DNA from: Candidatus Roizmanbacteria bacterium RIFCSPHIGHO2_02_FULL_40_13b
GTDB taxonomy: Bacteria > Patescibacteriota > Microgenomatia > UBA1406 > HO2-37-13b
Assembly: GCA_001789445.1 (NCBI GenBank)
Contig: MFZQ01000005.1
Span: forward strand, 1-37,822
Length of the DNA stretch: 37,822 nucleotides
Direction of reading: 5' to 3'
Notes under the pieces: model-generated
Seen by the model: only the letters and a program-made list of their open reading frames with translations
Databases searched by the model: none
What the model was told of the DNA's origin: nothing
Part shown: one piece after another, positions 1-37,822 of the stretch
How the letters are laid out: every line of letters begins with the position of its first letter
Numbering within the stretch: the stretch's first letter is position 1
Program-made: the position numbers and the translations under genes

Positions 1-85
1 CGCACTTGAAGAAGGTGTAAAATTCGCGATACGAGAAGGTGGACACACGGTTGGAGCAGGAGTTGTCACGAAAGTAACAAAATAA
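1..85 (+). CDS. tuf: Elongation factor Tu, C-terminal end (truncated by window start)
   Basis: Frame from base 2 reads ALEEGVKFAIREGGHTVGAGVVTKVTK*, the typical EF-Tu C-terminus, immediately upstream of rpsJ. Confidence 0.93.
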   Translation, partial: ALEEGVKFAIREGGHTVGAGVVTKVTK

Positions 86-109
86 GGATTTCAAAGCACA
101 TTAAAACGT

Positions 110-421
110 ATGCCAAAAGGAAAGATTCGGATACGACTTAAGTCGTATGACCATAGACTTATTGATGAGACATGCCAAAAGCTCATCGATACCGCAACCA
201 AGACGGGGGCGTCTTTTGTGGGCCCAGTCCCCCTTCCTACCAAAAAAGAGGTATATGTTGTAACTCGTGCCACATTTGTCGACAAAGATAGTCGCGAACA
301 CTTCGGACTCAAAATTCATAAACGACTCCTTGATATCGTTAATCCAACGAACCAAACCATTGATTCTCTCATGCACCTCGACCTCCCTGCTGGAGTGAAC
401 GTAGAAGTCAAGATGGGGTAA
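110..421 (+). CDS. rpsJ: 30S ribosomal protein S10
   Basis: [46 protein letters not shown]... Confidence 0.97.
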
Positions 422-460
422 AACCATCCAATATCTTCGCTTGATACCTGTTTTGCTAAT

Positions 461-541
461 TTGTCATCCTGGACCGGAGGCCGAAGGCCGCAGGGATAGG
501 ATCCCAGAATGAGATTCTATCGCTACGCTCCAGAATGACAT
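461..541. repeat. REP-like multi-arm palindromic element, unit 1
   Basis: Outer TGTCAT (462-467)/ATGACA (535-540); internal hairpins GGCC-gaa-GGCC (479-489), GGGAT-agg-ATCCC (493-505), AGAAT-gag-ATTCT (506-518). Confidence 0.75.
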
Positions 542-543
542 TA

Positions 544-606
544 TTGTCATTCCCGCGAAGGCGGGAATCTATTGAAATAGATCCCCGATCAGGTCGGGGA
601 TGACAA
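544..606. repeat. REP-like perfect cloverleaf palindromic element, unit 2
   Basis: Outer stem TTGTCAT/ATGACAA (544-550/600-606) enclosing three abutting perfect hairpins: TCCCGC-gaag-GCGGGA, ATCTATT-ga-AATAGAT, CCCCGA-tcagg-TCGGGG. Confidence 0.85.
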
Positions 607-671
607 AATATTACCTCCACGAGCCATTTGGTATTCATATCTTCTTCCTTTACTTATTCAAAGAAATAATG

Positions 672-678
672 TATAATT
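672..678 (+). promoter_or_regulatory. Candidate -10 box (TATAAT) of an internal promoter for rplC onward (position +/-1 nt)
   Basis: TGTATAAT about 95 nt upstream of the rplC start, downstream of the palindromic elements; no convincing -35. Confidence 0.45.
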
Positions 679-729
679 TCCCCAATGACGAAAGTTGTGT
701 CAGCAGGAAAAGAAGGAGTTTAACAGTAT

Positions 730-772
730 CAGATTGGTTTTTTTAAAAGCCCCAATCTGGGGCTATTTTTTT
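730..772 (+). promoter_or_regulatory. Attenuator-like leader of rplC: terminator hairpin with mutually exclusive antiterminator pairing
   Basis: AGCCCC-aatct-GGGGCT (748-764) followed by A and T7 ending at the ATG; CAGATTGG (730-737) is fully complementary to CCAATCTG (752-759), which overlaps the terminator stem. Confidence 0.65.
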
Positions 773-1447
773 ATGTTAGGTTTTATACTCGCAAAAAAAG
801 GTGAAATGAAGCGAATCTTTGACGACAAAGGTCACAGTATTCCTGTAACGTATCTGCATACGAAACCCTGCTATTTGATCGATCTCAAAAAGGACTCAAA
901 TGGGCATCTTATGTCTGTTAAACTCGGGTCTTGGGCAGTAAAAACTATTGCCAACCCACAAGACGGCGAGCTTAAAAAAGCGGGGATTAAGACCCCGCTT
1001 CGTTTTTTTAAGGAAATTCGAATCGATAAAAAGGGTGAATTTGAATTGATCGAGGATGGCAAAAAGGTTGGAATTAAGATCGGTGAGGTTGAGATGTTCA
1101 TTGGTGACGAAATTAATCCATCGCTCTTTTTCGCTGTTGGAGGTATGGTTGATGTTACCGGAACGTCCAAAGGAAAAGGATTTGCCGGAGTCGTGAAACG
1201 TCACAAATTTGCCGGGGGCCCGCGCACACACGGTCAATCAGATCGTGAACGTGCACCAGGCTCTATTGGAATGGGAACAACCCCTGGGCGTGTATTTAAA
1301 GGCAAACGGATGGCCGGTCGCATGGGAGGAGTTCGTAGTTTGGTAAAAAATCTTCCTATTATAGAAAGTACTGCAGAGTATTTAGTTATCAAAGGTCTTA
1401 TTCCTGGGCCAAAATCAGGACTTTTGGAAGTTATTTCGTCAACGTAA
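773..1447 (+). CDS. rplC: 50S ribosomal protein L3 (start corrected from the ORF-track start at 695)
   Basis: MLGFILAKKGEMKRIFDDKGHSIPVTYL... aligns with the usual L3 N-terminus; RTHGQSDRERAPGSIGMGTTPGRVFKGKRMAGRMG is the L3 signature. Confidence 0.93.
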   Translation: MLGFILAKKGEMKRIFDDKGHSIPVTYLHTKPCYLIDLKKDSNGHLMSVKLGSWAVKTIANPQDGELKKAGIKTPLRFFKEIRIDKKGEFELIEDGKKVGIKIGEVEMFIGDEINPSLFFAVGGMVDVTGTSKGKGFAGVVKRHKFAGGPRTHGQSDRERAPGSIGMGTTPGRVFKGKRMAGRMGGVRSLVKNLPIIESTAEYLVIKGLIPGPKSGLLEVISST

Positions 1448-1448
1448 T

Positions 1449-2132
1449 ATGGCAGAAAAAAAAATACCAGCTAAGCGAGTTACTCACAAAACAATAACAG
1501 CTCCACTTTTTGACCTTACCGGAAAAGAGATTGGTACAGTTCCGCTTCCCGTGGAATTTTTCGCGGTTGAAGGTCCTACATCACTTCTCGCGCAGTATGT
1601 GCGAGTGTACCGAGCAAATCAACGTCAAGGTACATCTTCTTCAAAAACACGCAGTGAAGTGGTAGGCTCAACACGAAAAATTTATAAACAAAAAGGCACC
1701 GGAAGAGCCAGGCACGGCGCACGCAAGGCGCCTATTTTTGTGGGTGGGGGAGTTGCATTTGGGCCGCGTCTTTCAGATCATTCGCTCTCACTTACCAAAA
1801 AACAACGTTCAAAAGCACTATTTATGAGCCTTTCAGCAAAACTTGCGGATAATGGCATTATTGTTATAGAGAAAATGAGTACATTACCTGCCAAAACCAA
1901 ATCAATGAGTGCTCTTCTTAAAGCTCTTAAACTCGATCGAAAAGTGTTACTTGTTCATGCACACGAAGGAACTGACGGTGCGGTTATGGGTGCGCGAAAT
2001 ATAAAAAATGTATTACTTCGAGAAGCTAAGATTCTCAACGCGTATGACGCTCTTTATGCAAACAAAATTATATTTGCTCGGGAAGCAATGGACGAATTTT
2101 TAGCATTTAGAAATCAAAAAAATGAGAATTAA
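1449..2132 (+). CDS. rplD: 50S ribosomal protein L4
   Basis: RANQRQGTSSSKTRSEVVGSTRKIYKQKGTGRARHGARKAPIFVGGGVAFGP. Confidence 0.96.
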   Translation: MAEKKIPAKRVTHKTITAPLFDLTGKEIGTVPLPVEFFAVEGPTSLLAQYVRVYRANQRQGTSSSKTRSEVVGSTRKIYKQKGTGRARHGARKAPIFVGGGVAFGPRLSDHSLSLTKKQRSKALFMSLSAKLADNGIIVIEKMSTLPAKTKSMSALLKALKLDRKVLLVHAHEGTDGAVMGARNIKNVLLREAKILNAYDALYANKIIFAREAMDEFLAFRNQKNEN

Positions 2133-2409
2133 CGACGTACTTGCCAATCCACGTATAACTGAAAAGGCTTTAGCAAAAGCCAAAGGCACAGTATATGCAT
2201 TTGAAGTAGATATGCGTTCAACAAAAGATCAAATTGAGGCAGCTGTTGTTGCGATGTTCAAAGTAAAAGTCGACTCAATAAAAACACTGGTCAAGAAAGG
2301 CAAGATGAAACGTGTTGGAAAAAGAATGAAACCAAAAAAAAGGGGAGATATAAAAATTGCCTATGTGACCGTTAAAACAGGCAAAATAGACGTTTTCCCT
2401 GAATCATAA
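2122..2409 (+). CDS. rplW: 50S ribosomal protein L23
   Basis: NPRITEKALAKAKGTVYAFEVDMRSTKDQIEAAVVAMFKVKVDSIKTL. Confidence 0.95.
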   Translation: MRINDVLANPRITEKALAKAKGTVYAFEVDMRSTKDQIEAAVVAMFKVKVDSIKTLVKKGKMKRVGKRMKPKKRGDIKIAYVTVKTGKIDVFPES

Positions 2410-2413
2410 CCCT

Positions 2414-3187
2414 ATGGAAACCACAAAAATCAGCAAAAAATTACCACGAAATAAAAAACTAACCGTTCTTTTGAAGAAACACTCAGGACGTGACAGCGGC
2501 GGACGGGTGAGTGTAGAGCATCAAGGCGGCCGTCAGAAGCGCTTTTATCGGCTTGTAGACTTTAAGCGAAGCGGTGATCAAAATGCACTCGTTATTGCTA
2601 TTGAATACGATCCAAATCGAGGTGCAGATATTGCGCTTATTGAGTATGAAAATGGTGAAAAAGCCTACATTTTACAACCTGAAGGACTTCTTATCGGAGC
2701 AAAAATTGCATCGGGATCTTTCTCAGAAATCGTTTTGGGAAACACACTTCCCCTAAGTGCAATTCCCCTTGGAACAGAAATTCACAATATTGAACTGTAC
2801 CCAGGTTCAGGAGGTCAGATGGCTCGAGGAGCTGGAACATATGCGATACTTGTTGCAAAAGATGGTCGGTATGCAGACTTGAAATTACCATCTAAAGAGG
2901 TTCGAAAGGTACTTCTTACCTGTCGTGCAACTATTGGCAGGCTCAGTAATAGTGGACTTAAGAATGAAAAAATTGGGACTGCCGGACGGGCTCGTCATAT
3001 GGGAATTCGTCCAACGGTTCGAGGTGTAGCCCAAAACCCTCGTTCACATCCTCATGGTGGCGGAGAATGAAAAACGGGTGAGGCAATGCATCCAAAAACA
3101 GCACAAGGAAGGTCGGCACGTGGAAACCGCACTCGAAATAAGAAAAAATCCAGTCAAAAATTACTCGTTTCACGCCGTAGGCCATAA
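2414..3187 (+). CDS. rplB: 50S ribosomal protein L2, interrupted by in-frame TGA at 3068-3070
   Basis: ORF 2414-3067 ends HPHGGGE; after TGA the same frame continues KTGEAMHPKTAQGRSARGNRTRNKKKSSQKLLVSRRRP* to TAA at 3185-3187, the expected L2 C-terminus. Confidence 0.93.
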
Positions 3188-3189
3188 CT

Positions 3190-3588
3190 ATGTTGGAATC
3201 AACAATATACATAAAACACAATAGGATTTCCCCCAAAAAACTACGATTTATTCTTGATGATGTGCGCACAATGCGCCCAGATATTGCCCTTACTCGTTTG
3301 CAACTTACCACTACACGAACAAGTAAAGTCTTATCCAAGGCTCTAAAATCGGCTATAACTGCTGCAACTGCTACTTTAAAATCAACACCTGATTTGTTAC
3401 AATTCAAGACTCTTCTTGTCGAGGAAGGCCCACGGCTCAAGCGTATGCGACCAGGCGCTCGCGGAATGGGAAGAATGTTTGTGAAACGAAGTTCACATAT
3501 CAAAATAACGCTTATTCAAAAGAATCCTGTTATTTCAAAACCAGACACCTCGGCAAAAGTATTACCAGTTGGTAAAAGAAGTAAATAA
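3190..3588 (+). CDS. rplV: 50S ribosomal protein L22
   Basis: YIKHNRISPKKLRFILDDVRTMRPDIAL...RMRPGARGMGRMFVKRSSHIKITL. Confidence 0.95.
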   Translation: MLESTIYIKHNRISPKKLRFILDDVRTMRPDIALTRLQLTTTRTSKVLSKALKSAITAATATLKSTPDLLQFKTLLVEEGPRLKRMRPGARGMGRMFVKRSSHIKITLIQKNPVISKPDTSAKVLPVGKRSK

Positions 3589-3589
3589 T

Positions 3590-4243
3590 ATGGGACAAAA
3601 AGTTCATCCAAAAGGATTGCGACTCGGGATAACCCAAATGTGGGATTCACGGTGGCTTTTCGGAAATAAAAAAGTGTATCGTGAAACACTTCTTGAAGAT
3701 ATTCATCTTAGGGAGGGACTCATGAAACAATTCGAATTTGCCCACGTGTGTCGTGTGGAAATAGAGCGAGCTATTAACAAGCTTGTTATTACCATGCACG
3801 CAGTAAAACCCGGAATGCTTATCGGACGTGGTGGAAAAGGACTTGAGGATGTAAAGGCGTTTGTCATGAATACAATTGGAGGAGATAAAATTGCTCAAGA
3901 CAAGGTTAAGATGGATCTTAAGATTGAACCAATTAAAAAGCCTTATTTAAATGCATATTACGTTGCTAATGAAATTGGAAGCAAGATTGTTCGAGGGCTT
4001 CCCCATCGAATTGTTATTCATCGAACGCTTGACCGGGTCATGGAGTCTGGTGCAAAAGGGGTAAAAATTCAAATTGGTGGTCGTATTAATGGCGCCAAGA
4101 TTTCACGGCGCGAAAAATACTATCAAGGCACAGTTCCCGTCTCAACAATTCGAGAAGACGTAGATTTTGCAAAATTTCCTGCACTCACCAAGTCGGGATA
4201 CGTAGGTATAAAAGTTTGGATTTCTCGCCCACCTGAAAAATAA
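3590..4243 (+). CDS. rpsC: 30S ribosomal protein S3
   Basis: MGQKVHPKGLRLGITQMWDSRWLF... with KH-domain GMLIGRGGKGLEDVK; start corrected from 3569. Confidence 0.96.
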   Translation: MGQKVHPKGLRLGITQMWDSRWLFGNKKVYRETLLEDIHLREGLMKQFEFAHVCRVEIERAINKLVITMHAVKPGMLIGRGGKGLEDVKAFVMNTIGGDKIAQDKVKMDLKIEPIKKPYLNAYYVANEIGSKIVRGLPHRIVIHRTLDRVMESGAKGVKIQIGGRINGAKISRREKYYQGTVPVSTIREDVDFAKFPALTKSGYVGIKVWISRPPEK

Positions 4244-4245
4244 GT

Positions 4246-4650
4246 ATGTTATCACCAAAAAGACAAAAACATAGAAAGCAATTTCGCGGAATTTGGCGAC
4301 GGATTGCAGTCAAAGGCCAAGAGGTTAATTTTGGCGGATTTGGCATAAAGTCCATGAGTCAAGGTTGGATTACTGACCGACAAATTGAAGCTTGTAGGGT
4401 AATTATGGCACGTGCAACCAAAAAGTCTGGAAAGTTTTGGATTCGGATATTTCCCGACAAACCGTTCACAAAAAAACCACCTGAAGTAACAATGGGATCA
4501 GGAAAGGGTGAAGTTTCACATTTTGTGGCTTCTGTTGTTCCTGGTCGAATTCTTTTTGAAATTGACGGACTAACACCAGAAATCATTAAAGGATTACATG
4601 GAAATATTTCTGCAAAATTACCTATTAAAACACAGCTTGTAACAAAATAA
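4246..4650 (+). CDS. rplP: 50S ribosomal protein L16
   Basis: MLSPKRQKHRKQFRG...WITDRQIEACRVIMARATKKSGKFWIRIFPDKPFTKKPPEVTMGSGKGE. Confidence 0.97.
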   Translation: MLSPKRQKHRKQFRGIWRRIAVKGQEVNFGGFGIKSMSQGWITDRQIEACRVIMARATKKSGKFWIRIFPDKPFTKKPPEVTMGSGKGEVSHFVASVVPGRILFEIDGLTPEIIKGLHGNISAKLPIKTQLVTK

Positions 4651-4651
4651 T

Positions 4652-4855
4652 ATGAAAAAGAAAGATTTAGTCAAATTGAGGGAAGAAACGATAGAGTCGC
4701 TTACAAAGAAAGCGCATGTATTAAAGTCAGAAATTGCTCGTATGATTCTTGATTGGAAATCAAACCCGCCAAAAAATACAAATCAAATAAGCAATAAGAA
4801 GCGCGAACTTGCAAATGTTCTTACGATTTTGCGCCAAAAACAATTAACAATTTAA
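4652..4855 (+). CDS. rpmC: 50S ribosomal protein L29
   Basis: Small basic ORF between L16 and S17; ISNKKRELANVLTILRQKQ resembles the L29 C-terminus. Confidence 0.88.
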   Translation: MKKKDLVKLREETIESLTKKAHVLKSEIARMILDWKSNPPKNTNQISNKKRELANVLTILRQKQLTI

Positions 4856-4867
4856 CAACTTAATCAT

Positions 4868-5107
4868 ATGGCAAAGAAATTAATCGGAAAAGTAGTTTCA
4901 ACAAAAATGGAAAAGACGATCGTAGTTTCAATCATGCGGTCATTCAAACAACCGCTCTATAAAAAAGTTATTCGAAAACATAAAAAATATAAAGCACACA
5001 ACGAGGACGCATCAATTGTTGAAGGAGACACAGTTGAAATAATTCAAACAAGACCAATCTCTAAGGATAAACATTTTAAAGTTTTGAAGAAAGTAGTTGC
5101 AAACTAA
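4868..5107 (+). CDS. rpsQ: 30S ribosomal protein S17
   Basis: MAKKLIGKVVSTKMEKTIVVSIMRSFKQPLYKKVIRKHKKYKAHNEDASIVEGDTVEI. Confidence 0.95.
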   Translation: MAKKLIGKVVSTKMEKTIVVSIMRSFKQPLYKKVIRKHKKYKAHNEDASIVEGDTVEIIQTRPISKDKHFKVLKKVVAN

Positions 5108-5109
5108 TT

Positions 5110-5484
5110 ATGTTACAGCTTAGATCAGTTATGACAGTGGCCGACAACACGGGTGCAAAATTTGCCTATTTAATCGGTATCCCCGGACGTGGTAATAAAA
5201 AAATTGCCAGCATCGGTGACATTATCATGGTCGTTGTAAAACAAGCTGATCCATACGCACAGGTAAAACGAGGAGACAAACTTCCGGCAGTAATAGTTAG
5301 AATAAAGAAAGAAAAAGGGAGAACTGATGGAAGTTACATCCGATTTGATGATAATGCGTGTGTACTTATCCAAGCCAAAGATAATAAAGATCCCAAAGGG
5401 ACGCGTGTATTTGGCCCCGTAGCTCGGGAAGTTAAAGATGCGGGGTTCAATAAAATTGCCAGTTTAGCATCAGAAATTTATTAA
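5110..5484 (+). CDS. rplN: 50S ribosomal protein L14
   Basis: MLQLRSVMTVADNTGAKFAYLIGIPGRG...VFGPVAREVKDAGFNKIASLASEI. Confidence 0.97.
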   Translation: MLQLRSVMTVADNTGAKFAYLIGIPGRGNKKIASIGDIIMVVVKQADPYAQVKRGDKLPAVIVRIKKEKGRTDGSYIRFDDNACVLIQAKDNKDPKGTRVFGPVAREVKDAGFNKIASLASEIY

Positions 5485-5489
5485 AGAAT

Positions 5490-5795
5490 ATGAAATTTAA
5501 AAAAGGAGATTTAGTACGAGTAACGGCAGGAAAAGACAAGGGTCGAGAAGGAAAAATAGATCGTGTCTATGCTACGCAACGTAAAGTGCTCGTTCCCGAT
5601 CTAAACGTGTATAAAAAACATGTAAAGAAAAATGAACAAGCTCCTCAAGGTGGACTTGTCGAGATTGCACGACCACTTGCTGTAGGCAAAATTGCGCTTG
5701 TGTGTCCAAAGTGTAAAAAAGTAACACGAATAGGATATGTACTAGAAGGAAAAACTAAGAGCAGAATATGCCGAAAATGTAAAGCAAAAATATAA
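5490..5795 (+). CDS. rplX: 50S ribosomal protein L24 (with CxxC...CxxC C-terminus)
   Basis: MKFKKGDLVRVTAGKDKGREGKIDRVYATQRKVLV...CPKCKKVTRIGYVLEGKTKSRICRKC. Confidence 0.95.
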   Translation: MKFKKGDLVRVTAGKDKGREGKIDRVYATQRKVLVPDLNVYKKHVKKNEQAPQGGLVEIARPLAVGKIALVCPKCKKVTRIGYVLEGKTKSRICRKCKAKI

Positions 5796-5797
5796 CT

Positions 5798-6343
5798 ATG
5801 CTATTTAAAGAATATTATCAAAAGGAAGTTGCCCCAGTTCTCAAAAAAGACCTTAAATTGGAGAATATGTTTGAAGTTCCAAAAATGAAAAAAGTAGTTA
5901 TCAATGTTGGTGTAGGGGAGGCGGCCACCGACAAAAAAGTATTAGATCGTGTTGTTGAGGATCTTTCAATAATTTCCGGCCAAAAAGCGGTTATTACAAA
6001 AGCTCGAAAATCAGTCTCTGCGTTCAAGATTAGAAAAGGACTTCCAATTGGGGCTAAAGTAACTCTGCGAGGTGATCGAATGTACTTTTTCATTGAAAAA
6101 CTCATTAAGATTGTTTTGCCACGAATACGAGATTTTAGGGGAATCAGTCCACGAGGAGCCGATGGACGGGGAAATTTCAATTTAGGGATGACTGATCAAA
6201 CACTGTTTCCAGAGATAGAATATGATAAAATAGACAGAATTCGTGGACTGCAAATAACCATTGTGACATCAGCCAAGAATAATTCCGATTTAATTGCATT
6301 ACTTACGTTACTTGGATTTCCTTTTGAGGAAGTAAAAACATAA
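5798..6343 (+). CDS. rplE: 50S ribosomal protein L5
   Basis: [62 protein letters not shown]. Confidence 0.97.
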
Positions 6344-6347
6344 AATT

Positions 6348-6533
6348 ATGGCCAAAAAATCTGATGAATTAAAATTTCAAAAACCACAAAAGTATCAGAC
6401 ACGAAATGTAAATCGGTGTCCAATTTGTGGGCGATCACGCGGATATATCCGTAGATTTGGATTATGTAGAATTTGTTTCCGTGAACGTGCACTTACCGGA
6501 CAAATTCCCGGAGTGGTAAAAGTTTCATGGTAA
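6348..6533 (+). CDS. rpsN: 30S ribosomal protein S14, zinc-binding type
   Basis: [43 protein letters not shown]. Confidence 0.97.
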
Positions 6534-6543
6534 TGTAAAAAAT

Positions 6544-6828
6544 ATGTCAAGATCAATAAAAAAAGGCCCATACATTGATGAAAAGTTGTTAAAAAAAGTT
6601 GTGAATCAGAAAGCTACAACTGATAAGACACCGATTAGAACGTGGAGACGTGAAAGTCAGATTCCGCCTGAATTTGTGGGTCACCGATTTGCAGTTCACA
6701 ACGGTCGAAAGTTTATTGATGTTCTCGTTACCGAATCAATGGTTGGACACCGGCTTGGGGAATTTTCTCCAACCCGAACATTTCATGGACATGGAAAGAT
6801 TACCAAGCGTGTACTTGAAAAAACATAA
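6544..6828 (+). CDS. rpsS: 30S ribosomal protein S19 (atypical position)
   Basis: [19 protein letters not shown]...[50 protein letters not shown]. Confidence 0.97.
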
Positions 6829-6834
6829 AAACAT

Positions 6835-7224
6835 ATGATACACCAAGCATCAGATTTACCAATTAGATTAAAAAATGGGTACCTGGCCAAAAAGCCCATG
6901 ATTGTGGTGGCACATTCTAAAGGAACGGTATCGATTCTTGAGTTATTGAAAGAAAACAGGTATATCTCAGAATTTGAGATTGTGGAAGAAAATAACAAAA
7001 AAGCAATTACTGTTACACTTCTCTATACCGATAAAAAGCCTGCAATTACCAATGTTAAGATTATTTCAAAGCCAGGCAGACGCATTTATAACCCAGTTAA
7101 AAAGTTGCAGCCAGTTTTGGGTGGTATGGGAATGGCACTCATTTCTACTCCTCAAGGGATTGTGACCGATACAAAAGCTCGCGAAGTTGGCATTGGTGGG
7201 GAAGTTTTATTTTATATTTGGTAA
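6835..7224 (+). CDS. rpsH: 30S ribosomal protein S8
   Basis: KYISKPGRR-type motif IISKPGRRIYNPVKKLQPVLGGMGMALISTPQGIVTDTKAREVGIGGEVLFYIW. Confidence 0.95.
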   Translation: MIHQASDLPIRLKNGYLAKKPMIVVAHSKGTVSILELLKENRYISEFEIVEENNKKAITVTLLYTDKKPAITNVKIISKPGRRIYNPVKKLQPVLGGMGMALISTPQGIVTDTKAREVGIGGEVLFYIW

Positions 7225-7232
7225 TTACTAAT

Positions 7233-7775
7233 ATGTCAAAAGTAGGACAATCACCAATTACAGTGCAAGACCCAGTGTCGGTCTCAATCGAGAATCAAAC
7301 ATGTACGGTCACCGGACCACTCGGAAGTCTTGTTATCGATATTCCTCGTGAAATAACTGTTACCAATGCAGACGGAGTTCTTGCAGTGGCGAGACGTGAT
7401 GATCTTTTGAGAAGCAAAGCACTTCATGGATTAACACGAACACTTGTACAAAATGCAGTTCTGGGTGTTGTAAAGCCATGGGAAAAGAAACTGGAAGTGC
7501 ATGGAACGGGGTACCGGGTAAAACAAATGGGGGAAAACCTAGTTTTTGAAGTCGGGTACTCCCATACAGTTGAATTTGGCAAAGTCAAAGGTGTAACACT
7601 TGCGATTGAGGGAAATAATAAAGTAACTGTTTCAGGAATTGATAAACAACGGGTTGGAGAAGTTGCAGCAAAAATAAAGGCGATCAAAAAACCAGATCCA
7701 TACAAAGGAAAAGGTGTTCGATATGAAGGGGAGGTTGTACACTTAAAGGCTGGTAAAAAAGCGAAAACAGCATAA
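7233..7775 (+). CDS. rplF: 50S ribosomal protein L6 (start corrected from 7218)
   Basis: MSKVGQSPITVQDPVSVSIENQTCTVTGPLGSL...IKAIKKPDPYKGKGVRYEGEVVHLKAGKKAK. Confidence 0.96.
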   Translation: MSKVGQSPITVQDPVSVSIENQTCTVTGPLGSLVIDIPREITVTNADGVLAVARRDDLLRSKALHGLTRTLVQNAVLGVVKPWEKKLEVHGTGYRVKQMGENLVFEVGYSHTVEFGKVKGVTLAIEGNNKVTVSGIDKQRVGEVAAKIKAIKKPDPYKGKGVRYEGEVVHLKAGKKAKTA

Positions 7776-7791
7776 AATAATATAAATTACT

Positions 7792-8136
7792 ATGAATCAC
7801 GATAAAACAGAGCGAAGAAAAAGGAAAGTCAGAAGTTCGATTGTGGGAAAATCAGCATTTCCACGTCTGTCTGTGCACAGATCAAATAGATATATCTATG
7901 CACAGGTAATTGATGACAAAGCAGGTCATACGGTGGCCTCTGCTTCTGAAAAAGACATAAAAGTTGAAAAAGGAATGACTAAATCAACTCGTGCAGAAGA
8001 AGTTGGAAAAGTAATGGGAGAGAAACTGAAAAAGTTAAAAATAAAACAGGTCGTTTTTGATCGAGGACAATTTAAATATGCGGGTCGGGTCAAGGCTGTA
8101 GCTGAAGGCGTCCGCAGTACAGAAATAACAATTTAG
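7792..8136 (+). CDS. rplR: 50S ribosomal protein L18
   Basis: FPRLSVHRSNRYIYAQVIDDKAGHTVASASEKD...VVFDRGQFKYAGRVKAVAEGVRS. Confidence 0.96.
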   Translation: MNHDKTERRKRKVRSSIVGKSAFPRLSVHRSNRYIYAQVIDDKAGHTVASASEKDIKVEKGMTKSTRAEEVGKVMGEKLKKLKIKQVVFDRGQFKYAGRVKAVAEGVRSTEITI

Positions 8137-8145
8137 CAATCAATA

Positions 8146-8604
8146 ATGGCATACCAAAAACAGGAACCAAAAGACGGGATCGAAGAAAAAGTATTACTTA
8201 TTCGTCGTGTTTCAAAAAAAACCACAGGAGGTAATTATATGAGCTTTTCGGCTCTTGTTGCAGTTGGAGATCGTGGTGGACGTGTTGGCGTAGGCTTGGG
8301 ACGAGGACTTGAGGTTCCACAAGCAATTAAAAAAGGAGTAAGTTACGCACGCAAACACATGATCGATGTTCCTCGTCACAACGGCACAATCCCCCATTCA
8401 GTTAGAACCAAATATGGAGGAGCAGTTCTTATATTAAAGCCAGCACCAGTAGGAGTTGGACTTAAAGTTGGTAGTGTGGTACGATCCATTCTTGCACTTG
8501 CCGGGATTTCAAATGCCTCGGGTAAAATACTTCGTTCACGAAATCAAGTTGCCAATTCATATGTAACCATGAAAGCATTGGCAGAATTAAAACCACGTAA
8601 TTAA
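8146..8604 (+). CDS. rpsE: 30S ribosomal protein S5
   Basis: EEKVLLIRRVSKKTTGGNYMSFSALVAVGDRGGRVGVGLGRGLEVPQAIKKG. Confidence 0.97.
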   Translation: MAYQKQEPKDGIEEKVLLIRRVSKKTTGGNYMSFSALVAVGDRGGRVGVGLGRGLEVPQAIKKGVSYARKHMIDVPRHNGTIPHSVRTKYGGAVLILKPAPVGVGLKVGSVVRSILALAGISNASGKILRSRNQVANSYVTMKALAELKPRN

Positions 8605-8609
8605 TAGCT

Positions 8610-9050
8610 ATGAAATTAACACTTGAGTCACTACCAAAACTAATCGATAAAAAGAAAAAACGACTTGGTCGTGGTTACGGGTCTGGGGCCGGTGCTAAAT
8701 CGGGAAGAGGTACGACACGCCACCAAGCCGCACGCGAAAATATTCCAGCACATTATGAAGGAGGACAAGGAAAACTAACCAAAAAATTTCCTTTGACGCG
8801 TGGAAAGGGAAGAAATAAGCCAGTAAAAAAACCAATGGAAACTGTGACTGTTTCTCAACTGGAAAAACTAGCCAATAAATCGGATGTAACTATTGTAATG
8901 CTGGTCAATGCTGGTATAGTTAAAAAGAGTGCGATTAAAAATGGTGTTAAAATTGTTGGTGGTGGCAAACTAACGAAAGAATTTACATTGAAAGTACCGG
9001 CTACAAAAACAGCACTAAGCGCACTAAACAAAACAAATGATACCCTATGA
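8610..9050 (+). CDS. rplO: 50S ribosomal protein L15; ends in TGA overlapping the secY ATG (ATGA)
   Basis: [54 protein letters not shown]. Confidence 0.95.
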
Positions 9051-10333
9051 AAGAATTGAAACAAAAGCTTTTTAGTGTTTTGCATGATAAAGTAATTCGA
9101 AGAAAACTCATCTTTACTTTTTTTATTCTGTTTGTATTTCGTGTCTTTGCATTTTTGCCTGTTCCAGCAGTAGATTTGGCCCGTCTTCGAACGCTTTTTG
9201 ATCAAAACCAATTTTTATCACTTCTGGATATTTTTTCCGGAGGGACACTAATCAATTTTTCAGTTATGGCACTCGGTCTAGGTCCCTATATTAACGCATC
9301 AATTATCATTCAACTTCTTACGGTTGTTTTTCCAAAACTCGAAGAGCTTGCAAAAGAAGGGGAATCAGGTCGGGCAAAAATAAATCAATATACGCGGTTT
9401 CTTACGGTTCCAATAACCGCTGTCCAATCGATTGGAATGTATGTTTTATTACAAAATCAAAAAGTTATCCCTGCATTAAATTTTATTGAATTTATCTCTT
9501 TCATAGTTACACTCACAGCAGGAACATTCATTCTCATGTGGTTTGGAGAACTGATTTCTGAATATGGTTTAGGGAACGGAATTTCAATCATTATTTTTAG
9601 TGGTATTGTTGCGCGCATTCCAGTTGGACTTACAAAACTTGTGGTTACGATCAATCAAGATACAGTTGTCAACTTCCTAATTCTTATGGTTCTTGCTCTT
9701 ATTGTTGTCTATGCGGTAGTTTTTGTGAATGAATCAGTTAGGCGAGTACCAATATTTTATGCAAAACGTGTGCGGGGAAACAAGATGTACCAAGGTGCGA
9801 CTAACTATCTACCACTGAAGCTTAACCAAGCCGGTGTTATTCCAATTATTTTTGCAGTTTCATTTGTACTTTTTCCACAACTTATTGGAAACTTTCTCAT
9901 TTACGTAAAAAATCCACTTATTTCAGGAATTGGTACCTTCTTGGTTTCAACATTTAAGTCAACGGGTATCGCTTATAATGTCATATATTTCTTACTTATT
10001 TTTGCATTTACATTTTTCTATACAATAATTGTTTTTAGTCCTCAAAAAATCTCCGATGATATTCAAAAGAATGGTGGATTTATCCCAGGAATCAGGCCAG
10101 GAATTGGTACCAAACAATATCTTGAAAAAATTTTATATAGAATTACAACTGTCGGAGCGTTATTCCTGGGAATAATTGCAATTCTGCCGTCAATCCTTTC
10201 GGCAGCTACTGGAATTGTAAGTATTGCAGTTGGTGGAACGGGAATTCTTATTGTGGTTTCAGTAGTACTTGAAACGTTCAAGACAATGGAAGCACAGCTT
10301 ATTAGTAAAAGCTACGACAAGTTTGGTTATTAA
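9047..10333 (+). CDS. secY: Preprotein translocase subunit SecY
   Basis: Polytopic protein; [72 protein letters not shown]. Confidence 0.97.
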
Positions 10334-10347
10334 ATTACTTATTAAAT

Positions 10348-10521
10348 ATGGCAAAAAAAAGTGCACGCATAAAAGTAGGTCTTGAATGTAGTGTTTGTGG
10401 AAGCAGTAACTATGTTACTGAGCGAAATAAGGTTAATACGACAGCATCTCTTGTTATTGCGAAGTATTGCAAACAATGCAAAAAACGTACTGAACATAAG
10501 GAACGAAAAAAGCTTCATTAA
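10348..10521 (+). CDS. rpmG: 50S ribosomal protein L33 (zinc-ribbon type)
   Basis: Below the ORF-track size cutoff: MAKKSARIKVGLECSVCGSSNYVTERNKVNTTASLVIAKYCKQCKKRTEHKERKKLH*. Confidence 0.88.
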   Translation: MAKKSARIKVGLECSVCGSSNYVTERNKVNTTASLVIAKYCKQCKKRTEHKERKKLH

Positions 10522-10529
10522 CAATAATT

Positions 10530-11654
10530 ATGAAACTCGTCCTAATAGGTATACAAGGTGCGGGAAAATCAACACAGGGTAATCTATTATCCCGTCAACT
10601 AACTATTCCCTACCTTTCAACAGGTCATATATTTCGTGAACTTGCAAAAGAGAAGACTCCCATTGGTCGCTATATTAAAGAAACGATCAATGGTGGTTCA
10701 TTGATTCCCGATGACCAAACAGAAGAAATAGTACATGAATACTTGAAGCGACCTGAATATAAGAATGGATATATCCTTGATGGTTTTCCACGAACAGTTC
10801 ATCAAGTAGAAGCGTTCAGTAATCACATTGACAAAGCAGTGTATATCGAAGTTCCCGATCAAGACGCGTTATGGAGAATAGCACATCGTGATGAGTCTTC
10901 GCGAGGCGACGAAACACTTCCCTCAATAAAGAAGCGAATCGAACTTTTTCACAAAGTAACACATCCGGTCATTAACTATTACGAGAAAAAAGGCAAACTT
11001 GTTCTGGTAGATGGTACACAAGATATCGAGCATGTCAATGAAGCAATTTTAAATGGATTGGGCAAAGAACTTGTTGCAAACCATGTTCGAGAATGGAAGC
11101 AAAAACAGGATATTATCATTGCACTTGTCGGCTTGCCTGGTGCAGGTAAAACGGAGGCTGTCGACTATTTTAAAAGCAAAGAAGTGCCCACCGTACATTT
11201 TGGTCAGGTAACTAAAGAAGTAAATAGACGTGGCCTTGCTCATACAGAAACAATTACTCAAGCAGTACGGGCAGAAATCCGGGAAAAGTATGGCATGGAA
11301 GCGCTTGCCAAGCTCAATGAAGGAGCTATCAAAAGGGCACTTACAGAAAAAAAAATTGTTGTTCTTGAAAATATGCATTCATTCGAAGAATATGTATATT
11401 TAAAAAAGATCTTTCCAGAGGTAAAAATAGTCATAATCGGTCTTTTTGCAAATAAAGAGTTACGATACTCACGGGTAAAAAATAGGCATGATCGAAATAA
11501 GCTTTTTGGGGAAGAGCGAGATATTAATGAATTAGTTCATACAAATTCAGGTCCCACATTTGGATTTGCCGATTATATGATTATAAATGAAGGTACTAAA
11601 CAAGATTTATATAGCAAACTTGAGACAATTTATCGAGAAGTATACTTTGCCTAA
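10530..11654 (+). CDS. adk: Adenylate kinase fused to a second P-loop kinase-like domain (UPF0200/dephospho-CoA-kinase-like)
   Basis: Domain 1 MKLVLIGIQGAGKSTQGNLLSRQLTIPYLSTGHIFRE...GYILDGFPRT; domain 2 DIIIALVGLPGAGKTEAVDYFKSKEVPTVHFGQVTKEVNRRGL...ADYMIINEGT. Confidence 0.88.
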   Translation: MKLVLIGIQGAGKSTQGNLLSRQLTIPYLSTGHIFRELAKEKTPIGRYIKETINGGSLIPDDQTEEIVHEYLKRPEYKNGYILDGFPRTVHQVEAFSNHIDKAVYIEVPDQDALWRIAHRDESSRGDETLPSIKKRIELFHKVTHPVINYYEKKGKLVLVDGTQDIEHVNEAILNGLGKELVANHVREWKQKQDIIIALVGLPGAGKTEAVDYFKSKEVPTVHFGQVTKEVNRRGLAHTETITQAVRAEIREKYGMEALAKLNEGAIKRALTEKKIVVLENMHSFEEYVYLKKIFPEVKIVIIGLFANKELRYSRVKNRHDRNKLFGEERDINELVHTNSGPTFGFADYMIINEGTKQDLYSKLETIYREVYFA

Positions 11655-11670
11655 CCTTACTTTTCTTCCC

Positions 11671-12441
11671 ATGATACACCTTAAAACTCCCCAAGAAATA
11701 GAGCTCATGAAAACGGGCGGAATGATGCTTAGTATGGTTGTAAAAGAGGCTGCAGAATTTGTTCGTCCGGGTATGACTACGAAGGAAATAGACGATTTTG
11801 CGACAATAAGGATTGGTGAGCTTGGTGGGGGAGTCTCTTTTAACAAAGTTCCTGGATACAAGTTCGCGACGTGCCTATGCGTCAACGAACAAGTAGTTCA
11901 TACACCTCCATCAAACTATGTTCTAAAGGCAGGAGATATACTTACAATCGATGCAGGAGTCTTTTACAAGGGCTTTCATACGGATAAAGCCACTACGATT
12001 GTTGTCGGAGGTAACTCAAAGTCAGAACAAACAGACTTTTTGAAGGTAGGATATGAGGCGCTTGGAGCTGGACTTGGGGCGGTCAAACAGGGTAATCGTA
12101 TTGGAAATGTATCAGCGGCTATTGAACGGGTGTTTAAAGGCACTGGCTACTGGATTATGCGTGATCTCACGGGGCATGGTGTTGGCCGTGGACTTCATGA
12201 AGATCCGATGGTTCCAGGTTACGTTGACCGAAAAATTGGAAAAACACCGCGTATAGTCCCCGGAATGGTGCTTGCAATTGAGGTTATTTATTCCATGAAA
12301 AAAGCACATATTGTGGCTGAAAAGGGATCAGATTGGTCACTTATAACCGATAATAAAAGTATAGCGGCCTGTTTTGAAGACACGATTGCTGTTTTTGAAA
12401 ATAAGACTTCCATTTTGACCAGGAAGTATGGTAAAATATAA
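11671..12441 (+). CDS. map: Methionine aminopeptidase, type I (start corrected from 11587)
   Basis: MIHLKTPQEIELMKTGGMMLSMVVKEAAEFVRPGMTTKEID...LTIDAGVFYKGFHTDKATTIVVG...GHGVGRGLHEDPMVP. Confidence 0.95.
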   Translation: MIHLKTPQEIELMKTGGMMLSMVVKEAAEFVRPGMTTKEIDDFATIRIGELGGGVSFNKVPGYKFATCLCVNEQVVHTPPSNYVLKAGDILTIDAGVFYKGFHTDKATTIVVGGNSKSEQTDFLKVGYEALGAGLGAVKQGNRIGNVSAAIERVFKGTGYWIMRDLTGHGVGRGLHEDPMVPGYVDRKIGKTPRIVPGMVLAIEVIYSMKKAHIVAEKGSDWSLITDNKSIAACFEDTIAVFENKTSILTRKYGKI

Positions 12442-12447
12442 CGTTTT

Positions 12448-12669
12448 ATGAAGGAAAGTACCATTTCGGTTACCGGTGAGGTTTTGGAAAACCTGCCTAA
12501 TACCTTATTTAGAGTCAAACTTGACCCTGAATATCATGAAAAAGTGATACTTTGCTATTTGTCTGGTAAGATGAGGAAACATTACATAAAAATTCTGCCT
12601 GGAGACCGTGTGCGGGCTGAGGTTTCTTCGTACGACTTAGACAAAGGAAGAATCACTTATAGATTATAA
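12448..12669 (+). CDS. infA: Translation initiation factor IF-1
   Basis: [65 protein letters not shown]. Confidence 0.95.
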
Positions 12670-12682
12670 ATACGTGTTTTTT

Positions 12683-12799
12683 ATGAAAATCAGATCATCA
12701 ATTAAGAAAATGTGTGGTGGATGTGCCGTCGTTAAACGACGCGGAATGTTATATATTACCTGTAGTAAAAGCCCAAAGCATAAACAAAGACAAGGATAA
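12683..12799 (+). CDS. rpmJ: 50S ribosomal protein L36
   Basis: Below the ORF-track cutoff: [38 protein letters not shown]. Confidence 0.93.
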
Positions 12800-12808
12800 A
12801 ACTAATAT

Positions 12809-13207
12809 ATGGCAAGAATTGTTGGTGTAAATCTACCCGATAACAAACGAATTGAGTATGCACTCACGCTTGTTTATGGTATTGGTTCACACCGGGCACA
12901 TTTAATACTTGAAGCATGCAAAATAAAGTCAGATGTTCGAGTAGCAGATTTATCAGAAGACGATTTAAAAAAAGTTCAGGAGTTTTTGGAAAAACAATAT
13001 AAGGTAGAAGGAGACTTAAAAGAGGAAGTTAATTCAAATATTAAGCGGTATCGAGAAATTGGCTCATATCGGGGTCTACGACACAGTCGTGGACTCCCTG
13101 TTCGTGGTCAACGGACAAAATCTAATGCACGTACAAAACGAGGTAAACGCCGAACTGTTGGAGCTATAAAGAAAGAAGATGCGGCAAAATTACAGGCAAA
13201 GAAGTAA
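12809..13207 (+). CDS. rpsM: 30S ribosomal protein S13
   Basis: MARIVGVNLPDNKRIEYALTLVYGIGSHRA...YRGLRHSRGLPVRGQRTKSNARTKRG. Confidence 0.97.
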   Translation: MARIVGVNLPDNKRIEYALTLVYGIGSHRAHLILEACKIKSDVRVADLSEDDLKKVQEFLEKQYKVEGDLKEEVNSNIKRYREIGSYRGLRHSRGLPVRGQRTKSNARTKRGKRRTVGAIKKEDAAKLQAKK

Positions 13208-13219
13208 GTATTAAATACT

Positions 13220-13597
13220 ATGGCAAAAAAAACGAAAGAAAAGAAACAGGTTCGTATGGGGCGTATTTATGTGAGCGCAACATTTAATAATACCGTTATT
13301 ACCATCACTGACGAAGAGGGTCATCCACTTGCCGTGGGTTCATGCGGAATGTTTGGCTTTTCAGGAACGCGTAAATCTACACCCTATGCGGCAACAACTA
13401 CGATCATCGGTACACTCAAAAAAGTTATCGACACGAACGGATTTGCACAAGCTGTAGTGTATGTTAAAGGAATTGGACCGGGGCGTGAAGCATCAATTCG
13501 GGCTATACGAAGCGCTGGAATTGAAGTTGATAAAATTTTGGACGTTACTCCAATCCCCCACAATGGAGTCAGACCACCCAAAGAAAGACGAGGATAA
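13220..13597 (+). CDS. rpsK: 30S ribosomal protein S11
   Basis: ATFNNTVITITDEEGHPLAVGSCGMFGFSGTRKSTPYAATT...VTPIPHNGVRPPKERRG. Confidence 0.97.
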   Translation: MAKKTKEKKQVRMGRIYVSATFNNTVITITDEEGHPLAVGSCGMFGFSGTRKSTPYAATTTIIGTLKKVIDTNGFAQAVVYVKGIGPGREASIRAIRSAGIEVDKILDVTPIPHNGVRPPKERRG

Positions 13598-13602
13598 AAA
13601 AT

Positions 13603-14223
13603 ATGAGATATACCGGATCAAAAAATAAATTAGCACGTCGAGAAGGAATTGATTTGAGCTTGAAAACCCCCGGTTCAAAAGCTCAAAGTTCACTTCTACG
13701 CCGCCTCAATATCACTCCTGGTCAACATGGAGCAAGTCGCAAACGTAAAATAACCGATTATGGAGCGCAACTTCGTGAGAAACAAAAATTAAAGCGAGTG
13801 TATGGAATTTCTGAAACGCAAATGAAAAATTACTTTGCAAAAGCAAACAAAACTGAAGGAAATACAGGAGAACTGCTCATACAAGCACTTGAAAGACGAC
13901 TTGATAATAGTGTATATCGGCTCAAATTTGCACCAACACGGGCAAGTGCTCGACAGCTTGTCAATCACGGTCATGTCACGGTAAATAGTAAAAAAGTCTC
14001 AATTGCTTCGTATCAAATTGTAAAAGGAGATGTTATTGAGTTTCGCCGAGGTAAAACTGCAAAAATCCCCTATATTCAAGAAATACTTGAGAAAAAAGAC
14101 ACTATGCCTTCTGTCTGGTTAAACAAAAAGGGAACTGTTGGAAAAGTTGCAGAATATCCGACACTAAACGATTTTACAGAAGAAATAGAGTTACAATCAG
14201 TTATTGAGTTTTATTCACGATAA
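13603..14223 (+). CDS. rpsD: 30S ribosomal protein S4
   Basis: MRYTGSKNKLARREGIDLSLKTPGSKAQ...ALERRLDNSVYRLKFAPTRASARQLVNHGHVTVN. Confidence 0.97.
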   Translation: MRYTGSKNKLARREGIDLSLKTPGSKAQSSLLRRLNITPGQHGASRKRKITDYGAQLREKQKLKRVYGISETQMKNYFAKANKTEGNTGELLIQALERRLDNSVYRLKFAPTRASARQLVNHGHVTVNSKKVSIASYQIVKGDVIEFRRGKTAKIPYIQEILEKKDTMPSVWLNKKGTVGKVAEYPTLNDFTEEIELQSVIEFYSR

Positions 14224-14253
14224 AAATAATTAATTAGAAGTTTTATATATATT

Positions 14254-15186
14254 ATGTTAAAACCAAATTTCTTAACAGAAAAGGTTGAAGTTTTAGACGG
14301 GTATGGAAAGTTTATAATTAGTCCACTTCCAGCTGGTTTTGGACAAACACTCGGTCACAGCATTCGCCGTGCACTTCTTTCTTCAATAGAAGGAGCAAGT
14401 ATTACTCATGTGAAAATTGATGGTGTAAATCACCAATTTTCAACAATAGAGGGTTTGAAAGAATCAGTTCTTGATATGATTTTAAATCTCAAACTACTTC
14501 GATTTAAAACCACAGGAACTGGTCCGTTTACAGTCAGTTATACAGGAAAAGGGATAGGAAAAATTACCGGTGCCGATTTTAAAGGCGCCGCTGTTTCAGT
14601 TGCTAATCCAGATCAGTACATTGCTGAAATAACTTCCGCCAAAACAAAACTTTCAATTGATCTTGATATTGAAAAAGGCATAGGCTACACAACAGCCGAG
14701 GAAAAGGAAAAGAAAGAGTTCGGGGTACTTTCTGTTGATTCTATATTTTCACCTGTTTCAAAAGTTAATTATCAAGTTGAAGGTGTGCGCGTAGGGCGCA
14801 CAAGTGACTTTGATAAACTAACACTTGAAATCTGGACCGATGCCACAATTGATCCACTCAAGGCACTTGAAATTGCAGCATCAACATTATCCAGTTTTTT
14901 TGGGTATATCTTATCTGATGCACAGGTTGCAGAAGACGCACTTAATAATGCTGCAGCACAAATTAAGATATCCAAAGAAATAGATAAAAAAGTGTATCAA
15001 ACAATAATAGATGAACTTGATTTACCAACGCGAGTGATCAATGCACTGTTGCGTGAAAAGATTGAAACAGTTGAAGATTTACTTGCAAGAGGTAAAGATG
15101 AACTCGTTGGACTTAAGGGAGTTGGGCGAAAGTCTGTTGACTTAATTGAAAAAGAGCTCGAAAAACTCGGGATTCCCTTTGAATAA
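14254..15186 (+). CDS. rpoA: DNA-directed RNA polymerase subunit alpha (NTD + CTD)
   Basis: FIISPLPAGFGQTLGHSIRRALLSSIEGASITHVKIDGVNHQFSTIEGLKESVLDMILNLK; CTD INALLREKIETVEDLLARGKDELVGLKGVGRKSVDLIEKEL. Confidence 0.97.
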   Translation: MLKPNFLTEKVEVLDGYGKFIISPLPAGFGQTLGHSIRRALLSSIEGASITHVKIDGVNHQFSTIEGLKESVLDMILNLKLLRFKTTGTGPFTVSYTGKGIGKITGADFKGAAVSVANPDQYIAEITSAKTKLSIDLDIEKGIGYTTAEEKEKKEFGVLSVDSIFSPVSKVNYQVEGVRVGRTSDFDKLTLEIWTDATIDPLKALEIAASTLSSFFGYILSDAQVAEDALNNAAAQIKISKEIDKKVYQTIIDELDLPTRVINALLREKIETVEDLLARGKDELVGLKGVGRKSVDLIEKELEKLGIPFE

Positions 15187-15188
15187 CT

Positions 15189-15665
15189 ATGTTACACGGC
15201 GTACACAAAATAAAATTTAGGAAAGGTAAAGATGCCGGCCGGTCGCTTGTAAAAAAAGCGTTGACTGATTTTGTACGTCACGATACGCTCGTTACACCGC
15301 TCAAAAAAGCAAAAGTGGTGAAGGGTATTGTAGACCGACTAGTAGGTAAAGCACAGGGAAAGACAAACGCTGACATGCGAATTCTTTTATCAATGCTAAA
15401 TGATAAAATGTTAGTTCACAAAATGACGCATATAATCGCTCCTCGCATGAACGGTCGAGTTTCTGGGTTTGTGACCATGAAACGAGTTGGAGTTCGATTT
15501 GGGGATGGAGCAGACATGGCCCGTCTTGAATGGATAATTCCACCTGTAGAAGTAAAAAAGCCTGAAAAAGTCAAAGGCGAAAAAAAAGAATTAAAAGCAC
15601 CAGAAAAGGTTGAGAAAAAGCCGGTAAAAAAAGGTGAGAAAAAGGTTGCAGCAAAGAAAAAATAA
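15189..15665 (+). CDS. rplQ: 50S ribosomal protein L17 with Lys/Glu/Pro-rich C-terminal tail
   Basis: HKIKFRKGKDAGRSLVKKALTDFVRHDTLVTPLKKAKVVKGIVDRLVGKAQ; tail KKPEKVKGEKKELKAPEKVEKKPVKKGEKKVAAKKK. Confidence 0.95.
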   Translation: MLHGVHKIKFRKGKDAGRSLVKKALTDFVRHDTLVTPLKKAKVVKGIVDRLVGKAQGKTNADMRILLSMLNDKMLVHKMTHIIAPRMNGRVSGFVTMKRVGVRFGDGADMARLEWIIPPVEVKKPEKVKGEKKELKAPEKVEKKPVKKGEKKVAAKKK

Positions 15666-15666
15666 T

Positions 15667-16095
15667 ATGGTCAAATTAACTGAAAGCACCAAATCAATAA
15701 GTGCAAAAACATTCGTTCGTAACTGGCGTTTGTTCGATGCGGATCAAAAAGTATTGGGGCGACTTGCCAGTGAAATTGCCTCAAGCTTAATAGGTAAACA
15801 CAGAGTTGATTACGTGGACTATCTAGATATGGGAGACGAAGTGGTCGTTGTTAACGCTCCAAAAGTAGTTGTTACCGGAAGTAAAGCAATAAATAAGACG
15901 TATGATAGCTTTTCTGGATACCCAGGAGGTTTACGAAAAATCTCTTACGAGAAAATGAATGAAAAACGACCGGGGGAAGTGTTGCGACATGCAGTTTCCG
16001 GCATGCTTCCAAAGAATAAATTACGTGATAAGCGGTTGGCACGACTTCATATTTATAGTGGAGAAACGCATGAATTTGCAGCTAAGTTTAAGTAA
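15667..16095 (+). CDS. rplM: 50S ribosomal protein L13 (start corrected from 15634)
   Basis: WRLFDADQKVLGRLASEIASSLIGKHRVDYVDYLDMGDEVVVVNAPKVVVTG...AVSGMLPKNKLRDKRLARLHIYSGETHE. Confidence 0.96.
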   Translation: MVKLTESTKSISAKTFVRNWRLFDADQKVLGRLASEIASSLIGKHRVDYVDYLDMGDEVVVVNAPKVVVTGSKAINKTYDSFSGYPGGLRKISYEKMNEKRPGEVLRHAVSGMLPKNKLRDKRLARLHIYSGETHEFAAKFK

Positions 16096-16100
16096 TAATT

Positions 16101-16568
16101 ATGGTAAAAGCAGAAAAAAAAGTAGTCGAGAAAAAGCCAACAGAGAAAAAGCCAAAAGCACTTCAGTATTATGAAGCTGTCGGTCGTCGAAAAACCGCAG
16201 TTGCGCGAGTGCGTCTCTACATCTCACCAACAGGCACGCTTAAAAAAGGAGATATGGTTGTAAATAGCAAACCTGCTTTTGAATATTTTCCTTCAGTTGG
16301 TGAAAAAAATAGATTTCTGGAACCACTTAAGCTTGCAGAAAGTTTGGATCGTTTTATTGTCTCTATAAAGATTTTGGGTGGAGGCAAAAATGGTCAACTG
16401 GAAGCGGCAATTCTAGGCCTTGCCCGAGCGCTTCAAAAAGTAGACATGGGATACCGACAAATACTCAAAGAAAATGATCTTCTAACTCGTGACGGTCGTG
16501 TTCGTGAAAGGCGTAAAGTCGGTACCGGAGGCCGCGCACGACGCAAAAAGCAGTCACCAAAGCGATAA
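16101..16568 (+). CDS. rpsI: 30S ribosomal protein S9
   Basis: AVGRRKTAVARVRLYI...GLARALQKVDMGYRQILKENDLLTRDGRVRERRKVGTGGRARRKKQSPKR. Confidence 0.97.
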   Translation: MVKAEKKVVEKKPTEKKPKALQYYEAVGRRKTAVARVRLYISPTGTLKKGDMVVNSKPAFEYFPSVGEKNRFLEPLKLAESLDRFIVSIKILGGGKNGQLEAAILGLARALQKVDMGYRQILKENDLLTRDGRVRERRKVGTGGRARRKKQSPKR

Positions 16569-16611
16569 GCGTCAAGATATCTTATCCCCACAGTACAACT
16601 CCCCACTTTTG

Positions 16612-16625
16612 CGGTATATATACCG
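16612..16625. promoter_or_regulatory. 14-bp perfect palindrome CGGTATATATACCG, candidate operator upstream of the HTH gene
   Basis: Perfect self-complementary sequence abutting the -35 box of the downstream promoter. Confidence 0.6.
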
Positions 16626-16653
16626 TGGACAATAATTTTATTTAATTTATAAT
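16626..16653 (+). promoter_or_regulatory. Candidate sigma70-type promoter for the HTH/DUF3800 pair
   Basis: TGGACA (16626-16631), 16-nt spacer, TATAAT (16648-16653); ATG at 16661. Confidence 0.65.
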
Positions 16654-16660
16654 AGTTTTT

Positions 16661-16876
16661 ATGAAATATACTTCTCCACTTACTCAACTTACAGATCAAC
16701 TTACGAGAAAACGTAAGGACTTAGGTATATCAAAGAAAGAACTTGCGAGAGAAGCTCAAACTGGAGAAGCAATTATTACTCGACTTGAACGAGGTAATTT
16801 AAATCCCTCTATTCGACTATTACAGAGCATTGCTCGAGCAATGAATACGCACTTCACGATAAATTTTCAGCGATAA
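16661..16876 (+). CDS. XRE-family helix-turn-helix transcriptional regulator
   Basis: LTRKRKDLGISKKELAREAQTGEAIITRLERGNLNPSIRLLQSIARAMNTHFTINF. Confidence 0.9.
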   Translation: MKYTSPLTQLTDQLTRKRKDLGISKKELAREAQTGEAIITRLERGNLNPSIRLLQSIARAMNTHFTINFQR

Positions 16877-17505
16877 TGGTATATGTATTTCTTGATGAAA
16901 GTGGTGACTTAGGTTTTAAGAAATCTTCAAGTACATGGTTTTTATTTACGGTTGCAATAACCCCCGACAAAAGAGCACTAGAACGAGTTGTGAAAAGAAT
17001 TCGGAGAACGCTGAGAAAAAAACATAAAAATCTTGGAGAACTACACGCATATCATGCTGATAGTGCAACGCGAAGACGAGTCTTACAAGAGATTTCATCA
17101 TTAAAGGATATACACATAGTATGTGTGATTCTGAATAAGAAAAAAGTATATATTGACTTACAAAATCAAAAAAATTATCTCTATAATTACACTGCAAATA
17201 TCCTATTGGATAGACTTTGTAATAAAAAAACACTAAAAACAAATGAGTTAATAGAGCTATATGTTGATAGAAAAGATACAAATAAAAAACTTCAAGAAAA
17301 ATTTATCATTTACATCTCAGAAGCGATGAATAAAAGAAGACTGGGTGCTTTTTCAATAAAACTACACAAATCAAACGAAAATAAGTCGTTACAAGCGGTT
17401 GATTTTATTTCATGGGCGATATTTCGCAAATATGAAAGAGGGGATTATGAGTTTTATGAAATTATCAAAGCTAAAATAATTGACGAAAAGATTCTATTTC
17501 CTTAA
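16876..17505 (+). CDS. DUF3800-like protein
   Basis: MVYVFLDESGDLGFKKSSSTWFLFTVAI N-terminus typical of DUF3800; LQAVDFISWAIFRKYERGD near the C-terminus; start codon overlaps the HTH stop (TAATG). Confidence 0.85.
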   Translation: MVYVFLDESGDLGFKKSSSTWFLFTVAITPDKRALERVVKRIRRTLRKKHKNLGELHAYHADSATRRRVLQEISSLKDIHIVCVILNKKKVYIDLQNQKNYLYNYTANILLDRLCNKKTLKTNELIELYVDRKDTNKKLQEKFIIYISEAMNKRRLGAFSIKLHKSNENKSLQAVDFISWAIFRKYERGDYEFYEIIKAKIIDEKILFP

Positions 17506-17515
17506 AACAAGAAAG

Positions 17516-17561
17516 CCTCTTGCTTTGACGGGGCGCCAATTCGGTACCCCAACACAAGAGG
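17516..17561. other. Structured inverted-repeat element (two-tier hairpin), function unknown
   Basis: CCTCTTG (17516-17522)/CAAGAGG (17555-17561) enclosing GGGGcGCC-aattc-GGTaCCCC (17530-17550); no T-tract follows. Confidence 0.5.
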
Positions 17562-17689
17562 TCTTACTCCTTGATAGCTATTATAATAGCACTAAACCTG
17601 AAAAGCAATAAGTAAACAATTCACATCTGTGCGCATCGCCCGCGCCCTAAACACCTCATTCACGATTACGATACAATAGATAGTACACT

Positions 17690-18004
17690 TTATTTATCTA
17701 ATCTTAGATGAGGAGCTTCGGGTTGTTCTGTCTGAGAAGAAGGATTCTGTCGAAATAAATCAAAGCGAATTCGCGCATCATCTCGTATTCTTTGGGCTTT
17801 TGTTTGCCCATATTGTGTTACTAATATGTCCATTCCCATACCTTCGATTGCTGGATCTTCATTTGTAAAACCAGCTTGAAGAAATGCTTGAGCAAGTTCT
17901 CTTGGATCAATTTCTACAGTAATTGGGTTATCAGGATCGGGAAAAGTTCTTTTGCCCGAAGTATCGGTATCTGGGACACCTAGAAATCTTATAAGTTCTC
18001 CCAT
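17690..18004 (-). CDS. Small hypothetical protein (104 aa), divergent from the AAA+ gene
   Basis: Uninterrupted ORF with TATAAT-like -10 (minus strand, 18011-18016) just upstream; no recognised family. Confidence 0.6.
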   Translation of the reverse strand: MGELIRFLGVPDTDTSGKRTFPDPDNPITVEIDPRELAQAFLQAGFTNEDPAIEGMGMDILVTQYGQTKAQRIRDDARIRFDLFRQNPSSQTEQPEAPHLRLDK

Positions 18005-18156
18005 ATATACATTATATCAAAGTTTTGATGCTTTTGGACTTACCCCGCCCGATATGAATGTTTTGTAATTATTCACCATATCGATACAATAGCGCAAACT
18101 ACATTGTTTTTTACCAACTTTTAGACTATATTGTAGACATATAATATAGATGAATT

Positions 18157-21100
18157 ATGGATCCTCAACCATCAAACGATCAAGATTCTGCCAAAGACCA
18201 TGCAGTCAACGCTGATTCACCCCTGCCCGAGCTAAAACCTACACTTTTACTGAAATCACAAGAGCCGGTAACCATTAAGGATGAAAAAGATGGTCTAGTT
18301 ATTCCGTATGGAGAAAATACCGTAGTAATTGGAGCCGGGATTGATGAAATTCAAATCCTAGATAAATCGGGCAAGAAAATAGAAGGACTAGATATTACCC
18401 AGACAATGATTTTCGATTGGGATTCAATAAGTAATATTAGAAATGGAAGATTTAGTACATTGGTTCAAACGCATGATCTTAACAATCCAAGTGACCGTTT
18501 TTTAGGTGTTAATGATTTTCCATTACATCTTCAGGCATTTGCTACTTCATTTATTAAAAGGGGTGGTACTAGGAGAGTTGGAATTCCAGCTCGATCGTGG
18601 AAACTTGATGTAATGAAAAGTGGAAAAATGGATGAACGCACAGATGATGGGTACATTCTAATATACCAAAAGGATACTAAACAGTTTATAGCATTTCAAA
18701 CAAAGACAGATGCGGGAGTAGATTTGCCTCCGAGGAATTGGAAGAGATTTGATAGTGTGGATGTATTTATGGATGAATTACCTGAAAATATAAAATCAGA
18801 ATTGAAAGAACTAAATAATGATGCAGTTAATTATAAAAGAATTTCTACAGATCATGATGTTCTTGTGTATGATGATCGTGTTGTTGTGGCAAAACTTGGT
18901 CAGAGTGCCGAAGTGCCACCTGACTTTGTCGATAAAATAATTGGTGTTGGTACAAATATTGTGTCTGATCCTAGAGATACGCAAACAATTTATTATTGTA
19001 AAACAACTAATCCAGAAAGTATATTTCGTCTTGATACAAATGGAGATCCTGCAAGTTGGCATACAGAAGCAGTTGATTTACCACAACAGTATACCGAGAT
19101 TACCAATTTACAAATTGACCCATCAGGACACTTTTTTACCTTTGAATCAAATGAGGAATTCGTTATTTTATCTAGAGATGATCTGACTGAAGTTGCAAAA
19201 ATTCCTAATGTATTACATGGGAAATTAGATCAACACGGAAGAGTGTATGGAATTAACGATGAAGGATGTATGGTCATCTACGATCCAAATTTTCAAGATG
19301 TTGCGCTTGAATTGGAAAAAAGAAGAATAGCACGATTATCCCAAGGATTACGGAGTGATCTATTTGTAAGTGAATCAGCGACCACGCCAGTAGAAAGTGC
19401 TGATCAATTTCAGCATTTGGAGGCTGTTCGCGCGGATCTTGAAGGAACGTTTCAAGCACAACTTCAAACGATTACTCGGCTTGAGGATATGGCAACGGTT
19501 ACTGATGGTCTTAGTCGATTACGTACTCGTCTTCAAAAAGAGGGACTACAACCTGCTCAAATCTCCTTCATCACGGGTGGAATTCAAGATTCAATACGGG
19601 ACGCAGAACACGTACTAGCGGCTCCTGTAGTTGCCCAAAGTTTAGCAGATTTAGATACAAAATTATCTGGAACCTTAACAATAACAACGCTTGCCGAAGC
19701 GAGAGATGATCTTGCTAAATTAAGATCTATGGACAATTTGGTTGATGATGCAACGAGGGCACAGATACGAGCGCTGGAAAATCAGCTCGGGCAACAATCG
19801 ACTGAACTGTTTCGTACAGAAGGAGAAGTAATTACAAGAGATGTTGGTGAAATGGTAGGTGGAGTACGTGCAGAATTGGATGCAATAGTAAGTATGCCTG
19901 ATTTTGCAGATTGGCAAGAATTTAGATTACCACAATTGATTAGTAGACTTGGTGCACTCGCAAATGATTGCCCATTGGAAGCTCACGAAACCCAAAGAAG
20001 TATTTTAGCCGCACGCAGACAACTTCAAGAACTTTCTAAGGAATATGAAACACGGTTTAAAGAAAACTATGCAAAAGTTCGGGAACATGCATCCGAAATA
20101 ATAGATGAACGGGCTGGGCTCATTAGGATAGATATGCATTCGGCAATAGACAGACTTCGAGGAAGGGGTTTTGGTGATCGAGCACAATTTGAAGCATATA
20201 CGGGATCAAGTGAAGCACTCGGACTTCTGCGAACTGAGATTGAAGAGCTCGCACGACAAGATCCTGATGCAGCACGAGAACTAGATAAGGAGCTCAAAAT
20301 AGGAATTGCGAGATTGATGTCAGAAGTTGAACGAGGAGGGCTAACAACGATAGCAGAAACAGGTCAACAAATGATTCTATTTAGAGATACGCTTTTCCCA
20401 CGATGGGAAGGAAAGGTACATGAAAAGGTTCAGAGGCACGTTGATTTGATCTTCATGCCTGATGAGCGAACTAAAGGGCCAGGAGTAAGGGCAGATCAGA
20501 TTTTTGGAGATGTCGGAATAATGGAGATAAATTCGAGAGGTCATCTAGAAAAAAGAAGGATATATCAAGGAATGCAAAACGAAGACGAATGGCGATATGG
20601 CTCTGTACGAACTAAAGGAGCTGATGTATTCCCAACATATGTAAGTCAAGCAGACTATCGACGAATCAAGCAGAGTTATGCAGATTGGAATAGAGGAGAT
20701 GCTTCCACAATACGAAGAACGTTACATGATACGAGGCAAGAGCTACGTGATTTATACAAAGAACGACAACTAGTTGGTAGTCGAGAAGCTGCTGTTGATG
20801 AAGCCTGGAGAGAACGATATCGAGTCTTAATGGATTCATATGCTCAGTACGCAGTTGACAATCATGTTTCAATTCTTTCAAGAATTGATAGACTTCGCAA
20901 CGCTCCTGAGACCAAATTTACGAATGGTGCTGGGTATGTGCCAGAATGGCAAAATCACTGGACAACTGACGAAACTACAGAACAGTATCTAGATGAAATG
21001 GCACAGGTGGCAAAAATGCAACTTGATTTGCAAGAAGGCCTACTTAACCTCAAAGGTCATGCGGGAACAGGAAAAGATATACTCGTCAAAATGTTTTGTA

Positions 21101-22017
21101 ATAGATCAAATAGACAATATTTTCCAATTGACTGTTCGAAATGGACTACTGAATTTGAGCTTTCAGAAGATGTAGTGCTTGAAGCGCAGGACGGTGCATC
21201 AAGAACAGTTAAAGTACCCTCAATCGTACTCAATGCCATAACTACCCCTGGGGCAGTTATGTACTTTAATGAATTTAATGCGATGCCAGAACAAGCGCAA
21301 ATTTTCCTTCATGGCCTGATGGATGAAAAACGAACCCTTACACTTAAAACTAGTTCGGGTAAAGCGGTTAGAGCATTGAGTAGTGTTCTACTTATGGGTT
21401 CAATGAATCCAGGGTATCCAGGAACATTTAATCCACAATTTGCTACAAAGAGCAGAATGGTTGGATTGGAGATAGATTATCCTCCATTGTACAGAGAAAG
21501 TAACTCTGATGATCCTAATCCAAATCCCCCTATTAATTCTGCTGAAGCGTTACGAATTGCACGACAGGTGGATTCTCTTTCAGATTTCACCTTTGATCCA
21601 AACCCAGAACACAATGAGTTTGTACAAATATGGGATAGACATATAAATGGAATCCAAAATGGTGCTACTGATTTGACTACAGAACAAAAATTTGACCTTG
21701 AAGCGATCTTAACGATGGTTGAATTTGCACATAAACTTAGAGAGGGATTCATATTAAAATTCGATAAAGCAAAAGCATCAGCAATTCCAAGAGGGACATT
21801 ATTGATAGATCAACCTATAACAGGTAGAGAGCTGAGAAGAATGGCCGAGGTCCTAAGTAAAATGTCGGCTGAAGAAAAAGCTACATCTAGTCCAGAAGGA
21901 GTTGTAAGAGATTTGATTGAGCAAATTTTCCTTCCCAATATTGACAAGAGAGATGAAAAAGATGAAATAAAAACAGCTATGGCGACCTGGACATCAACCA
22001 AGCGACCAGCTGCATAA
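18157..22017 (+). CDS. Giant AAA+ ATPase of MoxR/CbbQ/NorQ-like (AAA_5) type with long N-terminal beta-rich and coiled-coil region
   Basis: LNLKGHAGTGKDILVKMF (P-loop), AVMYFNEFNAMPEQAQIFLHGLMDE (Walker B region), SVLLMGSMNPGYPGTFNPQFATKSRM (sensor-1/Arg region). Confidence 0.85.
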   Translation: MDPQPSNDQDSAKDHAVNADSPLPELKPTLLLKSQEPVTIKDEKDGLVIPYGENTVVIGAGIDEIQILDKSGKKIEGLDITQTMIFDWDSISNIRNGRFSTLVQTHDLNNPSDRFLGVNDFPLHLQAFATSFIKRGGTRRVGIPARSWKLDVMKSGKMDERTDDGYILIYQKDTKQFIAFQTKTDAGVDLPPRNWKRFDSVDVFMDELPENIKSELKELNNDAVNYKRISTDHDVLVYDDRVVVAKLGQSAEVPPDFVDKIIGVGTNIVSDPRDTQTIYYCKTTNPESIFRLDTNGDPASWHTEAVDLPQQYTEITNLQIDPSGHFFTFESNEEFVILSRDDLTEVAKIPNVLHGKLDQHGRVYGINDEGCMVIYDPNFQDVALELEKRRIARLSQGLRSDLFVSESATTPVESADQFQHLEAVRADLEGTFQAQLQTITRLEDMATVTDGLSRLRTRLQKEGLQPAQISFITGGIQDSIRDAEHVLAAPVVAQSLADLDTKLSGTLTITTLAEARDDLAKLRSMDNLVDDATRAQIRALENQLGQQSTELFRTEGEVITRDVGEMVGGVRAELDAIVSMPDFADWQEFRLPQLISRLGALANDCPLEAHETQRSILAARRQLQELSKEYETRFKENYAKVREHASEIIDERAGLIRIDMHSAIDRLRGRGFGDRAQFEAYTGSSEALGLLRTEIEELARQDPDAARELDKELKIGIARLMSEVERGGLTTIAETGQQMILFRDTLFPRWEGKVHEKVQRHVDLIFMPDERTKGPGVRADQIFGDVGIMEINSRGHLEKRRIYQGMQNEDEWRYGSVRTKGADVFPTYVSQADYRRIKQSYADWNRGDASTIRRTLHDTRQELRDLYKERQLVGSREAAVDEAWRERYRVLMDSYAQYAVDNHVSILSRIDRLRNAPETKFTNGAGYVPEWQNHWTTDETTEQYLDEMAQVAKMQLDLQEGLLNLKGHAGTGKDILVKMFCNRSNRQYFPIDCSKWTTEFELSEDVVLEAQDGASRTVKVPSIVLNAITTPGAVMYFNEFNAMPEQAQIFLHGLMDEKRTLTLKTSSGKAVRALSSVLLMGSMNPGYPGTFNPQFATKSRMVGLEIDYPPLYRESNSDDPNPNPPINSAEALRIARQVDSLSDFTFDPNPEHNEFVQIWDRHINGIQNGATDLTTEQKFDLEAILTMVEFAHKLREGFILKFDKAKASAIPRGTLLIDQPITGRELRRMAEVLSKMSAEEKATSSPEGVVRDLIEQIFLPNIDKRDEKDEIKTAMATWTSTKRPAA

Positions 22018-22029
22018 TTCTATAGTTAT

Positions 22030-25000
22030 ATGGATGATGAAAGTAGAGAGCGGTCACAAAACCCCCCGACTAAAGATAATTTTGCACGAGAAAAGATTTT
22101 TTTAGCAGAACAAGCTGCTGATGGTCTTACAGTTGTGCCGGGTACATCGTGGGCATTTCATTACCCGCATGGTATCGCAGCCCGTACTACCACACTTGCA
22201 GAATTGCTTACGGGTAAAGTGACATCTGAAGATGTAGTTGCAGATTTACGACCTGATGCTTTTACCTATGCTTTGGCTGATCTTGAAGGACAAGGATTAT
22301 CTTCGGTTGCAGGGAGAGTGCGAGATGTATCCAATTATGTGAAGCATTATGACTATGCTCGATTTGCGCAGTTTGTTTCAGGGATGAATGGCACAGGTAC
22401 AACTCCAGAAGTAGCACAATCTCTGTATGATGGAATAGCCCAAAGCAGAATTCGCAGAAAAATGATAGACGCCTATGGATATACTGGTAGAAAACAAATA
22501 GAAGAAGCACTTAGATTGGACGCAGAACGAACGGTACAACAAATGAGTAGTCTTCCCACTGTTGAACGAGTATTATCAGCCTTGAAAATGAATTGGATGG
22601 CCGGGGATCAATTTGCAAGATCGGAACAAAGAGACCAGGTTGTAGAACAGTTATCCCCCGAAGAACGTGAATTATATGACCAATTGAAGGATGCGTATCA
22701 AGAGTATGTGAAAAAGGGTGATGAAACAGCGTATACCAAATTAGTAGCTGGAATTAAAGAGAGTATTCCAAGTATTCAACAAAAGCCACAAACGTCAGAA
22801 AGAGATGAAAGTCAAGAACAACTCGAGCAAGATTTAGAACCATATAAAGATCAAGCAGTTCCTCCTGGTACTGAAGGAGACCCAGCAATACCGCCTGAAG
22901 ATTCTGATGAATACCATAGTTCTCCTCCGATATCAGGAGAATCCAAAGAACAGGCTGGCACCAGACCCTTTTTTGAAATCACTCCAAGCGGTTCAAGTAC
23001 GAAACCACTAACGGGGTATTATTCTTCAGGAAGAAAAAGTTACTACGATATTGATAGGAAAACATGGAGCAAAAAGAAACAATTACGTGCGTACACCTCA
23101 TCACTTCCAGGTACCCAGCGGCAAACAATATCGGGTATAACAAATGCAGGTCTAAAATCTGTACCAATACCAAACGGATACGACCTTGATCTCTCTTCAC
23201 TCACGTTTTCAGGCGCATCACCAGAGATTTTTCGAGATCAAAATGGGTGCTTTTACATAAAGACAGATGGAAATAGTACTTTTTCAATTGATTTTCTAAA
23301 ACAAGATATTCCATTCGTTGGACCACCAATTGCAGAAGATAGCACGCCAATTCATGTAGGACACCTTTCAGGTGATACAGAAAAAATGATGAGCGCTGTT
23401 ACTGGTGGCATCTTGGAAAAATCTGAACAGCTTCGTCGCTATTTGCTTTCAAAACATTTTTATCCTGGAGATGGAGATTTACAAATGGCCCAAGCATTAC
23501 AATATAAATTACGAAGCGAATCTACGGGCGATACGTATGTTCAAAATCTTGATACATCAGAATACTTAGAATGTTACTCTGCAAATACTCTCTATATTGC
23601 AATGCTACGAAAAGTGGGGATTTCAGCACGACTTGTGGTTGGACATAAAGTGGAAGGAGCAAAAGATGGTAAAGCCATAATCGATTCTCAAACTGGTCAT
23701 GCTTGGACTGAAGTTTGGGATGGTACTGCCTGGAGGAGAATGGACGCAACTCCACGACCAAAACAACAGAAAAAGGATCAGCAAGGTGACTCTGATAGTC
23801 CTACTGAAGAAGCGCAAGATGGTGGAGTTGAAAAACAAGACGGTGGTGCTGAAAAACAAGATGGTGAACAGGGACAAATGGGGGAAGCTTCAGACCAGGA
23901 TATAGCAGAGGGAGAATCAGAACTTGATAATGCTCAGCAACTTTCTGAACAAATGAGTGCGCAAAAGCAGAGTTTGGATCAAAGACTTGAGGATGCGAAG
24001 TCATTTCAAGATGTAAAAGATCTACTAAAAGAAGCAGAGGACTCTGAATTATTTGATGATATGAAAGAAGATGTAAAGGAACGGGCGCAAGCAAAAGAAG
24101 AACAAATGAAAGAAGTTATTAAAGAAAGTTTGGACGAAATGGTTCAAGATGGATTTTTGGATGAAGAGCGTAGGGAGGAACTTGAAAAACAACTTGAGGA
24201 AAGTCAGTTACAGGAACTTGATCGTATTCGAGAGCAAATTGAAAGAGAAAGCAGTGCATATAATGAATATCAAGAAATTAAAGAAGAAGTTGCACCACTA
24301 GTGGATAAATGGTTCGACTATTTCGTAGAAAGGTTACCAAAACAGGATGAAGTTGATGTGGACGAGGATGCCCTTACTCGACAAGGATCCTTTAACAGGC
24401 ATTCAGTAATGAAACCAAGAAATTTACTGTTTGGTACGGTTAAAAATCCTCGTATCATTCGACCCTCAATTAAACCTAAATTCTTAGCTTCTATTATGGT
24501 TGATGTAAGCGGATCTATGAAAGGGGATAAACTCACAATGGCACGCAAACAATTGATATTTTATAACGAACTCTTTTCAAGAATTAGTAGTGAATTTGGT
24601 TTTATACGATATGCAAATACTATGTTTTCTGATACGGTAACTGAACTCAAAGGATTTGACCAGGACTATGAAAGTCCAATTAGACATGACTGGGGTGATG
24701 GATCAAGATCGACAATTAAAGCTCGACTTATGCAAGCTCTTCATACACAGGGAGGTACAAATATGTTGCCCGCAATTCAAAAAGCAGCAGCAGATTTAAA
24801 CAGAGAGATGCTTGAATACCCAGATTATGCTTCTGCATTTTATTTTATTGGTGATGGAGAAGATACTCAAGGAAATTCTCAACAAATCAGCGAATTTCTA
24901 CGGTTGCGTGAAGAAGAAAGGGGATTTGGAGGTCATATGGTATCGGCAATAATGCTCGGGGACGAACCACAAAGAATAGAATTAGCGAAAATCTTTGGAG

Positions 25001-25104
25001 ACGAAAATACAACCGTTGCACCTAATTTCGATACGCTCATAGAACAAAGCATGTATAAGTTTGATGAAGACATAGAGGCATATCTTGCAGATAAAACAAT
25101 ATAA
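22030..25104 (+). CDS. Fused transglutaminase-like + von Willebrand factor A (VWA) domain protein
   Basis: TGase-like triad: LECYSANTLYIAMLRKVGISARLVVGHK (Cys), GHAWTEVWD (His), WRRMDATP (Asp); VWA MIDAS: IMVDVSGSMKGDKLTMARKQL ... LHTQGGTNMLPAIQ ... YFIGDGEDTQ. Confidence 0.88.
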   Translation: MDDESRERSQNPPTKDNFAREKIFLAEQAADGLTVVPGTSWAFHYPHGIAARTTTLAELLTGKVTSEDVVADLRPDAFTYALADLEGQGLSSVAGRVRDVSNYVKHYDYARFAQFVSGMNGTGTTPEVAQSLYDGIAQSRIRRKMIDAYGYTGRKQIEEALRLDAERTVQQMSSLPTVERVLSALKMNWMAGDQFARSEQRDQVVEQLSPEERELYDQLKDAYQEYVKKGDETAYTKLVAGIKESIPSIQQKPQTSERDESQEQLEQDLEPYKDQAVPPGTEGDPAIPPEDSDEYHSSPPISGESKEQAGTRPFFEITPSGSSTKPLTGYYSSGRKSYYDIDRKTWSKKKQLRAYTSSLPGTQRQTISGITNAGLKSVPIPNGYDLDLSSLTFSGASPEIFRDQNGCFYIKTDGNSTFSIDFLKQDIPFVGPPIAEDSTPIHVGHLSGDTEKMMSAVTGGILEKSEQLRRYLLSKHFYPGDGDLQMAQALQYKLRSESTGDTYVQNLDTSEYLECYSANTLYIAMLRKVGISARLVVGHKVEGAKDGKAIIDSQTGHAWTEVWDGTAWRRMDATPRPKQQKKDQQGDSDSPTEEAQDGGVEKQDGGAEKQDGEQGQMGEASDQDIAEGESELDNAQQLSEQMSAQKQSLDQRLEDAKSFQDVKDLLKEAEDSELFDDMKEDVKERAQAKEEQMKEVIKESLDEMVQDGFLDEERREELEKQLEESQLQELDRIREQIERESSAYNEYQEIKEEVAPLVDKWFDYFVERLPKQDEVDVDEDALTRQGSFNRHSVMKPRNLLFGTVKNPRIIRPSIKPKFLASIMVDVSGSMKGDKLTMARKQLIFYNELFSRISSEFGFIRYANTMFSDTVTELKGFDQDYESPIRHDWGDGSRSTIKARLMQALHTQGGTNMLPAIQKAAADLNREMLEYPDYASAFYFIGDGEDTQGNSQQISEFLRLREEERGFGGHMVSAIMLGDEPQRIELAKIFGDENTTVAPNFDTLIEQSMYKFDEDIEAYLADKTI
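23809..23871 (+). repeat. Three degenerate 21-bp tandem units in the transglutaminase-VWA linker
   Basis: Encodes EAQDGGV / EKQDGGA / EKQDGEQ. Confidence 0.7.
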
Positions 25105-25109
25105 ATTGC

Positions 25110-25168
25110 TTATCCTCCCGTTCCGACTAAAAATATTGCCTGCCAGGGGCGGTAGTTTGAGTAAAAAT
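25110..25168. repeat. 59-bp direct repeat, copy A (duplicate of the VanW gene 3' end)
   Basis: ttatccTcccgttccgactaaaaatattgcctgccaggggcggtagtttgagtaaaaat; 58/59 identical to 25886-25944. Confidence 0.93.
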
Positions 25169-25173
25169 TAGAG

Positions 25174-25419
25174 TTACTGTACAGACATAAATTTCCAAGG
25201 ATTCGCGGAATTTTTTGTCTTTTCTACTCGAACAACTTTTTTACCATCTTTAATGAGTCCATCTATCAATCTCTCATTCAATTTATTTAATTTCTTATCA
25301 TATGGTGAAAAAAAAACATATGATCTATTTGATTGCATTTTAATTTTATTCGCAATAATATAACTCATAAATTCTTCTGAAAGACCTAAGTTTTTTTTCA
25401 CTTGTTCATTTTCGGACAT
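25174..25419 (-). CDS. Small hypothetical protein in the direct-repeat-flanked cassette
   Basis: MSENEQVKKNLGLSEEFMSYIIANKIKMQSNRSYVFFSPYDKKLNKLNERLIDGLIKDGKKVVRVEKTKNSANPWKFMSVQ. Confidence 0.6.
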   Translation of the reverse strand: MSENEQVKKNLGLSEEFMSYIIANKIKMQSNRSYVFFSPYDKKLNKLNERLIDGLIKDGKKVVRVEKTKNSANPWKFMSVQ

Positions 25420-25441
25420 ATATGTATAGTATAACACTCAA

Positions 25442-25840
25442 TTAGTAATCGTCAATATCTATTCCAAGCACAAGTCCCAAAATGTCTTTTACAAATGTCT
25501 CTTTGTATTGCAGATAATTACTCTTAATATCTTCTATAGCCCATTGCAAAGATTTTTCTTTTGAAATGACATCTGTAACATCATTATAGTCTACTATATC
25601 GATAGAACTTTCTAGTGAGATTGCGGTATGTCTGTGAAGTTTTCCATGGGTATCGTCGTAATATAGAATTGTGACCCATTTTGTATTGACTTTAATCTCA
25701 AGGGATACACATGTAATCTCACGTATTCTTTGCCTGTCGTCAGTTTTATAAATATATGAAACCCTATTATTAGGTGAAAGTTGGAAATTAAAATGATGTT
25801 TTACATAAAGCACTCTTTTTAATCTCTTCTTTGATTTCAC
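25442..25840 (-). CDS. Hypothetical protein (132 aa, GTG start) in the direct-repeat-flanked cassette
   Basis: MKSKKRLKRVLYVKHHFNFQLSPNN...WVTILYYDDTHGKLHRHTAISLESS...; family not recognised with confidence. Confidence 0.6.
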   Translation of the reverse strand: MKSKKRLKRVLYVKHHFNFQLSPNNRVSYIYKTDDRQRIREITCVSLEIKVNTKWVTILYYDDTHGKLHRHTAISLESSIDIVDYNDVTDVISKEKSLQWAIEDIKSNYLQYKETFVKDILGLVLGIDIDDY

Positions 25841-25885
25841 GAGGATATGATAATACAGAACGTCAGTACAATCAACACCTTCTAT

Positions 25886-25944
25886 TTATCCCCCCGTTCC
25901 GACTAAAAATATTGCCTGCCAGGGGCGGTAGTTTGAGTAAAAAT
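25886..25944. repeat. 59-bp direct repeat, copy B (forms the intact 3' end of the VanW gene)
   Basis: Begins exactly at the VanW-like stop codon; 58/59 identical to copy A. Confidence 0.93.
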
Positions 25945-27301
25945 CTGTATCCTGCAAGATTTGTCCTCCCCGTTCCACTTTATAATGAAATAGTGCTTTT
26001 GTTCCGGGGGCGGCCCAATCGACTTGTTTTTGGGTACCTTTTGGAAGTGTGGGGTCATCTTGATATTTGGGGTCTGGTGCGGCTTGGACATCCCAAATTT
26101 TGGAATCTGAAAGCGTAACTAGTCGTCCATCACTTTTGCCATACATCTCAAAAGTGACTATTTGGTTCACCTGGTCAACTTTTGTCTGAATGAGGATTGC
26201 AGCAGGCGTATCATTCTTAAATTTAAGGTCAACCGTTGGACCAAATACAGTAGCATCAAATCCGGGCCGTTTGTCATTTTCATAATAGTGAACTCGATAT
26301 GCGTGTGCTTGTCGTTCCAAAACAGGTAAGCCTGTGTTCATGATGGCACGGAATAGCGTGGTCGAAACCTGGCATATCCCACCACCATCTCCTAAAATTG
26401 TCTTTCCTTCTTTGATGATATATGCCGGCTGATAGCCGGTTGCAGCTGATATATCACCAATTGTATTGTTAAACGAAAAAACACTATCTTTTGGCACGAT
26501 AACGCCATTTATCCTCGATGTTCCTAAAATGACGTTGTGAATACGGCCAGGAATAGAACCTGCATAATTTGATGTTCCTTCCCCAATCTTTTCCACAATT
26601 CCTAGATCATTTATTGAGGACAACGTCACTGTAGGCTTACTAATTTCATAACTGACTGGTACTACAATGCCACCTTTCTTATTTGTCCCGGTAGAAAGAC
26701 CCATAAGCTGTTTTTCAATTTTGGCAATAGTCTCTTTTTTCTGGATTTGTAATCCATTTTTTTCTATCTTAAATGCACTTACCCGGTTATTTTCAACAGT
26801 AAAAAGCGCATTTTCAGGAGGTCGACTGTACGAAGCATCTAATGTGTCTAGATAATTATTTATAATCGTTTTGTCATAATCAATTGATGAGTAGAAATCA
26901 AATCGACCGATGGTAAAAAGCGATCTAATTTGTTGTGCGATCTGCGAAGCATTATTTCCTACCCGACCAATCAAATACGCCTGATCTGTGGGCGTTTTGG
27001 TATCAAGTGTCAAATGAAGTGCTTGTGCAGAAAAAGTTGCTTCTTTAGTATCATAGGTGAGTCGTAAAAAAACATGTGATAGTGTTTTATTCTTATTCTT
27101 CAAGTACTTCTCAACTTCAGATCGGTTTTTATACCCAAAATGTATGTTATCTACGTATACATTGGGATATATCTTACCCCTAAGATCAGCTTGCTTTCTA
27201 TTTAAATAAAAGGTAAGTGTGCCTATAAAAAAAAGAAAAAAGACCATTGAAAAAAATAATGATCGAGCAAAAAATGACAGTGCGAGCTTAGTGTGATGCA
27301 T
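25886..27301 (-). CDS. VanW-like / peptidoglycan-binding-like membrane-anchored protein
   Basis: N-terminal TM; GTSRINGVIVPKDSVFSFNNTIGDISAATGYQPAYIIKEGKTILGDGGGICQVSTTLFRAIMNTGLPVLERQAHAYRVHYYE. Confidence 0.92.
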   Translation of the reverse strand: MHHTKLALSFFARSLFFSMVFFLFFIGTLTFYLNRKQADLRGKIYPNVYVDNIHFGYKNRSEVEKYLKNKNKTLSHVFLRLTYDTKEATFSAQALHLTLDTKTPTDQAYLIGRVGNNASQIAQQIRSLFTIGRFDFYSSIDYDKTIINNYLDTLDASYSRPPENALFTVENNRVSAFKIEKNGLQIQKKETIAKIEKQLMGLSTGTNKKGGIVVPVSYEISKPTVTLSSINDLGIVEKIGEGTSNYAGSIPGRIHNVILGTSRINGVIVPKDSVFSFNNTIGDISAATGYQPAYIIKEGKTILGDGGGICQVSTTLFRAIMNTGLPVLERQAHAYRVHYYENDKRPGFDATVFGPTVDLKFKNDTPAAILIQTKVDQVNQIVTFEMYGKSDGRLVTLSDSKIWDVQAAPDPKYQDDPTLPKGTQKQVDWAAPGTKALFHYKVERGGQILQDTDFYSNYRPWQAIFLVGTGG

Positions 27302-27347
27302 ATTTTCAAGCTTTGAAATTAGTGTAAATATTGTATACCATTATACT

Positions 27348-28868
27348 ATGGATGAAGATAAAAATGCGCCTGCTACTCCACAGCCAATATACGAAACAAT
27401 TGTCGAGTCTGAACCAGGCACAAGTCAACCCACAACACCGCCTAATGAGGTCCCAAGCCAACCTCCGATTGCATCCGAACCGGAAATAGTACCTGAAGAG
27501 ATTGGTGAAGAGGCGACTCCCGAGACATTCAAACCACCGCTTATTAACCTTGATGATGCTGGCGAGGGCGCAAGTAATAAGACTCGGTTTATCATAATTG
27601 GCGCCGCACTGTTTTTCTTTGTACTAATTTTCTTCGGGCTTTTTTTACTTGTCAGAGGTCTCGGTGGAGCTCCAGTCAAAAAAGTTTCACTGGAGTATTG
27701 GGGTTTATGGGAAGACAAGGCCATAATGGACCCTATTATTAAAGAATATGAGCGGCAAAATAAAGGAGTAACTATACATTACGACAAGAAAGATCCCCAT
27801 AGTTACCGTGAAAAGCTTCTGACGCGTTCCAAAGAAGGGAATGGACCCGATATATTCCGTTTTCATAATACCTGGCTTCCGACTATAAAAGATGTCCTAG
27901 CACCGCTTCCTAAAACGATTATGTCCAATAGTGAATATGAATCCACTTTTTATCCAGTTACTAAAAAGGACTTAAAAGTTGGAGACACCTATTTTGGAAT
28001 TCCGCTTGAAATAGATGGCCTTGTATTGCTTTATAACGATGATTTATTTAAAACTGCAGGAATTCAAGTAGCTCCAAAGACATGGAATGACATTCTTAAT
28101 TATTCTGCAAAAATAACAGTTGCGGGTCCTTCGGGAATTGTCACTTCAGGTATAGCATTAGGAACAGCTGAAAATATTAATCATTTTTCAGAAATTTTGG
28201 GTTGGATGATGTTACAAGCAGGAGCGAAACTTTCTGACTTATCGAGCTCAGAAGCTGTCGATATACTATCCTCATACGAACGTTTTGCCCAAGCTCCCGA
28301 CCCACGATGGGATGAAAATATGCCAAATTCAACAACGGCGTTCATTCAGGGTAAGGTGGGGATGATTATCGTTCCTTCATGGGAAATCCTGCCTATAAAA
28401 ACGGTTGCGCCTGACCTCAACTTTAAAGTTGCCCCACTACCAGTTGTGCCTGGAAATAAACAGATAAGCTTGGCAGATTATTGGGTTGAAGGCGTTTCTC
28501 GGTATCAAAAGCCTGAAAATCAACAAGCTGCATGGAAATTTTTGCGTTATTTGAGTCAAAAAGATACAATGGTAAAGATGTATGAACTAGCAACCAAAAC
28601 ACGTATCTTTGGAGAACCATATTCTCGAGTTGATTTAGCTTCAAAGCTTGCTCAAGACAAGTATATTGGACCAGTAATCATGCAAGCGAATGTGATGCAA
28701 AGTTTGCCCGTTATGAGTAGAACATACGACAATGGACTCAATGATGCAATTGTTGGGTACTTGAAAAATGCAGTAAATGATACGGTTAAGGGAGTCTCTG
28801 CTCAGGAAGCGTTTGATACGGCTGGAAAGGGAATTACTGAAGTATTTAACCGATTTGATATAAAGTAA
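27348..28868 (+). CDS. Extracellular solute (sugar-type)-binding protein with Pro/Glu-rich N-terminal segment and single TM anchor
   Basis: TM FIIIGAALFFFVLIFFGLFLLV; VSLEYWGLWEDKAIMDPIIKEYERQNKGVTIHY...; GKVGMIIVPSWEI; AAWKFLRYLSQKD. Confidence 0.88.
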   Translation: MDEDKNAPATPQPIYETIVESEPGTSQPTTPPNEVPSQPPIASEPEIVPEEIGEEATPETFKPPLINLDDAGEGASNKTRFIIIGAALFFFVLIFFGLFLLVRGLGGAPVKKVSLEYWGLWEDKAIMDPIIKEYERQNKGVTIHYDKKDPHSYREKLLTRSKEGNGPDIFRFHNTWLPTIKDVLAPLPKTIMSNSEYESTFYPVTKKDLKVGDTYFGIPLEIDGLVLLYNDDLFKTAGIQVAPKTWNDILNYSAKITVAGPSGIVTSGIALGTAENINHFSEILGWMMLQAGAKLSDLSSSEAVDILSSYERFAQAPDPRWDENMPNSTTAFIQGKVGMIIVPSWEILPIKTVAPDLNFKVAPLPVVPGNKQISLADYWVEGVSRYQKPENQQAAWKFLRYLSQKDTMVKMYELATKTRIFGEPYSRVDLASKLAQDKYIGPVIMQANVMQSLPVMSRTYDNGLNDAIVGYLKNAVNDTVKGVSAQEAFDTAGKGITEVFNRFDIK

Positions 28869-28869
28869 T

Positions 28870-31083
28870 ATGTTAGATTTTTTTAAAAAAAAGGGTGGAG
28901 AAACACGAGAGCTATACATGGGGTTAGTCTTAAAAGAAAGTGACGGACTTGTCCTTCTTCTTGAAATTGATACAGAAACAAAAACAATTCATACACTTGA
29001 TCAAAAAAAATTTACTTACACAAATTCATGGGAACATCTGACCGAAGATGTTGATCAAGTACTTTTTGAACTCGAGAAGAGAAATAGTGTTGAAATTGAA
29101 AAAACAGTCCTTTTTTTGTATTCACATCTCATCGACCAAGAAAAAAAATCAGTAAAACCGCAGTATAAAACAAAAATCAGGGATATGGCTTCCGAGCTTG
29201 GACTCGAAATTGTTGGGTATGCCCAGTTTCATGAGGCGGTCTCCTTATATTATCACCAAATAGAGATGACTCCTCTATCTGCAATTATTATTGAACTTGA
29301 TGGAGCCGCAGTCAGTATTTTTGTATATAAAGCGGGCGCGTTACAGCATGCGCAGACCATTGCGCAAACAAATGATTTTATCGCTGATCTTGAAGCAGTA
29401 TTTAAAAGCCAGAATGGATCATTTTTACCAACTCGCATGATACTTTATGATTCAACTGATTTGGAAGATATGTCAGATAAAATCATGAACCATACCTGGG
29501 ATGAGAAACTTTTTATCCAAATTCCAAAAGTTGAAATTCTACCCGAAGAACAACTAACCATCGCCCTCACAGCCTGTTTTTCAAAACAGATGTTTGAAGA
29601 TATTCCTACGTCTTCAATTGGGGAAGAAGAATCTCGCGTACTTGAAGCCGCTAGCGCTGGAGCACTTATTGACTCAACAGACGAGTCAAAGCAAGATCTT
29701 GAGCCCGAACAAGTTACCAAAGAATCTGCTTCTCCACCTCTCGATCCCTCCCCTCCACCACTCGAGCCTCCTATCTCCGGCTTTCTTGTCGGCGAAGATA
29801 TTGCGCTCCAAGAGGGAGAAGATGCAGACTCTGATATCGTTGAGGAAATGGCCGTGGAGATTCCAAAATCAGCTTATAATGATTTATTAAATAATGACCT
29901 ACCCGTAAAAAAACATATGAAACTGCCCAGCTTTACCTTCCCATCACTTTCTCTACCAAAAATATCTTTTAAGTATGGAATGCCTGCATTGGTCATAATT
30001 GGATTTGTACTTATTTTTATTTCTCTTTTTTCGCTTTTCTATCTGTTCCATAAAGCAACCATAACTCTCTATTATAAAACACCAACAATAGTAAAAGATG
30101 TCGTTATTGGAGGTATTGCAGTTGAGAAAATGACAAAACAAACAAGTGATTCAGAGAAGGTTAATGCAACAGGTAAAAATACCATTGGGGAAAAGGCAAA
30201 AGGTGAAATAACTGTTTACAATCTTGAAAAACAAGAAAAAACGATTAAAAAAGGAACTATGCTAAAAACAGATGCTGGTGTGGCATTTACTCTTGATTCT
30301 GACGTTAAAGTGGCATCAGCATCTTCATCAACAACAAGTGGAGGAGATGTAACGATTGTCACCGGAAAACAAAAAGTAAATAGTACGGCTTCTGAAATTG
30401 GTGAGACGGGGAACATTTCCAAGGACACAAAACTTACCTTTGATGGGATTAACTCGGATGTTCAGCGTGCGATTGCATTTGCTACTTTTACCGGGGGATC
30501 TAAAAAAAATATTACGACTGTTTCGCGAAACGATTACGACTTATTAAAGAAAAAGGTAGTGTCAAAAATCACCTCCCAGGCAAATAGCCTATTAAAGGAT
30601 TCATCTCCTAATAAAAAAGTTCTTACTCAACTTATTCAAACAAAATTTATAAGTGAAGCGTACTCTTCTGAAGTTGGTGAAGAAGCAACAGATGTTAGTC
30701 TCAATGCGAAAGTAGATGTTCTACTGTATATCTACGATGTTGTACAAGTAAGAGACAGAATAAAAAGTACCATTACCGATGTTATTCCTCAAAATTATAA
30801 ACTTGAATCATCAAAAATACTGTACAGCGTCAAAAAAGCGGTTCAAAAAGATACTAAAGTCACACTAACGCTTCATATTGTAGCTTCGCCAGAATATGAT
30901 ATTGATACAAAAAAAGTTGTTGTTGCCGCCCGAGGTACATCACAAGTGGCTCTTGAAGATAGTCTTAAGAACATATTTCATACAAGTGGATATCAAATAA
31001 GTATAGATTCAGTGCTCCCATTTTTAAAAAACAGGTTACCATTTTTTGAGAAAAATATAACAGTTGCTATTGTTTCAGAATAA
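28870..31083 (+). CDS. Membrane protein with N-terminal ASKHA/PilM-like domain and C-terminal baseplate J-like extracellular region
   Basis: N-term LSAIIIELDGAAVSIFVYKAGALQHAQTI; TM ALVIIGFVLIFISLFSLFYLF; KGEITVYNLEKQEKTIKKGTMLKTDAGVAFTLDSDVKV typical of J-like proteins. Confidence 0.65.
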   Translation: MLDFFKKKGGETRELYMGLVLKESDGLVLLLEIDTETKTIHTLDQKKFTYTNSWEHLTEDVDQVLFELEKRNSVEIEKTVLFLYSHLIDQEKKSVKPQYKTKIRDMASELGLEIVGYAQFHEAVSLYYHQIEMTPLSAIIIELDGAAVSIFVYKAGALQHAQTIAQTNDFIADLEAVFKSQNGSFLPTRMILYDSTDLEDMSDKIMNHTWDEKLFIQIPKVEILPEEQLTIALTACFSKQMFEDIPTSSIGEEESRVLEAASAGALIDSTDESKQDLEPEQVTKESASPPLDPSPPPLEPPISGFLVGEDIALQEGEDADSDIVEEMAVEIPKSAYNDLLNNDLPVKKHMKLPSFTFPSLSLPKISFKYGMPALVIIGFVLIFISLFSLFYLFHKATITLYYKTPTIVKDVVIGGIAVEKMTKQTSDSEKVNATGKNTIGEKAKGEITVYNLEKQEKTIKKGTMLKTDAGVAFTLDSDVKVASASSSTTSGGDVTIVTGKQKVNSTASEIGETGNISKDTKLTFDGINSDVQRAIAFATFTGGSKKNITTVSRNDYDLLKKKVVSKITSQANSLLKDSSPNKKVLTQLIQTKFISEAYSSEVGEEATDVSLNAKVDVLLYIYDVVQVRDRIKSTITDVIPQNYKLESSKILYSVKKAVQKDTKVTLTLHIVASPEYDIDTKKVVVAARGTSQVALEDSLKNIFHTSGYQISIDSVLPFLKNRLPFFEKNITVAIVSE

Positions 31084-31085
31084 TT

Positions 31086-31829
31086 ATGCCGCTCTATCAC
31101 TATGTTAAAACCAAGTATTCGAGAAAAAAGGCCATTGTTGGCATAATTTCATATATTTCACTCACAATTGGAACACTCTTTTTGTTTTGGTCATTTTATC
31201 CAATTATTTCTTTTGAAATATATTCACGTTTTTTTTCAGAAAAGACTCTTTTTACTGCAATTGCGGCAAACCAAACGACAGCGCTTACTACAGCGGCTAC
31301 GTTAAAGGGAAATTCAAACATTTTCTCGACAAATTTGTCGGATTATACAAAAGCAGGTATTTGGTTTCCAAGCATTCATCAAACTACTGAAATTCCAGTA
31401 AAAGCAGGAAAAAGTATTAAGGAATATTCGCTCTCTATCCCAAAACTAAACATTACAAATGCTCGAGTAATTGTGGGTGGAGAAGACCTCAAAAAAGGAC
31501 TTGTACATTATTTGCCTCGATGTTTTCCAGGGGACCCATGCAATATCGCAATTTTTGGACACTCCTCACTTCCTCAACTCTATGATCCGAAGAATTACAC
31601 CACGACTTTTACGTATCTTCCGTCTCTCAAGAAGGGAGATAAGATTTATGTGGATTTTGATGGGGCAAAATATGAGTATGATATTTCTGACGCATTCATC
31701 GTAACGCCCGAAGAAGTATCTATTTTAGATGAAATGTACGATGATTCCTACCTTACCCTCGTAACCTGTGTCCCCCCAGGCACAGCGTGGAGTAGGTATG
31801 TTGTACGGGCAAAAATCGTAAAAGTATAG
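31086..31829 (+). CDS. Sortase-family transpeptidase
   Basis: N-terminal TM; CNIAIFGHSSLP (His), YLTLVTCVPPGTAWSRYVVRAKIV (Cys, Arg). Confidence 0.92.
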   Translation: MPLYHYVKTKYSRKKAIVGIISYISLTIGTLFLFWSFYPIISFEIYSRFFSEKTLFTAIAANQTTALTTAATLKGNSNIFSTNLSDYTKAGIWFPSIHQTTEIPVKAGKSIKEYSLSIPKLNITNARVIVGGEDLKKGLVHYLPRCFPGDPCNIAIFGHSSLPQLYDPKNYTTTFTYLPSLKKGDKIYVDFDGAKYEYDISDAFIVTPEEVSILDEMYDDSYLTLVTCVPPGTAWSRYVVRAKIVKV

Positions 31830-31830
31830 C

Positions 31831-31859
31831 TTGTAGTATCCTATAAAATATGGTAGAAT
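31831..31859 (+). promoter_or_regulatory. Promoter of the PBP gene with extended -10
   Basis: TTGTAG (31831-31836), 17-nt spacer, TGG-TAGAAT (-10 31854-31859); ATG at 31873 gives a very short leader. Confidence 0.6.
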
Positions 31860-31872
31860 ACACGCCTATCTC

Positions 31873-34026
31873 ATGGCTAATAAGGAGCTTTACATCAAGT
31901 ATATTCGCGTAATTACTTTACCAATTGTGAAGGCGTTTTTTTATGCTGCATTATTTCTCATTTTTATCGGAGATATCGTCATTGATTTCATTACCTTTGT
32001 TCTAAAAACTGTTGCAAATGTGCTATTATTTCTACCTCGAAAAGCAAACCATATTCCATACAAAATCAAGTATTTTATACTCGGAATTGGTATCACACTC
32101 CTAGTTTTTTTTGTATACCAAAGCTACATCTTTGTAAAAACACTCCCTACTCCAAAGCTCATTGGAACATTAAACTATTCAGTTTCAACCAAAATTCTTG
32201 ATAGAAATGGGTCACTTCTCTATGAAATTTTTCATGATCAAAACAGAACACCCGTAAAAATAGATTCGTTACCAAAATACGTTTCACAAGCAACTATTGC
32301 TATTGAGGATCAGGCTTTTTACGAACACCCGGGAATATCTTTGTATGGGGGGATACTTCGGGCATCAAAAGAAATGCTCTTTGACCGATCGCTTCAGGGT
32401 GGATCGACAATTACACAACAACTTGTAAAGTCAGCACTTCTTACCCCAGAACGAACCATTACTCGAAAGGTAAAAGAAGCAATCCTCGCCATATGGACAG
32501 AGCATATGTACACTAAAAAGCAAATTTTAGAAATGTATCTCAACCAAGTTCCGTATGGAGGATCTTCCTACGGGATTGAGAAAGCCTCACAAACCTTTTT
32601 TGATAAAAGTAGTCATGATTTAACGATTGCGCAAGCCGCATTTTTAGCTGGTCTTCCCCAAGCTCCATCGTTATATTCACCCTACAGTAATCCAAAATAT
32701 GCTCTAGATCGTCGCAATGATGTTTTGAAGAAAATGTCTGAACTTGACTTCATAAATAAGAAACAATACCAATCTGCTCTTCAAGAACCGCTTACTATTA
32801 AATCGCCAACACAATATATTAGGGCTCCACACTTTGTGTTTTATGTGAAATCAGTTCTTGAAAAAATGTATGGAATTGCGCGCGTTGAAGCTGGAGGATT
32901 ACGGGTGGTTACCAGTCTTGATTTAAAAACACAGGAACAAACAGAAAATATTTTGTCTGATGAAATTGCCAAAATAGAGTATTTACATGTAACAAACGGT
33001 GCGGTTCTTGTTACAGCGCCCAAAAATGGTGAAATACTAGCAATGGTAGGATCAGTAGATTATTTTAACAATCCAGAGGGGGCGTTTAATGTGACCACGG
33101 CACTTCGTCAACCTGGTTCATCTATTAAACCGCTTATGTATTCACTTGCGCTTGAAAAAGGATATACTGCCGCAACACAAATAAGTGACACACCTATCAC
33201 CTATCAAACTTTAGGTGGATTACCATACCAACCGGTAAATTATGATGGGAGATACCATGGTAATGTAACGCTTCGTACAGCCCTTGCAAGTTCATACAAT
33301 ATTCCAGCGGTAAAAGTCTTAAATAATCTTGGAGTAGATCAGTTTATCGATCACGCACATAAAATGGGAATTTCCACATGGGAAGATAAAAGTCGTTTTG
33401 GACTTTCACTTACACTGGGAGGGGGAGAGGTGACGATGACTGATATGGCAACAGCATTTGGAGTATTTGCAAATGGAGGAAATAAAGTTCCTGTTAACCC
33501 ATTGTTATCAGTTTCTGATTACAATGGAAACTCGCTGTATCAACAACGTACCAATAATGATGTACTCGGTGTAATTTCAAAAGCAGTTGCGTTTATTATT
33601 TCTGATATTTTATCTGATAATAATGCGCGAGCTGGCGCTTTCGGAGCTCATTCAAGTCTTGAAATTCCTGGATATAAAGTTGCAGTGAAAACGGGAACTA
33701 CAAATAGTAAACGAGATAATTGGACAATTGGATACACCCCAACTTATCTAACAGTAGTATGGGTTGGAAACAATGATAATTCACCTATGAATCCAGCACT
33801 TACTTCTGGAGTTACGGGTGCCGCCCCTATTTTTAATCGAGTCATGTCGAATGTATTAAATAGTAATGTTCTTAACTATCAAAATATAAAAGGCGGCTTT
33901 ATACTGCCTGATGGAATTGTTTCCAAATCGTGTATGGGAAAGAATCCAGAGTACTTTATTAAAGGAACAGAGAACAAAGTCAATTGTTTTGCTTCGAAAT
34001 TGAGCCCGACGCCTACTTCCCACTAA
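31873..34026 (+). CDS. Class A penicillin-binding protein (transglycosylase/transpeptidase)
   Basis: AIEDQAFYEHPGISLYGG...LQGGSTITQQLVKSALLTPERTITRKVKE; RQPGSSIKPLMYSLAL; KTGTTNSKRDNWTIGYTP. Confidence 0.95.
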   Translation: MANKELYIKYIRVITLPIVKAFFYAALFLIFIGDIVIDFITFVLKTVANVLLFLPRKANHIPYKIKYFILGIGITLLVFFVYQSYIFVKTLPTPKLIGTLNYSVSTKILDRNGSLLYEIFHDQNRTPVKIDSLPKYVSQATIAIEDQAFYEHPGISLYGGILRASKEMLFDRSLQGGSTITQQLVKSALLTPERTITRKVKEAILAIWTEHMYTKKQILEMYLNQVPYGGSSYGIEKASQTFFDKSSHDLTIAQAAFLAGLPQAPSLYSPYSNPKYALDRRNDVLKKMSELDFINKKQYQSALQEPLTIKSPTQYIRAPHFVFYVKSVLEKMYGIARVEAGGLRVVTSLDLKTQEQTENILSDEIAKIEYLHVTNGAVLVTAPKNGEILAMVGSVDYFNNPEGAFNVTTALRQPGSSIKPLMYSLALEKGYTAATQISDTPITYQTLGGLPYQPVNYDGRYHGNVTLRTALASSYNIPAVKVLNNLGVDQFIDHAHKMGISTWEDKSRFGLSLTLGGGEVTMTDMATAFGVFANGGNKVPVNPLLSVSDYNGNSLYQQRTNNDVLGVISKAVAFIISDILSDNNARAGAFGAHSSLEIPGYKVAVKTGTTNSKRDNWTIGYTPTYLTVVWVGNNDNSPMNPALTSGVTGAAPIFNRVMSNVLNSNVLNYQNIKGGFILPDGIVSKSCMGKNPEYFIKGTENKVNCFASKLSPTPTSH

Positions 34027-34750
34027 AATATTCCTGTGGAATAACGAAAAGCGTTACCGCAGAAAGCATTTTTTTATCTTCAGTACTTTTTTTAGAAACA
34101 AAATGAACGGTATCCCCGGCCTTTATTTTGGCAAGTGTTGTTCGCGTAATTTCAAGGGTTTTTGGGTCCATAATTTTTGGCCTCACTTTTGTAGGGATAT
34201 CAAGTGTAAATTCTTCTTTTTCCGTTGTAACAAGGTCAATCGTTCCTGCACTTGTATCAACACTTGTTATTTGACCTGATCCCACGAAAAAAGGTACGTC
34301 TCGATAAATTGTATTTGCAGTTACAGTATTTTCAACGATTGGGCCCGAGACAAATACATAATCATTTTTTGTAAGATCGGCAATCTTAATAGTTTTTTCA
34401 AAAGTCCCACTTATTTCACGAGCTTCGGTAAGGGAAGCATCAATAACTATTTTAAATGTGTGTCCTGTAGTATTTTTTATTTCGATAGTATCTTTTTTAA
34501 TATCAGTAATGGAACCTGCCGCAATTGTACCCGCATTTTTTTTCAATGTATCAACTTTATCCGCAATTTTTTCTTTTAGGTTTTCAACTGCTTTATCAAG
34601 TGAAGACTGTTTTGTAGGTTGTACGGATGGCTCATCGGATTCTTCAACTGACGGAGTTGGAGTCACAGTAGCTGCATACACGGAATTAAACGCAATAAGT
34701 GTAGCAATAGTTACCATAACAAAACTTGCAACAAGCACTTTTTTATTCAT
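34013..34750 (-). CDS. Secreted protein, DUF5666-like repeats (3' end overlaps the PBP 3' end by 14 nt)
   Basis: Signal peptide MNKKVLVASFVMVTIATLIAFNSVYA; repeated GSITDIKKDTIEIKNTTG / GQITSVDTSAGTIDLVTTE OB-like modules. Confidence 0.7.
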   Translation of the reverse strand: MNKKVLVASFVMVTIATLIAFNSVYAATVTPTPSVEESDEPSVQPTKQSSLDKAVENLKEKIADKVDTLKKNAGTIAAGSITDIKKDTIEIKNTTGHTFKIVIDASLTEAREISGTFEKTIKIADLTKNDYVFVSGPIVENTVTANTIYRDVPFFVGSGQITSVDTSAGTIDLVTTEKEEFTLDIPTKVRPKIMDPKTLEITRTTLAKIKAGDTVHFVSKKSTEDKKMLSAVTLFVIPQEYFSGK

Positions 34751-35162
34751 TTGAAATGTTATAAATTTTCAATATTCGATCAGATGAGCTTTTTTCAAAA
34801 TATGCAGTAACTTTAATTACATTTTCTCCAATCGATAATGGAAAATCGTTTTTAAAGGTGTTACTTTCTGCTTTAAATGCTTTTTCAGCTGTTGCGGAAT
34901 TGAGGATAATGAGCGATCCTTTTTGGGTTTTACCACTTATTATTATCGAATCTGCATCGACGGCAGTATTGTTTTCTGGAGATGTAATTGTTAGTGGAGA
35001 AAGCTCTTGCTGTGTTGTTGCAACCACAATTGGTGTTGTTGCTGGGGTGATCACTTTTTTACCTGATGAGCCCCGATTTTTAGAATTTGCAACCAAAAAT
35101 ATGGCAATTGAAACTCCGGCAGTGATGCCAAGGATGATTGCAATAAGCGTTTCCTTTTTCAT
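34743..35162 (-). CDS. Membrane-anchored protein with Ig-like domain (start corrected from 35237)
   Basis: MKKETLIAIILGITAGVSIAIFLVANSK TM; LTITSPENNTAVDADSIIISGKTQKGSLIILN...GENVIKVTAYFEKS. Confidence 0.72.
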   Translation of the reverse strand: MKKETLIAIILGITAGVSIAIFLVANSKNRGSSGKKVITPATTPIVVATTQQELSPLTITSPENNTAVDADSIIISGKTQKGSLIILNSATAEKAFKAESNTFKNDFPLSIGENVIKVTAYFEKSSSDRILKIYNISNE

Positions 35163-35225
35163 GAGCTCCACTATATTACTCAATTGCGGCTTTATTGTCA
35201 ACCGTATGATAAAATATAAGCATAT

Positions 35226-37016
35226 ATGACGCATCAAGAATTACGCACTTTGTGGACCTCCTTTTGGGAAAAAAAAGCGCATAAGTTAGTTTCTCCGGCC
35301 CCTCTTGTCTTGCAAAATGACCCGACGACTCTCTTTACGAGTTCCGGAATGCAACCACTCATCCCCTATTTGAATGGAGAAGCACATCCATTAGGTAAGA
35401 AACTGTACAACATCCAGCTTTGTTTTCGAGCAGTGGATATTGATGAAGTTGGAAACAATCGACATACAACTTTTTTTGAAATGATGGGAAATTGGTCACT
35501 TGGAGATTATTTTAAAGAGGAACAGCTAGGATGGATATGGGAATTCTTTACACAGGAGCTCAAGCTTCCAAAAGAAAAACTGTATGTCTCAGTATTCGAG
35601 GGTGAAGGGGAAGTCTTTGCAGATCATGAATCTGTAAAGATCTGGAAAAAACTTGGAGTTGCTGATGATCACATTCATTTTTATGGTAGTGACAAGAACT
35701 GGTGGTCGCGGTCGGGACCTCCTAACAAAATGCCAGTGGGAGAGATTGGAGGACCGGATAGTGAAGTATTTTACGACTTTGGAGAAGATTTGAAAATACA
35801 TGAGAATTCTCCATTCAAAGAAAAAGAATGCCATCCAAACTGTGATTGCGGACGGTTTTTGGAAATAGGAAACTCTGTTTTTATTCAATACAAGAAGTCT
35901 GCAAATGGATCGCTTACAGAGCTCCCGCAAAAAAATGTCGATTATGGTGGAGGACTCGAGCGAATACTTGCCGCAGTTAATAACGATCCAGATATTTTCA
36001 AGACAGATGTATTTAGTTCGATTATTCGAATAATCGAAGTGGAAACCGGGATTTCATATGACAAATCAGAAAAAAAAGCTGAAATGAGAGTTATTGCTGA
36101 TCATATGAAGGCAGCTGTTTTTATGATAGTTTCGGGAGTCATACCATCAAACAAGGAACAAGGGTATATGCTTCGTAGGCTTCTTCGTCGAGCGGCGATT
36201 AAAACACGAAGTGTATCGGGTGATCTACCTGTAAAACTATTTATTTCAGTTGGAAATGCTGTACTAACAATCTATGACGGTTACGACGGAATAAATAAAA
36301 AAGAACAAGAGACCCTTGTTGCATCAGTTATTTCAAATGAAATGAACAAATTTTCACAAAGTCTAGATAATGGTCTTAAATACTTTAATAAGTATGAAAA
36401 AGTTGATGAAAAAATCGCATTTGATTTATTTCAAAACTTTGGTTTTCCATTTGAAGTAACGCAAGAGCTGGTTGAGGAAAAAGGCTATTCTCTTGATCCA
36501 ACTCGATTTAATGAACACTATGAATCACATAAGAATCAGTCGCGTACTGCCTCTGCAGGAACGTTCAAAGGTGGACTTGCAGATCAGTCCGAGCAGGTTT
36601 TGAAGTATCATACCGCCACACATTTGCTTCATCAGGCGCTTCGGGATGTATTGGGACCATCAGTTCGGCAAGAAGGATCAAATATTACCGGAGAACGATT
36701 ACGATTTGATTTCTTTGTCGATAAAAAGCCCGATACTGATGCATTCAAAAAAGTTGAACAGATTATAAATGAAAAGATTGCGGAAAAACTTTCGGTTGAG
36801 TGTAAGATTCTACCTAAAAAAGAAGCGGAAAAGATCGGTGCACTTTATTTCTTCAAAGAAAAGTATGGGGATGAAGTAAAAGTATATTTTGTGGGCGACT
36901 ACTCAAAAGAATTTTGTGGCGGTCCTCATGTACAAAATACCGGGGAAATTGGTAGTATAAAGATAACGAAAGTAAAAAAAATTGGCTCAAATTTAATGAG
37001 AATCTATGCGCAATAA
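35226..37016 (+). CDS. alaS: Alanyl-tRNA synthetase, short form without C-Ala region
   Basis: FTSSGMQPLIPYLNGEAHPLGKKLYNIQLCFRAVDIDEVGNNRHTTFFEMMGNWSLGDYF; editing-domain HTATHLLHQAL and FCGGPH. Confidence 0.96.
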   Translation: MTHQELRTLWTSFWEKKAHKLVSPAPLVLQNDPTTLFTSSGMQPLIPYLNGEAHPLGKKLYNIQLCFRAVDIDEVGNNRHTTFFEMMGNWSLGDYFKEEQLGWIWEFFTQELKLPKEKLYVSVFEGEGEVFADHESVKIWKKLGVADDHIHFYGSDKNWWSRSGPPNKMPVGEIGGPDSEVFYDFGEDLKIHENSPFKEKECHPNCDCGRFLEIGNSVFIQYKKSANGSLTELPQKNVDYGGGLERILAAVNNDPDIFKTDVFSSIIRIIEVETGISYDKSEKKAEMRVIADHMKAAVFMIVSGVIPSNKEQGYMLRRLLRRAAIKTRSVSGDLPVKLFISVGNAVLTIYDGYDGINKKEQETLVASVISNEMNKFSQSLDNGLKYFNKYEKVDEKIAFDLFQNFGFPFEVTQELVEEKGYSLDPTRFNEHYESHKNQSRTASAGTFKGGLADQSEQVLKYHTATHLLHQALRDVLGPSVRQEGSNITGERLRFDFFVDKKPDTDAFKKVEQIINEKIAEKLSVECKILPKKEAEKIGALYFFKEKYGDEVKVYFVGDYSKEFCGGPHVQNTGEIGSIKITKVKKIGSNLMRIYAQ

Positions 37017-37822
37017 ACTTATCGAAAAACTCACTACGCAGTTTCCTCGTCTAAAAGATCAGAGATTTGTACTTAAAACTGGTGCAACAAGTATCATCAT
37101 TACATTTTTAGTCTTGTTTTATATTTTTATATTACATGGCCTTCCCAATCCAAAAGGTTTACAAAACTACAAAATCATTCCTGTTTCAACACAAATTCTT
37201 GATCGAAAGGGGAGACTTTTGTACGAGATTTTTCGTGAACAAAATAGAACGCCTGTTAAGATAAAAGAGCTGCCAGATTACGTAAAAAACTCGACTATTG
37301 CAATTGAAGATAAGGATTTTTACCGGCATGGCGGAATCTCAATAATTGGAGGCATGATTCGCGCATTTAAAGATACACTTTTACTAAATAAAGGAGTTCA
37401 GGGAGGTTCAACGATTACCCAACAACTTGTAAAGTCTGCACTCTTAACACCCGAACGAACAATTCAACGAAAAGTTCGTGAAGTGGTACTTGCTATTTGG
37501 GCTGAACAGATTCTTTCAAAAGATGAAATTCTGGAGCTTTATTTAAATCAAGTTCCGTATGGGGGAGTCTCATACGGAATTGAGGAAGCGGCGCGCACCT
37601 ATTTTGGAAAACACGCAGCCCAGCTCACACTTTCACAAGCTTCTTTTTTGGCAGGTATGCCACAAGCTCCTAGCCTGTATTCTCCCTATACAAATCCTGA
37701 TGGTGTAAAGAGACGACAAGCAGAAGTACTTAAAAGCATGACAGAACAGGATTTCATAACTGAAAAAGAGCGTCAGAATGCGTACAAGGAAAAACTTTCT
37801 ATCTTGCCACCCAAAAAAACCA
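37006..37822 (+). CDS. Second class A penicillin-binding protein, truncated by window end
   Basis: MRNKLIEKLTTQFPRLKDQRF...; STIAIEDKDFYRHGGISIIGGMIRAFKDTLLLNKGVQGGSTITQQLVKSALLTPERTIQRKVREVVLAIWAEQ; open at window end. Confidence 0.93.
   Translation, partial: MRNKLIEKLTTQFPRLKDQRFVLKTGATSIIITFLVLFYIFILHGLPNPKGLQNYKIIPVSTQILDRKGRLLYEIFREQNRTPVKIKELPDYVKNSTIAIEDKDFYRHGGISIIGGMIRAFKDTLLLNKGVQGGSTITQQLVKSALLTPERTIQRKVREVVLAIWAEQILSKDEILELYLNQVPYGGVSYGIEEAARTYFGKHAAQLTLSQASFLAGMPQAPSLYSPYTNPDGVKRRQAEVLKSMTEQDFITEKERQNAYKEKLSILPPKKT

Follow-up and report, generated by a model that had tools for sequence, protein, structure and literature searches.

The genomes of CPR bacteria are minimal, yet the lineage considered here devotes about 7 kb to a pair of genes that distant lineages have exchanged. 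What kind of machine do these genes encode, and what would it be for? The pair lies in a stretch of 37,822 nt (the window, meaning the whole piece of DNA that was analysed) of an 858 kb genome. A previous sequence-only reading had described a MoxR/CbbQ-like AAA+ ATPase followed by a protein in which a transglutaminase-like (TG) domain and a VWA domain are fused, and had suggested a cytoplasmic machine for remodelling, proteolysis or cross-linking.

The gene pair and its surroundings

The two open reading frames have exactly the lengths and the 12-nt gap given in that reading. The features recognised within them are the following.

18157..22017, + strand: gene 1, ATPase with predicted propeller, helical and AAA+ regions, 1286 aa (ORF; AAA_5; 9 homologues, 36-53% identity)
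18292..19281, + strand: predicted beta-propeller, residues ~46-375, putative sensor (AlphaFold strands, Foldseek propeller matches, fast divergence)
19294..20331, + strand: long alpha-helical region, residues ~380-725 (AlphaFold)
21049..21459, + strand: AAA_5 (CbbQ/NorQ-like) ATPase domain core (Pfam; CbbQ/NorQ sequence similarity)
21055..21078, + strand: variant Walker A GHAGTGKD, Asp974 replacing Thr/Ser (Asp invariant, 10/10)
21262..21273, + strand: variant Walker B YFNE, Asn1038 replacing Asp, catalytic Glu1039 retained (invariant, 10/10)
22030..25104, + strand: gene 2, transglutaminase-like/VWA fusion, 1024 aa (ORF; 10 homologues, 47-76% identity)
23476..23748, + strand: transglutaminase-like catalytic domain, with Cys515 at 23572-23574, His557 at 23698-23700 and Asp572 at 23743-23745 (Pfam; invariant triad; TgpA structural match)
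24475..25101, + strand: C-terminal VWA domain, with MIDAS DVSGS at 24502-24516, T910, D942 and a conserved C-terminal tail (Pfam, homologue alignment, structural matches)

The pair is located downstream of the S10-spc-alpha ribosomal operon, which makes this a chromosomal contig for which a binning error is unlikely. No tRNA adjoins the pair in the window, and no recombinase gene could be recognised next to it there. Foreign GC, considered as a mark of transfer, is not visible, the GC content of the pair (0.35-0.43) being close to that of the flanks. Neither protein has an evident signal peptide or transmembrane segment, as had been noted (the maximum 19-residue Kyte-Doolittle hydropathy is 1.12 and 1.16, respectively), and both are probably cytoplasmic. 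No curated NCBIfam model covers either protein, and the papers found contain no description of the pair in CPR bacteria.

Some other features of the window deserve mention. A 59-nt direct repeat (98% identical) occurs just past the stop codon of gene 2 (25110-25168) and at the 3' end of a VanW-like gene (25886-25944), and may be a sign of duplication or insertion of the intervening 0.7 kb. Close upstream of the pair there is a DUF3800 gene (16876-17505) with a weak PADLOC candidate-defence match; a DUF3800-like protein (judged by eye) is also encoded upstream of a distant TG-VWA gene at another locus (L015, 9035-9847; loci are designated here by L numbers). At 27348-34026, adjoining genes encode a solute-binding protein, a weakly Baseplate_J-like protein of 737 aa, a sortase and a class A PBP, a possible surface cluster.

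The ATPase and its Walker motifs

The AAA_5 domain was detected at residues 965-1101 of the first protein (E 2.6e-12, 47.3 bits against a Pfam cut-off of 22) and, by sequence, its closest solved AAA domains are those of CbbQ and NorQ, so that the class originally assigned to it holds. An AlphaFold model built with 10 homologues has beta strands at residues ~46-375 and long helices at ~380-725, both with moderate model confidence. Propeller proteins, of WD40-like or other kinds, account for most of the top Foldseek matches, several of them with a helical solenoid after the propeller (IFT-A, clathrin, COPI); the TM scores are low, so that they support the fold class but not its detail. With this moderate confidence, the beta-rich, possibly propeller-like region and the helical region suspected ahead of the ATPase are borne out by the model. 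The AAA part has low confidence (pLDDT <50), also in the region of the MoxR helix-2 insert, through which the sequence aligns with CbbQ and NorQ.

The Walker substitutions of the ATPase had gone unmentioned in the sequence-only reading. In all ten ATPases Walker A reads GHxGTGKD, with Asp974 at the position of the usual Mg-binding Thr/Ser, and their Walker B, YFNE, has Asn1038 in place of the expected Mg-binding Asp; the canonical combination of a GK[TS] Walker A and a DE Walker B is found in none of the ten. The ATPase retains the P-loop lysine, the catalytic Glu1039, the sensor-1 Asn and the Arg-finger position. Among distant relatives, the P-loop of L043, L044 and L062 ends in GKN and their Walker B is DE, while L049 has a GKD P-loop and an IE Walker B. 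The P-loop Asp is found only where the Walker B Asp has been lost, with two different replacements (NE and IE), and the GKN relatives keep DE, a distribution that suggests compensation rather than decay. The Mg-binding acid may thus have been relocated from Walker B to Walker A, as judged from few independent lineages. In the GKD/NE combination, nature would have provided an experiment on Mg-ATP binding by AAA+ proteins.

The TG-VWA protein

In the second protein, Transglut_core was found at residues 483-573 (E 1.5e-11, 45 bits against a Pfam cut-off of 23) and VWA_2 at residues 822-943 (E 7e-4, below threshold by itself), both in a single chain of 1024 aa. The order along the protein is N-terminal domains, charged linker, VWA and a conserved C-terminal tail. 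The Cys515-His557-Asp572 triad is invariant in 11 of 11 homologues; it is complete, as had been read, and the codon of the Cys is where it had been placed. As for the VWA domain and its MIDAS, which Pfam alone leaves below threshold, the DxSxS motif is almost fully conserved, and T910 and D942 fully so, in the 11 homologues, and the structural matches of the protein model, headed by TgpA, continue with Rea1-MIDAS and NorD; the previous assignment is upheld by these data. One copy (L006, 9977-13093) lacks a 10-residue stretch spanning DVSGS, yet the remainder is ~90% identical to L004.

Distribution and transfer of the pair

A search of 84,980 species genomes led to ten relatives, all of them CPR bacteria or MAGs. 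The co-conservation of the two genes, proposed beforehand as a check, was found in every locus where it could be seen: the pair has an identical order in the 9 of 9 relatives with enough upstream sequence, L007 ending at a contig edge. Neighbouring genes vary, except for a common downstream gene near the Levybacteria copies L002 and L003, and no third gene is conserved across the loci, the homology being confined to the two genes. The cassette is rare even in near relatives. No close copy exists among the 95 nearest relatives, and in the class, apparently the one that also comprises the Levybacteria and Daviesbacteria relatives, near-full or long matches were found in 5 of 373 genomes (host included), with distant matches in ten. 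A phage or plasmid origin was considered and rejected, since neither protein matched viral contigs, the TG-VWA protein had no match in plasmids and the ATPase none in phages; the plasmid matches of the ATPase were generic MoxR-like domains only.

In the three loci L004, L006 and L009, nucleotide homology begins no more than ~40 nt ahead of the start codon of the ATPase gene and stops ~20 nt or less past the TG-VWA stop. Their TG-VWA proteins are 85-91% identical versus 52-62% for ribosomal protein L2, and L008 and L009 show the reverse (L2 68% identical, TG-VWA 50%). Vertical inheritance was rejected by AU tests in both directions: on the TG-VWA data the L2 clade L008-L009-L011 fails (p 4e-4), as does the TG-VWA clade L004-L006-L009 on L2 plus AlaRS (p 3e-5; L2 alone, p 6e-4). 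Since homology ends within ~40 nt and the trees reject vertical descent, the pair travels between lineages as a two-gene cassette, a transfer signal that possibly misbinned MAG contigs would inflate. Neither this mobility nor the rarity of the cassette appeared in the sequence-only reading. Serine recombinases are found near or inside the loci L007, L015, L016 and L050 (the last three judged by eye).

Divergence of the propeller

A way to look at the role of the N-terminal extension is to compare its divergence with that of the other regions. In L004, L006 and L009 the propeller is 55-73% identical, and its first half 43-57%, versus 88-95% in the AAA and TG regions. The propeller therefore evolves much faster than the remainder, in a sensor-like manner. 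The large sensor-like extension proposed earlier stands as an extension; we would recast it more precisely as a fast-evolving predicted propeller located at the N terminus, for which a sensor role appears plausible from its divergence. Positive selection could not be shown, synonymous sites (dS) in the propeller being saturated in two of the three close pairs; with such saturation, segment exchange and very fast divergence are both possible. The propeller tree groups L004 with L005, which hints at an exchange of this segment; the remaining regions reject that grouping (p 0.004), but the propeller by itself is compatible with the other one (p 0.13).

Related modules

Profile searches retrieved a sister family (L043, L044, L046 and L049). 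Its propeller-AAA ATPase, homologous to the one described here, is encoded downstream of an HExxH-VWA protein. This VWA protein carries an N-terminal HEAGH/HEAAH...ED domain in place of TG, a swap absent from the sequence-only reading. No Pfam family name could be given to the HExxH domain; its motif suggests a metallopeptidase. The likeness lies in the ATPase (E 1e-39 to 1e-51 in three full-length copies) and in the coil-VWA region, detectably homologous in L043 and L044; the differences are the reversed gene order and the GKN/DE (L043, L044) or GKD/IE (L049) motifs.

A looser family (L015, L048, L050, L051, L052 and L016) comprises proteins of ~870-890 aa (the L016 protein being interrupted) with a TG-like region, and a VWA is detected or visible in several of them. 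The P-loop of the neighbouring ATPase is canonical wherever this gene is on the contig. In L016 (7535-10936) the TG-VWA gene continues in frame into an apparent serine recombinase just past its MIDAS, an arrangement that resembles interruption by an integrative element. Finally, in L062 (1018-10932) an AAA (GKN/DE) and a VWA protein form a pair separated by several repeat-rich, leucine-rich-like proteins, possibly a further module type.

Proposed function

We consider the chances to be about even that the pair is a horizontally mobile cytoplasmic AAA+/VWA machine that gates a TG-fold cysteine hydrolase, most likely a protease, with a role in conflict or defence. The ATPase would form a MoxR-type ring, and its fast-evolving N-terminal propeller would recognise a trigger. 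By homology, the ring would engage the C-terminal VWA of the partner as NorQ engages NorD, while the VWA MIDAS would hold an acidic residue of the target. Remodelled with the energy of ATP, the long charged linker that joins TG to VWA could then license the Cys-His-Asp TG-fold enzyme, or position it on the target, where it would most likely act as a protease. The replacement of TG by HExxH in the sister family favours proteolysis over cross-linking. The biological role would most likely be anti-phage, anti-element or stress-triggered, and such a conflict role is favoured by the mobility and patchy spread of the cassette, by the variability of the propeller and by two neighbourhoods of defence type. 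These neighbourhoods (2 of 11 loci) comprise, in L007, a UG-type RT together with a DnaG-like protein and, in L004, restriction-modification; most loci lie amid housekeeping genes, so the signal is weak. The order in L007 (3143-12585), downstream of the TG-VWA gene, is a UG-type reverse transcriptase, a Toprim/DnaG-like RT-associated protein and a serine recombinase.

The alternative that survives best, although we regard it as unlikely, is a chaperone for maturation or assembly, comparable to NorQD, CbbQO or RavA-ViaA, in which TG would trim or modify a single dedicated client while a complex is assembled or a cofactor inserted, with no part in conflict. The similarity to NorQ/CbbQ and NorD speaks for it, as does the fact that the MoxR-vWA pairs studied so far work mostly in assembly and cofactor insertion (PMC7159879), but no client gene linked across the loci was found, and a patchy distribution, two-gene transfer and a hypervariable propeller would be unusual for a housekeeping chaperone. 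Next, and also doubtful, comes an ATPase that hydrolyses poorly or not at all and serves as a nucleotide-bound scaffold or switch, silencing the TG enzyme as long as the propeller has bound no trigger. The replaced Walker residues, invariant in 10 of 10, could indeed mean weak or absent hydrolysis and would then count against an ATP-driven machine; the retained lysine, Glu1039, sensor-1 Asn and Arg-finger position, together with the apparent compensation between the two motifs, stand against this reading. A true protein transglutaminase or TgpA-kind envelope factor that cross-links or processes surface proteins is highly improbable, for although TgpA is the best structural match of the TG region and a transglutaminase in vitro (PMC3507681), it resides in the membrane and has its TG domain in the periplasm, whereas both proteins here lack evident signal peptides and transmembrane segments, and the sister family replaces TG by a metallopeptidase-like domain.

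Returning to the gated hydrolase, a broader and more tentative reading, to which we give less than an even chance, is that these loci belong to a new class of modules in CPR bacteria, mobile peptidases gated by AAA+ ATPases. Each would combine a propeller sensor and a MoxR ring having a relocated Mg ligand with a peptidase-VWA effector, either thiol (TG) or metallo (HExxH), the two being interchangeable, and would act in defence or in conflict between elements. Should the pair be a conflict system, it would need only two genes, with a peptidase that can be swapped, and would add to the little that is known of such systems in this group.

Comparison with known systems

NorQ/NorD and CbbQ/CbbO resemble the pair in having the closest solved AAA+ sequences, adjacent genes and a partner with a C-terminal MIDAS VWA, NorD being also a structural match. 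A VWA partner with MIDAS in the same operon, as in the MoxR clade, was found in 9 of 9 relatives. However, NorQ and CbbQ have a canonical GKS/GKT Walker A and the Walker B Asp, and have neither propeller nor TG domain, while the ATPase described here is several times larger, with both Walker ligands replaced. In the cryo-EM structure of NorQD the VWA domain of NorD inserts a finger into the AAA+ pore and its C-terminus binds the ring at the post-sensor-1 loop; as ATP is used, force twists the linker that leads to the N-terminal domain (PMC13036017). The MIDAS residues of NorD are required for function and dispensable for ring binding (PMC9976466). The TG-VWA protein repeats this arrangement of N-terminal domains, linker, VWA and C-terminal tail, and we propose that its TG-fold enzyme would be controlled by a force exerted on the linker.

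TgpA shares the TG fold with its Cys-His-Asp, but it is membrane-anchored and has no VWA, whereas our protein is predicted to be soluble (maximum hydropathy 1.16, with no membrane anchoring of the TgpA type) and is VWA-fused. Against PADLOC 2023 there was no convincing full-length system match, only weak local ones to TerY (4e-4) and LmuB (2e-3).

Another published parallel is that of the MoxR-vWA ternary conflict systems, which carry a third component such as VMAP, iSTAND, FtsH or a beta-propeller/TPR protein (Kaur et al. 2020, PMC7159879). They share with our pair a core of MoxR and vWA, TG-like peptidase and beta-propeller modules in some cases, the swapping of effectors and a patchy spread (PMC7159879). 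They have a third gene, and the pair here has no conserved one; their subsystem 4 places the propeller C-terminal to the vWA, here it is on the ATPase; their propeller subsystem often has the P-loop GXXXTAKS, here it is GHAGTGKD; and, unlike in them, TG is fused here N-terminally to the vWA. Given these differences, the pair may work like the ternary systems without being one of them, and the best reading is that it is logically similar to them, not a member.
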